A stretch of 64,000 bases of DNA, taken from assembly GCF_007991655.1 (NCBI RefSeq), contig NZ_BJYT01000005.1, positions 124,001-188,000 of the forward strand, in the 5' to 3' direction. Positions 1 through 64,000 of this stretch are shown piece after piece (within the stretch, counting starts at the first letter, position 1; every line of letters starts with the position of its first letter). The position numbers and the translations under genes are program-made. This DNA is from Segetibacter aerophilus. Lineage in GTDB: Bacteria > Bacteroidota > Bacteroidia > Chitinophagales > Chitinophagaceae. Below the pieces are notes generated by a model. That model made no database searches. It saw only the letters and a list, made by a program, of their open reading frames with translations, and was not told the origin of the DNA.

Positions 1-1222
1 CGTAACGGTCTGGCAATACACTTGGAACATAATTTCCGTAGCGCTCATACTCCGGCCGATATACTACGCCAATAGCACGATGACCAATCCTCTTTTCGCC
101 AAAAAAACTGTCTTTAAGTTGATCCATTAGCAAAAGTTTGTTTTGAGGGCTCGCCTTGTGCAAAAAATACTCCCAGCTTCCTTGTCTTGCATCTGGCACG
201 AGTATAGACTGCATTTTTGCACCCCAACTATCGCCGGCAATCACACTGCCGTTGTACGAGCCAAAGCCAACTAAAAACGTTTCACCTGGAAACGCCTTTC
301 TGGCCAATTCGCCTATATTATAAGTGCCCTCGTCTGCCATGTCGGTTGCACTCGAGTCTCCAACGTGGGTATTGTGTGCCCATACGATAGCTTTCGAGTC
401 CTTGCCGTGGAAGTCTAACAATCTTTCTAAAGTCTCCTGCATATGGCTGTCCCTGATATTCCAGGAATCTTCGTTGCTCTTGATCATCGCTCTATAATAT
501 TTTTCTGCATTTACGGCTATTACCGCGTTTTGCTCTGTACTAAAAATCTGTTCGTCTTTCAGCTGGTATTGCGGAAGCCGGTTTTGGATCTCCTGCAACA
601 GCTCTAACACTTTATCCTCACATAACTCTGGAACAATGCGGCTAGCATAGGCATAAGAGGTCTCGTCTCCTTTATAGGGTTCAAAGCAGCGAAAAATTTC
701 AGTCGCTTTCGTCAGCGCCTCGGGTTCATTTTTTTCTAAGTACTTCCGAATAGATTCCAAAGACTCCCAAAGGCTGTAGACGTCCAGACCGTAAAAGCCT
801 ATTTTCTTTTGCTGATTGTTATTGTATTGATGCAGCCAATTCGATAGTGCTGCTACTTCCCAGTTTGCCCACATCCAGGTTGGCCACCGGTCAAAGCTTC
901 CTAGTACCTGCTGTATTTGGGTTCCCGGGTCACCCTGTCCTTTTATAAACTTGTTGATATTATAGCAATCGGGCCAGTCACCCTCGACAGCAATAAATTC
1001 GAAGTTCTTTTCGGTGATCAGTCTTTTGGTGATGTGACTCCTCCAGGTATAATATTCGTGGGTACCGTGCGAGGCTTCGCCCAACATTACAATGCGTGCA
1101 TCACCAATTTTATCAAACAAAGCATCTAGTCCACCCGTGTCATCAAGAAGTATCGAATTTTCTTTTATCACTTCGATCGCTTCCTTTTCGTTTACCTTAC
1201 TATTTGCATTAAAAAGTCTCAT
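1..1222 (-). CDS. erythromycin esterase family protein (3' end cut by window edge)
   Basis: Reading the minus strand from the ATG at 1222 gives about 407 residues, open to the window edge. Residues 48-58 read GEASHGTHEYY, followed near 79 by VEGDWPDC and near 286 by NTHVGDSS. These are the conserved Glu and His motifs of the erythromycin esterase/succinoglycan-biosynthesis family. The last residues seen, ERYGNYVPSVLPDRY, match the usual C-terminal end of the family, so only a few residues are missing. Characterised members hydrolyse the macrolide lactone ring, but most chromosomal homologues have no proven substrate, so macrolide resistance is not established here. There is no signal peptide and the protein is probably cytoplasmic. 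It is transcribed divergently from the deacetylase gene at 1486. Confidence 0.88.
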   Translation of the reverse strand, partial: MRLFNANSKVNEKEAIEVIKENSILLDDTGGLDALFDKIGDARIVMLGEASHGTHEYYTWRSHITKRLITEKNFEFIAVEGDWPDCYNINKFIKGQGDPGTQIQQVLGSFDRWPTWMWANWEVAALSNWLHQYNNNQQKKIGFYGLDVYSLWESLESIRKYLEKNEPEALTKATEIFRCFEPYKGDETSYAYASRIVPELCEDKVLELLQEIQNRLPQYQLKDEQIFSTEQNAVIAVNAEKYYRAMIKSNEDSWNIRDSHMQETLERLLDFHGKDSKAIVWAHNTHVGDSSATDMADEGTYNIGELARKAFPGETFLVGFGSYNGSVIAGDSWGAKMQSILVPDARQGSWEYFLHKASPQNKLLLMDQLKDSFFGEKRIGHRAIGVVYRPEYERYGNYVPSVLPDRY

Positions 1223-1384
1223 TCTGTAATTTTTTAAAAAATTATTTACACACAAATTGTGCTATTGTACAAAAGATATTTATTGGGTAATACGTAAAAG
1301 CTTTTAATTATTATCTTTTTATGCAGTAGGGGAAAATATTATATAAATTGTTTTTTCAACTGGTGCTCCACACCCTCGTAATTT

Positions 1385-1418
1385 TTTGGCCAACTTGAAC
1401 ACTTTGCTTTTATTTTCG
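1385..1418 (+). promoter_or_regulatory. candidate Bacteroidota promoter for the deacetylase gene
   Basis: TTTG at 1385-1388 and TATTTTCG at 1411-1418 are separated by 22 bp. This resembles the Bacteroidota sigma-A pattern (TTTG, about 19-23 bp, TAnnTTTG) with one mismatch in the -7 box. It lies 68 bp before the ATG at 1486, in the 263-bp divergent gap. Confidence 0.4.
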
Positions 1419-1485
1419 CAGCGCTTTGATAAAAAACGAAACAATTACCCACAATTTTTAAATATTACTGTTTACCCAGGAACCT

Positions 1486-2340
1486 ATGAAAAAGTTATTT
1501 CTTCCATTGATCGTGTTTCTTTCTGTATGCTCGAGTGCTTGTAATGAATCTCCTGCTAAAGACTCAGAAACTAAAAAAGACAGTACTGTTGTTAACGACG
1601 CCCCTGCTAAGTCTACCGGACCGAAAGTGATGGCGGATGCAGCTACGATTATTGCAAGAAAAGAGGTTCCTATTTTATGTTATCACCAAATCAGGGATTG
1701 GGCGGGAAGCGACTCCAAAGGAGCCAGGGATTATATCAGACCCGTTGACGCATTTAAGGCTGATTTAAAACTGTTGGCTGACAGCGGTTACCATACTGTT
1801 TTGCCGGACCAGTTGTACGATTATCTTGCTTATGGTTCGCCTTTACCTGCCAAGCCAGTCATGCTTACTTATGATGATACGGATGATGACCAATTTAATA
1901 TTGCCGGCCCCGAGATGAAGAAGTATGGCTTTAAGGGTGTCTTTTTCATTATGACTGTTTCGATCAATCGTCCTAAGTATATGACCAAGGATCAGATAAA
2001 ACAGTTGGCTGATGAAGGCCACGTCGTAACCTCGCACACATGGGATCACCACAGTGTAAAAGGGTACAAGACTGACCAGGATTGGTTAACACAGATCGAA
2101 AAGCCGAAGAAAACGATCGAAGATATTACCGGCAAACAAGCCGTTGATTTTGCTTATCCGTTTGGACTCTGGAATAGGGAGGCGATCCCACAATTGAAAA
2201 AGAGAGGTGTTAGATCTGCGTATATTTTAAGCACCAAAAGGGATCCCGACGATCCTCTATACACCATCAGAAGAATTATCGCAAGTGGCTATTGGAGCGC
2301 TTCAACGTTGCACAAAAGCATGATTGAGTCTTTTCATTAG
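1486..2340 (+). CDS. polysaccharide deacetylase (NodB domain) lipoprotein
   Basis: The 284-residue protein starts with a lipoprotein signal (lipobox ending in Cys19, SSAC), then a Ser/Lys/Asp-rich linker to about residue 55 and a carbohydrate esterase 4 (NodB) domain. Motif 1 is TYDDTDDD (128-135), motif 2 is SHTWDHH (183-189) and motif 3 is FAYPFG (222-227). The paired Asp and the two His fit the metal site that removes N-acetyl or O-acetyl groups from surface polysaccharide or peptidoglycan. Motif 1 departs from the usual TFDDG. The lipoprotein signal places it at the periplasmic or outer face of the envelope. It is convergent with tsaD. The family is clear but the substrate is unknown. Confidence 0.85.
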   Translation: MKKLFLPLIVFLSVCSSACNESPAKDSETKKDSTVVNDAPAKSTGPKVMADAATIIARKEVPILCYHQIRDWAGSDSKGARDYIRPVDAFKADLKLLADSGYHTVLPDQLYDYLAYGSPLPAKPVMLTYDDTDDDQFNIAGPEMKKYGFKGVFFIMTVSINRPKYMTKDQIKQLADEGHVVTSHTWDHHSVKGYKTDQDWLTQIEKPKKTIEDITGKQAVDFAYPFGLWNREAIPQLKKRGVRSAYILSTKRDPDDPLYTIRRIIASGYWSASTLHKSMIESFH

Positions 2341-2362
2341 GTCGCCGGCAGAAGTTCTGATA

Positions 2363-2389
2363 GCATCATCGTTGCGACGCAATCCGTTC
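2363..2389 (-). repeat. dispersed intergenic element, GCGTCGCAAC subtype
   Basis: On the minus strand this reads GAACGGATTGCGTCGCAACG followed by ATGATGC. It closely matches copies at 9516-9543 and 40097-40123 and is related to the GTGACACAAC copies elsewhere in the window. It sits in the gap between two convergent genes. Confidence 0.55.
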
Positions 2390-2461
2390 TTCTCCAAATC
2401 TTTGAGCAGCTTTTGCCTTATTTCGAAAATCACCTTGATTTTGCTGATAGTACCAACGTTA

Positions 2462-3466
2462 TTACCATTCTGCTCTTGCAGTCGGACTAACAGTAATATC
2501 AGCAAAATCTTTTTTCAGGTATTTGTAATAGGCCGTTATAGCAATCATCCCTGCGTTGTCGGTGCAGTACTCAAATTTTGGTATAAACGTTTGCCAGCCT
2601 AGTCTTTTACCTAATTCAGTCAAGCCATTTCTAAGGCCACTGTTCGCACTCACACCTCCCGCGATACAAACGTTTTTGATGCCGGTCTCCTTTGAAGCTT
2701 TTTGCAGCTTATTTAATAAAATGGTAACAATTCGCTGCTGAATGGAAGCGCAGATATCCCGCAGGTTCTCCTCTACAAAATTGTTGTTCTTATTTTTTTC
2801 GGCTTGTAAGAAATATAGGATAGAAGTCTTTAAACCGCTGAAGCTAAAATTAAGGCCGGGTATGTTAGGCTCAGGAAAAGGGTAACGAGTTGAGTTGCCC
2901 TCTTTTGCATACTTATCGATCAAAGGTCCGCCGGGATAGGGTAGGCCCAGCAATTTTGCACTTTTGTCGAAGGCCTCGCCCGCAGCATCGTCAATAGTTT
3001 CGCCAATAACTTTCATATCATAGGGACTTTCGCAAAGTACAATTTGTGTATGCCCTCCACTAACAGTCAAACACAAAAAAGGGAAAGACGGCCGCGGTTC
3101 GTCTATCAAGTTTGCCAACACATGGGCTTGCATATGATGAACAGTTATCAATGGCTTTTGTAAAGACAACGCAAGCGATTTTGCAAACTGCGCACCGACC
3201 AATAAACTTCCGATCAACCCGGGAGCTTGTGTAAATGCTACTGCATCTAATTGGCTCAATTGTACGTTTGCTTTTTGTAAAGCCACATCTACTACAGGTA
3301 CAATGTTTTGCATGTGTGCCCTGCTAGCCAGTTCGGGAACTACCCCTCCATATTGTTCGTGTATTTTTTGAGAAGCAATGATGTTAGACAGAATTTCTCC
3401 GTCAATACAAACCGCTGCACCGGTATCGTCGCAGGAAGATTCTATAGCTAGGATAGTAGTAGACAT
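2462..3466 (-). CDS. tsaD: tRNA N6-adenosine threonylcarbamoyltransferase TsaD
   Basis: This 334-residue protein is of normal length for the Kae1/TsaD family. It begins TTILAIESSCDDTGAAV, has the metal-binding HxxxH at His111 and His115 (HHMQAH), the GGHTQ motif and a C-terminal CTDNAGMIA. TsaD transfers the threonylcarbamoyl group to A37 of tRNAs that read ANN codons, working with TsaB, TsaC and TsaE, none of which is in this window. It is an essential cytoplasmic protein. It starts at the ATG at 3466, stands alone and converges on the deacetylase gene. Confidence 0.97.
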   Translation of the reverse strand: MSTTILAIESSCDDTGAAVCIDGEILSNIIASQKIHEQYGGVVPELASRAHMQNIVPVVDVALQKANVQLSQLDAVAFTQAPGLIGSLLVGAQFAKSLALSLQKPLITVHHMQAHVLANLIDEPRPSFPFLCLTVSGGHTQIVLCESPYDMKVIGETIDDAAGEAFDKSAKLLGLPYPGGPLIDKYAKEGNSTRYPFPEPNIPGLNFSFSGLKTSILYFLQAEKNKNNNFVEENLRDICASIQQRIVTILLNKLQKASKETGIKNVCIAGGVSANSGLRNGLTELGKRLGWQTFIPKFEYCTDNAGMIAITAYYKYLKKDFADITVSPTARAEW

Positions 3467-3514
3467 TGTTAGCGAGATCAGCAGCAGTTTAAATTAACAC
3501 TGCGACTACACTGG

Positions 3515-3541
3515 CAAAATTATAGACAATGAGTAATCAAA
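3515..3541 (-). promoter_or_regulatory. candidate tsaD promoter
   Basis: On the minus strand TAATTTTG (3515-3522) matches the TAnnTTTG -7 box exactly. A TTTG lies upstream at 3538-3541 with a 15-bp spacer, shorter than the usual range. The box is 48 bp before the tsaD ATG. Confidence 0.42.
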
Positions 3542-3587
3542 CTGAAGTTAATATCAGGTGAGAAATGATGAAACTGGTTATACAAGC

Positions 3588-3616
3588 ACAAGGGAGTGAC
3601 ACAAGGATGTTGAACT
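3588..3616 (+). repeat. dispersed intergenic element, GTGACACAA subtype
   Basis: It contains AAGGGAGTGACACAAGGATG followed by TTGAAC. Close relatives lie at 5091, 15264, 15634, 29940 and 50314. It lies in the 245-bp gap between tsaD and the ABC permease gene. Confidence 0.6.
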
Positions 3617-3634
3617 AGGAACGACTGCCAGAAC

Positions 3635-3662
3635 AATAATTAATAATTAATAATTAATAATT
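3635..3662. repeat. short tandem repeat (AATAATT)x4
   Basis: Four perfect copies of the heptamer AATAATT lie 49 bp beyond the stop codon of the ABC permease gene. No function can be assigned. Such a low-complexity tract is prone to length change. Confidence 0.8.
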
Positions 3663-3711
3663 GATAAAACAATTTAGGATTGTGGTGCGAGACGGTACGC
3701 CTGCGCTTCAA

Positions 3712-4962
3712 CTACTTCGTTCTAATAGCAACAACCGGGTTCATTTTAGCAGCGATGGAAGCAGGAATTATTCCCGCCAGAACACCCACTACCATGCAGA
3801 TGGAGATAGCCAGCGTAAGGGTATTTAAGGAGATGTTTATTGGAAACGGCATGACGGTGCTCAAAAGCTTTGTAAGAATGAAGACCAGCACTAAGCCGAT
3901 TAAGCCGCCCAGTAAACAAAGAAATGCGCTCTCTAGTAAAAACTCCGTCAAAATAGTTGAACTCTTGGCGCCTATGGCTTTTTTTAGCCCGATCTGGCCC
4001 GTTCTTTCACGTACGGTTACAAACATGATATTGGCTACACCGAAAGCACCGACAATTAGCGATAAACCCGCTATTGCCCAACCGCCTAAATTGATCGATC
4101 CAAAGATAGAATTGGTTTGTTCGGTGAACATGTTAATATCGTTCAAAGAAAAGTCATCTTCCTGCCTTGGACTGAGGCGGTGAATGGAACGCATGATACC
4201 TTTCAGTTCATCTAACAGCGCCGCAGTGGAGATGTTTTCGCGCCCTTTTACCATAATCGTTGGACGAGAGTCTTCTACTATAAACATTGCTGACATTTGC
4301 TTGTACGGCATAATAATGCACTCATCAAACTGCCACGCATCTACCATGCTCTTTCCTTGTTTTTTAATGACCCCTACCACTCGTAAATTTCTTCCTTTGA
4401 ATTTCACTTCCTGGTTAAGAGCCCTTTCAGCGGTGCCAAAAAGATTTTCTGCATTCGAATAGCCAATCAGTGTTACCGGGGCTGCCTGCTTAAATTCGGC
4501 TTCACTTATGTACCTGCCGTAGTCAATATTAATTGTAAGAACCTTGTTGTATTCTTCGGTCACACCATAACAACTTATCCCATTCAAGACATTGTCAGTA
4601 TACTCCAGGTTACCATTAGATCTTATTGTGTAGCAAATTGCTGAAGCCAATGTTGCCCGGGCTTTTATAGCCTCCATTTCGTGGTACTTGACGTAAGGTC
4701 TCTTCAAGAATTTCCACCACGGAAAATCAGGACCATGATTGGCATAAGAGTATTTGTCGATGTAGATGGTGTTGGTTCCGAGGCTTTTTAAATCGCCCTG
4801 AACTTTTGTTTGCAGGCTTTCTACCGTTGCCAAAACGCCGATGATGCAAAAGATTCCTATGGTGATTCCAAACAACGATAAGAAGGTGCGGAGTTTATTA
4901 TTCTTCAACTCCTGCAACGCCATTTTAAAGCTGTTCCATACTATAGATATTACCTTAAGCAT
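3712..4962 (-). CDS. ABC transporter permease, MacB/FtsX family
   Basis: This 416-residue inner-membrane protein has a cytoplasmic start (WNSFKMALQELKNNKLRTFLSLFGITIGI), a first membrane helix at about 25-45, a periplasmic MacB-type core domain to about 285 and three C-terminal helices. The end IIPASIAAKMNPVVAIRTK is typical of the family. Members couple ATP hydrolysis to periplasmic work such as lipoprotein or peptide extrusion rather than classic import. The partner ATPase and adaptor are not adjacent, so the gene is either an orphan permease or its partners are encoded elsewhere. The substrate is unknown. Confidence 0.9.
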   Translation of the reverse strand: MLKVISIVWNSFKMALQELKNNKLRTFLSLFGITIGIFCIIGVLATVESLQTKVQGDLKSLGTNTIYIDKYSYANHGPDFPWWKFLKRPYVKYHEMEAIKARATLASAICYTIRSNGNLEYTDNVLNGISCYGVTEEYNKVLTINIDYGRYISEAEFKQAAPVTLIGYSNAENLFGTAERALNQEVKFKGRNLRVVGVIKKQGKSMVDAWQFDECIIMPYKQMSAMFIVEDSRPTIMVKGRENISTAALLDELKGIMRSIHRLSPRQEDDFSLNDINMFTEQTNSIFGSINLGGWAIAGLSLIVGAFGVANIMFVTVRERTGQIGLKKAIGAKSSTILTEFLLESAFLCLLGGLIGLVLVFILTKLLSTVMPFPINISLNTLTLAISICMVVGVLAGIIPASIAAKMNPVVAIRTK

Positions 4963-5090
4963 TACTCAAATGTAAGTAGAGTTTAAAAACGTCCGGTAAA
5001 TATTATTTAAAGCTTTGATCGCTTTTTAGATAGTATTTGAAAATGCTTAAAAGGAGTTTTTACTGCTGGTTTTTCACCTGTTATAACTTG

Positions 5091-5119
5091 CTTCAACATC
5101 GTTGTGTCACTCACTTTTA
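5091..5119 (-). repeat. dispersed intergenic element, GTGACACAAC subtype
   Basis: On the minus strand it reads AAAAGTGAGTGACACAACGA followed by TGTTGAAG. It is nearly identical to the copy at 15264-15291. It occupies the 378-bp gap between the ABC permease gene and sdhC. A 74-codon minus-strand ORF across it is probably not a gene. Confidence 0.6.
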
Positions 5120-5302
5120 CGGCAAATCTTTTTTCATCTTTTCTCTGCAACCACTGCTTATTTTTTGCTTGTTGTCTGATCAAAATCCGGCCCTTAACAA
5201 CTTTTGTTAAACGAAACGTTATAACATGCAACTCCTTTGTTTTAAACCCTCTTACAGCTTAAATTATTTTAAGATAAAAAAGTTTTACTTCTGTTCGTGT
5301 AC

Positions 5303-5310
5303 TATTTTTG
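5303..5310 (+). promoter_or_regulatory. candidate -7 box of the sdh operon promoter
   Basis: TATTTTTG matches the Bacteroidota TAnnTTTG consensus, 31 bp upstream of the sdhC ATG. No clear TTTG -33 element was seen. The box overlaps a TTG that could be misread as the sdhC start, which supports the downstream ATG as the true start. Confidence 0.4.
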
Positions 5311-5340
5311 CATCGCATTTCTCAAATTAAAATTGCTACG

Positions 5341-6051
5341 ATGACCTGGAAGCAGATGTTCACTTCTTCAATTGGCCAGAAACTTACAATGGCTCTCACC
5401 GGACTTTTTCTTATCACTTTTTTAATAGTTCACGTTGGTTTAAATGCTTGCATTTGGGCAAATGACGGCGGCCAAATGTTTAATACTGGTGCAAACTTTA
5501 TGTCTTCGATGCTTGTTATAAGAATAATGGAAATTGGACTTTTTGCAGGTATAATTATCCACGTTATCCAGGGTCTTTTATTGTTTTTTGAAAATAAGTC
5601 TAAAAGAAAAATCGGGTACGCAATTGAATATGGTGAGCGCGGTAGCAAATGGTATAGTCGTAGTATGGGCCTTTTAGGCACTCTTTTATTGCTTTTCCTA
5701 ATTATGCATATTTATCACTTTTGGGTTCCTTCAAGACTGGGTGGTATGTGGAATATAAAACCGTTGGAAGAGGTGGATTATACCAATGGCCTGGGCAAGC
5801 AATACCATAACTTGTATGCGGAGATGATTAATGTATTTCAAAACCCTATTGTTGTTATTTTATACGTGCTTGGCTGTATATCTCTTGCTTATCATTTAAT
5901 GCACGGATTCGAAAGTGCTTTCAGAACGATTGGTGTTCACAATAACCGTTATCTTAAAATGTTGAGGTATGTCGGTCGCGGATATTCTATCATCATCAGT
6001 ATTGCTTTTGCAATGATGCCAATCAGCATTTACCTGGGATGGATCAGGTAA
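5341..6051 (+). CDS. sdhC: succinate dehydrogenase cytochrome b subunit (b558 family)
   Basis: From the ATG at 5341 the product has 236 residues (MTWKQMFTSSIGQKL...). An upstream TTG at 5308 is open in frame but lies in the likely promoter. Five hydrophobic helices with conserved membrane His residues (for example IVHVGLN, IIIHVIQG, LIMHIYHFW, LAYHLMHGFE) fit the single-subunit, di-haem cytochrome b558 anchor of Bacteroidota and Bacillus succinate:quinone oxidoreductases. It anchors SdhAB to the inner membrane and passes electrons to menaquinone. It is first in sdhCAB, with a 33-bp gap before sdhA. Confidence 0.94.
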   Translation: MTWKQMFTSSIGQKLTMALTGLFLITFLIVHVGLNACIWANDGGQMFNTGANFMSSMLVIRIMEIGLFAGIIIHVIQGLLLFFENKSKRKIGYAIEYGERGSKWYSRSMGLLGTLLLLFLIMHIYHFWVPSRLGGMWNIKPLEEVDYTNGLGKQYHNLYAEMINVFQNPIVVILYVLGCISLAYHLMHGFESAFRTIGVHNNRYLKMLRYVGRGYSIIISIAFAMMPISIYLGWIR

Positions 6052-6052
6052 G

Positions 6053-6076
6053 TTTTCAAATTTTCAAATTTTCAAA
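6053..6076. repeat. short tandem repeat (TTTTCAAA)x3 between sdhC and sdhA
   Basis: Three perfect 8-bp units follow the sdhC stop codon directly and end 8 bp before the sdhA ATG. A related CTTTCAAATTG occurs before sdhB. AT-rich leaders can aid initiation in Bacteroidota, which lack strong Shine-Dalgarno signals, but a role here is inference. Confidence 0.7.
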
Positions 6077-6084
6077 TTGCATAT

Positions 6085-8058
6085 ATGTTAGATGCGAAAA
6101 TACCGGAAGGACCTTTAGATCATGTGTGGACAGACTACAAGGGCCATTGCAAACTGGTAAACCCCGCTAATAAGCGGAAGATGGAAATTATTATTATTGG
6201 TACAGGTCTCGCAGGTGCTTCAGCGGCTGCTTCTTTAGGTGAGCTTGGTTATAAAGTAAAAGCCTTTTGTTACCAGGATAGTCCTCGCCGTGCGCACAGT
6301 ATTGCTGCACAGGGAGGCATAAATGCGGCAAAGAATTATCAAAATGACGGTGACAGTGTCTTCCGTCTTTTTTATGATACGATCAAGGGTGGAGACTATC
6401 GCGCAAGAGAAGGTAATGTGCATCGTCTTGCAGAAGTGAGTGTAAATATCATTGACCAATGTGTGGCGCAAGGCGTTCCTTTCGCACGTGAATATGGCGG
6501 CTTGCTTAGTAACAGGAGCTTTGGAGGTACCCAGGTTCAAAGAACGTTTTATGCTGCAGGACAAACAGGACAGCAATTATTGATAGGTGCATACCAGGCT
6601 TTGGAAAGACAAATAGCTCTTGGTAACGTAAAGATGTATAACAGGCACGAGATGCTCGAATTGGTTACGATCGATGGGAAGGCCAAAGGAATAATTGCTC
6701 GTAACCTTGTAAGCGGAGAACTGGAAAGACATTCAGGTTATGCTGTGTTGCTTTGCTCGGGTGGTTACGGTAACGTGTTTTACCTTTCTACCAACGCGAT
6801 GGGAAGTAATGTTACCGCTGCATGGAAAACCCATAAAAAAGGTGCATACTTCGCTAACCCATGTTACACACAAATCCATCCTACTTGTATACCTGTTAGT
6901 GGTGAGCACCAAAGTAAGCTAACGCTAATGAGTGAAAGCTTACGTAATGATGGTCGTATTTGGGTTCCCAAAAAACAAAACGATACTCGCAAGGCAAGTG
7001 AAATTCCTGAAGAGGAGAGAGACTATTACCTCGAAAGAAGATATCCGGCTTTTGGTAACCTTGTACCCCGTGACGTAGCATCGAGAGCTGCAAAAGAAAG
7101 ATGTGATGCAGGCTATGGAGTAGGAACTTCAAAGCAAGCAGTGTACCTCGACTACGGAAACGCAATCGAGCGTTACGGACAAATTGAAGCAGGTAAGAAA
7201 GGTATTGCAAACGCTTCTGCTGAAGACATCATTGCGATGGGTAGGGAAGTAGTTAAAGAGAAATACGGCAATCTTTTCGATATGTATGAAAAGATTACCG
7301 GCGAAAATCCTTACGAAGTGCCCATGCGAATTTATCCTGCTGTTCACTATACCATGGGAGGCATTTGGGTAGACTACGAATTACAAACAACAGTTCCGGG
7401 TTTATATTCTCTCGGAGAGGCTAACTTCAGCGATCATGGTGCAAACCGTTTAGGTGCATCTGCATTAATGCAAGGTCTTGCTGATGGTTATTTTGTTATT
7501 CCGTACACAATTGGAAATTTCCTTGCAGATGAGATCCGCAATCCTCCAACTTCAGTTGATCACCCTGCATTTATAGCAGCACAAAAAGACGTGGAAGAAA
7601 GGATCAACAGGTTGATAAACATCAAAGGCAAAACCTCCGTTGAGAGTTTCCATAAACGTCTTGGAAAGATTATGTGGGATAAATGCGGAATGGCGAGAAA
7701 TGCACAAGGACTGCAGGAGGCAATTTCAGAAATACGGAAGCTGAAAGAAGAGTTCTGGAGCGACGTAAGAATTCCAGGCGAAGTAAAAGAAATGAACTTT
7801 GAACTGGATAAAGCTGGTCGTGTTGCTGACTTTATTGAATTAGGTGAATTAATGTGCATAGACGCACTGCAACGTGAAGAAAGTTGTGGCGGGCACTTCA
7901 GGGAAGAACACCAAACTGAAGAAGGTGAAGCACTCCGCGACGATGAAAACTTTATGTATGTGGCGGCATGGGAATACAAGGCTGACCACGATTGGCAGTT
8001 GCATAAAGAGGAGTTGAAGTATGAAATTGTTAAGCCAACGGCAAGAAGTTATAAATAA
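6085..8058 (+). CDS. sdhA: succinate dehydrogenase flavoprotein subunit
   Basis: This 657-residue protein has the FAD-binding [10 protein letters not shown] at about 39-48, the His71 region [10 protein letters not shown] that covalently holds FAD, and the family active-site segments [18 protein letters not shown] and [19 protein letters not shown]. It oxidises succinate to fumarate in the TCA cycle and hands electrons to SdhB. The length and the late-placed dinucleotide fold match the Bacteroidota SdhA/FrdA type. It lies between sdhC and sdhB in one operon. The family can also run in the fumarate reductase direction, which sequence alone does not settle. Confidence 0.97.
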
Positions 8059-8162
8059 ATTGTAAACCTCTTTGAACCAACAGTAGCATTAAAACTTTAC
8101 CTGGTTCACTTTGTTTTCAATTAATAATTCTCAAACTTTCAAATTGACTAATTAAGTCTTTT

Positions 8163-8933
8163 ATGGAACACTACAATATGAATCTGACGCTGAAAATATG
8201 GCGCCAGAAGGATGCAAAGGCGAAGGGTGGTTTTGAAACTTACCAGGTAAAAAATATTTCCTCCGAGATGTCTTTTCTAGAAATGATTGACGTTTTAAAC
8301 GAGGACCTCATAACGGAAGGAAAAGATCCTATAGCTTTTGATCACGATTGCCGCGAGGGTATTTGTGGATCATGTTCAATGTACATCAATGGAAAGCCAC
8401 ACGGCCCTTGGAAAGCAACAACCGTTTGCCAATTGCATATGCGTGCATTTAAGGACGGTGAAACGGTGGTAGTAGAGCCTTGGAGAGCAAACGCATTCCC
8501 CGTGATCAAAGACCTTTGTGTCGATCGTTCTGCTTTTGACCGCATAGTTCAGGCCGGAGGATACATTAGTGTAAATACCGGAAATGCTGTTGATGGTAAC
8601 GCTATTCCTGTAGATAAGGATAAAGCTGATAAATCTTTCGCAGCGGCGGCTTGCATCGCTTGTGGCGCTTGTGTAGCTGCCTGTAAAAATTCTTCAGCCA
8701 TGTTGTTTGTATCTGCTAAGGTTTCTCACCTCGCTTTACTTCCGCAGGGAGAGCCGGAAAGAAAAACACGGGCAATCAACATGGTTGCGCAAATGGATAA
8801 AGAAGGGTTTGGATCTTGTACCAACATTGGTGCATGCGAAGCTACTTGTCCAAAAGAAATTCGCCTGACCAACATAGCCAGACTGAATGCAGAATATCTA
8901 TCTGCTGCACTCACTATCGACAAAGAGAATTAA
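8163..8933 (+). CDS. sdhB: succinate dehydrogenase iron-sulfur subunit
   Basis: This 256-residue protein has a ferredoxin-like domain with Cys63, Cys68, Cys71 and Cys89 (CREGICGSC...C) for the 2Fe-2S cluster. The second domain has [11 protein letters not shown] (Cys164, 167, 170, 174) and [12 protein letters not shown] (Cys219, 225, 229) for the 4Fe-4S and 3Fe-4S clusters. It carries electrons from SdhA to the cytochrome b anchor. A 104-bp gap separates it from sdhA, longer than the gap after sdhC, and a terminator follows at 8955. ATG at 8178 (MNLTLKIW) is an alternative start. Confidence 0.96.
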
Positions 8934-8954
8934 TAGGAAACTTTATACTGCAAG

Positions 8955-8987
8955 AGCCATCTTTCACCGGATGGCTTTTCTTTTTTA
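8955..8987 (+). terminator. intrinsic terminator of sdhCAB
   Basis: AGCCATC (8955-8961) pairs with GATGGCT (8970-8976) across an 8-nt loop and is followed by a T-rich run. It lies 21 bp after the sdhB stop codon and ends just before the next gene. Confidence 0.8.
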
Positions 8988-8998
8988 AAACAATTATT

Positions 8999-9481
8999 AT
9001 GTCTTATGTAGTTCCCTCTAATACAAGAATAGGCCATATACATTTGAAGGTATCAGACCTAGATAAAGCGCTTGACTTTTATCATGGCCTGTTAGGTTTT
9101 CAGATTACGCAGTACTATGGAAAGTCTGCCGTATTTGTTTCTGCCGGTGGCTATCATCACCACATTGGCTTAAACACGTGGCATAGTAAGAATGCAGCGC
9201 CTGCTCCTGTCAATGCTTGTGGATTGTATCATACCGCTATAGTTTATCCGGAAAGAAAAGATTTGGCTACAATTTTGAAAAGGCTTGCTGAAGCAAAATA
9301 TCCTTTGTCAGGAGCTGCTGATCACGGCGTTTCAGAAGCTTTGTATTTGAATGATCCCGACGGCAATGGAGTGGAGTTGTATTGGGACAAGCCCCGGGAA
9401 CAATGGCCCGTTGACAATGAGGGGAATTTAACAATGGTGACAGAGGCGTTAGATTTAGAGGGGTTGTTAAAAGAAATTTAG
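8999..9481 (+). CDS. VOC/glyoxalase family protein
   Basis: The likely start is the ATG at 8999, giving 160 residues (MSYVVPSNTRIGHIHLKVSDLDKALDFYHGLLGF). An earlier in-frame start at 8816 lies inside sdhB and upstream of the terminator, so it is rejected. His in GHIHLKV, His in YHTAIVYP and Glu in VELYWDKP mark the metal site of the vicinal oxygen chelate fold. The NDPDGNGVELYWDKP end resembles catechol-2,3-dioxygenase-like members. It is a cytoplasmic metalloenzyme whose reaction (ring cleavage, isomerisation or thiol transfer) cannot be told from sequence. It appears to be a single gene. Confidence 0.85.
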   Translation: MSYVVPSNTRIGHIHLKVSDLDKALDFYHGLLGFQITQYYGKSAVFVSAGGYHHHIGLNTWHSKNAAPAPVNACGLYHTAIVYPERKDLATILKRLAEAKYPLSGAADHGVSEALYLNDPDGNGVELYWDKPREQWPVDNEGNLTMVTEALDLEGLLKEI

Positions 9482-9515
9482 TAGGTGTTGGCACAAACAG
9501 TTGTTCGTCGATTTA

Positions 9516-9543
9516 GCATTGTTGCGATGCATTTCGTTCATCA
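9516..9543 (-). repeat. dispersed intergenic element, GCATCGCAAC subtype
   Basis: On the minus strand it reads GATGAACGAAATGCATCGCA followed by ACAATGC. It differs from the copy at 40097 by one base over the first 23. The rest of the 226-bp gap 9482-9707 shows nothing recognisable. Confidence 0.55.
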
Positions 9544-9707
9544 TTATCTATCATTGCAGCAAGTAACTTTTACTACGTAGAGTTGTAAATCATTTTTTTT
9601 GATAAATGCTTGTCGACATTGTATTCTTCCCTAAATTTCATCATACTTTCTTTCAATTACGTTCCGTCAACTGTCATCAGTTATCCTTCGACTGTCATTT
9701 CTAAAGC

Positions 9708-10421
9708 ATGTCCAACTCATATTTTCAGTTTAAAAAATTTACTGTTCATCAACAAAAAGCAGCTATGAAAGTTTGCACCGATGCTTGCTTGTTTGGAGCA
9801 TGGGTAGCCGCTAGAATGCAAGGACGAAAAGTTGAAAGGGTACTAGACATTGGTACCGGGACTGGGCTGTTATCTCTTATGATTGCACAAAAGATTAACG
9901 CTGAAATAACTGCAGTGGAAATAGAAGAAGCAGCCACAGAACAGGCAGAAGAAAATTTCAAGTTATCTCCTTATGCAAAGCGACTTACAGTAGTTCAAGA
10001 CGATATCAGGAAGTCAATAACTCGTAGGTGTTTTGATCTGATCATTACAAATCCACCTTTCTATAACAACGATTTAAAAAGTGAAGATCAACACCGCAAT
10101 GTAGCAATGCATAGTATCGACCTAAGCTTCGACGAGCTATTATCTCAGGTAAATAGGCTTTTACAAGCACATAGTTTTTTTGCTGTTCTTTTACCTTTTT
10201 TCAAGTCAAAAGATTTCATCTTATCAGCAGAAAAACATAAGTTATTTTTATTAGAACAAATACATGTCAGGCAAACGGAACAACATGGCTACTTTCGGTC
10301 TATGCTTCTATTTTCGAGGTCGATCTCAGCACAAGTCCAATCTGAACTGGTTATTAAAAAAGACAATGCTTATTCAGAAGAATTCGTCCGTCTTTTAAAA
10401 GACTACTATTTGTACTTATAA
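9708..10421 (+). CDS. trmN6: TrmN6-like tRNA (adenine-N6)-methyltransferase
   Basis: This 237-residue class I methyltransferase has the SAM-binding motif VLDIGTGTG (45-53), an acidic end to the next strand (AVEIEEAA) and the adenine N6-methylation motif NPPF (115-118). The start, FQFKKFTVHQQKAAMKVCTDACLFGAW, is characteristic of the TrmN6/YfiC group that methylates A37 of tRNA1(Val). It is cytoplasmic and has no operon partner. The assignment to this group is good, but the exact tRNA target is inferred from homologues. Confidence 0.88.
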   Translation: MSNSYFQFKKFTVHQQKAAMKVCTDACLFGAWVAARMQGRKVERVLDIGTGTGLLSLMIAQKINAEITAVEIEEAATEQAEENFKLSPYAKRLTVVQDDIRKSITRRCFDLIITNPPFYNNDLKSEDQHRNVAMHSIDLSFDELLSQVNRLLQAHSFFAVLLPFFKSKDFILSAEKHKLFLLEQIHVRQTEQHGYFRSMLLFSRSISAQVQSELVIKKDNAYSEEFVRLLKDYYLYL

Positions 10422-10506
10422 TGTTTTTGCATGCTTTTGTTGTTTTATTAAAAGTTGCCTAAAATCTTAAAGCTTGTTTTTAAAACGCTCGGAAAAAAAT
10501 TTAAGA

Positions 10507-11019
10507 ATGAATCATTTCGAATTATTTGAAATTCCCGTTACCCTCACCCCTAACACAAGTGAGGTAAAAAAAAAGTTTTACTCGTTAAGCAGGAAGTACC
10601 ACCCCGACTTTTATACACAGGAAAATGAAAACGAACAGGCAGATGCTTTAGAGGTTTCGTCGCAGGTTAATAAGGCATTTAAGGTTTTTCAAAATAGGGA
10701 CGAAACGATTAAATATGTTTTACAGTTGAAGGGTTTGCTTGAGGAAGAGGAGAAATACAATTTGCCGCCGGATTTTTTAATGGAGATGATGGATTTAAAT
10801 GAGCAAATGATGGAAGCCAAGATGGAGGGAAGCCTAGAAGCTACGGAGAAATTAAAAACAGCTGTTGCAGCGGTGGAAGCAGAAATCTATGCACCTGTTA
10901 AGGAAATTATAGAAGAATATGAAGAAGGCAAAACAACTACAGAAGAATTGGTGAGTGTGAAGGATTATTATTACAAGAAAAAATATCTCCGTAGGATTTT
11001 GGCCACAATGGATCGATGA
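10507..11019 (+). CDS. hscB: Fe-S cluster assembly co-chaperone HscB
   Basis: The ATG at 10507 gives 170 residues starting MNHFELFEIPVTL. An upstream in-frame start at 10474 would add an unlikely 11-residue tail. An N-terminal J domain carries HPD at 32-34 (KYHPDFY), and a C-terminal three-helix bundle rich in Glu and Leu follows (about 85-165). HscB delivers the scaffold IscU to the Hsp70 HscA. No isc or suf partner is nearby, so the gene is detached from its pathway. tRNA-Leu follows 30 bp downstream. Confidence 0.9.
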   Translation: MNHFELFEIPVTLTPNTSEVKKKFYSLSRKYHPDFYTQENENEQADALEVSSQVNKAFKVFQNRDETIKYVLQLKGLLEEEEKYNLPPDFLMEMMDLNEQMMEAKMEGSLEATEKLKTAVAAVEAEIYAPVKEIIEEYEEGKTTTEELVSVKDYYYKKKYLRRILATMDR

Positions 11020-11048
11020 CTTAATATTGCAGCCCAAAGGAAAATGCT

Positions 11049-11135
11049 GCCCGGGTGGCGGAATTGGTAGACGCAGCAGACTCAAAATCTGCCGTTCGCA
11101 AGGATGTGCTGGTTCGATTCCAGTCCCGGGCACCA
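11049..11135 (+). tRNA. tRNA-Leu (CAA)
   Basis: An 87-nt class II tRNA with acceptor arms GCCCGGG and CCCGGGC, anticodon loop CTCAAAA (anticodon CAA, reads UUG), a long variable arm, T loop TTCGATTC and an encoded CCA at 11133-11135. Confidence 0.96.
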
Positions 11136-11138
11136 AGT

Positions 11139-11180
11139 AACCCTTGTACTTAATAACACTCAAGTACAAGGGTTTTTTTA
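11139..11180 (+). terminator. terminator of tRNA-Leu
   Basis: A perfect 13-bp stem, AACCCTTGTACTT (11139-11151) with AAGTACAAGGGTT (11162-11174), is followed by seven T. It begins 4 bp after the tRNA CCA. Confidence 0.9.
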
Positions 11181-11335
11181 TTGCTTTTAAAAGCTTTTGC
11201 ATCATTTCGTCAATTGATACTTTACTATCCTCGAAAAGATTTAAGTATCTAGTAAGACCTACATTTTCTCCATGCTGCTGTGCAATATGCTTTAGCCTTT
11301 CTTACAAAATCTTTGCTTTTTGCTACATACCTAGG
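11173..11335 (-). pseudogene. possible decayed gene remnant beside tRNA-Leu
   Basis: On the minus strand one frame reads RYVAKSKDFVRKA and then shifts into a second frame that reads about 44 codons without a stop, including QQHGENVGLTRYLNLFEDSK and EMMQKLLKAIKKP. The composition looks protein-like, but a frame change and a stop codon break it, and no start or family is recognisable. It abuts the tRNA terminator. It could be chance, or the tail of a former gene or integrated element. The surrounding stretch 11181-11449 holds nothing else recognised. Confidence 0.22.
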
Positions 11336-11449
11336 GGAGAATAAAAGGAAAAATATAATGGCTCTAACACGAAAGGACTTTCTAAATAAACTGTATTCTA
11401 ATCCTACAGCTTAAATTCTTTACCTTGACGCATCTTGAATGATGAAGCC

Positions 11450-13132
11450 ATGAAATTTAGATTAATTACAGCCTTTTTAGTGTTTATAGTGAGCACCGGG
11501 ATAGTTGCCCGGGAGCAGAATGCTGCGGCGAAAATTAAGGTTGACTTAGCCAAAGAGAAAGGCGATATGACGCCAATCTGGGCTTGGTTTGGGTACGACG
11601 AGCCTAACTATACCTACATGAAAGATGGCAAAAAGCTTCTTTCAGAACTTGCAGCTTTAAGTCCGGTGCCGGTTTATGTACGTGCTCATAGTTTGCTATG
11701 TACAGGAGACGGAACCCCTGCTTTAAAATGGGGCTCAACAAATGCCTATACAGAAGATGCAAATGGAAACCCTGTGTATAGTTGGAACATAGTAGACAGC
11801 ATTTTTGATACTTACATAAAACGAGGAATGAAGCCGCTGGCGCAAATAGGTTTTATGCCGGAAGCCTTGTCTTCACACCCTACACCTTACAAGCACGACT
11901 GGAAGCCGGGAGAGCCATACAGTAAAATTTTTACGGGCTGGGCGTATCCTCCCAAAGATTATAACAAATGGCGCGAGCTGGTTTATCAATGGGTGAAGCA
12001 TACAGTAGAACGGTATGGTAAAAAAGAAGTCGAAAGCTGGTACTGGGAAGTATGGAATGAACCAAACGGTTACTGGAAAGGCACCGAAGAAGAATTTTTT
12101 AAATTATATGATTATGCAGCAGATGGGCTAAAGCGCGCCCTACCCACTGCTAGAATTGGTGGTCTAAATATAGCCGGCACTTCAAGTGCTGGCGCAACAA
12201 AATGGTTGAATGATTTTATAAAGCATTGCTTGTACGAAACAAATTTTGCAACAGGAAAAAAGGGCTCGCCGTTAGAAGCACTTTTGTTTCATGCGAAAGG
12301 AAACCCTACATTGAAGAACGGCGTGGTCTGGATGAATATGTCCCCGCAGTTGCGAGATATAGAGGCCGGAATTAAGGTAGCAATGTCATACCCTGAGACT
12401 AGAAGCCTGCCTTTGATTGTGGGGGAGTCTGATCCCGAAGGTTGTGCAGCTTGTGGTATGGCTACCAATCCTTCTAATGCTTATCGTAACGGCACTATGT
12501 ATTCAAGTTATACTGCTGCCACATTTGCAAGAAAATATGAATTGAATGATAAGTACAAAGCAAACCTGGTAGGTGCTGTTTCTTGGTCGTTCGAATTTGA
12601 AAACCAACCATGGTTCTATGGCTTTCGCGATCTTGCAACCAACGGTGTAGATAAACCTGTTTTAAATGTTTTTCGCATGTTTGGTAAGATGAAAGGAAAA
12701 CGGGTATTCGCAGAAAGTAGCCGGATGTATGAGTTGAAAAAAGTATTAGATAGTAGTGTGAGAGGGCAAACCGATATAGGCGTGCTGGCAGCAAAAGATA
12801 GCAAAACAGCGGCTGTTATGGTGTGGAACTATCACGATGAAGACAGGCGTGAAGCAGGAACGCCGATAGAGATAACAATTAATAACATCCCGGCAACACA
12901 TTGCAGGCTTACGGAGTACAGAATAGACGAGAAGCACAGCAATTCTTACGAAGTCTGGAAAAAGATGGGCTCTCCTCAAGCCCCCACAACGTCGCAGGTT
13001 AAACAATTGGAAAAGGCAGGAGCACTGCAAACGGTGAATGGTTCTCAGGCAATTGCTTCAAAATCAGGAACTGCATTAATCAAAATCTCTTTACCCAGGC
13101 AAGGTGTATCGCTATTAAAACTTGAGTGGTAG
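11450..13132 (+). CDS. glycoside hydrolase family 39-like secreted protein
   Basis: From the ATG at 11450 the product has 560 residues with an N-terminal signal peptide (MKFRLITAFLVFIVSTGIVA), so it is exported. A TIM-barrel clan A glycosidase domain carries the acid/base WNEPN (Glu204) and the nucleophile in VGESDPEG (Glu326). A beta-sandwich region follows (about 400-560), as in GH39 beta-xylosidases and iduronidases. The substrate is probably a plant or microbial beta-linked glycan such as xylooligosaccharide, which is inference. There are no neighbouring SusCD genes and it appears monocistronic. The TTG at 11435 is a less likely start. Confidence 0.85.
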   Translation: MKFRLITAFLVFIVSTGIVAREQNAAAKIKVDLAKEKGDMTPIWAWFGYDEPNYTYMKDGKKLLSELAALSPVPVYVRAHSLLCTGDGTPALKWGSTNAYTEDANGNPVYSWNIVDSIFDTYIKRGMKPLAQIGFMPEALSSHPTPYKHDWKPGEPYSKIFTGWAYPPKDYNKWRELVYQWVKHTVERYGKKEVESWYWEVWNEPNGYWKGTEEEFFKLYDYAADGLKRALPTARIGGLNIAGTSSAGATKWLNDFIKHCLYETNFATGKKGSPLEALLFHAKGNPTLKNGVVWMNMSPQLRDIEAGIKVAMSYPETRSLPLIVGESDPEGCAACGMATNPSNAYRNGTMYSSYTAATFARKYELNDKYKANLVGAVSWSFEFENQPWFYGFRDLATNGVDKPVLNVFRMFGKMKGKRVFAESSRMYELKKVLDSSVRGQTDIGVLAAKDSKTAAVMVWNYHDEDRREAGTPIEITINNIPATHCRLTEYRIDEKHSNSYEVWKKMGSPQAPTTSQVKQLEKAGALQTVNGSQAIASKSGTALIKISLPRQGVSLLKLEW

Positions 13133-13250
13133 ACAACACTGCCACGGACAATTAGATCAGCTTCCGAGACCGAATAAAGGTTTTCAACCAATGTAGGTAT
13201 TGAGCTTTTAATAACACATTTTCTTTTTTCTTAAATTATTTTAGAAATTA

Positions 13251-13307
13251 TTTGGTCATTAAATAAAAACAATATTACCTTTACTTAACAGTGTTAAATG
13301 ATTTAAG
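13251..13307 (+). promoter_or_regulatory. tetR promoter with overlapping composite operator
   Basis: TTTG (13251-13254) and TACCTTTA (13276-13283) are 21 bp apart, close to the Bacteroidota promoter pattern. Directly downstream lies the perfect palindrome TTAACAGTGTTAA (13285-13297). It shares TTAA with a second near-palindrome, TTAAATGATTTAA (13294-13306). The same composite recurs at 13945 and 14042, which points to autoregulation by the TetR protein. Confidence 0.6.
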
Positions 13308-13326
13308 TGCGTAAAGATTAAGAATA

Positions 13327-13923
13327 ATGGCAAGCAAAGAAAGAATTCAACGATTAAAGGAAGAAACCAAAACAAGTATTTTGGAAGCTGCCTATAAAAT
13401 TGTGAAAGAAGAAGGATGGCAAGCGTTGAGCATGCGGAAGATTGCTGACGAGATTGAATATACAGCGCCCATTATTTATGAGTATTTTTCTAACAAGGAA
13501 GCAATATTAGCAGAACTGAATAAAAAAGGATATCTGTATTTAGCAAAGGAAATGGAAGAAGCCAGAAACCAACACGAACATCCGGCTCAACAGCTGGAAG
13601 CGATGTGGATGGCTTACTGGAACTTCGCTTTTAAGAAAAAGGAACTCTACCAATTGATGTTTGGTGTATCTATGAATTGTTGCTCGGTGCAAAAATCGCC
13701 GGAAGCAGAAGCGCCGGCCAAATTAATCACAGATGCGATCAGAAAATTAATGGATGGTAAAGTCCTTTCTGAAGATGACGTTTGCAGAAGGTATTACACT
13801 TTTTGGTCTGTTGTTCACGGTCTTGTTTCGATCAACCTGGTGAACCAGGGTACATCAGATGAGATGAACAAACAGGTGCTGAAGGATGCGATTGGAGGAA
13901 TTATAAGGGCTATTAGTGGGTAA
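13327..13923 (+). CDS. TetR/AcrR family transcriptional regulator
   Basis: This 198-residue protein has an N-terminal helix-turn-helix (about residues 34-60, LSMRKIADEIEYTAPIIYEYFSNKEAIL) and an all-alpha ligand domain with WSVVHGLVSINL, as in the WHG-type TetR C-terminal domain. NCCS at about 117-120 gives vicinal Cys. It lies directly upstream of an RND efflux operon in the same orientation. The matching palindromes at its own promoter and before the adaptor gene suggest it represses both until an inducer binds. The inducer is unknown. Confidence 0.92.
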   Translation: MASKERIQRLKEETKTSILEAAYKIVKEEGWQALSMRKIADEIEYTAPIIYEYFSNKEAILAELNKKGYLYLAKEMEEARNQHEHPAQQLEAMWMAYWNFAFKKKELYQLMFGVSMNCCSVQKSPEAEAPAKLITDAIRKLMDGKVLSEDDVCRRYYTFWSVVHGLVSINLVNQGTSDEMNKQVLKDAIGGIIRAISG

Positions 13924-13944
13924 CCCTTTTTTTTGCCCTGCCGG

Positions 13945-13967
13945 TTAACGCCGTTAAATGACTTACT
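13945..13967. promoter_or_regulatory. second TetR-type operator copy
   Basis: TTAACGCCGTTAA (13945-13957) overlaps TTAAATGACTTAC. It has the same architecture as the copies at 13285 and 14042, with two base changes. It sits 22 bp after the tetR stop codon and 97 bp upstream of the next operator. Confidence 0.5.
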
Positions 13968-14007
13968 ACTGTTTGTGTTGTTCCACTATTTTACCCGATT
14001 GTTTTGC

Positions 14008-14030
14008 CGGTTTGAAAAACCGTTTTTTTT
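14008..14030 (+). terminator. short hairpin with T-run between tetR and the efflux genes
   Basis: CGGTTT (14008-14013) pairs with AAACCG (14017-14022), followed by eight T. It would end tetR transcripts and separate tetR from the efflux operon. The stem is only 6 bp. Confidence 0.55.
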
Positions 14031-14041
14031 GACCAACTAGC

Positions 14042-14063
14042 TTAACGCTGTTAAATGATTTAA
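14042..14063. promoter_or_regulatory. TetR-type operator before the efflux operon
   Basis: TTAACGCTGTTAA (14042-14054) shares TTAA with TTAAATGATTTAA (14051-14063). It ends 2 bp before the adaptor ATG, so a bound repressor would cover the start of the transcript or the region just downstream of the promoter. Confidence 0.6.
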
Positions 14064-14065
14064 TT

Positions 14066-15217
14066 ATGAAAACTATTATCACTCTCACTGCTCTCATCCT
14101 TTTGTTTGGATGTTCACAACCACAAACCGCTGCTCCCGTTGCTGAAGCTCCTTCAGCAGAAGTAATTACTGTCGCCACCGCATCTGCTATTACAGAAAAA
14201 GATTATACTGCATCAATACAGGGAAAGGTTGATGTAGAAATCAGGCCGCAGGTAGAAGGATTTCTTGAAAAAGTGCTGGTAGATGAAGGCCAGTACGTAG
14301 CAGCCGGACAACCGCTTTTCAAAATCAACTCTCAAACTTATAATGCCCAGTATAGCAATGCGTCTGCAAGTCTGCAGGCTGCGCAGGCTGCTATTACAAA
14401 TGCACAGTTAGAGATTGATAAACTAACTCCCCTCGTCGAGAACAAAGTCGTGTCAGACTACCAGTTAAAGGTGGCGCAAGCTGCACGCAAGATAGCTGTA
14501 GCTAATGCGGCACAAGCAAGAGCTGTTGTCGCCTCTGCAAAGATCAATGTCGGTTATACGCTCGTAAAAGCACCGGTCAGTGGTTACATTGGAAGGCTTC
14601 CTAAAAAGCGTGGTAGCCTCGTTTCACCCACCGACCCTGAACCACTTACCCAGCTATCTGATGTACACGAAGTGTATGCCTACTTCTCTCTGGGCGAAAG
14701 CGACTTCATCAATTTCAAGTCACAGTACAGTGGCAACTCGTTGAACGATAAGTTGAAGCGTTTACCGCCCGTTTCACTCGTTTTGGCCGACAACAGCATC
14801 TACCCGCAAAAGGGAAGAATTGATATGGTTGACGGGAGTTTCGACAAGAACACCGGCGCAATTACCCTTCGTGCTGTGTTTCCAAATACACAAAGCCTTT
14901 TACGTTCGGGCAATACCGGGCGGATAAGATTGCAGCAACAACACAGCGATGCCTTATTGGTTCCGCAGACAGCTACAATGGAAGTGCAGGATAAAGTATT
15001 TGTCTACGCAGTTGGCGATAGCAACAGGGTAAGCAAGCAGGCACTTAACATTGTTGGGAAAAGTGGCACCGATTATATTGTAAAAGATGGCGTAAAACCC
15101 GGAGACCGAATCGTATTCAGTGGCCTTGACCATCTGACGGAAGGCCTGGTTATAAAGCCGGAAAAAGCAAAAAATACTGCTCAAGTCACCACGCCGGAAA
15201 AATCGGCAAAATTGTAA
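14066..15217 (+). CDS. RND efflux periplasmic adaptor (AcrA/MexA family) lipoprotein
   Basis: This 383-residue protein has a short lipoprotein signal (LLFGCS, Cys16), so it is anchored to the inner membrane and faces the periplasm. A biotinyl-lipoyl-like half-motif (VDVEIRPQVEGFLEKVLVDEGQYVAAGQPLF), an alpha-helical hairpin (about 97-165) rich in Ala and Gln, the second lipoyl half (APVSGYIGRLPKKRGSLV) and a beta-barrel region follow in order. It links the pump at 15733 to the outer-membrane factor at 19106. A 515-bp gap full of repeats separates it from the pump gene, which is unusual for this operon type. Confidence 0.93.
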   Translation: MKTIITLTALILLFGCSQPQTAAPVAEAPSAEVITVATASAITEKDYTASIQGKVDVEIRPQVEGFLEKVLVDEGQYVAAGQPLFKINSQTYNAQYSNASASLQAAQAAITNAQLEIDKLTPLVENKVVSDYQLKVAQAARKIAVANAAQARAVVASAKINVGYTLVKAPVSGYIGRLPKKRGSLVSPTDPEPLTQLSDVHEVYAYFSLGESDFINFKSQYSGNSLNDKLKRLPPVSLVLADNSIYPQKGRIDMVDGSFDKNTGAITLRAVFPNTQSLLRSGNTGRIRLQQQHSDALLVPQTATMEVQDKVFVYAVGDSNRVSKQALNIVGKSGTDYIVKDGVKPGDRIVFSGLDHLTEGLVIKPEKAKNTAQVTTPEKSAKL

Positions 15218-15263
15218 AAACACTTCAAAAACATCCATTTGGTAGTGAGCTAAAACAACATCA

Positions 15264-15291
15264 CTCAACATCGTTGTGTCACTCACTTTTA
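15264..15291 (-). repeat. dispersed intergenic element, GTGACACAAC subtype
   Basis: On the minus strand it reads AAAAGTGAGTGACACAACGA followed by TGTTGAG, almost the same as 5091-5119. It lies 46 bp after the adaptor stop codon. Confidence 0.6.
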
Positions 15292-15317
15292 CTGAAAACC
15301 TCTATTCAGGCTGTTAA

Positions 15318-15613
15318 AAAAGCATGAACGGCCAAACCTATGCCCTTGTCTGAACCTGGATTTTGTAGGATTTAAGTAATTAAAAGGATTGAAAGAAAAT
15401 CAACACTTTTTCTCGATTTCCCATAAATCCAACAAATCCCATAAATCCTGGTTCAGACAAAAACAGCCGTGAAAAGCCTAAACAGCCAAACCTATGCCCT
15501 TGTCTGAGCCTTGATTTTGTAGGATTAAAAGGATTTGACGGATTAAACGAAAATCAACACTTTTTCTCCATTTCCCATAAATCCAACAAATCCCATAAAT
15601 CCCAGTTCAGAGG
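15318..15613. repeat. two tandem 154-bp palindromic intergenic repeats
   Basis: Two imperfect copies are offset by exactly 154 bp. The palindromic part of copy 1 runs 15346-15464 and that of copy 2 runs 15500-15613. In each, TTGTCTGA.CC..GATTTTGTAGGATT at the left is the approximate inverse of AATCCCATAAATCC...GTTCAGA at the right, so transcripts could form hairpins of over 100 nt. The repeating GGATT/AATCC texture resembles palindromic repeats I recall from other Bacteroidota intergenic regions. The copies lie between the adaptor and pump genes. Confidence 0.85.
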
Positions 15614-15633
15614 GGGCCCACGAAAAGATACCG

Positions 15634-15662
15634 TACAAGGGAGTGACACAACCGGAGATGCA
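15634..15662 (+). repeat. dispersed intergenic element, GTGACACAACCGGAG subtype
   Basis: It reads GTACAAGGGAGTGACACAAC followed by CGGAGATG. It shares ACCGTACAAGGGAGTGACAC with the copy at 29940 and lies 71 bp upstream of the pump gene. Confidence 0.6.
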
Positions 15663-15732
15663 CAGCGAACCTATGATGGCCCAATAAAAAACTATTACCA
15701 CTGATTATTCAGACAATCTCAATTCAATTACC

Positions 15733-18700
15733 ATGTTCAAAAAATTTATAGAAAGACCGGTTTTAGCAACCGTTATTTCAATTCTACTGGTCGTATTAGG
15801 CGTGATGGGGTTAATCCGTTTGCCCCTGCAACAATTTCCTGATATCGCCCCGCCGGCTGTTCTGGTAAGAGCAGTTTACCCTGGCGCAAATGCTGAAACC
15901 GTTTTACGTTCCGTGGCTCCTTCACTTGAAGAAAGCATCAACGGCGTTGAAGACATGAGCTACATCAGTTCTACCGCCAGCAATGATGGTTCACTGGCCA
16001 TCACCGTTTTCTTTAAACAAGGCACCAATCCTGACCAGGCAGCAGTGAACGTTCAAAATCGTGTAACACAAGCAACCAGCCAATTACCGGCAGAAGTGGT
16101 ACAACAAGGAATTACCACTACCAAACAACAAAACAGTTTCATAGAAGCAATTGGCATTTATACGGAAGACCCGAAAAAATATGACCAGACGTTTGTTGCC
16201 AATTATGCGCAGATTAATATTATTCCTGAAATAAAACGTATTCCGGGTGTTGGTTCTGCGACCATATTTGGTGGGGTGAAAGATTACTCGATGCGGGTAT
16301 GGTTTAATACGAGCCAAATGGCAATTTATAAAATAACACCTGCCGAAGTGATGGCAGCTATACAGGATAAAAATCTTGAAGCAGCGCCTGGAAAATTGGG
16401 CGAACAGAGCGGCGAAGTGTTCGAATACGTGATTAAATACAAAGGCAAGCTGACGAAACCTGAGGAGTATGAAAACATCGCTCTCCGTGCAAACGCTGAT
16501 GGTTCAGTGTTGCATTTAAAAGATGTCGCCCATGTTGAGTTAGGTTCCTATTCATATAACAGCGCAACACACTTAAATGGTAAAGACGGTATTGGTATCG
16601 GTATTATTCAATTGGCAGGTTCAAATGCCAACGATATCCAGGTAGCGATTGACAAGCTGATGGAAAAAGCATCAAAAGACTTTCCTGCCGGTATTAAATA
16701 CGATAATTTTTATCGTACCAAAACTGCTCTCGATGAATCTATTTCACAGGTTCAACATACGTTGCTGGAAGCTTTTGCGCTGGTATTTATCGTAGTGTTT
16801 ATTTTCTTACAGGATTTCAGGTCAACACTTATACCTGCAATAGCAGTTCCGGTAGCCATTTTAGGAACCTTCTTTTTCATGAGCCTTTTTGGATTTTCCA
16901 TAAACCTGTTAACCATGTTTGCATTGGTATTGGCAATCGGTATTGTGGTGGACGACGCCATTGTGGTGGTAGAGGCTGTACACGCAAAAATGGAAACGAA
17001 ACATCTCGCTCCGAAAGCAGCTACAACAGAAGCGATGCATGAAATTACGGGAGCTATTATTTCCATCACGCTCGTTATGGCTGCCGTGTTTCTGCCGGTT
17101 GGTTTTATGAGTGGTTCAACCGGTATATTTTACAGGCAATTTGCCTTTACAATGGCAATCGCTATTGTGATATCAGCGGTGAATGCTTTGACACTAAGTC
17201 CGGCCTTGGCAGCCTTGTTTTTAAAAGATAAACATGCGGTGCACGACGACGGTACTATCACCAAAAAAAGAAGCTTCAAACAAAAGTTCTTCGATGGTTT
17301 TAACAGCAGCTTCAATACCGTTACTAATCGCTACGTTGGAAGTATCAAGTTCTTGATAAGACATAAATGGATTAGCATGGGTGCACTTGCATTAGTCACT
17401 TTGATTACCTTCTATTTGGTGACCACTACGAAGTCAGGTTTCATTCCAACAGAAGACCAGGGATTTGTTGCCATCTCTGTATCAACGCCATCAGGAACAT
17501 CACTTGATGGAACTACAAAAATTCTTAGCCAGGCCGAAGAAAAATTAAGGGCATTACCGTCAGCAAGATTTGTTACGGCGATATCAGGATTTAACCTGTT
17601 GACTTCATCAAACAGCCCGTCAGCAGCGGTAGTATTTGTGCTGTTAAAACCAAATAAAGACAGGGGAGAAGTAAAGGACATCAACGCTATACAAAACATC
17701 ATACGTGGACAGTTAGCGGCTGTAGCTGGTGGTACATTCTTCGTCTTTAGCTTTCCGACCGTACCGGGATTTAGCAACGTAGAAGCGTTAGACCTTGTCC
17801 TGCAGGATAAGACCGGTGGCAAGCTGGATAAGTTCAGCGGTGTTGCGAACAACTTCATCGGCAAGCTCATGCAGAAGAAGGAAATAGCCTTTGCCTTTAC
17901 CACTTTCAAAGCAGATTATCCACAATTGCAATTAGAGGTTAATGATGATAAAGCCAATCAACTGGGCGTAAGTGTGAAGGATGTTTTAGCGACTATGCAG
18001 GCTTATTTTGGTAGTGCGCAGGCATCAGACTTTAACCGCTTTGGTAAATATTACCGGGTAGTTGTTCAGGCGGATATTGCCGACAGAACTGACCCTGCAT
18101 CTATCGACCGTGTGTTTGTAAAAAACAAATTAGGTGATATGGTGCCTATAAATACACTGGTGAAACTAACTCGTGTGTATGGGTCAGAAACTGCCTCTCG
18201 TTATAACCTGTTTAATTCAATACAAGTCAATGCCATTCCTAAGCCTGGCTTTAGTTCGGGAGATGCCATCAAGGCAATTGAGGAAACAGCGAAAGAGCAA
18301 TTGCCTTCAGGTTATGCCTACGAATTTTCAGGCCAGACACGTGAGGAAATTTCATCAGGCGGACAGGCAGTCATTGTCTTTATACTTTGCCTGGTGTTTG
18401 TCTACTTCCTGCTCGCTGCCCAGTACGAAAGTTACCTGTTGCCACTCGCGGTTATCTTCTCTATCCCTACAGGTATTTTCGGTGTGTTTGTAGTGCTGGG
18501 TTTAACCGGTATCGAAAACAACATCTATGTACAGGTAGCCCTGATAATGCTCATAGGCTTACTTGCTAAAAACGCCATACTGATTATTGAATTTGCGGTG
18601 CAAAGGCGTAAGGCAGGACTGGGATTGGTGCAATCCGCAATAGAGGCAGCAAAGTTAAGATTGCGTCCCATCATCATGACGTCGCTGGCCTTTGTATTCG

Positions 18701-18930
18701 GGCTATTCCCGATGAGTATCGCAACTGGCCCATCGGCCCAAGGTAACCATTCTATCAGTATTGGTGCCGCTGGAGGTATGGTAACAGGTGTCATCTTAGG
18801 TCTCTTTATCATACCTGTGCTCTTTGTCATTTTCCAATACTTGCAGGAGAAAATAACCGGTAGACCGAAAGTGGTTATTCCAAGGCATTATGTAGAACCG
18901 ATACATCAATCAAATGGAGTACTTGCGTGA
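15733..18930 (+). CDS. RND multidrug efflux pump, AcrB/MexB (HAE1) family
   Basis: At 1065 residues it has normal length for an inner-membrane RND transporter. It opens FKKFIERPVLATVISILLVVLG (helix 1), has two large periplasmic loops and 12 predicted helices. The proton relay IVVDDAIVVVE places Asp407 and Asp408 at the same numbers as in E. coli AcrB, and LLAKNAILIIEFA (Lys946) supplies the partner Lys. It exports drugs, bile-salt-like or hydrophobic compounds using proton-motive force. With the adaptor and outer-membrane factor it completes a tripartite pump. The substrate range cannot be read from the sequence. Confidence 0.96.
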   Translation: MFKKFIERPVLATVISILLVVLGVMGLIRLPLQQFPDIAPPAVLVRAVYPGANAETVLRSVAPSLEESINGVEDMSYISSTASNDGSLAITVFFKQGTNPDQAAVNVQNRVTQATSQLPAEVVQQGITTTKQQNSFIEAIGIYTEDPKKYDQTFVANYAQINIIPEIKRIPGVGSATIFGGVKDYSMRVWFNTSQMAIYKITPAEVMAAIQDKNLEAAPGKLGEQSGEVFEYVIKYKGKLTKPEEYENIALRANADGSVLHLKDVAHVELGSYSYNSATHLNGKDGIGIGIIQLAGSNANDIQVAIDKLMEKASKDFPAGIKYDNFYRTKTALDESISQVQHTLLEAFALVFIVVFIFLQDFRSTLIPAIAVPVAILGTFFFMSLFGFSINLLTMFALVLAIGIVVDDAIVVVEAVHAKMETKHLAPKAATTEAMHEITGAIISITLVMAAVFLPVGFMSGSTGIFYRQFAFTMAIAIVISAVNALTLSPALAALFLKDKHAVHDDGTITKKRSFKQKFFDGFNSSFNTVTNRYVGSIKFLIRHKWISMGALALVTLITFYLVTTTKSGFIPTEDQGFVAISVSTPSGTSLDGTTKILSQAEEKLRALPSARFVTAISGFNLLTSSNSPSAAVVFVLLKPNKDRGEVKDINAIQNIIRGQLAAVAGGTFFVFSFPTVPGFSNVEALDLVLQDKTGGKLDKFSGVANNFIGKLMQKKEIAFAFTTFKADYPQLQLEVNDDKANQLGVSVKDVLATMQAYFGSAQASDFNRFGKYYRVVVQADIADRTDPASIDRVFVKNKLGDMVPINTLVKLTRVYGSETASRYNLFNSIQVNAIPKPGFSSGDAIKAIEETAKEQLPSGYAYEFSGQTREEISSGGQAVIVFILCLVFVYFLLAAQYESYLLPLAVIFSIPTGIFGVFVVLGLTGIENNIYVQVALIMLIGLLAKNAILIIEFAVQRRKAGLGLVQSAIEAAKLRLRPIIMTSLAFVFGLFPMSIATGPSAQGNHSISIGAAGGMVTGVILGLFIIPVLFVIFQYLQEKITGRPKVVIPRHYVEPIHQSNGVLA

Positions 18931-18983
18931 ACCGGGATGTGTAGGATTTATGGTATTATTAGGAGCAGTACTGCTCTTACTGT

Positions 18984-19073
18984 TCGTCCTTGCGAGAAGG
19001 AGGAACGATGACGAAGCAATCTCCTGAGTCGTTGAATAATGAAGGGGATTGCTTCGTGCCTCGCAATGACGAA
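18984..19073. repeat. 90-bp palindromic intergenic repeat
   Basis: TCGTCCTTGCGAGAAGGAGG at the left is the near inverse of CCTCGCAATGACGA at the right. GACGAAGCAATCTCC and GGGGATTGCTTCGT form the inner stem. The CGTCATTGCGAGG...GAAGCAATC type is a palindromic repeat I recall from several bacterial phyla. It lies between the pump and the outer-membrane factor genes. Confidence 0.85.
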
Positions 19074-19105
19074 GAACTTAAACGAAAAATTAAAAGACTA
19101 ACAAA

Positions 19106-20518
19106 ATGACCAGAATTAAAAATAGTGTTGCTTTTATCCTGATGCTTGTAGTGTTGGCGGCATGTAATGTATCTAAGGATATTGAAAAGCCCATAGCAGA
19201 ACTACCAACCAACTTTAGAAACGCAGCTACAGAAGACAAGTCAAGCATTGCAGATATAGAATGGAAACGTTTTTTCACAGACGCTTCATTGCAAAGGCTG
19301 ATTGATAAAGCCATTGCAAAAAATTATGACATGCAACTGGCTGTAAAAAATATTGAAGCTTCCGAGTTGTTAATGAAACAAACAAAGTGGAACTACCTGC
19401 CAGACGCAAGGTTACAGGTTACCGCAAATTCTAACCGTCCTTCAGACAATAGTTTAAACGGTTTGAGTGCTAAATCTTTTTTAAACACCACTCACGTCGA
19501 AGATTATTCAGCAAACATAGCCTTGTCATGGGAAGCAGATATCTGGGGCAAAATAAAAAACCAGAAAGCAAGTGCATTAGCGGCTTACCTGCAAACTGAA
19601 GAAGCTAAAAAAGCAATTCAAACCAACATCGTGGCAAGTGTATCGCAAGGCTTTTATAACCTGTTAATGCTTGATGCACAAATAGCGATTGCAAAGAAAA
19701 ACATCGCTTTAAACGATAGCACATTAAGAATTATAAGATTACAGTTCGATGCAGGACAGGTAACTGCATTAGCCATTCAGCAGGCAGAAGCTCAACAACT
19801 GACAGCCGCAGCACTCGTACCACAACTGGAGCAAAACATTGAGATACAGGAAAATGCTTTAAGCATTTTAGCAGGCGAATTGCCAGATAGCATACAGAGA
19901 AATGGGTTGTTGAGTCAAGTAAATGTTGCTGATAGTTTGAGCGCTGGTGTTCCCTCAGAAATGGTAAGTCGCAGACCTGATGTAAAGAGTAATGAACTTG
20001 CTTTAGACATTGCAAATGCACAGGTTGGTATTGCAAGAGCAAACATGTATCCATCGCTTACTATTACTGCCGGTGGTGGTCTGAACTCCTTTAGAACAAG
20101 CAACTGGTTCAATATTCCTGCCTCGTTGTTTGGTGCTGTAGCTGGTGGTTTAGCACAGCCATTATTTCAGAAAAAGCAACTAACAACTGCATACGATTTA
20201 GCCAGGGTTAACAGGGAAAAAACGGTAATTGAGTTCAGGCAATCGGTACTAAATGCAGTGGGTGAAGTGTCTGATGCATTGGTAAGAATTGAAAAACTGC
20301 AGACAGAAAAGAGCATCCTGCTACAACGTGTAAATACTTTACAGAAAGGCATATCAAATGCAAACATGTTGTTCAAGACGGGCATGGCAAACTACCTGGA
20401 AGTAATCACCGCTCAAAGCAATGTATTACAAAGCGAGCTCGAACTCGCTTCAATAACACGTGAACAATTAAGCGCAAAGGTTGAGTTATACAGGTCGTTG
20501 GGTGGGGGATGGAAATAG
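19106..20518 (+). CDS. outer-membrane efflux factor lipoprotein (OprM/NodT family)
   Basis: This 470-residue protein has a lipoprotein signal (LVVLAACN, Cys20) and the two internal repeats of the TolC fold. The family motifs WEADIWGKIKNQKASA and the sequence MVSRRPDVKSNELALDIANAQVGIARANMYPSL are well conserved. Long coiled-coil helices flank each repeat. It forms the outer-membrane exit duct and is the last member of the efflux set. A 175-bp gap with a palindromic repeat separates it from the pump gene, and another palindrome follows it. Being a lipoprotein rather than having a plain signal peptide fits the OprM branch. Confidence 0.94.
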   Translation: MTRIKNSVAFILMLVVLAACNVSKDIEKPIAELPTNFRNAATEDKSSIADIEWKRFFTDASLQRLIDKAIAKNYDMQLAVKNIEASELLMKQTKWNYLPDARLQVTANSNRPSDNSLNGLSAKSFLNTTHVEDYSANIALSWEADIWGKIKNQKASALAAYLQTEEAKKAIQTNIVASVSQGFYNLLMLDAQIAIAKKNIALNDSTLRIIRLQFDAGQVTALAIQQAEAQQLTAAALVPQLEQNIEIQENALSILAGELPDSIQRNGLLSQVNVADSLSAGVPSEMVSRRPDVKSNELALDIANAQVGIARANMYPSLTITAGGGLNSFRTSNWFNIPASLFGAVAGGLAQPLFQKKQLTTAYDLARVNREKTVIEFRQSVLNAVGEVSDALVRIEKLQTEKSILLQRVNTLQKGISNANMLFKTGMANYLEVITAQSNVLQSELELASITREQLSAKVELYRSLGGGWK

Positions 20519-20525
20519 AGGAGAC

Positions 20526-20605
20526 GCCCCAGCCCTGAAGGGAGGAGGGAGATATACTGTTCCAAAAGGATCTGCTCTTTGAAAGCTCCCTTTAGGGCGA
20601 GGGGC
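20526..20605. repeat. 80-bp palindromic intergenic repeat after the efflux operon
   Basis: GCCCC.AGCCCT.GAAGGGAG on the left pairs with CTCCCTTTAGGGCGAGGGGC on the right. The stem is GC-rich and strong, about 20 bp with small bulges. It lacks a T-run but could protect the 3' end of the efflux mRNA or act as a terminator. It lies 8 bp after the stop codon. Confidence 0.8.
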
Positions 20606-20688
20606 AACAAATAATGCTTATAATATATTTTATAACTTTTTCTCAAACTTTTAAAACATTGTAGATCACCATTCGTCTACTTCTTTAC

Positions 20689-21270
20689 ATGGATGATAGT
20701 CTCCACATAGAAACACAAATGTTAGCCGGGCAAAGCAATACTATATCGCAAACAATAAAAGAATATAGCAGGCGGTTGCTTGGGTTTATTAAACAAAGGG
20801 TTTCAGGAAATGAAGACGCTGAAGATATTCTGCAGGATGTTTTCTACCAGTTTGCTGCAAACACAGAACCGATAGAACAAGCAGGAAATTGGTTGTTTAA
20901 AGTGGCAAGAAATAAAATAACCGATAAGTACCGCAAACATTCTTTGCCCTTGGCTGACGATGTATTTAGTACGTCTGTAAGCGAGGACGAAACGTTTGAC
21001 TGGAAAGAGATGTTGCTTGCTACTGACGACAATCCTGAAACTGAATATGTGCGCAGTTTATTTTGGGAGGAGCTGCAGCTTGCCCTGGATGAACTGCCGG
21101 CGGAACAAAGAGATGCATTTGTGAAAAATGAAATTGAAGACATTCCATTTAAAGAAATGGCTGCGGAAGCAGGGGTAAGTGTAGCAACGCTCATTAGCCG
21201 AAAGCGATATGCAGTGTTACACTTAAGAGTAAGGTTACAAAGTTTGAGGGATGAGTTATTGAATTATTAA
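20689..21270 (+). CDS. ECF-type RNA polymerase sigma factor
   Basis: This 193-residue protein has sigma region 2 at about 22-85 (YSRRLLGFIKQRVSGNEDAEDILQDVFYQF, then NWLFKVARNKITDKYRK). Region 4 lies at about 130-185 (LQLALDELPAEQRDAFVKNEIEDIPFKEMAAEAGVSVATLISRKRYAVLHLR). It directs RNA polymerase to a specific set of promoters. A 50-residue acidic insert separates the two regions. No FecR-like anti-sigma gene is adjacent. A small membrane protein begins 22 bp downstream and may play that role. ECF sigma factors of this kind often respond to envelope or metal stress. Confidence 0.92.
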   Translation: MDDSLHIETQMLAGQSNTISQTIKEYSRRLLGFIKQRVSGNEDAEDILQDVFYQFAANTEPIEQAGNWLFKVARNKITDKYRKHSLPLADDVFSTSVSEDETFDWKEMLLATDDNPETEYVRSLFWEELQLALDELPAEQRDAFVKNEIEDIPFKEMAAEAGVSVATLISRKRYAVLHLRVRLQSLRDELLNY

Positions 21271-21292
21271 AATCATTATTAAAAATATTACG

Positions 21293-21658
21293 ATGAAAAG
21301 GTTTTGGTTTAAAAAAGGTTTGATGATAGCTATGTGTTTTGTTGCAGCTCTCATCGTTTTTGGAGCAATTGTGATGGCACTATGGAATGCAATTCTACCG
21401 GCTGTGATAGGAGTAAATACCATCACGTTTACACAAGCGTTAGGAATACTTGTATTGAGTAAGATTCTATTCGGCGGTTTTGGACGTGGAGGTGGTTGGA
21501 AACGTGGAGGAGATCATAACTGGAAAAACAGCATGAGGGAAAAATTTGGTAGCATGACGCCTGAAGAAAGAGAAAAATTTAAAGCCGAATGGAAGAACCG
21601 TTGCAGCGGTGGATGGGCAATGAACAGAAAGGAAAAGTCAACCAGCGCTTCGGAGTAG
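21293..21658 (+). CDS. small membrane protein co-transcribed with the sigma factor
   Basis: The 121-residue product has two hydrophobic segments (about 9-33 and 42-62), then a Gly/Arg-rich stretch (GGFGRGGGWKRGG) and a charged C-terminal region MREKFGSMTPEEREKFKAEWKNRC. I do not recognise a named family. It follows the sigma factor by only 22 bp, so the two are almost certainly one operon. It may retain the sigma factor at the membrane or be its target, but both are inference. The MTPEERE...W pattern resembles the short helical tails of zinc-resistance-type proteins. Confidence 0.7.
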   Translation: MKRFWFKKGLMIAMCFVAALIVFGAIVMALWNAILPAVIGVNTITFTQALGILVLSKILFGGFGRGGGWKRGGDHNWKNSMREKFGSMTPEEREKFKAEWKNRCSGGWAMNRKEKSTSASE

Positions 21659-21715
21659 TGCCCTCCGCTATTGCTAATCCACTATTACAATCATTCTTTT
21701 TGAAAAAAGAAAATA

Positions 21716-21769
21716 CGTACGATAAAAGTTCAAACCTCCTGATGGAGGAGATTTGAAACTACGGCGTAC
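21716..21769. repeat. imperfect 54-bp palindrome
   Basis: GTACGATAAAAGTTCAAACC at the left is the near inverse of GATTTGAAACTACGGCGTAC at the right, around the hairpin core CCTCCTGATGGAGG. It lies 57 bp after the small membrane protein gene. It resembles the other palindromes of the region in form but not in sequence. Confidence 0.6.
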
Positions 21770-21818
21770 CATAGAGCCGGACCTGCCTTTATTACGATTA
21801 CTTGCCTACGAAGATTTG

Positions 21819-21856
21819 CTGTTATTACCATCAAGCCCCATGATTAGTAATAGCAG
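21819..21856. repeat. 38-bp inverted repeat
   Basis: CTGTTATTAC (21819-21828) pairs with GTAATAGCAG (21847-21856) with one G-T pair, extended by ATCA and TGAT around a 7-nt loop. There is no T-run. It lies 39 bp upstream of the small ORF at 21896. Confidence 0.5.
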
Positions 21857-21895
21857 TTGCATACACTTTTATTTATAAAAATATATCACTGCATT

Positions 21896-22078
21896 ATGAA
21901 ACTCTTATTTCAATTTATAGCATTATATCTGCCCGAAGCAAACTTGCTTCAACTACTAGCAACCATAACTACTGCCTTCATATTTATTAAAATGTTTGTA
22001 GACAAATTTTCAATTACAAGTTGGAAAACTACGAGGAGAAAAAAGGAGTTAGAATTGGATATGTGGGCTATTGAATGA
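21896..22078 (+). CDS. possible small hypothetical protein (60 aa)
   Basis: The ATG at 21896 opens a 60-residue frame, MKLLFQFIALYLPEANLLQLLATITTAFIFIKMFVDKF followed by a basic and then acidic tail. One or two hydrophobic segments suggest a small membrane protein. I recognise no family. It stands in a 630-bp gap rich in inverted repeats, so it may be real or chance. The 13-codon upstream extension to 21857 is not favoured. Confidence 0.4.
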   Translation: MKLLFQFIALYLPEANLLQLLATITTAFIFIKMFVDKFSITSWKTTRRKKELELDMWAIE

Positions 22079-22093
22079 GTTCGCCAGGACTTA

Positions 22094-22150
22094 GAGGAAC
22101 GAAGCTACCTGCACGTTTTAATGACTGTTCGATAAGATGCTTTGTTCCTC
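22094..22150. repeat. inverted repeat GAGGAACGAAGC / GCTTTGTTCCTC
   Basis: Two 12-bp arms, 22094-22105 and 22139-22150, are complementary except for one G-T pair, with a 33-nt loop. They lie just before the dispersed element copy at 22162. The rest of 22079-22288 shows nothing else. Confidence 0.55.
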
Positions 22151-22161
22151 CAGGTTTTGAA

Positions 22162-22192
22162 GTACAAGAGTGCGACGCAAGGATGTCGCCAC
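22162..22192 (+). repeat. dispersed intergenic element, GTGCGACGCAA subtype
   Basis: GTACAAGAGTGCGACGCAA (22162-22180) is identical, in inverse orientation, to 33307-33325. It continues GGATGTCGCC, parallel to the GGATGTTGAAC of the 3588 copy, which ties the two subtypes together. Confidence 0.6.
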
Positions 22193-22288
22193 AAGAGAAA
22201 ATGCAGGCAATCAAAAAAATCCAATTTCTATTAAATAGAAAAATCAACTAAAAAAGCTCGTTTCCTACGGGCGTTAAAATTGAACAAG

Positions 22289-24844
22289 ATGAAAAATTTT
22301 ACACAGGCTATTTTATATGGTTTAATAATAATCATTACCACCGGTAGTGTTTCATATTCACAAACAATTGTAAAAGGCGTGGTACGTGATGCGGTTTCAA
22401 AAGAGCCGCTTCAGTCGGTAAGCGTTTATGTGCAGGATGGCAAAGGGGTTACGACTAAAGAAGATGGCAGCTATATATATGCAACGAATAATTCGGCTGC
22501 AAAGAGCATTAAGTTTTCTTATGTGGGATACAAAACAATAACTAAAGCAATTGTTCCAAACCAGGAGCAAACATTAGATGTTGAACTCGCTGTTACTGAT
22601 GCGAAAAACAGTGTAACTGTAAAGTCGAAAAGGGGTAAATATTCTAATAAGAATAACCCAGCAGTAGACCTGATAAGAAAGGTAATTGCTAACAAAGACA
22701 AGAACAGGATTAGCAGCTATGACTTCGTAGAATATGAGCAGTATGAAAAGATGGAACTGTCTCTTACCAACAAACCGGAGAAGCTTTTAAAAAACAAGTT
22801 GGTTAAAAACTTTACGTTTGTTTTTGATAATGTTGATACGTCGAAATTGGAAGGCAAATATTTGCTGCCTGTTTACCTGGCCGAGAAACTATCACAGAAG
22901 TATTACCGTAAGAATCCTGAAAAGCAGAAGACGTATGTGCTGGGTGAGAAGCAGGTGAACTATGGTGACTTCCTCGACAATAACGGTATAAAGAGTTACC
23001 TGAACCGGTTGTATGAGGATGTGGATATTTATCAAAATAACATCGCTTTACTAACTAACCAGTTCCTTAGCCCGATAGCAGACCTTGCCCCGACTTTTTA
23101 CCGGTTTTATATAACGGATACAGTGGAGAATGACGGGATAAAATTGATCCGTTTAAGCTTCGCTCCAAAGAATCCAACTGATCTTCTTTTTAAAGGGATT
23201 ATGTTTATTACGCTCGACGGCAACTACTCGATACAGAAGATCAACATGAGCATAAGCAAACATGCGAATCTAAACTGGGTAAGAGACCTCCAAATAAAAC
23301 AGGATTTTGAAAAAGGACCTGACGGCCGTTATCATGTCATTAGCACCAACACTGCTACGGAATTTGCCCTGGCAAAAAATTCTGGTGGAGGTATTGTTGG
23401 AGAGCGTACCGTTTCGTTTAAGAATTTCACAATAAACAAACCTGAAGCTGAAAGTGTGTATGCAGGCGCACCGGTCGTAAGTGATATAAGCGTGAATAAT
23501 AACAGTCTGTCTGATACTTTTTGGATAGCACATCGCCATCCTCAGCTAACAGATGTAGAAGCGAAAGTGTATAAGAACATTGATAGCCTGCAAAACCTTA
23601 AATCCTACAAAAGGTTTATGGATATTGCGACATTAGTATTGGCAGGTTACAAGCAGGCAGGACCTAATTATGAAGTTGGACCGGTAAGTGCTTTTTACAG
23701 TTTCAACCCGGTTGAAGGATTTCGTTTACGTGCAGGTGGCCGCTCCACTCCGAACTTCAACAAGTCATTGTATTTTGAAAATTACCTCGCTTATGGTTTT
23801 AAAGACGAAAAGTTGAAATACTTTTTATCCGGAACGTACTCTTTTAATCATGAGTCTGTTTATGGTTACCCGCTCAATTTTTTGAGGCTCAGCTATCAAT
23901 ATGACACAAAGATCCCGGGGCAGGAACTACAGTTCGTGCAGGAGGACAACTTCTTCCTTTCTTTTAAAAGAGGCAACAACGATAAATGGTTGTACAATAA
24001 TATTTTCAAAGCAGAATATGTAAGGGAGTTTGCAAAAAACTGGTCAGTAACAGCGGGCTTTAAAAACTGGAAACAAACACCCGCAGGCTCTATTGTATAT
24101 GAAAAAGTAAGTGAGGGTCACATCAATAACATACCTGATGTAACTACTTCAGAACTATCTGCAGAGATCCGCTGGGCGCCGCACGAGCAGTTTTACCAAG
24201 GTAAGGTGTACCGGATACCTATCATCAATAAATACCCAATTTTTAAATTAAGATATATAGCAGGAATTAAAGGACTGGCTAAAGGAGAATACAACTACCA
24301 TAACCTGAATTTGAACATAGCGAAGCGGTTTTATCTTTCCCAGTTTGGTTATACAGATGTCGCAGTTGAAGGAGGTTATATCTTTGGAAAAGTGCCTTTC
24401 CCATTGTTAACAATACATAGGGCAAACCAAACGTATTCATACCAGCTCAATTCGTACAACATGATGAACTTTATGGAGTTTGTAAGTGATCATTTTGCAG
24501 GAGTGAATGTAGATCATTACTTCAACGGATTTTTCTTTAATAAAATTCCTCTAATAAAAAGGTTGAAACTACGTGAGGTGATAACGGGTAAAATATTATA
24601 TGGCGGCGTAAGAAACGAAAACAATCCGGTAAGTAACAGTGCCGCCATTAAGTTTCCAACAGACGCCGAAAGTGGTGCAGCCGATACTTATACTTTAGGT
24701 AGTACGCCCTATGTAGAAGTAAGTGCAGGCATAGCCAATATTTTCAAGCTGGTAAGAGTGGATGTGGTTAAAAGGCTCACTTATTTAAATCATCCCGAAG
24801 TATCTCAATGGGGAATAAGGACAAGGTTTAAGTTTGATTTTTAG
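22289..24844 (+). CDS. DUF5686 and carboxypeptidase-like regulatory domain outer-membrane protein
   Basis: From the ATG at 22289 the product has 851 residues with a signal peptide (ending near SYSQ). A carboxypeptidase-like regulatory beta-sandwich follows at about 25-105 (TIVKGVVRDAVSKEPLQSVSVYVQDGKGVTTKEDGSY). The remainder fits DUF5686, a large predicted outer-membrane beta-barrel with many alternating aromatic strands, ending in the outer-membrane-type RTRFKFDF. The N-terminal domain is shared with SusC proteins. The function of DUF5686 proteins is unknown; surface assembly or transport is a guess. It is a single gene, with the TTG at 22280 as a poorer start. Confidence 0.85.
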   Translation: MKNFTQAILYGLIIIITTGSVSYSQTIVKGVVRDAVSKEPLQSVSVYVQDGKGVTTKEDGSYIYATNNSAAKSIKFSYVGYKTITKAIVPNQEQTLDVELAVTDAKNSVTVKSKRGKYSNKNNPAVDLIRKVIANKDKNRISSYDFVEYEQYEKMELSLTNKPEKLLKNKLVKNFTFVFDNVDTSKLEGKYLLPVYLAEKLSQKYYRKNPEKQKTYVLGEKQVNYGDFLDNNGIKSYLNRLYEDVDIYQNNIALLTNQFLSPIADLAPTFYRFYITDTVENDGIKLIRLSFAPKNPTDLLFKGIMFITLDGNYSIQKINMSISKHANLNWVRDLQIKQDFEKGPDGRYHVISTNTATEFALAKNSGGGIVGERTVSFKNFTINKPEAESVYAGAPVVSDISVNNNSLSDTFWIAHRHPQLTDVEAKVYKNIDSLQNLKSYKRFMDIATLVLAGYKQAGPNYEVGPVSAFYSFNPVEGFRLRAGGRSTPNFNKSLYFENYLAYGFKDEKLKYFLSGTYSFNHESVYGYPLNFLRLSYQYDTKIPGQELQFVQEDNFFLSFKRGNNDKWLYNNIFKAEYVREFAKNWSVTAGFKNWKQTPAGSIVYEKVSEGHINNIPDVTTSELSAEIRWAPHEQFYQGKVYRIPIINKYPIFKLRYIAGIKGLAKGEYNYHNLNLNIAKRFYLSQFGYTDVAVEGGYIFGKVPFPLLTIHRANQTYSYQLNSYNMMNFMEFVSDHFAGVNVDHYFNGFFFNKIPLIKRLKLREVITGKILYGGVRNENNPVSNSAAIKFPTDAESGAADTYTLGSTPYVEVSAGIANIFKLVRVDVVKRLTYLNHPEVSQWGIRTRFKFDF

Positions 24845-24991
24845 TGCCAACTAGTTTGTACAATAAAAGCACTTATTTGCAATATTTATAAGTTTTTCAT
24901 CAACCCTGAAAGAAATTATATTAAAAAAAACTTTACAAGGACCTTAAACATTTTTATGTTAAAGAAGTCTATCTAGGCTAAACCTGCTAAA

Positions 24992-25081
24992 ATGAAACTA
25001 CTAATAATAATCGTACTAGTTCTACTACTCATAATATTAAAACCTTTTATTTCGAAGCTATTCGATGAAGATTATGAGTAG
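24992..25081 (+). CDS. small single-helix membrane protein (29 aa)
   Basis: ATG at 24992 to TAG at 25081 encodes MKLLIIIVLVLLLIILKPFI followed by SKLFDEDYE. It has one strongly hydrophobic helix and a short acidic tail. There is a 147-bp leader after the DUF5686 gene. Such tiny membrane proteins are easily missed. It could be a regulator or a type I toxin-like peptide, but no antisense RNA can be shown, so the role is open. Confidence 0.4.
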   Translation: MKLLIIIVLVLLLIILKPFISKLFDEDYE

Positions 25082-25105
25082 GGAGTAGCCGTTTTAATCC
25101 TGGTG

Positions 25106-26080
25106 TTACAGTTTGTATTTTCTTCGAAGTTTATTTTTTTTATATCTCAGAAGGTTCTTGAAGTGAAAAGGGTCTTGTAAAAATTGTAGATAATCTTTAA
25201 TAGAGTCGTAATATGAATACTCGTTTTTGATTAATTCAATCGCAGCTCCTACAATACGATCCAAAGAAACTTCAGGTGAAAAGTTTTTCTCCCATGCCTC
25301 TCGAGCTTGTTTACCCATAGCGACAGCTTCTTCTTTTCTATCCTGTAATATCTGTTCTATCTGCGAAACTTTTGACTGGGGAATTCTTATTGAAAACGAA
25401 TCCCAATCTACACCAAGTATTTCCACCCATGAATCGGAAATAATTACGGGGACGCGGCCAAGCTGCATTGCCTCAAACAACCGATATGTACTTGGGCCAA
25501 TTCCTCGAGGACAAAGAATGAAGTAACTTTCATCCATCACTTCCAGGTATTCTCTTTCATACTTTAATGCTTCTTCTACATTGAGCTCCCATGCTTGTGA
25601 CCCGGTTGTATCTTTAATATAAACGTCTTGACGGGGTGCTATATTAATTATGGCATTTCGTACAGCATGGGTTTTTGACCCTATAAAACTGTATAAATAT
25701 TTACGACTATTATTATAGTTTATTAGGGCGTTATCAATCGTTTTGTTTTCACGATACCGGGCTATATAATGCGCTGATCTTTTATGCTTAGGGTTATATT
25801 GCCATCTTTCAATTGAGGGCGAAATCGTTGGTAGAGGCGTAATCGATAAATCAGCGTCATGATATAGTACACACTTTCTTTTATAAGCTAAGTATGTCTT
25901 ATCGCGAAACAACTTTCTAAAATAAGGGTCAATTGTTGGATGAGACTCTACAAAAATGATTACATCGGCGTCCTCACCATTATCAATACATGTACAGTTT
26001 TGGGATGTGCTTTTCGACTTTAGCCATTTGGCTGGACTATAGTCTTTATAGTTGTACGTGGAAGTAAGAAACGCTTTCAT
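25106..26080 (-). CDS. exostosin-like glycosyltransferase
   Basis: The 324-residue protein has the C-terminal GT-B donor-binding pattern of exostosin (GT47-like) proteins: YFILCPRGIGPSTYRLFEAMQLGRVPVIISDSWV at about 197-230, where Glu in RLFEAMQLG contacts the sugar nucleotide in relatives. The N-terminal half (MKAFLTSTYNYKDYSP...) is less conserved. It has no signal peptide and probably acts on the cytoplasmic face during surface polysaccharide assembly. It faces away from the two glycosyltransferase genes at 26362 and 27390, forming a small divergent glycan cluster. Donor and acceptor sugars are unknown. Confidence 0.78.
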   Translation of the reverse strand: MKAFLTSTYNYKDYSPAKWLKSKSTSQNCTCIDNGEDADVIIFVESHPTIDPYFRKLFRDKTYLAYKRKCVLYHDADLSITPLPTISPSIERWQYNPKHKRSAHYIARYRENKTIDNALINYNNSRKYLYSFIGSKTHAVRNAIINIAPRQDVYIKDTTGSQAWELNVEEALKYEREYLEVMDESYFILCPRGIGPSTYRLFEAMQLGRVPVIISDSWVEILGVDWDSFSIRIPQSKVSQIEQILQDRKEEAVAMGKQAREAWEKNFSPEVSLDRIVGAAIELIKNEYSYYDSIKDYLQFLQDPFHFKNLLRYKKNKLRRKYKL

Positions 26081-26259
26081 ACTGTAATTTATTTAACTTT
26101 TATAATTGTCAACCCTAATTATTAAATTAGAGAAGGAAATTGCATTAATCAACCAAGTTCTATAACGCCATTGCGAAAAAAGGAGTAAAGCGAGTGTCTT
26201 TTCGGGAGTAGTAGGGTATTAAAAATACACGTCGGTAGGCTACTTAAAGACCTAAATTA

Positions 26260-26307
26260 TCCGCGGAGCAACGTTTGATTGGAATAAATCGTCAAATTGT
26301 CCGCGGA
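26260..26307. promoter_or_regulatory. paired TCCGCGGA palindromes, 40 bp apart
   Basis: AAATTATCCGCGGA and AAATTGTCCGCGGA end at 26267 and 26307, so the 8-bp palindrome TCCGCGGA repeats at exactly 40 bp, close to four helical turns. The pair lies 55 bp upstream of the GT gene at 26362 within a divergent 281-bp gap. A dimeric regulator binding two sites on one DNA face is plausible but unproven. Confidence 0.45.
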
Positions 26308-26361
26308 AGTTATTTATACTTACTCTCCGAAGCCACACTTAATCAAAACTAACTTTCATCG

Positions 26362-27306
26362 ATGGCATTCATAGCCTGTACCCTTTTCGAAAAGCAGCAT
26401 CACTATGGTGTTGCTGCCCTCGTTAACTCGCTCTACAACAATAATTATAGGGGAGCAGTTTATGTAGGGTATAAGGGCGAACTACCGCCCTGGTGTTCAG
26501 ACAGAAAAAAAAATACAGAATTGTCTTGGGAAGATGCATCAACATTAAAGGTGGCGGAAGACTTAAAAATTCATTTCTTACCTATTAAATCCACGTATCA
26601 TTTAGCATTTTACAAGCCTACTTTTCTGATTGAGTTATTTAATGGAATTGCTAGTCATGCAAATGCTATTGCTTACTTCGATCCGGATATTGTTATTAAA
26701 TGTAAATGGATAGCTTTTGAAACTTGGATGACTCATGGTGTCAGCCTTGTGCAGGAAAATCCTAGTTTTCCAGCAACTCATCCCCTGAGAGGTGAATGGA
26801 AAAAAGTTATTGATAAAATAAACTTCCGTACTACAAGGGATGTAACAGGATACTTCAACAGTGGCTTTTGTGGTGTGAATAAAGAAAATATAGAGTTTTT
26901 AACAATTTGGGCGAGAGTAATAGAAATAGCAAAAGACCATTTTAATCTCAAACCGACAAAAGGATTTCAAACGAAAGATAGAACTTACTTGTTTTATAAT
27001 GCTGATCAAGATGCTCTCAACACTGCTGCTATGTGCTGTGTTTCGCCCCTTAGCGAAGTCGGACCAGAAGGAATGGATTTTGTTCCCGGGGGTTTTATCA
27101 TGTCTCACGCGATTGGACGCGTTAAACCTTGGAATAAGAAATTTATTTATTCTGCTTTTAAAGCTATAGGGCCAACGCAAGCTGACCGGGGCTATTGGCA
27201 AAATTCAAATAGTCCAATACGGCTTTATAGTGATAGCTATATAAAAAGAAAGTTTTTTAAAATATCCATGGCAGCGTTAATTAGTCGTTTTTATAGACGT
27301 TCGTAA
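26362..27306 (+). CDS. GT-A fold glycosyltransferase
   Basis: The 314-residue protein begins MAFIACTLFEKQHHYGVAALVNSLYNNNYRGAVYVGYKG. It carries the metal-binding DxD as YFDPDIV at about 110-116, then a conserved GYFNSGFCGVNKENIEFL segment and YNADQDALN. These are features of GT8-like retaining transferases that use nucleotide sugars, although the exact family is uncertain. It lacks membrane helices and is probably cytoplasmic. It lies 83 bp before the fucosyltransferase-like gene in the same direction, so the two probably build the same glycan. Confidence 0.75.
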   Translation: MAFIACTLFEKQHHYGVAALVNSLYNNNYRGAVYVGYKGELPPWCSDRKKNTELSWEDASTLKVAEDLKIHFLPIKSTYHLAFYKPTFLIELFNGIASHANAIAYFDPDIVIKCKWIAFETWMTHGVSLVQENPSFPATHPLRGEWKKVIDKINFRTTRDVTGYFNSGFCGVNKENIEFLTIWARVIEIAKDHFNLKPTKGFQTKDRTYLFYNADQDALNTAAMCCVSPLSEVGPEGMDFVPGGFIMSHAIGRVKPWNKKFIYSAFKAIGPTQADRGYWQNSNSPIRLYSDSYIKRKFFKISMAALISRFYRRS

Positions 27307-27389
27307 TTGTTGTATAGTTTTAAACAGGGTTATTATAACGTACTCTTTATCCTTCCTATCAAATTATAGATCTTATTAAACAATAAAAC

Positions 27390-28247
27390 TTGATAATTAC
27401 ACAAATAAATGGAGGATTAGGAAATCAACTTTTTCAATATGCCGCAGGGAGGGCACTTGCAGAGTATCACCAAGTTCCTCTAAAAATTGAAAATTCTTTT
27501 TATAAAACCGTAGATTTTGCAAGCTTTGAATTAGAACGTTTTAATGCCCAAGTTCAGTTAGCGTCGGTGGACGAAATAGAAAAATTTAATAGCAAGAACT
27601 TCTTTACGAAGGCATGCTCAAAAATTCTTCCAGTACATAAGAAAATCTTTTTTGTTGAGCCCTATTCCCATTTTTATAACAAGTTCTTTAGTGCTCCTTC
27701 TAATTCCTATTTGAAAGGTTTATGGCAAAGCGAAAAATATTTTTCCTCAATTAAAGACACCATCCGGCATGAGTTTATTTTGAAAGATAAGCTGGTAATA
27801 CACCTTAGGCCTAAAGCAGAGGCTATGCGTAAAGAAAACTCTGTGGCAGTGCATATTAGGAGAGGGGATTATACTAACCCGAACGTCGAAAAAGTAATGG
27901 GTCTTTTGCGTTTAGATTATTACAAGAAAGCATTGTCTTTGCTGCAAAAGAAAACAGGGAATTTGAAGGTCTATTTTTTTTCTGATGATATTGAATTTGT
28001 AGGAAAAAATATGACGCTGAATTATGACTTTGAATTTGTCTCAGGAGCAATAACAAGCAGGAATTACGAAGACTTTTATTTAATGCAACATTGCAAACAC
28101 AATATAATTGCGAATAGTACTTTCAGCTGGTGGAGCGCTTACCTGAATAACTATAATGAAAAAATTGTTGTTGCTCCCAAAAACTGGTTTAATACTACCT
28201 CAAAAAATTCAAACGATTTGCTTCCGGAAGCATGGTATAAGCTATAG
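27390..28247 (+). CDS. GT11 alpha-1,2-fucosyltransferase-like protein
   Basis: The 285-residue protein has the GT11 signatures GGLGNQLFQYAAGRALA (8-24), HIRRGDY (155-161), FFSDD and SFSWWSAYL near the C-terminus. These bind GDP-fucose and transfer fucose in alpha-1,2 linkage. The start must be the TTG at 27390, because TAA lies in frame two codons upstream and the conserved MIITQINGGLGNQ begins exactly there. It is cytoplasmic. With its neighbour it suggests fucosylated surface polysaccharide. Some GT11 members act on other sugars, so the specificity is inferred. Confidence 0.88.
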   Translation: MIITQINGGLGNQLFQYAAGRALAEYHQVPLKIENSFYKTVDFASFELERFNAQVQLASVDEIEKFNSKNFFTKACSKILPVHKKIFFVEPYSHFYNKFFSAPSNSYLKGLWQSEKYFSSIKDTIRHEFILKDKLVIHLRPKAEAMRKENSVAVHIRRGDYTNPNVEKVMGLLRLDYYKKALSLLQKKTGNLKVYFFSDDIEFVGKNMTLNYDFEFVSGAITSRNYEDFYLMQHCKHNIIANSTFSWWSAYLNNYNEKIVVAPKNWFNTTSKNSNDLLPEAWYKL

Positions 28248-28456
28248 TTTCAATGCAATAATATTTAATCAGGGGCTACTGCTCTCGTTGAATTGCCAAT
28301 CTTATTACTCTTTATTTGTATCCCGTTCTTAATAAAAACATGGACGGTTTTTCGAAGTTTCATTTATTCTCGAGTACCTCTTTCTTACGATAATCCTTTG
28401 TTGATTTAAAGTGCAATTGCTTTTACCCGCAATGCTTTAACAAGGATTTTTTCTTT

Positions 28457-28464
28457 TATGTTTG
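28457..28464 (+). promoter_or_regulatory. glmM promoter -7 box
   Basis: TATGTTTG matches TAnnTTTG exactly, 19 bp before the ATG at 28484. A weak TTTA lies about 20 bp upstream in place of TTTG. Confidence 0.55.
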
Positions 28465-28483
28465 CATTCGAATAAAAAAGCCA

Positions 28484-29869
28484 ATGGCACTTATTAAAAG
28501 TATATCGGGCATAAGGGGAACAATAGGAGGAAAGCCGGGAAATACGTTGAGTCCACTCGATGTTGTTAAGTTTACTGCGGCTTATGGAAGCTGGCTTTTA
28601 CAACAGGGTGGAGGTAAAAAGGTAATTGTTGGGAGGGATGGTAGAATAAGCGGCGAGATGGTGCAAGGTCTGGTGGTAAGCACACTTACTGCATTAGGTT
28701 TAGATGTTGTTAATGTTGCTTTAACCACTACCCCGACAGTTGAAATGACTGTTTTGTTTGAAAAAGCCGCAGGCGGAATTATACTTACCGCTAGCCATAA
28801 TCCTAAAGAGTGGAACGCTTTAAAATTACTAAATGGTAAAGGAGAATTTATTAGTGGGGAAGACGGAGAGGTTATACTTGCTTTAGCTGAAAAAGAAGAT
28901 TTCACATTTGCGACGGTTGATAAGCTGGGCACTTATACTCAAAATGAAACTTCTTTACAGCAGCACATAGATGCGGTAGTCAACTATCCTCTGGTTGACG
29001 TGGGAGCTATTACTAAAAAGAGATTTAAAATTGTCATAGATGCAATCAATAGTTCAGGAGCTATAGCAGTACCGGCTTTGTTGAAGGCTTTAGGTGTTAG
29101 AGAGAAGGACATAACAATACTGAACGAAGAAGTAAATGGCAAGTTTGCACATAACCCCGAGCCACTGCCTCAGCACTTAATGGAGTTGTGTAAAGAGGTG
29201 AACCGCAAAAAAGCAAATCTTGGAATTGCTGTTGACCCGGATGTAGACAGATTGTGTTTTGTGAATGAGGATGGATCGTTGTTTGGCGAAGAATACACAT
29301 TAGTGGCCATTTCAGACTTTGTCTTACAACAAAGGCCCGGTAATACGGTAAGTAATATGTCGAGCACCAGAGCACTCAAGGACGTTACATTGAAACATGG
29401 GGGTGAGTACTTCCCGAGTGCAGTGGGTGAAGTGAATGTGGTGAATAGGATGAAGGAGGTAAATGCAGTGATTGGAGGGGAAGGAAATGGTGGTATCATC
29501 GTTCCTGATTTGCATTATGGTCGTGATGCCTTAATAGGTATTGCATTATTTTTGACCTTTTTAGCCAAAACCGAAAAAAGCAGTAAACAACTCCGAGGTA
29601 CTTTTCCTGATTACTTTATAAGCAAAAATAAAATTGAACTTGCCCAAGGGGTAAACGTTCAATCGATCTTCGACAAAATAAAAACGAAGTATAAAAACAA
29701 CCCTATTAATACAGAAGACGGCTTGAAAATAGAATTCGAAAATGATTGGGTTCATTTACGCACGAGTAATACCGAGCCTATTATCAGGATTTATGCTGAA
29801 AGTAATTTTGAAACTACGGCTGAAAATATAGCCAGGAAAATAATGCAGGACATTCGGGAAAACATGTAG
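28484..29869 (+). CDS. glmM: phosphoglucosamine mutase / phosphohexomutase
   Basis: This 461-residue protein has the full alpha-D-phosphohexomutase layout: substrate loop SGIRGTIGG near the N-terminus, catalytic phosphoserine Ser104 in TASHNP (102-107), metal-binding DPDVDR (251-256), sugar-binding GEGNGG and the C-terminal phosphate loop RTSNTEPIIR. GlmM converts glucosamine-6-phosphate to glucosamine-1-phosphate for UDP-GlcNAc, feeding peptidoglycan and lipopolysaccharide. Bacteroidota phosphomannomutases are similar, so the substrate is likely but not certain. It lies between the glycosyltransferases and the flippase, consistent with surface glycan supply. Confidence 0.88.
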   Translation: MALIKSISGIRGTIGGKPGNTLSPLDVVKFTAAYGSWLLQQGGGKKVIVGRDGRISGEMVQGLVVSTLTALGLDVVNVALTTTPTVEMTVLFEKAAGGIILTASHNPKEWNALKLLNGKGEFISGEDGEVILALAEKEDFTFATVDKLGTYTQNETSLQQHIDAVVNYPLVDVGAITKKRFKIVIDAINSSGAIAVPALLKALGVREKDITILNEEVNGKFAHNPEPLPQHLMELCKEVNRKKANLGIAVDPDVDRLCFVNEDGSLFGEEYTLVAISDFVLQQRPGNTVSNMSSTRALKDVTLKHGGEYFPSAVGEVNVVNRMKEVNAVIGGEGNGGIIVPDLHYGRDALIGIALFLTFLAKTEKSSKQLRGTFPDYFISKNKIELAQGVNVQSIFDKIKTKYKNNPINTEDGLKIEFENDWVHLRTSNTEPIIRIYAESNFETTAENIARKIMQDIRENM

Positions 29870-29883
29870 CCCTTACATGTTTT
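29859..29883 (+). terminator. palindrome over the glmM stop codon
   Basis: AAAACATGTA (29859-29868) and TACATGTTTT (29874-29883) form a perfect 10-bp stem that includes part of the TAG stop codon. The T-run is only four bases. It is a weak terminator candidate. Confidence 0.4.
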
Positions 29884-29939
29884 CGCCGAACATCTTAGAG
29901 TTAAAAGCAACTTTTGAAGAAGCTGCTACTGGCTATACC

Positions 29940-29970
29940 GTACAAGGGAGTGACACAGCCGGAGTTGAAC
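29940..29970 (+). repeat. dispersed intergenic element, GTGACACAGCCGGAG subtype
   Basis: GTACAAGGGAGTGACACAGC followed by CGGAGTTGAAC. The closest relative is at 15634. It occupies the convergent gap between glmM and the flippase gene. Confidence 0.6.
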
Positions 29971-30015
29971 TAAGATCTAGAGACCGTTCTAATAAAAATA
30001 GTCCCTCTGGTTTTT

Positions 30016-31512
30016 TTACTTACCTGGCATCCATCTTTCCTTAAATTTATGGTACAACTGGATAGCGTCGGGGGTAAGTTGAAGGTAAAATATGCCAGTA
30101 ATAAAAATGGTAGTAAAAACAATCGATCTACCTATTATACTAAACCATCCGGTGGTAGATCGGAATAAAAAGAAGGCAACAGCGAAGGCGACAGCACCCA
30201 CTATTATAGAGTAAACAGTTTTAATGGTAAAGGGCTGCATATTAAACCTTCTTCTGAGGAACTCGAAACGAATTCCGTTGTAAATGGTATACGAAAAAAC
30301 CTCGGCAAAGGCAGAGCCGATGATTCCGTAGTGCTTAATGAGAAGATAGGTAACAGGGATTCGGAAGGCAAGTAGAACAACACCACTAATGAAATCGAAG
30401 CGCCAGAAAATAGAAGTGCCAATAATAGTTCCATTTACGCCTGTACCTGCATCGATTAGCCTCGCTATCCCTAAAACAAATACAACATAAATTCCCTCAT
30501 TGTAGTCTTTCTGTATATTGAACACAGCAAAGCCGTCATTGATATTTAGCCAGATATTTCCGAAAATGAAAGCAGCCAACAACAACAGATTAATACAGCT
30601 TCTTTGATAAATTCTATTGATCTCCGCGTAGTTTTTGTCTTTCCAAGCTTGCGACAAAATGCCGGTAGTTATAGACTGAATACTTCTTTGCGGAACTTGC
30701 ACAAGGTTAGCTGCATATTGCGCAAGATTGAACACACCTGTACTTCCTAATCCCTTTAGACTTGCTATAATAAATGTATCTATAGTCTGTGCGACGATTT
30801 GTATCATCACTCCACCGTAAACCAACGCCCACATACTTAGCATTTTCTTTTTAAACTTTTTTGTCGGACGACTAACAGTGAAAGTGAGGTGGAATTTCTT
30901 AAGCTTTATGAGGTATAAGAGTATCGCAAAAAATAATATGAGGTATACCAGGCTGAATAGCTTTATAAAAGTATCGAAGCTTACAACTTTTGTGAGATAT
31001 AAGAGAATCAGGGCAAAAACAATCAAACGCATTCCTGTCTCCTTTAGAAAGTTGGAGACAACGGTTTTGTGCAGTGTCCAGCAAAAAGCCTCAAGCACTG
31101 AAAAGAATAGCATCCCGAAGCCAAAAGGAAAAATGAGGTGGTAATAGGTTAGTACAAGAGGCGCGCGTTGAATATATTTTTTAATAACTAACGGTTCGAA
31201 GACATAGCCGGAAATTAAGACAAGGGTAAACCCGATAAAAGAGCCTGTAAGTGCCCATGTCAGCAGATCGTTCTTTTTATCCTCTACGTTACTTTTGTAG
31301 TAGGGATAAAATTTATACATGATAGGAAGTACACCTAGACTTCCAAAAACAAAAATGTTTTGGCCCAAATCATAAAAAATGCGTGTTAGACCAAATTGCT
31401 CGGGCGAAAAAGAACCGTTGCGGGTAAAGAAGTAAGTATTAACAGCTCCGATAAAAAAACCAAAATAAACGATTATACTACTAAGGATTGCCTGTTTGCG
31501 GATATTCGCCAT
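30016..31512 (-). CDS. Wzx-like polysaccharide flippase (MOP superfamily)
   Basis: The 498-residue protein is almost wholly hydrophobic, with about 12-14 predicted membrane helices, and begins QAILSSIIVYFGFFIGAVNTYFFTR. That opening, together with segments such as GSTGVFNLAQYAANLVQVPQRSIQSI, is typical of lipopolysaccharide or polysaccharide exporters of the MOP/MATE superfamily. It would move lipid-linked glycan units across the inner membrane. It follows the M1 peptidase gene by 18 bp on the same strand, so the two may be co-transcribed although functionally unrelated. The glycosyltransferases nearby could supply the substrate. Confidence 0.85.
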   Translation of the reverse strand: MANIRKQAILSSIIVYFGFFIGAVNTYFFTRNGSFSPEQFGLTRIFYDLGQNIFVFGSLGVLPIMYKFYPYYKSNVEDKKNDLLTWALTGSFIGFTLVLISGYVFEPLVIKKYIQRAPLVLTYYHLIFPFGFGMLFFSVLEAFCWTLHKTVVSNFLKETGMRLIVFALILLYLTKVVSFDTFIKLFSLVYLILFFAILLYLIKLKKFHLTFTVSRPTKKFKKKMLSMWALVYGGVMIQIVAQTIDTFIIASLKGLGSTGVFNLAQYAANLVQVPQRSIQSITTGILSQAWKDKNYAEINRIYQRSCINLLLLAAFIFGNIWLNINDGFAVFNIQKDYNEGIYVVFVLGIARLIDAGTGVNGTIIGTSIFWRFDFISGVVLLAFRIPVTYLLIKHYGIIGSAFAEVFSYTIYNGIRFEFLRRRFNMQPFTIKTVYSIIVGAVAFAVAFFLFRSTTGWFSIIGRSIVFTTIFITGIFYLQLTPDAIQLYHKFKERWMPGK

Positions 31513-31530
31513 TGATGGGTAACTTGAAAA

Positions 31531-33216
31531 TTATTCTTTTACTTGCTTTGTTGTTACATAATAGCGCTTCTCTATAATATCAGACAAATTTGAGAGCATA
31601 ATTTTTTTTGGTAAAGTAGCAGTTTTCCAGGTTTCAGTAGGCGTAATGGCAACGTCTTCTTTTCCTTGAGAAATCATAATTGGTAAATTGAAACCGCTGG
31701 TACAGTTAGCCCATCTAAAAAAAAGCTTCTTTTTATTTTTTGACGAGTAATATTCAAGTGTTGGGACTTGAGTAGATCTTAGATACTGGTCAAATATTTT
31801 TGTGAAATCATGACCACTTTCTTTTGAAATAAAATCTTCAATTTGTTTTGTAGTAACGGTTTGATGATAAAATTTCGAATTAATCCCTCTTAAAATGCTT
31901 CTAAATTTTGCATCATCATTAATTGCTTGCCTAATGATGTTGAGCATATTCGAGGCTTTATAATACATGTCTCCGCTACCTTCCTTATTTACTCCGTAAA
32001 AGCCAATAATGGTCTTGTCATTTCTTATATTTTTTCTTATTCCGAAATTGTACTCTGCGGCGGCTTGCTTACCAAATATTGTCTCAGTAAACAAAGTCTC
32101 GCTATAGCTTGTAAATCCCTCGTGAACCCACATGTCAGCTAGATCCTTAGTAGTTATACTGTTGCCAAACCACTCATGTCCGCTTTCGTGAATAATAATA
32201 AAATCCCATTTCAATCCCCAGCCTGATCCACTCAAGTCACGCCCCAGGTATCCATTCTCAAATTTATTTCCATAGGCTACGGCACTCTGGTGCTCCATTC
32301 CTAAGAAAGGGGACTCAACCAACTTATAACTGTCTTGGTAAAATGGGTATTTACCAAACCAGTATTCATGGCTTCGTATCATGGGCTTAACTTGCTCAAA
32401 CTGCTTTTTACCTTTTTCGAGGTTATAATCTAAAACCCAATAATCAAGATCCAGTTTACCGCCTTCTCCAATTAATGTATCACTCCATTTGGTGTATTTA
32501 CCTATGTTCATAGTAACATCATAGGAGTTGATCGGGTTTTTCACCTGCCATGTCCATGTCTTATAACCACCTTTGGAGTTGGAGACGTTTTGTAATCTCC
32601 CATTAGAAATGGCAACCAAAGTATCGGGGGTGATTATACGAATACTCATTCCGCTATCAGGCTCGTCGCTCTGGTGATCTTTGCACGGCCACCAAATGCT
32701 TGCTCCTAATCCCTGGCAGGCTGTAGCAATAAAGGGATTGTTATTCAGGTCAGTTTTCCAGATTAAGCCGCCATCCCATGGAGCTCTTTTTGCCTCTTTC
32801 GGCGTACCATGGTAATAGACAGTAAGCTGCCTTATGCCGGGAGCAAATTTGTATTTGGCAAGACTATCGCGTAAATAAACAAAGCATACGTTACCGTCTC
32901 TTCTAAATTTATAATTATTATTATTGCCAGTGATACTATCAATTGCAAGGGGTTGCTGCAAATCAATTTGCATTACACGCACCGGCAAGTCTTCTTTATA
33001 AGTAATCAGGTTTTTTCCTTCAATACTCTTTGTAATGATGTCAGGTTGCACAGTTAGGTCATACCTGATAACATCCCATCCTTTTCTATATTCCGTAATA
33101 GTTCCTCTTAGGGTATCCGCTTTTGTAAAAAGATTTTTTTCTTCCATAAGCTGAGCCTTAGAAATAAGAGTAAAAAGAAAACAAACAACGACTAATAAGG
33201 CTTCTTTCCATTTCAT
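31531..33216 (-). CDS. M1 family metallopeptidase (aminopeptidase N-like)
   Basis: This 561-residue protein has a signal peptide (MKWKEALLVVVCFLFTLISKAQ), a beta N-terminal domain and the gluzincin site HESGHEW (His343, Glu344, His347) with the third ligand Glu366 in VHEGFTSYSE. GMEH at 306-309 replaces the usual GAMEN exopeptidase motif. It is exported, probably to the periplasm or cell surface, to trim peptides. The length is short because the C-terminal helical domain of full-length aminopeptidase N is largely absent, as in many Bacteroidota homologues. It is upstream of the flippase gene. Confidence 0.92.
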   Translation of the reverse strand: MKWKEALLVVVCFLFTLISKAQLMEEKNLFTKADTLRGTITEYRKGWDVIRYDLTVQPDIITKSIEGKNLITYKEDLPVRVMQIDLQQPLAIDSITGNNNNYKFRRDGNVCFVYLRDSLAKYKFAPGIRQLTVYYHGTPKEAKRAPWDGGLIWKTDLNNNPFIATACQGLGASIWWPCKDHQSDEPDSGMSIRIITPDTLVAISNGRLQNVSNSKGGYKTWTWQVKNPINSYDVTMNIGKYTKWSDTLIGEGGKLDLDYWVLDYNLEKGKKQFEQVKPMIRSHEYWFGKYPFYQDSYKLVESPFLGMEHQSAVAYGNKFENGYLGRDLSGSGWGLKWDFIIIHESGHEWFGNSITTKDLADMWVHEGFTSYSETLFTETIFGKQAAAEYNFGIRKNIRNDKTIIGFYGVNKEGSGDMYYKASNMLNIIRQAINDDAKFRSILRGINSKFYHQTVTTKQIEDFISKESGHDFTKIFDQYLRSTQVPTLEYYSSKNKKKLFFRWANCTSGFNLPIMISQGKEDVAITPTETWKTATLPKKIMLSNLSDIIEKRYYVTTKQVKE

Positions 33217-33304
33217 GAATTAAAAGTAGGGATTTGTAGTTATACTTAAATTCATACAACCTGAGCAATGGGTTAGGGACTGGCATTTCTGCTACTATCA
33301 TCAG

Positions 33305-33325
33305 TTTTGCGTCGCACTCTTGTAC
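33305..33325 (-). repeat. dispersed intergenic element, GTGCGACGCAA subtype
   Basis: On the minus strand GTACAAGAGTGCGACGCAA (33307-33325) is identical to 22162-22180. It lies 90 bp upstream of the M1 peptidase gene. No gene was seen in 33217-33474. Confidence 0.6.
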
Positions 33326-33474
33326 ATTTTGTTTATTGCTCAGGCAACTTTAAATCAACCTTATTCCTCTTATAGTGTATCAAATTTGTTAATAACTAAT
33401 AGAAAGCTTTAAAGTATTAACAAACGAAAATGTGAGCGGATGCAATATTTAAATTTAGAAGCAAATTTTAGCAA

Positions 33475-33600
33475 ATGACGAATTCTGTGTTTGACAATTT
33501 AGTAAAACTTCAAAAGAAGGGGTTAAACAAGGTAGACGTGCACGATATTTTTACATTACTTCTCGTATTAATAACATTGGTTGCAGTTATCCTTCTTTGA
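33475..33600 (+). CDS. small single-helix membrane protein (41 aa)
   Basis: ATG at 33475 to TGA at 33600 encodes MTNSVFDNLVKLQKKGLNKV followed by DVHDIFTLLLVLITLVAVILL. A basic amphipathic start and a terminal hydrophobic helix of about 17 residues suggest a tail-anchored small membrane protein. I recognise no family. It lies alone in a 639-bp gap upstream of the delta-60 repeat gene, and 33601-33855 shows nothing else recognisable. Confidence 0.42.
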   Translation: MTNSVFDNLVKLQKKGLNKVDVHDIFTLLLVLITLVAVILL

Positions 33601-33855
33601 GACAGATGACTGCGATCTTCTCAAAATGCAGTGACTCATACCAATTTTACTTCTTTCGATTCCTCCATACGCTTTTTATTAAATTCATTTGCAGAGTTTC
33701 GTGCTGCAACTTATTAATGCCATAATTCTTCTTTAATTAGTAGAGCTATACTTTGTTAGCGATCCATTCCCAAAATTGGAAATCACTAAGTTCTATTTTA
33801 TCTTTATTGATAATTTAAATTGAAATAGCAACGCCGGATATAAGTTAATTACCCT

Positions 33856-34926
33856 ATGGATAAATTTTACCTAATAATATTTTTATTAATTTCTTCCTGC
33901 TTGTGTTCGGCACAAGTAGGAACCCTCGATTCTTCTTTTGGCGACAACGGGCTGCTATTTCGTGACTACCGTATGTCGGACAAAATAGACGCAAACAATA
34001 AAGTAACTCAACCTGACGGGAAAACTGTAGTGGTCGGAAGTGTGCGGGGAAAACTTGGAGACGACTTTAGCGTTACTAGATATAATGTCGACGGATCTTT
34101 AGATAAAACTTTCAGTGACGACGGACAGCAAATCACAGATTTCGGCACCGCTAACGATGTAGCTTACTCAGTAGCACTTCAGGGAGATAAGATTGTTGTA
34201 GCCGGTTGTGCATCAAGGGTAGGTAATACCAGCTTTGCCATAGCGAGGTATAACTCTAACGGTTCTCTAGATGATACTTTTAGCAGCGATGGATTACAGA
34301 CAACTAATTTTAATGCCATTGCTATATGCAATGCGGTAGCAACCCAGGGGAATAAAATATTAGTAGCAGGATATTCATATATAGATAAACCTATTCAGGA
34401 GAGCGATTTCATTGTCGCCAGGTACAATATTGATGGTTCTTTAGATAAAACATTCAGCAACGATGGAATTCAGAAAACAGATTTTTTCGGTTTTGGTGAC
34501 TATGCTAATTCCATTGCACTACAGGGCGATAAAATTGTAGTGGCTGGAGATGCTGTATCATCAAGCAGCGGTTACCTAACAACAGCTATAGCAAGGTATA
34601 ATAGCGATGGCTCTTTAGATAAATCTTTTAGTGGCGACGGTTTGCAAACAACAGGTATTAGCAGTTCCGCTTCCCTCATTGTACAAAAGGACAAAATTTT
34701 AGTAGCAGCTTATGGAACCGATGATTTTATTGTTTTCTGTTATAACTCTAATGGAGCTTTAGATAAAACTTTTGGTAACGACGGTATACAAAGAACCCAT
34801 TTTGGAACTAATTATTATGCCCAGACTAATTCTATTTCCATGGAACAGGGGAAGATTATAATAACCGGAAATCTCTACGACTCTAAAAAGGGAATTAGGC
34901 AACTTGTTATGGTGCGATATAAATGA
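33856..34926 (+). CDS. secreted delta-60 repeat (DUF5122) beta-propeller-like protein
   Basis: The 356-residue protein has a signal peptide (LIIFLLISSCLCSAQ) and six copies of a repeat of about 55-60 residues with the pattern ARYNxDGSLDKTFSxDGxQxTxF alternating with GDKIVVAG. These are the delta-60 repeats known from secreted proteins of Bacteroidota and myxobacteria, thought to form a beta-propeller. It ends VMVRYK without a recognisable T9SS C-terminal domain, so it may be retained in the periplasm or use an unknown route. It is monocistronic. The function of the family is unknown. Confidence 0.88.
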   Translation: MDKFYLIIFLLISSCLCSAQVGTLDSSFGDNGLLFRDYRMSDKIDANNKVTQPDGKTVVVGSVRGKLGDDFSVTRYNVDGSLDKTFSDDGQQITDFGTANDVAYSVALQGDKIVVAGCASRVGNTSFAIARYNSNGSLDDTFSSDGLQTTNFNAIAICNAVATQGNKILVAGYSYIDKPIQESDFIVARYNIDGSLDKTFSNDGIQKTDFFGFGDYANSIALQGDKIVVAGDAVSSSSGYLTTAIARYNSDGSLDKSFSGDGLQTTGISSSASLIVQKDKILVAAYGTDDFIVFCYNSNGALDKTFGNDGIQRTHFGTNYYAQTNSISMEQGKIIITGNLYDSKKGIRQLVMVRYK

Positions 34927-35012
34927 TCGACTAACTATACTACTTTAGTTTTCTCCTCCCTCTATTACAACACACAAGCTAGACATATCGTAATCGATCA
35001 TCTAACGCACAT

Positions 35013-35100
35013 AAAGCAAAAAGCCCAAGGCATTGAAAAACAACACTTGAGCTTTAGTACCGAGGAGCAGACTTGAACTGCCGACTTTCAGGTTATGAAT
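35013..35100. repeat. distal copy of the tRNA-Met 3' half (att-like direct repeat)
   Basis: These 88 bp match 37858-37945 with about four differences and in the same orientation. On the minus strand they comprise the tRNA-Met sequence from the anticodon loop through the T arm to the acceptor 3' strand, then the hairpin terminator. No 5' half is present, so this is not a functional tRNA. The arrangement is the classic footprint left when an element integrates into the 3' end of a tRNA gene. Confidence 0.82.
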
Positions 35101-35646
35101 TGGTATGGGACTGAAAATTTGGAAACTGTTATTAAAACTATATAACAACAGTACAATGATTAAAAAGGAGCTTATTAAAAACTCTATTTAAATTAAATCC
35201 TGATTTGTTAAGCAAATCCTTGCACTAATAAAAAGCATTTTACATATTTATAAGAAATTATAAAGCTTTAGTATAGTAACATTTAATAAATGCTTTTTAC
35301 TACTTAATGCTATAAGCGTGAGGAGAAGCAGGTTGAGAGTTTTGAGTTAAAATGAACTTGCAAATTTATATTAAACAGAATATTTTTTTGGAGCTAGGTT
35401 TAAAGAGGAGGAAGTAATTACTGGTAAAAATTATTGGGCGTACTCTCCAAAGACAGAGTAAATTTTTCAATAAGTGATAAGAGCGTTAGACTTTTTAGAA
35501 ATTAAGTTATAGAGATTCTAGCCTCTATTGCCAACTTGGCTAATTGGACAAGGAAGGTTCTTAGGGTTGTCTAAGGTTATGAAATTATCAAATAACTGGA
35601 GGTCAAATAAAAGTTATTTCGGAAGCGGGAAGTGTGTTAGTCTATA
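35101..35646. other. AT-rich non-coding stretch inside the mini-island
   Basis: This 546-bp stretch is visibly richer in A and T than its surroundings and holds no credible gene. It contains an inverted repeat, AAAAAGCATTT (35230-35240) with AAATGCTTTTT (35288-35298). It separates the att-like copy from the kinase gene. No integrase remnant was recognised by reading. Confidence 0.5.
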
Positions 35647-35685
35647 GTGAAGTTACTATTCAGTGTATTAATTGAATTTTTTAAA

Positions 35686-37839
35686 ATGAAAAGCTTACTT
35701 CAGAGAAGCATTTTCTCTTGCATTTTGGCCATCTGTACTATTACAGCATATAATCAAAATATCGATTCTCTACGACGCATACTTCACACTAGTAAACAAG
35801 ACACAACTATTATAAATACTTTGAATGTTATTAGCGTTGTATTGTCAACCAAAGGCAATTATGAAAATGCTTTGAAATATGCAAAAGAAGCATTAACAAG
35901 GGCAACAAAAGCAGGCTTCAAAAAAGGCATAGCGGACGCATATTTTAGCCTGGGTTGGTATTACAAGGTGCAGTTAAATTACTCAGAGGCCTTTAAGAAC
36001 TATTTTACTTCACTGACTATACTTACTAAGACAGGTGATAAAAAAAGTATTGCCGATATGTATTTAAATATAGCCGGGCTCTACTTCAATCAAGGAAATT
36101 ACGGAGAACATCTAAAAAATCAATATGAAGCGTTAAAGCTTTATGAACAAATAGATTACAAACCTGGTATTGGAGTCGCTTTACATGGGATGGGATCAGT
36201 TTACTTATATCTAAAAAATGAAGAAGAAGCACTAAAGTATTTTAAAAAAGCTCTAGAAATATTTGAAGAAACGGGCGAACGATTTGGAATTGCACAATCT
36301 TCAAATAGTATTGGGAAGATTTATGCAGATCAAGGCAAATACCTTGAAGCGTTGAAATTGCATTTAGCAGCAAAGAACATATTTGAAGAACCTGGTGCGC
36401 CTAGTTGGGGTGTTCCTTTTTCCTATTCCTGCATTGGCGATGTTTATAAAAAACAGGGCGAAAGGGCATTTGCAAAAAAAGATACTGCAACGGCTATTAA
36501 GATGTTTTCTAAGGGAATGGAAAATTATTTTGCTGCCTCAGTAGGCTCAGAAAAAGCCGGGAACAAATTGGATGTCGCACAATCCTACATACAGCTAGGC
36601 GAGGTTAACCTAAAGCTAAGCCGTTTCGTTCAAGCAAGGCAGTTTCTTGAGAAGGCATTGTTATTATCAAAATCACTAAACGATAAAGAAACTACTAAAG
36701 ACGCATACTATAATTTATTCAGCTTAGACAGCGCAGAGAAAAAAACGAATGAAGCACTAGACAACTATAAAAAGTATATACTGTATCGAGATAATTTGAT
36801 CAACGAAGAAAATATAAGAAAAGCATTACAAGCTAAAGTTCAATACGGGTTGTACAAAGAAGAGTTAGAAGAGCAGCAAAAAAAAAGCAGACGGTTTTTT
36901 TCATTTGTGCTGTTGGGGTTTCTCGTCATTGTTTCTGTCTTAATAGCCTTTATTCAATGGCGGAACAACAAACAAAAGCAGAAAGCAAACGTTCTGCTCA
37001 CGAAGCAGAAGGAAGAAATACAATTTACGTTAGCCGAACTTAAAGCTACACAAGCTCAACTGGTGCAGCGAGAAAAATTAGCTTCCTTAGGACAAATGAC
37101 GGCAGGTATCGCTCATGAAATTGAGAACCCCTTAAATTTTGTCAATAATTTTTCTGAAATAAACACCGAACTTCTTGAAGAGTTACAAGCCCAACTTAGC
37201 GCAGGAAATGCTCAAGAGGCGCTTTCTATTTCAAATTATCTGAAAGAAAACGAACGGAAAATCAATGATCATGGTAAACGTGCCGATTCTATTGTAAAGG
37301 GGATGCTGCAACACTCGCGCGTTACTTCAAATAAAAAAGAGCTTACGAATATAAATGATTTGGCTAATGAATACCTAAGGTTAAGCGTGCATAGCTTACG
37401 AGCCAAAGACAACACGTTCAACGTTTCTATAGAAACAAACTTTGATGATAATATAGAAGAGCTATTAATTGTTCCACAAGACATCGGGAGAGTCCTTATA
37501 AATATATATAACAATGCTTTTTATTCCTTACATGAAAAAGCAAAACAATATAGCGACGAATATGTCCCTAAGCTTTGGATAACGACTAAAGGTTCTGTAA
37601 AAAATGGGGAATTAAAGAGTGTACAAATACGCATAAAAGATAATGGAATGGGTATACCCGACAATATATTAGATAAGATATATCAACCTTTTTTTACGAC
37701 CAAGCCTACGGGCCAAGGAACGGGTCTTGGCTTATCTTTAAGCTATGATATTATTACAAACGAGCATAATGGCGAATTAAAGGTGCAAACAAGTGCAGGA
37801 GAATATGCTGAATTTATAATCGAACTGCCAAAAAAATGA
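35686..37839 (+). CDS. TPR-containing sensor histidine kinase
   Basis: The ATG at 35686 gives 717 residues with a signal peptide; the GTG at 35647 would put 13 residues before it. Periplasmic tetratricopeptide repeats span about 40-345 (for example GNYENALKYAKEALTRA, EEALKYFKKALEIFEE). One membrane helix lies at about 405-425, then a coiled coil (VLLTKQKEEIQFTLAELKATQAQL). The kinase core has His477 in AGIAHEIENPLNFVNNF, NIYNNAFYSL, DNGMGIP, QPFFTTK and GTGLGLSLSYDI. No response regulator is adjacent. It is the only gene between the two tRNA-Met-derived direct repeats. Confidence 0.92.
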   Translation: MKSLLQRSIFSCILAICTITAYNQNIDSLRRILHTSKQDTTIINTLNVISVVLSTKGNYENALKYAKEALTRATKAGFKKGIADAYFSLGWYYKVQLNYSEAFKNYFTSLTILTKTGDKKSIADMYLNIAGLYFNQGNYGEHLKNQYEALKLYEQIDYKPGIGVALHGMGSVYLYLKNEEEALKYFKKALEIFEETGERFGIAQSSNSIGKIYADQGKYLEALKLHLAAKNIFEEPGAPSWGVPFSYSCIGDVYKKQGERAFAKKDTATAIKMFSKGMENYFAASVGSEKAGNKLDVAQSYIQLGEVNLKLSRFVQARQFLEKALLLSKSLNDKETTKDAYYNLFSLDSAEKKTNEALDNYKKYILYRDNLINEENIRKALQAKVQYGLYKEELEEQQKKSRRFFSFVLLGFLVIVSVLIAFIQWRNNKQKQKANVLLTKQKEEIQFTLAELKATQAQLVQREKLASLGQMTAGIAHEIENPLNFVNNFSEINTELLEELQAQLSAGNAQEALSISNYLKENERKINDHGKRADSIVKGMLQHSRVTSNKKELTNINDLANEYLRLSVHSLRAKDNTFNVSIETNFDDNIEELLIVPQDIGRVLINIYNNAFYSLHEKAKQYSDEYVPKLWITTKGSVKNGELKSVQIRIKDNGMGIPDNILDKIYQPFFTTKPTGQGTGLGLSLSYDIITNEHNGELKVQTSAGEYAEFIIELPKK

Positions 37840-37857
37840 AGCTATTATAGAGCCTAC

Positions 37858-37945
37858 AAAGTAAAAAGCCCAAGGCATTGAAAAACAATACTTGAGCTTT
37901 AGTACCGAGGAGCAGACTTGAACTGCCGACCTTCGGGTTATGAAT
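37858..37945. repeat. proximal copy of the tRNA-Met 3' half (att-like direct repeat)
   Basis: This is the counterpart of 35013-35100 at an offset of 2,845 bp. It overlaps the 3' half of the intact tRNA-Met and its terminator. Together the two copies delimit a 2.8-kb segment lying on the 3' side of the tRNA. Confidence 0.82.
37863..37900 (-). terminator. terminator of tRNA-Met, shared with the kinase gene end
   Basis: On the minus strand AAAGCTCAAG pairs with CTTGGGCTTT (10 bp, one G-T) and is followed by a T-run. It begins 2 bp past the tRNA. The kinase gene ends just beyond it from the other side. The whole hairpin is duplicated at 35013. Confidence 0.78.
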
Positions 37946-37976
37946 CCGATGCTCTAACCAGCTGAGCTACCTCGGC
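37903..37976 (-). tRNA. tRNA-Met (CAT)
   Basis: A 74-nt cloverleaf with acceptor GCCGAGG and CCTCGGT, D arm GCTC...GAGC, anticodon loop TTCATAA (anticodon CAT), and T arm GGCAG-TTCAAGT-CTGCT. It has no encoded CCA. The first-pair mismatch pattern of the initiator is absent, so it is elongator Met, or possibly the Ile tRNA whose C34 is modified to lysidine. Confidence 0.93.
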
Positions 37977-38022
37977 ATTTAGGGCTGCAAATATAGGCGC
38001 TTTTTTTATCGGAAAATCAACT

Positions 38023-38238
38023 TCAAGCTAAACAAAGAGAATTTTGGCAGGCAGATTCTATTAATGCAAATACTTCTTCTACTGTCTGAACTACTCTAAA
38101 AGTTTCATTATTAGAAAAGGTAAGAACTGTCGAAGCGTTGCGACTGATCAGGTCTTTTTTAATAGAAATTACATTATTCATATTTAGAAAAAGAGGTTCA
38201 TCTCCATCTTTCCATACTTCAATTAAACACGGCTTCAT
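38023..38238 (-). CDS. small hypothetical protein (71 aa)
   Basis: The protein reads MKPCLIEVWKDGDEPLFLNMNNVISIKKDL and continues with a hydrophilic beta-rich stretch and an amphipathic helical end (VVQTVEEVFALIESACQN). The pattern, a short beta unit with N-x-NNVISI then TFSNNETFRVVQTVEEV, looks like a genuine small folded protein, possibly with homologues in related genomes, but I cannot name the family. It is transcribed toward tRNA-Met and divergently from the carboxypeptidase gene. Confidence 0.6.
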   Translation of the reverse strand: MKPCLIEVWKDGDEPLFLNMNNVISIKKDLISRNASTVLTFSNNETFRVVQTVEEVFALIESACQNSLCLA

Positions 38239-38403
38239 AATTACTGTTTAGCGTTTAAGAACAACCTTTTAAACAAAAGGTTCAAATTCTTTTTAATGGA
38301 GTTTCCACTTTTTATTCTTAAGTCCTTTAAAGCTTACCTGTGCTAATTCTTGAATTCCGCCATATCCTTTCGTTTTCGATTTAACTTGAGCTTTTTAAAA
38401 AAT

Positions 38404-39900
38404 ATGTCTTCTACCGAAAAGTTATATCTCGAATACAAAAGTGTTATGCAAAAGGTCGCGGACGTAAAGTATGCCGCAGCAGTGTTACAATGGGACCAGG
38501 AAACATATTTACCAGAAAAAGGTGCAGAGTTCCGGGGGAGGCAGTTAGCCACCCTAAGTGAGATAAGTCATGAAATGTTTATTAACGACAAGAATGAAGG
38601 TCTGCTAAAAGACTTGCTGTCAAAGGACTTGCCTCAGGAACAAAAAAGAAATGTAGCGTTGACATGGGAAGACTATAGCAGGTTGAAAAAATTAACTCCC
38701 GAGTTTGTGAGGAAGATGAGTGAGACGGTATCTGCAAGCTTCTTTGCATGGATTGAAGCAAGGAAGCAAAATAGCTATAAAATCTTCGAGCCTAAACTAG
38801 CTCCTTTGGTTGATTTAAAGCGGCAGGAGGCGGAACTGTATGGATATGAAGGTCACCCGTATAATGCGTTGATGGATGAATATGAAAAAGGAGCGACCGT
38901 ACAAAAAATCGATACAATTTTTGAAGACATTAAATTACCGCTGCGTCAACTTCTTTCAGAGATACAAAATGATCGACCTGTTGATGATAGTTTTCTTCGC
39001 CAGCATTTTCTGAAACAGCAGCAATGGGAGTGGGGTATGTACCTCGCGAAGCAACTGGGCTTTGATTTTGAAAGAGGTCGGCAAGATATATCGGAGCATC
39101 CCTTTACAACAAACTTTAGTAGCCAGGATGTAAGAATTACTACTCGTATAGATGAGCATGACTTTGCAAATATGACCTGGAGCACTATTCACGAAGTCGG
39201 TCATGCTTTGTACGAACAAGGGTTGCCGCCAGAGCAATATGGATTGCCGCTGGGCGAGTACGCTTCATTAGGTATTCACGAATCGCAATCGCGTCTCTGG
39301 GAAAATTGTGTGGGACGAGGAAATGCTTTCTGGAGCTATTACCTCCCTCAGCTCAAGCAGTTTTTTCCCGAACAGTTTAAAGATGTTTCAAAGGATCAGT
39401 TCCTGAAGGCTATTAACAAAGTACAACCGTCGCTCGTTAGAGCTGAGGCAGATGAGCTGACCTATCATTTTCATGTAATGGTGCGTTATGAACTTGAAAA
39501 AAGATTGATCGAAGGATCATTACAGGTAAAAGAAATACCGTTGTATTGGAACGATCAGTACAAAGCCTTGCTGGGGGTTGATGTTCCGGATGATAAAAGC
39601 GGCTGTCTGCAGGATGTACACTGGAGCCATGGAAGCTTCGGCTATTTTGCCACCTATAGCCTCGGCAGCTTTTATGCTGCGCAATTGTGGCAACATGCAA
39701 ACAAAACTATTCCCGGTTTAGAGACCGAAATTTCACAGCAAGGAAAAACAAAATCGCTATTACTGTGGTTACGAAACAACGTACACAAACACGGAAGATT
39801 TTACAACAGCAATGAGCTTTGCGCGGCAGTTACCGGTCACGAACTTGACAGCAAAGTTTTTGTGTCTTATCTAAAAGAGAAGCTAAATGATTTAAAGTAG
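38404..39900 (+). CDS. M32 family metallocarboxypeptidase
   Basis: The ATG at 38404 gives 498 residues, normal for M32 (thermostable carboxypeptidase Taq). The earlier in-frame codon at 38350 is not favoured. HEVGH at His263, Glu264 and His267 binds zinc, followed by ALYEQGLP, the conserved HESQSRLWEN (Glu ligand region) and a C-terminal VHWSHGSFGYFATYSLGSFYAAQ. It removes C-terminal residues from peptides in the cytoplasm. It has no signal peptide or operon partner, and a terminator follows at 39982. Confidence 0.94.
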   Translation: MSSTEKLYLEYKSVMQKVADVKYAAAVLQWDQETYLPEKGAEFRGRQLATLSEISHEMFINDKNEGLLKDLLSKDLPQEQKRNVALTWEDYSRLKKLTPEFVRKMSETVSASFFAWIEARKQNSYKIFEPKLAPLVDLKRQEAELYGYEGHPYNALMDEYEKGATVQKIDTIFEDIKLPLRQLLSEIQNDRPVDDSFLRQHFLKQQQWEWGMYLAKQLGFDFERGRQDISEHPFTTNFSSQDVRITTRIDEHDFANMTWSTIHEVGHALYEQGLPPEQYGLPLGEYASLGIHESQSRLWENCVGRGNAFWSYYLPQLKQFFPEQFKDVSKDQFLKAINKVQPSLVRAEADELTYHFHVMVRYELEKRLIEGSLQVKEIPLYWNDQYKALLGVDVPDDKSGCLQDVHWSHGSFGYFATYSLGSFYAAQLWQHANKTIPGLETEISQQGKTKSLLLWLRNNVHKHGRFYNSNELCAAVTGHELDSKVFVSYLKEKLNDLK

Positions 39901-39981
39901 GCGGGAGTTTTAGGGGATAAAATGTTTCAGTCCTGACAGAGGAAATTTTCCGATTGTACCTCAGATCTAATACAAATTTTT

Positions 39982-40009
39982 AAAGCTGCCTTTTAACGCA
40001 GCTTTTTTT
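39982..40009 (+). terminator. intrinsic terminator after the M32 gene
   Basis: AAAGCTGC (39982-39989) pairs with GCAGCTTT (39998-40005) across an 8-nt loop and runs into seven T. It is 82 bp beyond the stop codon. Confidence 0.85.
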
Positions 40010-40096
40010 ATTGCTAAATCTTATTCAAAAGCAGGAGGTTTTACTTTAAACAGAAAACAGGGCAAAAATTGATAAAAGCATAATTGAAATACAGGA

Positions 40097-40123
40097 GATG
40101 AACGAAATGCGTCGCAACAACTG
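40097..40123 (+). repeat. dispersed intergenic element, GCGTCGCAAC subtype
   Basis: GATGAACGAAATGCGTCGCA followed by ACAACTG. It matches 9516-9543 closely. Apart from this and the terminator, the 453-bp gap 39901-40353 shows no recognised feature. Confidence 0.55.
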
Positions 40124-40353
40124 CTGCCAATAGATCTCTTGTTTGTACCTCAAAACTTCTTCTACAGTTCCTTTTGGGGCTTTGTAAATACTACTCAGCT
40201 GACATCCGCTATTTAAAACCTCTCATAATAACTCTTGCAAGTCGGCTAATGAAAAAATAATCGGGGGAACAAAATAAAAGAGCGATAAAAAAGTTTATAT
40301 AAGATTGAGTTGAGCAAAGTCCTATATCCAGTTAAAAATTATTAGAATTTTCT

Positions 40354-43300
40354 ATGAAAACCATTAAAGGTACATGGTTGCACTTGCTGCAACTAACTGT
40401 ACTAATCTTTATAACAACAGCAGGATCTGCGCAATTACGGGCTGGTTTTCTTGCTACGCCGCTTACAGGGTGCCCTCCAATGGTGGTTAGTTTCACCGAT
40501 ACTTCAAAAGGTAACCCGACTTCGTGGAAGTGGGATTTAGGCAACGGAACCATTTCTTTTCTTCAACATCCAATCGCAACTTATTTTACACCTGGTAGTT
40601 ATAATGTTAAACTCGTAGTTACGAATTTAGCGGGCAAAGACTCCGTAATAAAAAGCCAATACATCGTAGTTAACGCGCTGCCCGTGGCTTACTTCAATCA
40701 ATCGGACTCGACTGGCTGTTTTCCCTTGAAAGTTGCATTTAAAGACAGTAGCATTGCAGGATCTGGTACTGTACAAAAATGGCAATGGGATTTTGGTGAC
40801 GGTACTTTATCTACGGAACAAAACCCTTCGCATACGTACACCAGCCCCGGTAATTTTACTGTTATTTTAAGGGTTACCAATAGCAATGGTTGTTCTGCAG
40901 TGATTACTAAACCTTCGTTGATAACAATACGTGATGGTGTAAATGCTGCCTTTAGCTATACGACCGTTCCCGGTTGTAGCAGTCCGGCACCTGTAAACTT
41001 TATAAATGAATCTAAAGGAACCGGCACGCTAAGCTACTTCTGGGACTTTGGCGACGGTAAGAATTCGACAGCTGCCAATCCGGCTAATAGTTATAATAAT
41101 GGCATTTACACCGTAAAATTGGTTGCAACCAGCAGCTATGGATGTACAGATACTGTTATTAAACCAAATGCTATTAATGTAGGCATTGTACATGCAAGTT
41201 TTTCAAGCCTTGATAGTATTTGTGCGGGCAACAATCTCGAACTAACAAATACTTCAACCCCTGCAACTTTTACCAGTGTAAAGTGGGATTTTGGCGATGG
41301 CGGATCTTCCATTCAAACTAACCCAGGCAGAATTTATGCGAACGCGGGAGTGTATAAAATAAAATTGATTACCACTTTTGGTATTTGCCAGGACTCTGCT
41401 GTAAAAACTATTACTGTTCTTCCAAGGCCAATAGCAGCATTTACTGCATCTAATACTTCGGGATGTACAGGTCCTCTCGTTGTTTCTTTCCAGGATGCCT
41501 CGACTGGTGCAATTTCGTACAAATGGTCTTTTGGAGATGGAGCTACATCAACTCTTAAAAATCCTACACACGATTACACCACACCCGGCACATACTCAGT
41601 AAGCCTGACGGTTACAAATACAAATGGATGTACTACCACTCTTGTTAAGGATAACCTTGTTAAGTTTATTCCGCTAAAAATTGCTTCAATAAATAATCTT
41701 GGTGTTAAAGGTTGTATGCCTGTGATAGTTTCGCCGGTTGCCAGTATGAAAGAAAATGTGTCAGCTTCATCATACTTATGGAATTTTGGTGATGGGTCGA
41801 CCTCTACAAGCGCCACACCTACCCACACTTATACTACAGCCGGAGTTTTTGATGTGACATTGATCGTTTCCGCTGGTGGTGGTTGTTCGGATACGCTCGT
41901 TTATAAAGAGGCAGTAAAAGCAGGTAACAAGCCTCAAACAAAATTTACTGCAGATCCCAGGGATGTGTGTGCTGTTTTGCCTGTTTCTTTTACCGACATG
42001 ACGCCAAAGGGTACTGTAGAAGAATGGAAGTGGTTTTTTGGAGATGGGGCAACTTCAGGAGCACAAAATCCTATTCATAATTACAACGACACAGGTTACT
42101 TCAATGTAAAGTTGGTAGCCACAAACTTTGGTTGTAGTGATACATTGGAAATGAAAAAGTTTGTTCACATAAAACCTCCGATTGCTAAGTTTGATACTGC
42201 TTATAGTTGTAACGATCGCTTCACCCGGAACTTTGTTGACCAATCTCTCGGTGCTATGACCTGGGCCTGGAATTTCGGAGACGGATCTACTTCAACAGAA
42301 CAAAATCCTTCACATACTTATTCAGCTCAAGGTGGGTATACTGCAATTTTAACTGTTACTAATGGCGACTGTCAGCATACGGTTAAAAAGAATGTGGTTG
42401 TATTGAACGAGCAAGGAAAGTTAGCGGTAAGCGATAGCATTAATTGTGTTAATACTCGCGTCGTTTTTGATGTGAAAAACGTAAACCCTGCAAATATCTC
42501 CAGTTACAACTGGTACTTTAACGGCATTACTGAAAATGTAATCACCACCACTAATAACCCGGTTACTGTTAGCTTTAATACACCCGGTACACGCAACTCT
42601 GCAGTAATTATTACAGACTTACTTCATTGTTCAGATACTTTATATGCAACCGTGCCTTTAAAGTTTTACGGTCCGAAAGCATCCTTCGAAAGTATATCAC
42701 CTAATACGTGTCTTGGCAATACGGTCAACTTCACTGACTCGTCTAAAACTGATGGCATTCACCCAATCACAGAGTATTTATGGAATTATGGTGAAGGAGA
42801 TCCCGAGAAATATTCCAATGGGCCTTTTTCTCATAATTATGCAGCGTTCGGAAGCTACAATGTTAAGCTTGTAATTAAGGATAGTTATGGTTGTACAGAT
42901 AGCATTACCAAGGCAAGCTTTGTTAGTATTACAAAACCTGTAGCTAAGTTTATTACATCAGATTCGGCTTTATGTCCTTCTTTGCCTATCACTTTTACCA
43001 ATCAATCAGAAGGGGTGGGCGCTACCTACGAGTGGAACTTTGGTGACGGCACAACTTCGGCTAATGTTTCTCCTGTTCACTCTTTCAGCAGTCCTGGTAC
43101 CTACAATGTGGTGATGGTGATGATAGACAAAAACGGTTGTTCTGCCTCAGATTCAACTACAATAAACATTTATACTGCCAAGGCTGACTTCTTGTTGAGT
43201 GACTCCTTTTCAACATGTCCTCCGCTCGTGGTTAACGTAACAAACCAGTCAAAAAATTATATAGATCTTAATTGGGATTTTGGGGATGGCGGTAATTCTC

Positions 43301-45168
43301 AATTGACAAATCCTTCCCATATTTATACTTACCCCGGTAATTATACTTTAAGACTCACTGTAAAGAATAACGGTGGTTGTGTGGATGAACTAACAAAGAA
43401 GGTGGTCATACAAGGCCCTACGGGAGCCTTTGACTACTCGCCGAAACAAGCATGTATGCCGGGTAAAGTTGATTACAAGATTACTGCTCAGAATACGGTT
43501 AGTTATGTGTGGGATTTCAATGATGGTAATACTATCTTTTCGGTCAAAGATGGTGTTTCGCATACTTACATTAATCCGGGCAACTATGTTCCTAAGGTGA
43601 TTTTAGAAGATGGACTTGGATGTAAAGTAGCTTTACAAGGTTTGGATACAATTAGGATATATTCTGTAAATACGAATATTTTAAGCGACAGCAGAATGGT
43701 TTGCGACAGCGGAATTGTTGCTTTCAGAGACTCTACTACTTCGAACGATGGGTTGAAAGGCTTCTTGTGGAACTTCGGTGATGGGATCACTTCAACACTA
43801 AGAAATCCAACACACAATTTTTCCGATACCGGGTTTTATTCTATCAAGCTTATAACTACTACCGCTTTCGGATGTACCGACACGGCTGTTTCTAAAGATT
43901 ATGTCAAGGTGGTTCATTCACCCCTGGTTAAGATATTAGGAGATACTTCTGCGTGCGAACCAGCCAAAATAAAGTTGACAGGAGATTTTGCGCGGGCAGA
44001 TACTTCCGCGATCACATGGGCATGGAGTTTTGGTAATGGCAGTGCTTCGAGTTTACAAAAACCTGATAGCCAAAACTACGTTCGTAGCGGTTCTTACCAG
44101 GTGACTTTAAAGGCGACTAATAGCGATGGTTGCTCAAACGAGGTAACAAGAACAGCTGTAATTCACCCTAAACCGATGGTTGATGCAGGACCAGATGCCG
44201 GTATTTGCCGCTTTGATACTTATAAACTGACGGCGACCGGAGCAAACAGTTATACGTGGCGATCAAATCCTACTTTAAGCTGTGCAAACTGTGCAACACC
44301 GATAGCAAAACCTGACTCTTTAACTACTTACTATGTCACCGGCAAAACCCTGTTTGGATGTACTAACGAGGATTCAGTAACCCTTAAAGTGCAGCAGACA
44401 TTTAAAATGATTGTTGGCAAAGCAGATACTTTATGTAAAGGTGAGGTGGCTACACTAACTGCGTCTGGCGCTGACAACTACCAATGGTCCCCTGCTCTGT
44501 GGCTTAACAACCCCGCCATTGCCTCTCCAAGGGCAAAGCCGGATACGACCATTACTTACCAGGTAATTGGAAAAGACAACAATGGCTGTTTTAGAGATAC
44601 ACAGAATATCAGGATAAAGGTTTATCCGCTCCCTTCTGTCGATATTACAAATGGAGATAACATAACGGTGCAGGTAGGCGGAAGTATTAAACTCAATACG
44701 AAGAACTCACCAGACATTATTAGTTGGAAATGGTTTCCTTCTCAATGGCTAAGTTGTGCCTCTTGTACCGAGCCGCTGGCTGCTCCTAAAGAAAATATCA
44801 CTTATAGTATTACCGCCACTAACGAAGGCAATTGTACTGCAACAGATAAGGTAAGTATAAATCTTATCTGTAATAATACCAACGTGTTCATTCCTAATAC
44901 GTTTTCACCAAATGGGGATGGTATCAATGACGTGTTTTATATTAGGGGTTCTGGACTTTTTAATGTCTTATCGTTCAAAGTATTCAACCGTTGGGGACAG
45001 CTTGTTTACCAGAAAAATGGTGGTGGGGCTAACAATCCGCTTGATGGATGGGATGGTAATCTGAATGGTGCACCCCTTCAGCCAGACGTATACGTTTACC
45101 TGATTGACGTTGTTTGTGCCAACAATACCATATTCCCTTTTAAAGGAAATGTATCATTGATCCGTTAG
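40354..45168 (+). CDS. giant PKD-repeat surface protein with T9SS type B sorting domain (copy 1)
   Basis: The 1,604-residue protein has a signal peptide (LTVLIFITTAGSAQ) and about 15 PKD-type beta-sandwich repeats of roughly 80-90 residues, each marked by a WxFGDG-like core followed by NPxHxYxxPGxYxVxLxVTNxxGC. Three Ig-like repeats then carry paired Cys (SCANCATPIAKP). A C-terminal gliding-motility-type domain follows, FIPNTFSPNGDGINDVFYIRG to GNVSLIR. That domain directs export by the type IX system and attachment to the surface. PKD proteins of this size act in adhesion, polymer binding or gliding. Its neighbour at 45384 is a paralogue. Confidence 0.95.
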   Translation: MKTIKGTWLHLLQLTVLIFITTAGSAQLRAGFLATPLTGCPPMVVSFTDTSKGNPTSWKWDLGNGTISFLQHPIATYFTPGSYNVKLVVTNLAGKDSVIKSQYIVVNALPVAYFNQSDSTGCFPLKVAFKDSSIAGSGTVQKWQWDFGDGTLSTEQNPSHTYTSPGNFTVILRVTNSNGCSAVITKPSLITIRDGVNAAFSYTTVPGCSSPAPVNFINESKGTGTLSYFWDFGDGKNSTAANPANSYNNGIYTVKLVATSSYGCTDTVIKPNAINVGIVHASFSSLDSICAGNNLELTNTSTPATFTSVKWDFGDGGSSIQTNPGRIYANAGVYKIKLITTFGICQDSAVKTITVLPRPIAAFTASNTSGCTGPLVVSFQDASTGAISYKWSFGDGATSTLKNPTHDYTTPGTYSVSLTVTNTNGCTTTLVKDNLVKFIPLKIASINNLGVKGCMPVIVSPVASMKENVSASSYLWNFGDGSTSTSATPTHTYTTAGVFDVTLIVSAGGGCSDTLVYKEAVKAGNKPQTKFTADPRDVCAVLPVSFTDMTPKGTVEEWKWFFGDGATSGAQNPIHNYNDTGYFNVKLVATNFGCSDTLEMKKFVHIKPPIAKFDTAYSCNDRFTRNFVDQSLGAMTWAWNFGDGSTSTEQNPSHTYSAQGGYTAILTVTNGDCQHTVKKNVVVLNEQGKLAVSDSINCVNTRVVFDVKNVNPANISSYNWYFNGITENVITTTNNPVTVSFNTPGTRNSAVIITDLLHCSDTLYATVPLKFYGPKASFESISPNTCLGNTVNFTDSSKTDGIHPITEYLWNYGEGDPEKYSNGPFSHNYAAFGSYNVKLVIKDSYGCTDSITKASFVSITKPVAKFITSDSALCPSLPITFTNQSEGVGATYEWNFGDGTTSANVSPVHSFSSPGTYNVVMVMIDKNGCSASDSTTINIYTAKADFLLSDSFSTCPPLVVNVTNQSKNYIDLNWDFGDGGNSQLTNPSHIYTYPGNYTLRLTVKNNGGCVDELTKKVVIQGPTGAFDYSPKQACMPGKVDYKITAQNTVSYVWDFNDGNTIFSVKDGVSHTYINPGNYVPKVILEDGLGCKVALQGLDTIRIYSVNTNILSDSRMVCDSGIVAFRDSTTSNDGLKGFLWNFGDGITSTLRNPTHNFSDTGFYSIKLITTTAFGCTDTAVSKDYVKVVHSPLVKILGDTSACEPAKIKLTGDFARADTSAITWAWSFGNGSASSLQKPDSQNYVRSGSYQVTLKATNSDGCSNEVTRTAVIHPKPMVDAGPDAGICRFDTYKLTATGANSYTWRSNPTLSCANCATPIAKPDSLTTYYVTGKTLFGCTNEDSVTLKVQQTFKMIVGKADTLCKGEVATLTASGADNYQWSPALWLNNPAIASPRAKPDTTITYQVIGKDNNGCFRDTQNIRIKVYPLPSVDITNGDNITVQVGGSIKLNTKNSPDIISWKWFPSQWLSCASCTEPLAAPKENITYSITATNEGNCTATDKVSINLICNNTNVFIPNTFSPNGDGINDVFYIRGSGLFNVLSFKVFNRWGQLVYQKNGGGANNPLDGWDGNLNGAPLQPDVYVYLIDVVCANNTIFPFKGNVSLIR

Positions 45169-45339
45169 AGGAATCATGGTTAAAAACATGCAAACTGAGT
45201 TCTAGCCAAACAGTTATAAAAAATATAAAATTTGAAAAGCCTATGCACTAGCGGCTTCTTGTAAGAACGTTGCAGCGAACTGATATTAAATTTTTTTTAT
45301 GTAGCTGCAACCTTTTTAATCTAATACGTGACTATATTG

Positions 45340-45374
45340 AGCCGGGTCTTTCGAAAGGTCCGGCTTTATATTTT
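45340..45374 (+). terminator. intrinsic terminator between the two PKD genes
   Basis: AGCCGGGTCTTTC (45340-45352) pairs with GAAAGGTCCGGCT (45353-45365), including two G-T pairs and a tight loop, then a T-rich run. It lies 172 bp after copy 1 and just before the likely start of copy 2. Confidence 0.75.
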
Positions 45375-45383
45375 AGCAAACGT

Positions 45384-48300
45384 TTGTCTCTACTATCACT
45401 ACATATCTACTGGAAAAAATTTCTTTTTTTCCTATTCATCCTTTTTTGCTCAGTAGCAAAAGGGCAATTAGTTGCTGATTTTACGCTTGATATCCGACAG
45501 GGGTGCGCTCCCTTTGTTGTTCCAAAATTTACAAACCTTAGTAAGGGAACAGGTCTGACTTATCTCTGGAGTTTTGGTAATGGAAATACAAGTACTCAGT
45601 TAAATCCCGGTGTTATATATTTTGCGGACGGCAACTACACGGTGAAACTGGTAGTTAGGGATGCTACGGGAAGGAAAGACTCTGTGGTAAAAAGCAATTT
45701 TGTTACCGTTAACAAGAGTCCTGCGGTAAATTTTGCTGCAAGTAGGACAGGCGGCTGTATCCCACTCACGGTTCAGTTTACCGACTTAAGTACTGCCGGT
45801 TCTGGAAACATCACTAAGTGGGAGTGGGACTTTGGCGACGGTAAGACTTCTTTGCTTCGCTCGCCATCTCATACTTTTGATGTAACCGGAAATTTTACGA
45901 TCACCCTAAAAGTCACTAATAGTCTTGGTTGCGTGGAGGTGAATACCAAAACTTCTTACATCAAGGTTAACGAAATACCTAAAGCTAATTTTACCTCGGG
46001 ATCTGCAACCAGTTGTAATCCTCCGGTGATGGTTAATTTTATAAATACATCTACCGGCCCGGGAATAAAGAGTTATAAATGGAACTTCGGAGACGGCTTC
46101 GTTTCTTTTGATCAAAATCCTTCTCACAATTATACTACTGCAGGAAACTATCCCGTCACTCTTATTATTACAAACGAGAACGGATGTGTAGATTCAATTA
46201 GAAAACCTACGGTAATTGGGGCCGTTACTTCCCGCATCACTGTACCTGATGTTATCTGCCAGGGCGCCCCAACAAGTTTCTTAAATGCTTCCACGCCAGC
46301 TGTTGCGTCGAGTTTGTGGGATTTTGGAGATCGAACGACTTCGTCTGAAATTAGCCCTGTAAAAAGTTTTGATGTTCCCGGCTCTTATACTGTGAAACTG
46401 GTTAACAATTTTGGCGGTTGCAAAGATTCTATTACAAAACGTATTACCATCATTCCTAAGCCTGTTGCTAACTTTTCTTACAACGCACCTCCGCCAGGCT
46501 GTAATTTACCAGTAACTGCTTCGTTTACCTCGCAGGCCTCTTCGGCAGCTTCTTACCTTTGGGATTTTGGAGATAGCACTAATTCAAACGCCAGTTCCCC
46601 AACACATACTTACAATAGTTACGGTATATTTTCTGCGAAACTAAAAGTCACTGCTATTAATGGTTGTTCTGATAGTATTGTGAAACCTAATGTTGTTTCG
46701 ATTATAAAGGTGAAGATTAATCGGTTTTTGGGCTTGCCTTATGCCGGTTGTGTTCCCTATCAACCTGCTCTTTCAGCAGACATTACTACACCCAATCCCA
46801 TTAGTTCTTATTTGTGGAATTTTGGCGGCGGACAAACATCCACTGAAGCAAATCCAATACACAATTATTCTAAGGCCGGTAGCTATGATATGTATTTAAA
46901 AGTATCAACTGCCACCGGTTGCACAGACAGCTTCCAATTGAAGAATGCTGTTTCTATAAGTGACAAGCCAAAAGTTGGTTTCTCCGCAGCACCACTAAGC
47001 GCATGCGCTTCTGAAAGTGTACAGTTTAAAAATTTAACAACTGGTACTTTTACCAGCACGAAATGGGAATTCGGTGATGGTTCGACTTCTGAAGCAAATG
47101 ATCCTCTTTACCATTATGCTGATACAGGTCATTTTACAGTCAAACTAATTATTGGCAACACGGCTTGTTACGATTCGCTCACGATGAAGGACTATGTGTA
47201 TGTTAAGCCGCCTATCGCCAACTTCGGTGTTCTCTTTAACTGCGACTCTCCTTTAACCCGAAGATTTCAAAATAAATCAGTTGTAGCAAAGACATATGAA
47301 TGGAATTTCGGAGATGGCTCCGCAGTTTCTACTGATGAAAATCCTACGCACACTTTTGCGGCCTCCGGCATTTATTATGTTCGTTTGCATGTAACAAATG
47401 GGGACTGTTTTGATGATATTACTGATACATTAGAAGTTATTGGTGAAAATCCTGACTTTACTGTTAGTAGTAGTTTACTCTGCAGGAATAATCCAACTGT
47501 ATTTACCGCAAAAATTACCAACTCTCAAAATGTAGCCACCTATAGTTGGGACTTTGGAGATAATTCAAATGTTGTTACCACTACCAGTCCTACAATAGAT
47601 CACAATTATGTTATTGCTGGTACTTACAGTCCGGCATTGACTATCACCGATCGGCTTGGTTGTACGCAGCGGGTGCAAAAGCCAGCGAGCATTACTATTT
47701 ATGGACCGATAGCAAAACTTACGCATCCTGAAGGCACCTGTATCAACTCAAGCCTTACATTTTTAGATAGTAGCATTGCCACCGCCAATCACCCTATTAC
47801 TTCCTGGATGCTGAATTATGGAGATGGGAAGTTTGATACTTCTAAAACTGTTTATCCCACATTTGTTCATACTTATACAGGTGTTAAGAACTATGAAGTT
47901 TTCCTGGTTGTGACCGACGACTCGGGGTGTAAGGATACTTTATTTAGTCCTGGTGGAGTTAACATTACCGATCCCAAGGCTTTGTTTTCGTTGAAGGATT
48001 CAATTTCGTGTAGTAATTCAAACATTGATTTTAGCAACCAATCAAATGGTTTTGATCTTTCATATGCTTGGGATTTTGGTGATGGCCAGCCTGAAACTGT
48101 TGCAAATCCCTCTCATCCCTTTGCAGCAGAAGGAACTTATAATATCTCTTTAGCTATAAAGGATCGATACGGGTGCACAGACACTCTGCAAAAACTAAAT
48201 GCCATTATTATTCAGAACGCGAAGGCTGCATTCGCCATGAGCGACTCTAATATTTCGTGTCCTCCCGCTCAAATAAATTTCTCTGATAATTCAACCTATG

Positions 48301-50213
48301 CAACCTCGCTTAAATGGGATTTTGATGACGGAAATTTCTCAGATATTTCAAATCCATCGCACTATTTTTTAGCTGCCCGTGATTATAATATAAAGCTGAC
48401 AGCTTACGGCCATGGAGCTTGCGCTGATTCGCTGGTAAGAACTGTAACTGTGAAGGGCCCGAGCGGCACTATCGCATATGATCCCATTATTAAATGTTTG
48501 CCGGCTTTGATAAACTTTACGGGTACCGCGGCTAACAATGACAACACCTATACATGGGATTTTGGAGATGGAACAGCAGTAACCACTAGTGAACCTGCAA
48601 TTTCTCACGAGTACACGTCAATAGGAAAATACCTTCCAAAATTGTTGTTGATTGATACTAAGCTTAAGTGTACCGTTTCGATTTTTGGTTCTGATAGTAT
48701 TATTGTGCCCGAAATTATCAGCTATATGAAGGCCCCTAAAAATTTGTTTTGTGATAGTGCTACATTGCGATTTTTTGACTCTTCGGTAGTACGGTTTGAC
48801 CAGATAAGTAATTATCAATGGTCGTTCGGTGACGGTACTACATCTGACGAGGTAAGTCCGTTTCATAATTATACTGCTCCCGGTATTTACCCTGTGCGAT
48901 TAACAGTAACAACTACTGCAGGTTGTACAGACTCGTCAACAAGCAGTTTTGTCAAAATTGTAAAAAGCCCTGAACTTGAAGTAACCGGACCAATTGCGGT
49001 CTGCATTAATCAACCAGCGCAATACTCTGCTACTGTAAAAGACACATCTGCCGTCAGGTGGAATTGGAATTTTGGTAATGGAGCCAGCTCTATTAACCCG
49101 TCGCCACCAGCACAGGTATATACCACTGCCGGCAGTTTTTCAATTAATACCTCTGTCACTAATACGTCAGGTTGTACGACTAGCAAAATAACCCCTCAAA
49201 AGGTGAATGCTCTGCCTAATGTTAGCGCAGGTGTAGACTCGGCCATTTGCCTTGGAGCAACAATTACTTTAAATGCTTCCGGCGCCGATAATTATTTATG
49301 GACGAGCAATACTACCTTAAGCTGCTCCACTTGTTCAACTCCTGTCGCGACGCCTGTAAACCCCGTCGTCTACTATTCTGTGACAGGCACCGATGCTGCT
49401 ACGTCGTGTCAAAAAACGGATTCAGTTCAGATCAAAGTTGTTCAGCCTTTTAAAATTACTACCACAGTTACTGATACTTTGTGCATTGGAGAGTCCGTAA
49501 AACTATTTGTTACGGGGGCCGATACTTATAATTGGACACCAGCTGCAGACTTAAATGATCCTACCAGTTCAACACCCGTTGCAACTCCCCGCAGCACTAC
49601 GACTTATACAGTTACCGGCCATGATTACCTCAATTGTTTTACCGATGTTGCTACCATTCCTATAACGGTGTATCCTATACCTGTTTTCAATATTATTGAA
49701 GATAATATCACCATAGCTATAGGAAACAGTGCACCAATTAAAACCAAAAGTTCTGCGGATGTTATAAACTGGCAATGGTTTCCAACCACAGGCTTAAGTT
49801 GTAGCAATTGTGCTGAAACAGTAACTACTCCTACCAATACAATTGTTTATAAGGCGATCGCTACCAATGAAGGTGGTTGCAAGGCTGAGGATAGAATAAC
49901 TATTAATGTCTTTTGCAACAATGGTAATCTTTTCGTTCCGAATACCTTCTCGCCTAACAACGATGGAAGCAACGACATCTTTTATCCAAGGGGTAAAGGA
50001 ATTGCGGGAGTCAAAAGCTTGCAAATTTTTAATAGGTGGGGAAGCCAGGTCTTTCAGAAAACAGACTTTGCAATCAATGATCCGTCTTCGGGATGGGATG
50101 GAACTTTTAACGGAAAGCCGCAAGAGCCGAATGTATTTGTCTATCAAATAGAAGTGATCTGCGAAACCGGGCAAGTCTTTAGTTTTAAAGGAGATGTTAC
50201 ATTAATCAGGTAG
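45384..50213 (+). CDS. giant PKD-repeat surface protein with T9SS type B sorting domain (copy 2)
   Basis: About 1,609 residues from a TTG at 45384, chosen because it directly precedes a signal peptide (SLLSLHIYWKKFLFFLFILFCSVAKGQ). The longer frame from the TTG at 45270 would translate through a strong terminator hairpin, and no in-frame ATG exists before the signal peptide. It has about 15 PKD repeats, three Ig-like repeats and the type B sorting domain (FVPNTFSPNNDGSNDIFYPRG to GDVTLIR), collinear with copy 1. It is exported and probably surface-bound. No T9SS machinery gene lies in the window. Confidence 0.93.
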   Translation: MSLLSLHIYWKKFLFFLFILFCSVAKGQLVADFTLDIRQGCAPFVVPKFTNLSKGTGLTYLWSFGNGNTSTQLNPGVIYFADGNYTVKLVVRDATGRKDSVVKSNFVTVNKSPAVNFAASRTGGCIPLTVQFTDLSTAGSGNITKWEWDFGDGKTSLLRSPSHTFDVTGNFTITLKVTNSLGCVEVNTKTSYIKVNEIPKANFTSGSATSCNPPVMVNFINTSTGPGIKSYKWNFGDGFVSFDQNPSHNYTTAGNYPVTLIITNENGCVDSIRKPTVIGAVTSRITVPDVICQGAPTSFLNASTPAVASSLWDFGDRTTSSEISPVKSFDVPGSYTVKLVNNFGGCKDSITKRITIIPKPVANFSYNAPPPGCNLPVTASFTSQASSAASYLWDFGDSTNSNASSPTHTYNSYGIFSAKLKVTAINGCSDSIVKPNVVSIIKVKINRFLGLPYAGCVPYQPALSADITTPNPISSYLWNFGGGQTSTEANPIHNYSKAGSYDMYLKVSTATGCTDSFQLKNAVSISDKPKVGFSAAPLSACASESVQFKNLTTGTFTSTKWEFGDGSTSEANDPLYHYADTGHFTVKLIIGNTACYDSLTMKDYVYVKPPIANFGVLFNCDSPLTRRFQNKSVVAKTYEWNFGDGSAVSTDENPTHTFAASGIYYVRLHVTNGDCFDDITDTLEVIGENPDFTVSSSLLCRNNPTVFTAKITNSQNVATYSWDFGDNSNVVTTTSPTIDHNYVIAGTYSPALTITDRLGCTQRVQKPASITIYGPIAKLTHPEGTCINSSLTFLDSSIATANHPITSWMLNYGDGKFDTSKTVYPTFVHTYTGVKNYEVFLVVTDDSGCKDTLFSPGGVNITDPKALFSLKDSISCSNSNIDFSNQSNGFDLSYAWDFGDGQPETVANPSHPFAAEGTYNISLAIKDRYGCTDTLQKLNAIIIQNAKAAFAMSDSNISCPPAQINFSDNSTYATSLKWDFDDGNFSDISNPSHYFLAARDYNIKLTAYGHGACADSLVRTVTVKGPSGTIAYDPIIKCLPALINFTGTAANNDNTYTWDFGDGTAVTTSEPAISHEYTSIGKYLPKLLLIDTKLKCTVSIFGSDSIIVPEIISYMKAPKNLFCDSATLRFFDSSVVRFDQISNYQWSFGDGTTSDEVSPFHNYTAPGIYPVRLTVTTTAGCTDSSTSSFVKIVKSPELEVTGPIAVCINQPAQYSATVKDTSAVRWNWNFGNGASSINPSPPAQVYTTAGSFSINTSVTNTSGCTTSKITPQKVNALPNVSAGVDSAICLGATITLNASGADNYLWTSNTTLSCSTCSTPVATPVNPVVYYSVTGTDAATSCQKTDSVQIKVVQPFKITTTVTDTLCIGESVKLFVTGADTYNWTPAADLNDPTSSTPVATPRSTTTYTVTGHDYLNCFTDVATIPITVYPIPVFNIIEDNITIAIGNSAPIKTKSSADVINWQWFPTTGLSCSNCAETVTTPTNTIVYKAIATNEGGCKAEDRITINVFCNNGNLFVPNTFSPNNDGSNDIFYPRGKGIAGVKSLQIFNRWGSQVFQKTDFAINDPSSGWDGTFNGKPQEPNVFVYQIEVICETGQVFSFKGDVTLIR

Positions 50214-50313
50214 ATAAGACCGGGTTTTTATCTGTTCACGGTTAGGATGTTTTAGGGCAGTTATCCTTTAAAGAGATAAATACAAAACAAGGCAGTCGAA
50301 TAAAATTTGTGAG

Positions 50314-50342
50314 CACAAGGGTGTGACACAACGAAGTTGAAC
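50314..50342 (+). repeat. dispersed intergenic element, GTGACACAACGAAG subtype
   Basis: AGCACAAGGGTGTGACACAA followed by CGAAGTTGAAC. It lies in the convergent gap between PKD copy 2 and the small gene after folD. Confidence 0.6.
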
Positions 50343-50371
50343 AGAGTTATTAAGCCCGCTACAAAAACTAC

Positions 50372-50617
50372 TTACCCGGCAGACGATGTAATTGCTTTCG
50401 ACAAATGCTCATCTGTCATTTGTTCTTCCCAGTTTGCATCCAGCTCTAGTCTCACTGTTTTAGCTCCCCCGGTTGGTGTACATACTACCGTCACTTTACC
50501 TTGCTCTGTTTCAGTAATTGCTTCGGCTTTTTCTGATGCTTCTTTGTTGCTCATACTAAAAGCCTGCACACATGTCCACCTGGTATTTTCGCTGTCAGTT
50601 ATTTCTCTTTGTTTCAT
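50372..50617 (-). CDS. small conserved-looking protein translationally coupled to folD (81 aa)
   Basis: The 81-residue frame starts at an ATG (50617) that overlaps the folD stop codon as ATGA, a sign of translational coupling. The sequence WTCVQAFSMSNKEASEKAEAITETEQGKVTVVCTPTGGAKTVRLELDANWEEQM is acidic and well folded in appearance, with beta strands around TVVCTPTGGAKTVRLEL. I recognise no family. The tight overlap makes it far more likely to be a gene than a chance frame. It is probably cytoplasmic. Confidence 0.68.
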   Translation of the reverse strand: MKQREITDSENTRWTCVQAFSMSNKEASEKAEAITETEQGKVTVVCTPTGGAKTVRLELDANWEEQMTDEHLSKAITSSAG

Positions 50618-51492
50618 TGATTTCTTCTTTCGTATGCTGACAAGGTATTTTTCATTAATCCGGCAATAGTCATCAGACCAACACCACCGGGCACTGGCGA
50701 AACAGCAGAAGCCACTGAAGACACTGCTTTAAAATCAACGTCGCCTTTAATTCTATATCCTCTTGTTGCGGTCGCGTCGTCGACTCTTGTTATACCGACA
50801 TCGATTACGATGGCGCCTGGTTTTACCATATCAGCTTTTACAAATTCTGGTTTACCGAGCGCTGCAATGATTATGTCGGCCTGCAGCGTCATTTGTCTTA
50901 GATCAGGAGTATGGCTATGGCAAATAGTAACAGTGCAGTTGCCAAAGGGAATATTGCTGCTAAGTAAAATGCTCATGGGGCGACCTACAATGTTACTACG
51001 CCCGATAACCACTGCGTGCTTGCCTTTAGTAGTTAATTGAAAATGTTCAAGCATCAACATAATGCCATAAGGAGTTGCCGGAATAAACGTATCCAGCCCT
51101 TGCACGAGGCGGCCAACACTTACAGGGTGAAAGCCGTCTACATCTTTATCGGGGTCTATACTATTGATGATATTTGCCTCACTAATGTGTTTTGGCAAAG
51201 GCAGCTGAACCAGTATGCCATCAACCCGATCATCTGTATTTAGCTCTTCAATTTTTGCAAGTAACTCCTTTTCTTCGGTAGTATCATCGAGCCTGATGAG
51301 TGTAGAGGTAAATCCTATTTCAGCACAAAATTTTACTTTACTCGCGACATAAGTTTCGCTTGCTCCGTTGTTTCCAATCAAAATGGCAGCAAGATGTGGC
51401 GGCCGTTTACCTTGTTCTTTCAACTGCCTCGTCGCTTCAGTAAGATTTTCCTTTACTGATTGAGAAGCAACTTTTCCATCTAGTATTAACAT
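50614..51492 (-). CDS. folD: bifunctional methylenetetrahydrofolate dehydrogenase/cyclohydrolase FolD
   Basis: The 292-residue protein is of normal length. The family signatures are ETYVASKVKFCAEIGFTSTLIRL (substrate Lys region), DGILVQLPLPKHI, the dinucleotide-binding VVIGRSNIVGRPMSILL and the C-terminal PVPGGVGLMTIAGLM. It interconverts 5,10-methylene-, 5,10-methenyl- and 10-formyl-tetrahydrofolate with NAD(P), supplying one-carbon units for purines and methionine. It is cytoplasmic. It is followed with a 4-bp overlap by the small gene at 50617 and is divergent from the outer-membrane pair at 51595. Confidence 0.97.
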   Translation of the reverse strand: MLILDGKVASQSVKENLTEATRQLKEQGKRPPHLAAILIGNNGASETYVASKVKFCAEIGFTSTLIRLDDTTEEKELLAKIEELNTDDRVDGILVQLPLPKHISEANIINSIDPDKDVDGFHPVSVGRLVQGLDTFIPATPYGIMLMLEHFQLTTKGKHAVVIGRSNIVGRPMSILLSSNIPFGNCTVTICHSHTPDLRQMTLQADIIIAALGKPEFVKADMVKPGAIVIDVGITRVDDATATRGYRIKGDVDFKAVSSVASAVSPVPGGVGLMTIAGLMKNTLSAYERRNQ

Positions 51493-51594
51493 AAATCAAA
51501 GGTATTAAGGTAGAATTGAATTAACCGCCTTTGATAGTTCTGCAAATAAAATAAAATATACTTTAATGTGTTTTCTCATTACTTTTCTTATTGT

Positions 51595-52428
51595 ATGTTC
51601 TTAGCAGCAAAAGTTATTTTAGTATTAGTGCTCTTATTTTCTGTACAACTAAATGCGCAGGTAGTTAGACCGTCTTCTTTTAATCGTTATGCTGCATTGG
51701 GCGCTTACAGTAAAAATTTTTCAGACATTTTTTCAGCTACGTCAAACCAGGCAGCTCTTGCAAGCTTGAAAACAGGAGCTTTTGGAGTTTATGGAGAAAA
51801 GAGATTTATGCTCCAGGAACTTTCAAACTATACCGCAATAGTAGCGGTGCCAACATCTTCAGGAACTTTTGGATTGCAGGTTGATTATTTCGGCTCAACC
51901 TTTTTTAACGCCACTGAATTAGGAATTATTTACGCCCGTAAAATCACAGAGGTAGTGGAGGTAGGAGCTAAATTCAACTACCATACAGTACGAATTGCAG
52001 GGTATGGAAATGTATCAGCAATGAACTTCGATGTAGGAGCAATTTTTCATCTAACGGAAAAGCTTTATTCAGGCATTCATATCTACAATCCCTCCGGCAG
52101 TAAGCTGGGTAAAATAGGGACAGAAAAGTTAGAGTCGATTTACACTTGCGGCTTGGGCTATGAAGCTTCTGAAAGGCTTTTTATCAGTACCGAAATAATA
52201 AAACATGAAGACCAGCCGGTAGGTGTAATTGCAGGTATGCAGTACAACCTTCACGCGAAAGTTTTTATACGAGGTGGAATTTGTACGAACAATGACAATG
52301 GCTACGCGGGTGTAGGAGTGAACATCGGCTTTGGGCGTGTAGATCTCAGTACCGCCTACCATCCACAAATAGGATTTACTCCGGGTATTTCGCTTCTGTT
52401 CAATTTTAAGAAACTTGCCGAAGAGTGA
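51595..52428 (+). CDS. predicted outer-membrane beta-barrel protein (PorV/FadL-like)
   Basis: From the ATG at 51595 the product has 277 residues with a signal peptide (FLAAKVILVLVLLFSVQLNAQ). The mature part begins VVRPSSFNRYAALGAYSKNFSDIFSATSNQAALASLKTGAFGVYGEKRFML, a pattern like the N-terminus of PorV/FadL-type barrels (NPAALA), followed by about ten alternating amphipathic strands and a C-terminal GISLLFNFKKL. The start of the next gene overlaps its stop codon, so the two are coupled. The function is unknown. The GTG at 51568 is an alternative start. Confidence 0.72.
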   Translation: MFLAAKVILVLVLLFSVQLNAQVVRPSSFNRYAALGAYSKNFSDIFSATSNQAALASLKTGAFGVYGEKRFMLQELSNYTAIVAVPTSSGTFGLQVDYFGSTFFNATELGIIYARKITEVVEVGAKFNYHTVRIAGYGNVSAMNFDVGAIFHLTEKLYSGIHIYNPSGSKLGKIGTEKLESIYTCGLGYEASERLFISTEIIKHEDQPVGVIAGMQYNLHAKVFIRGGICTNNDNGYAGVGVNIGFGRVDLSTAYHPQIGFTPGISLLFNFKKLAEE

Positions 52429-54488
52429 GAAAAGTAACGCTAATAGTCGTTGCATTTTTCATCTTGCCGGGCGCTTTTGCCCGACAGGAAAATACTTCGC
52501 AATTGGAAGATGATGCCATACAGCAATTGGAAAACCTGGCCGAACGGCAGAACGGTGAGCCCGAAGATGACGCGTACTTGCAGGCAATGGATCAGTACCG
52601 AAAAAACAAATTGAATCTTAATACCGCTGATGAAGATGACTTGAAACGTCTTCATTTGCTTTCTGAACTACAGGTACAAAGCTTAATAAGTTATAAAAGA
52701 GTATTGGGACAATTAATTAGTATTTATGAGTTACAATCAATACCGGGATGGGACGTTGTAACAATACAGAAGTTACTGCCGTTTGTAACCGTATCGACCA
52801 GTCAATCGTTGTTAGATAATTTAAGGCAACGATTAACATCAGGGCGACATTCGGTACTATTAAGATTGCAGCAGGTTCTCGAGAAAAGCAACGGCTTCAT
52901 CAGAGCCGATAGTATTGCGAACAGGTACCCGGGAAGCTCTGGCAAGGTGTTGTTCAGATATAAGTATGTCTTTCGAAACCTATTTCAATTTGGAATTACA
53001 GGCGATAAAGATGCGGGTGAACAGTTCTTAAAAGGAAATCAAAAACAAGGATTTGATTTTTATTCATTCCATTTATTTGCAAGAAAGCTGGGGCCGATTA
53101 AACTACTTGCGTTAGGAGACTTTACGGTTAACCTTGGTCAGGGATTAATACATTGGCAAAGCCTGGCTTTCAAAAAAAGCGCCGACATCACTTCAGTTAA
53201 AAGGCAAGCTGATATTTTGCGTCCATACAATTCTCCCGGGGAATATAACTTTATGCGGGGTGCCGGTATTACTGTCGGTACAAAGCTTTTTGACTTTACC
53301 GCGTTTGCATCTTCTCGTAAGTTAGATGGAAGTTTAAATAACGATACTTCGCAGACAAACGATGACTATATATCCTCTATATTAAACTCCGGCTATCATC
53401 GTACTCCGGCTGAAGTCGAAAAGAAAAACAGAATTATTCAACGTTCATTTGGAGGAAACATTTCCTTTAAAAAAGATGCTCTTCACATAGGCATCAATGC
53501 TATTGCCTTTAATTTTTTAACTCCACTAATTAGAAATGTTACTAGCTATAACCAGTATGCGATCACAGGAAAAAGCTGGTCTAATTACAGTGTTGATTAT
53601 AGTTATACTTACCGCAACTTTCACTTGTTTGGCGAGGCAGCTATTGATCAAAATAAATCGAAAGCTTTTGTAGGAGGATTGCTGGCAAGCCTTGATGAAA
53701 AAATTGATGCCTCAGTAGTGTATAGAAATATAGATCAGAGTTATCAGACATTGTACGGAAATGCTTTCACCGAAAGTACATTTCCTACTAACGAGAAAGG
53801 CCTATTTACAGGCATTTCAATCCGACCTTATACTTTTTTAAAAATAGATGCTTACGCCGATGTTTTTAGCTTCCCATGGTTGAAGTACAGAGTCGATGCG
53901 CCCAGCAAAGGATCAGAATATTTATTGCAGGTTTCATATAAACCGAATAAGAAAATAGAAGTATATACAAGGTTCAAAAATGAGAATAAGGCTTTCAACC
54001 TCACAGGTCTTAACTCATTCACTCGCCAGGTTTATTTGCGGCCAAAAGATAGCTGGCGAACGCAAATAACTTATAACGTGAGTCGTCAATTTACTTATCA
54101 TCAAAGAGTAGAAATTATGTGGTTTGATCGGCATGAAAAGAGCAGAAGCGAGCAGGGTTTTTTACTGTATGTGGATGGAAGGTTTAAACCAAAAACAAGG
54201 CCTTTTGCTATTAATGCCCGTGTGCAATATTTTGAAACGGATGGTTTTGACAGCCGTCTGTATGCTTTTGAGAACGATGTTTTATACAGTTATTCCATTC
54301 CGCAGTTTATGGGAAAAGGGCTCCGCTACTATATGAATGCTAGCTGGGATGTAAACAAGAAAATGACAGTGTGGGCCAGGTGGTCGCAGACAATCTATTC
54401 AAATCAAAACTCCATAAGCAGTGGTTTGGATAAAATTCAAGGAAATAAGAGAACTGAGATAAAACTGCAACTACTATATAATTTCTAG
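52425..54488 (+). CDS. helix-hairpin-helix (ComEA-like) fused to a predicted outer-membrane barrel
   Basis: The GTG start at 52425 overlaps the upstream TGA by 4 bp, giving 687 residues with a signal peptide (VTLIVVAFFILPGAFAR). Residues about 60-125 form a double helix-hairpin-helix like ComEA (KNKLNLNTADEDDLKRLHLLSELQVQSLISYKRVLGQLISIYELQSIPGWD). From about 150 the protein alternates short amphipathic beta strands to an end typical of outer-membrane proteins (EIKLQLLYNF). ComEA-type HhH domains bind DNA in uptake systems, but HhH folds can also pair with proteins. The coupling with the barrel at 51595 suggests one envelope unit. Confidence 0.8.
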   Translation: MRKVTLIVVAFFILPGAFARQENTSQLEDDAIQQLENLAERQNGEPEDDAYLQAMDQYRKNKLNLNTADEDDLKRLHLLSELQVQSLISYKRVLGQLISIYELQSIPGWDVVTIQKLLPFVTVSTSQSLLDNLRQRLTSGRHSVLLRLQQVLEKSNGFIRADSIANRYPGSSGKVLFRYKYVFRNLFQFGITGDKDAGEQFLKGNQKQGFDFYSFHLFARKLGPIKLLALGDFTVNLGQGLIHWQSLAFKKSADITSVKRQADILRPYNSPGEYNFMRGAGITVGTKLFDFTAFASSRKLDGSLNNDTSQTNDDYISSILNSGYHRTPAEVEKKNRIIQRSFGGNISFKKDALHIGINAIAFNFLTPLIRNVTSYNQYAITGKSWSNYSVDYSYTYRNFHLFGEAAIDQNKSKAFVGGLLASLDEKIDASVVYRNIDQSYQTLYGNAFTESTFPTNEKGLFTGISIRPYTFLKIDAYADVFSFPWLKYRVDAPSKGSEYLLQVSYKPNKKIEVYTRFKNENKAFNLTGLNSFTRQVYLRPKDSWRTQITYNVSRQFTYHQRVEIMWFDRHEKSRSEQGFLLYVDGRFKPKTRPFAINARVQYFETDGFDSRLYAFENDVLYSYSIPQFMGKGLRYYMNASWDVNKKMTVWARWSQTIYSNQNSISSGLDKIQGNKRTEIKLQLLYNF

Positions 54489-54864
54489 TGAGAGTTTATG
54501 CTAATCGTTGATAGTTACAAACTGTAAGAAAAAATTTCTATCAGACTTGTTTGTTCTATAAGCAGCACAAGCGTTTTCCGATATGTCATGTCTCAAATTC
54601 ATAGTTCAACATGCTTATATACTATTGACTTGAAATATCGAATTACCTATTTTAGTCTTTGTAAAATCCGCCCTCAAAAAAGTTCTGTTGTTGGTTTTTA
54701 AGTAAAATAGATTTGGAATCACAGGTTTTTATAGACCTACGTTTAAATATAATTTTCGCAAAAAAGCAATAACCTTTATTTTTTATCCAAACCTCACAAA
54801 CATGTTTCTAACAGACATTCTCCTATTAAACGAAACAAAAATTCTTACACTAAACTAAAAAATT
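54489..54864. other. 376-bp non-coding leader of the first SusCD pair
   Basis: No gene, operator or riboswitch was recognised. TAATTTTC at 54750-54757 resembles a -7 box but has no matching upstream TTTG. The sequence is AT-rich and probably holds the promoter. Confidence 0.4.
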
Positions 54865-57822
54865 ATGAAATTAAAACCTTTACTACTACTTATTCTTCTG
54901 ATGCCTTTTACCGTTTTCGCTCAAAGCGGTTTTGTTGCTTCAGGTAGAGTTACCGGGGCTCAAAACAATCCTTTATCTGGCGCTACGGTAAGTGTTGCGA
55001 ACAGCAATAATTCAACTGTTACTGATGCAACCGGAAATTTTTCTATCAGGGTTAGCAACGGAGCCAGGCTCGTAATTTCTCATGTTGGATATGCGCCTAA
55101 AACAGTGAATGCTGCAGAAAGTATGAACGTGTCTTTAGACGAAGAAAACACGACACTTAGTGAAGTGGTTGTTACGGGTCTCGCAACAACAACCCGAAGG
55201 GGAAATGCAGCGAACGCTGTAGCTACTATTTCGGCCAAACAATTAACAGGCTCTACCCGTTCGCAAACGCTTGATGCAGCGATGCAAGGTAAAGTTGCGG
55301 GCGTACAGATTACGTCGAATAGTGGTGCACCGGGCGGCGGTTTTTTAGTTCGCTTACGCGGTGCATCTTCACTAACACAGAGTGCCGAACCGTTGTATAT
55401 TATCGACGGAGTGTATATGGATAACAGCCAATTTGGTACAGGTGCCGGCACAAATGCTTTCACCGGGGCTGCGCGAACTCCAACCGGGTCTCAAGACAAC
55501 TCGGCTAATCGTATCGCAGACATCAATCCACAAGACATAGAGAATATTGAAATTTTGAAAGGCCCCAGTGCTGCAGCCATCTACGGAACAAGGGCTAATG
55601 CAGGGGTTATTCTGATCACAACTAAGAAGGGCAGGGCTGGAAAACTTACTGTGAACTTTGGTCAGGATGTTGGGTTTGCAAAAGCTTTGAAGCTGATTGG
55701 TTTACACAAAACAAAATGGGATAAACAATTTCAGTTTGGAACCGAACTTGCAAACGCAGCAAGGCTTACTACCCTTAAAAGCACTTTGAACCCGACGGAC
55801 GAAACATGGGACTATGAAAAGATTGTGTACGGCAATACAGGTGCTTTAAGAAACACGCGTTTGGCTTTATCAGGAGGTACTGATAAAATTCGTTTTTACG
55901 CAGGTGGCAACGTAATGGACGAACAGGGCATTCAAAAGAACACAGGTTACTCTAAAAATTCATTTCGTCTAAATGTAGATCTGAAACCTACTTCGTTTAT
56001 AGACATCGCTGTTGGCGCTAACTACATCAACTCGAACAGTGACAGGAGCTTTAGTGGTAACGACAATAACGGTGTAGCAATCGGATACAATCTGGCCTAT
56101 CTACCAAACTGGTTACCACAATTGCCGGTGAACGGAGTCTATCCAAAACAACCATTAACAGGGCAAAACCCACTGGAGATAGTAGATAGGACTGTTAATA
56201 ATGAGAAGGTCAACAGGATGATCTCTAATTATACTGTTGGAGTGCAACTGGTGAAGAATGATATTCATAATCTGCGCCTAACCTCAACCGGTGGAGTCGA
56301 CTTTTTAACTGCTGAAGATGAGGTATACATCCCAGATGATGTTCAGTTCCAGGCTGCTTCCGCAAATCCGGGTGCTTCGCGATATACGACCAACAGGGCG
56401 CTTAACACAAACCTTCAAGGCTTTTTGGTTTATAACGCTCACGTTGGCAACTTTTCTTTTACCACATCTGCCGGGTTAACGCAGCTTAGAAGAGATGTTC
56501 GTTTAAATTATTTCCAGGGACAGGGACTAAAGCCAGCTCAAAGAAATCCGAGCACAGGTACTGTGCAGCAAGCTTCGGAAACGTTCCAGGGTGAAAAAGA
56601 ACTTGGCCGTGTGGTACAGGAGGAGATAAACTGGAACGATATCGTCATTGCAACTGCCGGAGTACGCCAGGATCGCTCTACTTTGAACGGAGATCCTAAA
56701 AAATACTTCACCTTTCCTAAAGCCTCTTTAGCAGTAAACGTTGCCAATTTTGGCTTTTGGAAAATACCTGCTATTTCTCAGTTAAAGCTTCGTGCAGCCT
56801 ACGGTGAAACAGGACGATCAGCTTCCTTCAATTCAACATTCACGACCTTAACTGACCTGATAATTGGCGGTCAGGCAGGCGCCGGTTATCCAACTATTCT
56901 GGGTAACGCCGGTATCGAACCCGAAAGAGCAACCGAGTTTGAAACAGGTGTTGACATAGGCGCGTTTAGCAACCGGCTAAGAATTGAATTTACGGTCTAC
57001 AATAAAAAGGTAAAGAATCTAATAGAATCTTATAATCTGTCAACTGGTACGGGGGTGTCAAGTATCCAGGTATTTCCTGTAGGAGATTTGCAAAACAAAG
57101 GGATAGAGTTATCCCTTGGAGGTACGCCAGTAAGAAGTAGAAATGTAACATGGAACACGAATATCAACTGGTGGAGAAACAGGAGCTTAATGACGCGTTT
57201 GATCATTCCCGAGAAAGTCGTTGCCTCATCAGGTTTTGGTTCCTTTGGTACGCAAAGACTTCGTGAAGGTGCTTCCCCAACTGCATGGTATGGTACACCA
57301 AATGTAAACGGAGTTCCTACCTTGTACGAAGACTCTCAGCCTCTATGGCAAGCATCGTGGAGCAACTCAATTACATTCTTAAGAAACTTTGAATTTTCAA
57401 TTTTGATTCACAGAAGTCACAAGAATTTTAATTCAACTTTGAACCAGGAAATTACCGATGAAGGTGGCAGTTCGCCAGATTGGAGCACTATTGATAAAGA
57501 CAACAATCCACTTGGGCAATCACGAAAACTAGGAAAACCTGGGATTACAACAAGACAATTTATCGTAGACGCCAGCTATACCAAGATCAGGGAGATTAGC
57601 TTGTATTATACAGTTCCTAAAACAATTTTTGGAAGCTTTGCCAACAAGTTTGAAAGCATAAGAGTTGGTGTTTCAGGAAACAATATTGCTATGTGGACGC
57701 CATATTATGGTTATGATCCTGAGGCTGCAAATTTTGGTAACAGGCCAACAGGTGCAACAGTTGATCTTCTATCATTTCCTTCATCAAAAAGGTTTTTCTT
57801 CCACTTCAACGTAAACTTTTAA
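54865..57822 (+). CDS. SusC/RagA family TonB-linked outer-membrane transporter (pair 1)
   Basis: The 985-residue protein has a signal peptide (LLLLILLMPFTVFAQ), a carboxypeptidase-like regulatory domain at about 22-90 (ASGRVTGAQNNPLSGATVSV) and a TonB box region (LSEVVVTGLATTTRRGNAANAVATI). A plug (GKVAGVQITSNSGAPGGGFLVRLRGASSL, EILKGPSAAAIYGTRANAGVILITTKKG) and a 22-strand-type barrel ending SSKRFFFHFNVNF follow. With the SusD at 57832, 10 bp downstream, it forms a lidded importer of glycans or peptides powered by TonB. The substrate is unknown, as no enzymes are encoded next to it. Confidence 0.95.
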   Translation: MKLKPLLLLILLMPFTVFAQSGFVASGRVTGAQNNPLSGATVSVANSNNSTVTDATGNFSIRVSNGARLVISHVGYAPKTVNAAESMNVSLDEENTTLSEVVVTGLATTTRRGNAANAVATISAKQLTGSTRSQTLDAAMQGKVAGVQITSNSGAPGGGFLVRLRGASSLTQSAEPLYIIDGVYMDNSQFGTGAGTNAFTGAARTPTGSQDNSANRIADINPQDIENIEILKGPSAAAIYGTRANAGVILITTKKGRAGKLTVNFGQDVGFAKALKLIGLHKTKWDKQFQFGTELANAARLTTLKSTLNPTDETWDYEKIVYGNTGALRNTRLALSGGTDKIRFYAGGNVMDEQGIQKNTGYSKNSFRLNVDLKPTSFIDIAVGANYINSNSDRSFSGNDNNGVAIGYNLAYLPNWLPQLPVNGVYPKQPLTGQNPLEIVDRTVNNEKVNRMISNYTVGVQLVKNDIHNLRLTSTGGVDFLTAEDEVYIPDDVQFQAASANPGASRYTTNRALNTNLQGFLVYNAHVGNFSFTTSAGLTQLRRDVRLNYFQGQGLKPAQRNPSTGTVQQASETFQGEKELGRVVQEEINWNDIVIATAGVRQDRSTLNGDPKKYFTFPKASLAVNVANFGFWKIPAISQLKLRAAYGETGRSASFNSTFTTLTDLIIGGQAGAGYPTILGNAGIEPERATEFETGVDIGAFSNRLRIEFTVYNKKVKNLIESYNLSTGTGVSSIQVFPVGDLQNKGIELSLGGTPVRSRNVTWNTNINWWRNRSLMTRLIIPEKVVASSGFGSFGTQRLREGASPTAWYGTPNVNGVPTLYEDSQPLWQASWSNSITFLRNFEFSILIHRSHKNFNSTLNQEITDEGGSSPDWSTIDKDNNPLGQSRKLGKPGITTRQFIVDASYTKIREISLYYTVPKTIFGSFANKFESIRVGVSGNNIAMWTPYYGYDPEAANFGNRPTGATVDLLSFPSSKRFFFHFNVNF

Positions 57823-57831
57823 AAATAGTAT

Positions 57832-59238
57832 ATGAGAATAAATACATCGATATTGGTTGTATTGGCCATTGTTGGCCTGACAGCCTGCAAAAAGCAGTTT
57901 TATGACGAAGACGTACTGGTCGACCCAAACGGCGCGTCAGTTGAGTCTGTTTTAAACAATGCAACACGCGGACAAATTAGCCAGTTAGCTGTGGGCGTAC
58001 AATCAAGCATGCGGAATGGCATTCTGAGTTATTATAGAGAAACTGGAACTGTAGGACGCGAAATCATTTATTCTGCTTCTACTGAAAGCAGGTATTTTAA
58101 TGAACTATTGGGTACGCAGGCAGCTCAGTACAATGGAATGAACGATCCTGCTGGTATAATGAATACCTATTATCTAAACTACTCGTCGTTACGTCGTCGC
58201 GCAGAAATCCTTATCAGGTCTGCTAATAATACGACTGCGTTAACGGACCAGGAAAAAGCAGCTACACGTGGATTTGCAAAAACAATGCAAGCCTATTCTG
58301 TGTGGGTGCTGGTAAACATGCAGGGTAAAAACGGCATACGCGAAACATTTTCTGATTTGTCAGCACCGGGTGATTTACTAAAGCCGGGAAAGTTCGGAAC
58401 ATATGAATCAGGATTAGCCCTGGCAAAAACGTTAGTGAATGAAGCAAATGCAGATTTGGCGGCAGGGGGTACAGAATTTCCTTTTACCATGACAAGTGGC
58501 TATACAGGCTTTACAACTGTTCCTGATTTTAAGAAATTTAATAGGGCAATTGCTGCTCGTATATTTTTGTATCAGAAAGATTGGGCTGGCGTGCTTGCTG
58601 CGCTAAATGAAAGTTTTCTCAGCCTTACAGGTCCTTTGCAAACTGGTCCCGTAATGACTTTTTCAACTACGACAAATGACCAGGTAAATCCTTTATACCA
58701 CGTGCCTAATAGTTCGGGCGCTCCTTTTGTAGCTTTTAATGAGTTCATTACTGATGCAGAGCCGGGAGATACAAGAGTTTTTGGCCCAAGTGCGAAGGTC
58801 GCCCAAAGAACTTCTCCCCGAACTTCAGGAGCCGTAACCTCTACTCATGACGTTACCCTGTATGCTTCCAACACGTCTTCTATTTCTATTATTAGAAATG
58901 AGGAGTTGATATTGATGTATGCGGAGGCGAAAATTCAGTCAAATCAGTTTGCAGATGCGATTGTTGCTTTAGACAGAATAAGAACGGCTTACGGTTTAAG
59001 ACCTTTAGCTGTTGCAAAACCAACAATCCTTGCCAATAAAAACGGTCTAATTGATGAAGTGCTAAATCAAAGACGGTATTCACTATTTTTTGAGGGACAG
59101 CGCTGGTTTGATGTGTTGAGGTATGGAAAGAAAAGTATTCTACCATTACAAGGTACTATTGGAGCCAACACCTTTGTTGTGTTTGATAATTTTGCACGCC
59201 CTGATGCGGAGGTGCAGTGGGATAAACTAAATCCTTAG
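57832..59238 (+). CDS. SusD/RagB family nutrient-binding lipoprotein (pair 1)
   Basis: The 468-residue lipoprotein has a signal ending at Cys19 (IVGLTACKK). Tetratricopeptide-like helices form the SusD core, and the C-terminal consensus is present as LIDEVLNQRRYSLFFEGQRWFDVLRYG. SusD sits on the SusC barrel as an extracellular lid that captures ligand. It follows the SusC gene by 9 bp and ends at a strong terminator, so this pair is its own operon. Confidence 0.94.
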   Translation: MRINTSILVVLAIVGLTACKKQFYDEDVLVDPNGASVESVLNNATRGQISQLAVGVQSSMRNGILSYYRETGTVGREIIYSASTESRYFNELLGTQAAQYNGMNDPAGIMNTYYLNYSSLRRRAEILIRSANNTTALTDQEKAATRGFAKTMQAYSVWVLVNMQGKNGIRETFSDLSAPGDLLKPGKFGTYESGLALAKTLVNEANADLAAGGTEFPFTMTSGYTGFTTVPDFKKFNRAIAARIFLYQKDWAGVLAALNESFLSLTGPLQTGPVMTFSTTTNDQVNPLYHVPNSSGAPFVAFNEFITDAEPGDTRVFGPSAKVAQRTSPRTSGAVTSTHDVTLYASNTSSISIIRNEELILMYAEAKIQSNQFADAIVALDRIRTAYGLRPLAVAKPTILANKNGLIDEVLNQRRYSLFFEGQRWFDVLRYGKKSILPLQGTIGANTFVVFDNFARPDAEVQWDKLNP

Positions 59239-59260
59239 AAAGAATTATTAATCTAAAAAA

Positions 59261-59297
59261 GCAAAGGCAGTCTTTTGACTGCCTTTGCTTTTTTTTT
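59261..59297 (+). terminator. strong intrinsic terminator after SusCD pair 1
   Basis: A perfect 12-bp stem, GCAAAGGCAGTC (59261-59272) with GACTGCCTTTGC (59277-59288), a TTTT loop and nine T. Six A before the stem could make it work from both sides. The rest of 59239-59578 holds the AT-rich leader of the second pair with no recognised site. Confidence 0.93.
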
Positions 59298-59578
59298 ATT
59301 ACGAGTTACTTTTTAAAATGACCTTGATATTTGTATTCGAGTACTCCACGTGACAAAGCATTTACTTCTTTTTATTTCTCTTCTTCTTTTTTTTCTTTAT
59401 GCCGTGGTTGAAGCGCCAATGCCAAAAAAAACAATTTTTTATTTAAATCTTTAAAGCAGCATTTCTTTTTTGCCGCTTGTCAATCTTATTTACCGTTCAG
59501 GAAAAGTATTTCTAGAATTAATATTTGGTTAACAATTCCTGATTTAAGTATTTTTACGGTCATTGTTTAAAATTAAAA

Positions 59579-62500
59579 ATGCACATGAGAAAAATTCTAT
59601 CACTTTTTAGTGTGTTAATGCTAGTGTCAATTCTAGTATTTGCACAAACTCGTCCGATTACCGGAAGAGTCCTAGATGAAGCTGGTCAGCCTGTAGGCGG
59701 CGCTTCAGTTTCCATTAAAGGAAGTACAGTAGGAACATCTGCTGATGTAGATGGCGCTTTTAGAATTAATGCTAAAACTGGTGATGTTTTAATTATTTCT
59801 GCAGTAGGCGCCCCTGCAAAAGAAGTGACAGTGACTTCTACTTCTAATTTGACAATTTCTTTGGCTAAGCAAACTCAAAGTTTATCTGAAGTAGTTGTAA
59901 CAACTGCGTTGGGTGTAAGAAAGCAACCTCGGGAATTGGGATATTCAGTTTCAAGACTGGGTAACAAGGAACTGACGCAAGCTTCTCCTGTAAACATCCA
60001 AAACGGTTTAACCGGTAAAGTATCCGGCCTTAACATCGCTTCTACAAACAGCAGTGTTTTTGGTGATACACGTATCACGCTCCGTGGTATTCGTTCTTTA
60101 ACAGGTAACAACCAACCACTATTGGTTGTTGATGGTGCTCCTGTTCCTTTAAATCAATTAAGCAGGTTAAATCCAAACGACGTAGAAGATATTACCATTC
60201 TTAAAGGTGCATCTGCAGCAGCTTTGTATGGTCCTGATGGAGTAAACGGAGTTATATTCGTAAAGACGCTAAGAGGCTCTAAAACTGGTGCTCCTCAAGT
60301 TAGAGTAAGCAATTCAACACAATTTGAAAGAGTATCTTTCTTACCTAAATTTCAAAAGCAATTCGGTTCTGGTTCAAGTGTAGATCCGGTTACCGGAATT
60401 GGTGTTTTCGATGGTTTGGAAAACCAGCAGTATGGTGATCCTTACGATGGTTCTATGAGAGAAATAGGACATCCTCTTCCAGGAAATATTCCTCAAATGG
60501 AGCAATACTCTTACAAAGAAAGAGGAAGATTAGACTTCTTTGAAACTGGTAGAACTATTCAAAACGATATTTCGTATTCGGCTAAAAACTTTTTGTTTTC
60601 TGCGCAAGACGCAAACATCTCCGGCACTTTAGGTGGAGATAAAAACCGTCGTACAACTTTGCGTTTCAATGCCAGTAATGAATACGGCAGGTTTTCAACA
60701 AACTTCAATCTATCATATACTCGTCAGCAATTTAATGTTGCTTCGGTATCTCCTTACTGGGAAGTTTTTAATACAGCTGGCTGGATAGATCTGAAGAAGT
60801 ATAAAGATTGGAGAAACGACCCCGCTTCTAGCCCTAATCATTACTACAACGAATATTACGCTAATCCTTACTTCATAAAAGATGCAAACAGGAGAACCGG
60901 TTTAAACGACGACCTTTTTGCTCAAATTCAGCTAGGATTAAAGGTTACAGATTGGCTTAACCTGACTTACAGGGCAAGCACAAATATGCGTAGTAACGAC
61001 GAAATGTTCACGAGTGAAGCATTTACGTTTTCTGATTATGCGCACAACGTAACTCATAAGTACAATGCTTCAAATGATATCAAAGCGAGTGTCAGCAACA
61101 ACGAAACAAAATTCAACAGGTTAAACTCAGAGGTTTTCTTAACTGCTCAGAAAGAGTTTGGTGACTTTTCTATTGACGGACTTGTAGGGCAGTCGTTAAG
61201 AGAAGACAGGTATACCTCAGTAGGTATTTCCGGTTCTAATCTTATTATTCCAACTCTTTTCAACGTAGCAAATAGAACTGGCGAACCTGGTGCGGGGGGA
61301 AGTAATTATAAATCACGTTTATTAGGTGCTTATGGCCAGGTAACGTTCGGCTTCAAAAAGTGGGCGTTTTTAGAACTTACAGGAAGAAACAACTGGGATT
61401 CGAGACTTCCTTCTAATAATCGATCATTCTTCTTCCCAGGAGCAAATGCTTCGATTGTGTTAAGTGATGCAATACCTGCAATTAAAAACAGCTCTTTGAT
61501 TTCTTACTTAAAAGTAAGAGGTTCAATTGTTAAGTCAGGTAACGTAAACTTAAGCGGAAACCAGGATCCTGTTTTTGGTGCTTATCAGCTTGAAAGTGTT
61601 TACGGTGTTGCAGCCGGTTTCCCTTATGGCAACCTTCCTGGTTTCCAAGGTTCAACTGCTGTAAATAATCCAGATATTAAGCCTGAGTTTGTAAACTCAA
61701 AAGAAGCTGGGTTTGAAATTTCAATATTAAAGAACAAGGTTAACCTGGAAGTGACTGGTTATTTGCAAAACAATACCAACCAGATAATTAATGTAAACGT
61801 ATCCCGTGCAACAGGCGTAGGATCTACCACAGTTAATGCTGCTGACTTTGATAATAAGGGACTTGAATTTGATTTACGTCTAACCCCACTTGTTAATCTG
61901 GGCGATTTTAGAGTGAATTTTAATGCTAACCTAAGCTTGATGGATAGTAGGGTAAACTCAGTTTACCAAGGATTGAATGAATTACCTGTTGGTAACAGCA
62001 ACTACGCAATTGTAGGCTATCCGGCCTTTATGTTTAAATTGACTGATTACGTACGTGACCCGCAAGGTCGTATTATCGTTGACCGTAATACAGGTTATCC
62101 TTCTTTGGATCCAAATTTAAAGACGTTCGGAAATACAATGCCTAAGACTATTCTTGGTCTAGTGCCTTCTATTGCATGGAAAGGTTTAACATTAAATGTA
62201 ACTGCTGATTATAGAGGCGGACACCAGGTTTATAACGCGATTGGATCCGACATGGATTTTACCGGAAGTTCTGCCAGAAGTGGAAGCAACAATCGCCAAC
62301 GTTTTGTTGTGCCTAATTCAGTGTATGACGACGGAAGCGGAAAATATATAGAGAACACCTCTATACTAACTACAAACGGTGGCTATGGCTTCTATGAGGG
62401 TACAAATACCAACAGGGGTATCAATACAAATTATCTTACTAGTGCCGCTGCTTTCAAAATTCGTGAGATTTCTTTGATATACAGTTTACCGACTTCGTTT

Positions 62501-62695
62501 ATACAAGGCGCTAAATTCCTTAAATCTGCAACGATTGGTTTAACTGCGCGTAACATGTTCACGTTCTTACCAAAGTCTAATCAATGGACTGATCCTGAAT
62601 TCAACACAAGCACTGGAAATGGATTAGGAGTAAATACTACAGCCAACTTGCCTCCAAACAGGCTTTATGGTTTCAACGCGGTATTAGTCTTCTAA
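59579..62695 (+). CDS. SusC/RagA family TonB-linked outer-membrane transporter (pair 2)
   Basis: The 1,038-residue protein begins MHMRKILSLFSVLMLVSILVFAQ (signal peptide; the second ATG at 59585 is equally possible). The regulatory domain TRPITGRVLDEAGQPVGGASVSIKG, the TonB region LSEVVVTTALGVRKQPRELGYSV, and the plug (GLTGKVSGLNIASTNSSVFGDTRITLRGIRSLTGNNQPLLVVDG) are all present, as is a C-terminal barrel ending RLYGFNAVLVF. The LGVRKQPRELGYS variant is the common Bacteroidota subtype that pairs with SusD-like type 2 proteins. It is followed by the SusD at 62723. Confidence 0.95.
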   Translation: MHMRKILSLFSVLMLVSILVFAQTRPITGRVLDEAGQPVGGASVSIKGSTVGTSADVDGAFRINAKTGDVLIISAVGAPAKEVTVTSTSNLTISLAKQTQSLSEVVVTTALGVRKQPRELGYSVSRLGNKELTQASPVNIQNGLTGKVSGLNIASTNSSVFGDTRITLRGIRSLTGNNQPLLVVDGAPVPLNQLSRLNPNDVEDITILKGASAAALYGPDGVNGVIFVKTLRGSKTGAPQVRVSNSTQFERVSFLPKFQKQFGSGSSVDPVTGIGVFDGLENQQYGDPYDGSMREIGHPLPGNIPQMEQYSYKERGRLDFFETGRTIQNDISYSAKNFLFSAQDANISGTLGGDKNRRTTLRFNASNEYGRFSTNFNLSYTRQQFNVASVSPYWEVFNTAGWIDLKKYKDWRNDPASSPNHYYNEYYANPYFIKDANRRTGLNDDLFAQIQLGLKVTDWLNLTYRASTNMRSNDEMFTSEAFTFSDYAHNVTHKYNASNDIKASVSNNETKFNRLNSEVFLTAQKEFGDFSIDGLVGQSLREDRYTSVGISGSNLIIPTLFNVANRTGEPGAGGSNYKSRLLGAYGQVTFGFKKWAFLELTGRNNWDSRLPSNNRSFFFPGANASIVLSDAIPAIKNSSLISYLKVRGSIVKSGNVNLSGNQDPVFGAYQLESVYGVAAGFPYGNLPGFQGSTAVNNPDIKPEFVNSKEAGFEISILKNKVNLEVTGYLQNNTNQIINVNVSRATGVGSTTVNAADFDNKGLEFDLRLTPLVNLGDFRVNFNANLSLMDSRVNSVYQGLNELPVGNSNYAIVGYPAFMFKLTDYVRDPQGRIIVDRNTGYPSLDPNLKTFGNTMPKTILGLVPSIAWKGLTLNVTADYRGGHQVYNAIGSDMDFTGSSARSGSNNRQRFVVPNSVYDDGSGKYIENTSILTTNGGYGFYEGTNTNRGINTNYLTSAAAFKIREISLIYSLPTSFIQGAKFLKSATIGLTARNMFTFLPKSNQWTDPEFNTSTGNGLGVNTTANLPPNRLYGFNAVLVF

Positions 62696-62722
62696 TCATC
62701 TTAATCGATATAAATATTAAAA

Positions 62723-64000
62723 ATGAGAAAATATAGTTTATCAATAATAGCAATTGGCCTCGTTATGTTACTCGGCAGTTGTAAAAAGGAATATTTAGAT
62801 ATTAACACGGATCCAAACAGGCCAACTGAATCTTCCATTACTCCAGATCTCGCAACTGCAGCCCAGTTAAGCAATGTAGCAGCACAAAATGCGAGTACAT
62901 ATGATATGCTTAATCGATGGATGGGTTATTGGAGTGCGTCAGGATCTTTTTCCAGGTCTACAGTTGAGATGAGTTACAACATAACAAACGGTACAATGGC
63001 GGGCTTGTTTGAGAACAGCTATTACATAGTAGGTCAGTTTCGGTCTATTGGAAAAAAAGCTGCCGGACTAAACTGGAAATTCTACCAGGGGATAGCTAAA
63101 ATAATGGAAGCACATGAAATGGCTATCGTGGTAGATTTTTACGGTGATGCTCCTTATTCTACAGCATTTGATTTAGTAGGTAACATCAGGCCAACTTATG
63201 ATAAGGGTGAAGATATCTATAAAACATTAGTACCCTTAGTTGATACTGGTTTGGCACTTATAAAAAGTGCAACAGGTAATGATGCAAATATTGCCACACA
63301 GGATATAGTGTTCAAAGGAAACAAAACAAACTGGGCAAAATTTGCAAATTCGCTAAAACTTCGCTTACTGCTTCATACAACTAAGACAAGTACTTTTAAT
63401 ATTCCAGCGGAAGTTGCAAAAATTGTTGCAGAAGGTTCTGGATTTCTTGGTAATGGAGTAAGCGCTTCTGTTCAACCAGGCTATACAACAGACAAGCCAA
63501 ACCCTTACTATAATGCACATCTTTTCCTTTCTAATGGAAACGAGGCCGATAACTATAATAGGGCTAACAATTTTTCACTTAGTATAATGAATTCATTAGC
63601 TGATCCTAGAGTACAAAAGGTTTACCGTCCGTCAAAAACAGGTAGTGCTTTCAAGGGAACCGATTACGGAGCTGATCCTGTTACTACTAACGGAAGTGAC
63701 AATACTTCCGGACCTGGTCCAGGCCCTGCTTCATCACCTTCAGCACCAATGTGGATAATGACATCTGTTGAAAGCCAATTCCTGGTAGCAGAAGCAACTG
63801 CGAGAGGTTTTCTTTCTGGTGATGCAAAGGCAGCTTATGAAAATGCCGTGCGGGAATCTTTCACTTTTCTTGGTTTAACTGCTGCGCAGGCTAATACATA
63901 TCTTACAAGTTCAGATCCACGCGTCGCATTCCCTGCGGCAGGTACTTTAGATCAGAAGATTTCCACCATCATTTGGCAGAAGTATTTTGCTTTAAATGGC
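62723..64000 (+). CDS. SusD/RagB-like lipoprotein (pair 2), cut by window edge
   Basis: ATG at 62723 opens MRKYSLSIIAIGLVMLLGSCKKEYLDINTDPNRP, a lipoprotein signal (Cys20) with the KKEYLDINTDPN start typical of SusD-like type 2 proteins. At least 426 residues are visible, including the KTNWAKFANSLKLRLLL segment of the family and a helical core. The 3' end, probably 60-100 residues, lies beyond the window. It is 27 bp downstream of its SusC partner and completes the second uptake pair. Confidence 0.93.
   Translation, partial: MRKYSLSIIAIGLVMLLGSCKKEYLDINTDPNRPTESSITPDLATAAQLSNVAAQNASTYDMLNRWMGYWSASGSFSRSTVEMSYNITNGTMAGLFENSYYIVGQFRSIGKKAAGLNWKFYQGIAKIMEAHEMAIVVDFYGDAPYSTAFDLVGNIRPTYDKGEDIYKTLVPLVDTGLALIKSATGNDANIATQDIVFKGNKTNWAKFANSLKLRLLLHTTKTSTFNIPAEVAKIVAEGSGFLGNGVSASVQPGYTTDKPNPYYNAHLFLSNGNEADNYNRANNFSLSIMNSLADPRVQKVYRPSKTGSAFKGTDYGADPVTTNGSDNTSGPGPGPASSPSAPMWIMTSVESQFLVAEATARGFLSGDAKAAYENAVRESFTFLGLTAAQANTYLTSSDPRVAFPAAGTLDQKISTIIWQKYFALNG

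Follow-up and report, generated by a model that had tools for sequence, protein, structure and literature searches.

A probable CIME-like remnant of a tRNA-Met island that kept a TPR-histidine kinase in Segetibacter aerophilus

Introduction

Two described systems provide the closest framework for the element reported here. In the portion of PMC5704250 that defines them, cis-mobilizable elements (CIMEs) keep both attL and attR, and the genes for integration and transfer are absent. At the ssrA gene of Dehalococcoides, PMC3146451 describes cargo-only islands without an integration module as well as sister islands that bear a recombinase. Because both have been described, the insert that we found in a 64,000-nucleotide stretch of S. 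aerophilus contig NZ_BJYT01000005.1 (hereafter the window) belongs to an already known class of element. We read this insert, with a probability of roughly three in four, as a decayed, CIME-like tRNA-Met island that lost its integrase and kept an orphan kinase. No paper on this tRNA-Met site was found in the literature, as judged by titles and the starts of abstracts; the papers found for Segetibacter concerned communities of soil or plants.

Results

Repeat and target tRNA

The feature correctly ranges from 35013 to 37976, and its parts and neighbours are as follows.

33856-34926, plus strand: left-flank marker gene, DUF5122 beta-propeller, which adjoins the single tRNA copy in genome G006
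35013-35100, minus strand: distal att-like copy, an orphan fragment 84/88 identical to 37858-37945
35101-35646, no strand: AT-rich non-coding DNA with no recognisable remnant, 29.5% GC
35647-37839, plus strand: uninterrupted TPR-histidine kinase (from ORF, translation and Pfam)
37858-37945, minus strand: tRNA-proximal att-like copy, direct repeat of 35013-35100
37902-37976, minus strand: intact tRNA-Met(CAU) (ARAGORN; Rfam RF00005, 65.8 bits, from 37903)
38023-39900: right-flank markers, a 71-aa ORF (minus strand) and an M32 carboxypeptidase (plus strand)

The first-pass annotation had described an 88-bp direct repeat of the tRNA-Met 3' half with its terminator, and the two copies do agree at 84 of 88 positions. 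Coordinates and strands likewise confirm the geometry that it proposed, with the intact tRNA at one end and the fragment on its 3' side in the same orientation. The tRNA-proximal copy falls inside the intact gene and its terminator and comprises the 3' part of the tRNA plus 44 bp that include the terminator; the distal copy likewise holds the tRNA-Met sequence from the anticodon loop to the 3' end, together with the terminator. Beyond the edge of the anticodon loop the two copies are no longer similar. For comparison, no other ungapped 88-mer in the window agrees at more than 43 positions (40 for the best on the other strand), and the maximum over 20 mononucleotide shuffles of the window is 45. 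The repeat occurs in exactly two copies at E<=0.001 in the assembly (5.89 Mb, 79 contigs), which rules out a dispersed simple repeat, an outcome that the first-pass annotation had named as fatal to its proposal. The locus therefore has the layout of a tRNA-targeted island, a tRNA 3'-part repeat at the far end and an intact tRNA at the near end, and tRNA-Met(CAU) is its probable integration target.

One property of the repeat argues against a simple island: it extends 44 bp beyond the tRNA and takes in the terminator, whereas the repeats of comparable inserts in G005 and G110 stop ~3 nt past the tRNA. The two copies also share nearly the same terminator version. This would fit an origin that needed no recombinase: either a DNA fragment with a tRNA-Met 3' half recombined into the locus, through RecA or illegitimately, or the sequence was duplicated and rearranged locally. 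In G017, G028 and G127, partial copies of tRNA-Met also extend beyond the end of the tRNA; they lie within ~1 kb of it and look like local duplications, so the repeat alone is no proof of an integrase. However, a breakpoint at the anticodon loop, this orientation and an empty site are hallmarks of tRNA-specific integration, and the same tRNA is used by recombinase-bearing inserts in G007 and G110; we accordingly regard a recombinase-free origin as unlikely. Under site-specific integration, a donor of the same lineage or later gene conversion between the copies would explain a repeat that spans the terminator.

Empty site and flanking genes

The empty site predicted for a relative was found in one genome, G006 of the same genus, where a single contig carries conserved flanks, one tRNA-Met with its terminator and no kinase. 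Gene order in G006 (homologue of the ORF at 30016, M1, DUF5122, tRNA-Met with terminator, orf71, M32, PKD gene) is that of the window minus the fragment, the insert and the kinase. The joined window flanks can be aligned across the G006 site; the alignment is good over the tRNA, the terminator and the right flank, and poor over 100 bp on the left side. The simplest explanation is that the window lineage gained the insert, although an exact deletion in G006 would leave the site looking no different. The M32 gene also lies at the 5' side of tRNA-Met in G001, G005, G006, G007, G008 and G009. In G003 the tRNA-Met (L030 8419-8493) points towards M32, inverted relative to the window. Farther along the window, 40354-45168 and 45450-50210 encode neighbouring, very long proteins that by eye resemble PKD-like repeat proteins and are ~42% identical to each other.

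Fixation of the kinase and both repeats at this locus across relatives would have spoken against a mobile origin in the first-pass annotation, and it was rejected: no close match to the island kinase lies beside tRNA-Met in the stretches read from eight other same-genus genomes, that of G001 ending with its contig ~275 bp past tRNA-Met. The sole match at E<=1e-8 in G004 is a 74-residue stretch, 43% identical, ~6.8 kb from tRNA-Met. Other kinases, which by eye look PAS-type, flank tRNA-Met in G004 and are found close to it in G003.

Other occupants of the tRNA-Met site

At E<=1e-12, tRNA-Met was matched in nine of ten same-genus genomes (our own included; G002 gave no match), with two matches in three of them, namely our own (G000), G005 and G007. 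Across the family, 113 of 147 genomes matched at E<=1e-9, with at most six candidates scored per genome, and two matches were found in G000, G017, G110 and G127. This tRNA-Met(CAU) is an insertion hotspot: other genomes carry inserts there of 2.7, 11.4 and ~37 kb, and in the two larger ones a tyrosine recombinase lies beside an att copy. The largest is the 36.8-kb insert of G007 (tRNA-Met at C2:143588-143662, fragment at C2:180439-180537), with a 375-aa tyrosine recombinase ~75 bp from the fragment and genes that by eye look like restriction systems; just past the fragment lies a second, frame-broken recombinase, 42-45% identical to that of G110. The insert of G110, from another genus of the family, measures 11.4 kb, is bounded by a perfect 55-nt repeat and encodes a 389-aa tyrosine recombinase ~107 bp from the tRNA. 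The smallest, in G005, occupies ~2.7 kb between the intact tRNA-Met and a tRNA fragment; it holds a piece of a transposase and an ORF of 278 aa that matches nothing in Pfam, and no recombinase was seen in it. In G005 (L025 839-918 and 3664-3738) the intact tRNA-Met and the old fragment differ in their anticodon and acceptor stems as well, and the former resembles the tRNA of G001. The ends of the window insert share no sequence with those of the G005, G007 and G110 inserts at E<=0.05.

Elsewhere in the genus, different genes lie behind tRNA-Met in G008, where no tRNA fragment occurs within 3.6 kb of it, and no fragment occurs in the stretch read from G004. In G009 a degenerate fragment sits 24 bp behind the terminator and is followed by a cyclase-TPR gene. 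With its fragment scar, this gene would be a second signalling occupant if orphan signalling genes were exchanged through the hotspot. In that picture, to which we give very little weight, the insert would be a minimal, integrase-free cassette that shuttles sensor kinases via tRNA-Met with integrases borrowed from other tRNA islands.

Content of the insert

As first described, the repeats enclose one kinase gene and AT-rich non-coding DNA with no recognisable integrase: the segment from 35101 to 37857 (2757 bp, or 2.76 kb) has one long ORF, on the plus strand. GC content is 34.4% in the insert and 40.0% in the window, and the 29.5% of the 546 bp before the kinase is the lowest in the window (rank 1 of 635 sliding windows of that size). 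Among 294 family genomes, with two candidates scored per genome, only our own gave a full-length match to 35090-35660, and three others matched over 33-40 bp; no second copy of the insert's parts was found in our assembly. These 546 bp are possibly the ruined remains of lost island genes. An integrase remnant in 35101-35700 was rejected, as no stop-to-stop frame there exceeds 41 aa and matches of the G007 integrase to the insert region are at chance level (E>=0.4). At the other end, the non-coding gap from the kinase stop to the tRNA-side repeat measures just 18 bp and would leave little room for a recombinase arm site on that side.

The orphan kinase

The kinase begins at GTG 35647 (730 aa) or, more probably, at ATG 35686 (717 aa), and stops at 37839. 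Pfam matches it to TPR_12 (5.3e-38), HATPase_c (7.9e-17) and HisKA (6.7e-05, under the curated cut-off), and its translation shows by eye H, N, G1, F and G2 motifs, which we take to be the phospho-acceptor histidine and the ATP-binding motifs. No match to a Bacteroidetes-type promoter motif precedes the gene.

The family is expanded in the genus, with seven of ten genomes matching a G009 relative at E<=1e-40 and seven matches to that relative in our own genome, the island kinase included. Because the family is so abundant, the cargo does not prove foreign origin. Carriage by phage or plasmid was rejected: the kinase has no phage match at E<=1e-20, and the 21 of 72,556 plasmid records that match at E<=1e-40 do so partially, none covering 80% of the kinase and the ten listed matches involving its catalytic part only.

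The gene looks mosaic because its catalytic end (37258-37839) is ~81% identical in DNA to a paralogue on contig C303 of G009 and the rest is not. In 40-codon bins, identity stays at 34-58% as far as ~37258 and then rises to 76-85% for the remainder of the gene (81.3% over 579 bp); the M32 gene of the same two genomes is 73.8% identical, below the value for the catalytic end. Probably at least one of these two kinase genes is recombinant. The last 193 codons give dN 0.099 and dS 0.93 in this pair, values that would be consistent with purifying selection on the catalytic domain. The sharp jump in identity also indicates that kinases of this family recombine, which lends a measure of support to the recombinase-free origin considered above.

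Integrases in the genome and mobilisation in trans

A site-specific recombinase, which may be lost from remnants, was not recognised inside the insert, as Pfam finds no integrase domain in its only long ORF. The genome has 18 PF00589 matches, 17 of them above the cut-off and none on the window's contig (C5), and seven lie 3' of a tRNA gene at a distance of ~1.1 kb or less. The search for a helper integrase proposed in the first-pass annotation gave a divided answer: the G007 type has no match in our genome at E<=1e-3, and the G110 type has one distant relative, a 436-aa frame beside tRNA-Arg(ACG) that is 47% identical over residues 165-389 (the C-terminal part) and 31% over 1-161. Its locus (G000:C4:93430-94662; L099 ~530-1860) has tRNA-Arg(ACG) on one side and a Trp-Phe-Cys tRNA cluster on the other. 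With the one type unmatched and the other distant and at tRNA-Arg, the comparison with these two types names no matching helper.

These observations bear on whether the insert is a non-autonomous satellite, that is, a compact cargo carrier whose att sites still work and which an integrase from another locus excises and integrates in trans. Nearly identical att copies, a kinase that reads through without a stop, the integrases beside tRNA genes and the distant G110 relative are compatible with such an element. Against it stand not only the results for the G007 and G110 types, but also the narrow gap before the tRNA-side repeat, the dissimilarity of the insert's ends to those of the G005, G007 and G110 inserts, and its presence in one copy. 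Of the two options in the first-pass annotation, decayed island or trans satellite, the former is favoured by the results for the G007 and G110 integrases, and the satellite, with no match to the G007 type, a distant relative of the G110 type and an 18-bp gap, appears improbable.

Other tRNA genes of the genome were searched for comparable mini-islands, and their presence was rejected. For 41 tRNA matches, up to ~18.5 kb of the 3' side was scanned (down to ~1.6 kb at contig ends), excluding matches within 90 bp and on other tRNA genes, and the window's tRNA-Met was the only one with a long copy of its 3' part. For tRNA-Arg(CCU) the copy is 17 nt long: the 3' end of this tRNA recurs exactly, in the same orientation, at a distance of 17.9 kb (L091 601-617 and 18483-18555; G000:C6 ~277900 and 295783), with a tyrosine recombinase match nearby at C6:278863-279318. 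This locus is probably a conventional tRNA-Arg island.

Discussion

The reading that we favour, a decayed tRNA-Met island, is built on the near-identical repeat, the empty site in G006, the other occupants of the site with their recombinases in G007 and G110, and the low GC and uniqueness of the insert's first part among the 294 sampled genomes. In the proposed sequence of events, an island would have entered the 3' part of tRNA-Met(CAU) by site-specific recombination, and the tRNA would have stayed intact because the incoming attP restored its 3' end and terminator. The displaced chromosomal 3' part would have become the distal fragment at 35013-35100. Internal loss would next have stripped the island of its recombinase and of transfer genes, if it had any, so that an orphan TPR-histidine kinase and AT-rich debris remained between the att copies. 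As no trace of a recombinase was found in the insert, we infer both integration by a tyrosine recombinase and the later loss of that enzyme. Re-mobilisation may be possible if an island with matching att specificity arrives.

This work documents tRNA-Met(CAU) as an insertion hotspot in the genus and the family, and the window insert illustrates, in a small and clear case, how island decay may leave one regulatory gene in place. If its att sites still work, the insert would be a convenient minimal substrate for studying cross-recognition by integrases in trans.

Among known elements, the nearest in the genus is the 36.8-kb island of G007, which shares the target tRNA, its side and orientation and a distal tRNA fragment with the window insert. 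Unlike the window insert, it holds an integrase and, by eye, restriction-like genes; the sequence behind its intact tRNA is different and the ends are dissimilar. With CIMEs, as defined by PMC5704250, the insert shares att copies at both ends, a position at a tRNA 3' end and a lack of recognised integration or transfer genes, so that at the level of sequence attL and attR are kept and genes for integration and transfer are absent. It differs from them in its very small size, its single cargo gene and the lack of a parent ICE or IME among the elements found. The ssrA islands of Dehalococcoides, in the account of PMC3146451, are likewise cargo-only and bounded by direct repeats of an RNA-gene 3' end, and at both sites sister islands keep a recombinase. 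That account describes tmRNA as the target, a serine recombinase, tandem islands and reductive dehalogenase genes, whereas the site reported here combines tRNA-Met, tyrosine recombinases in the sister islands and a single kinase.
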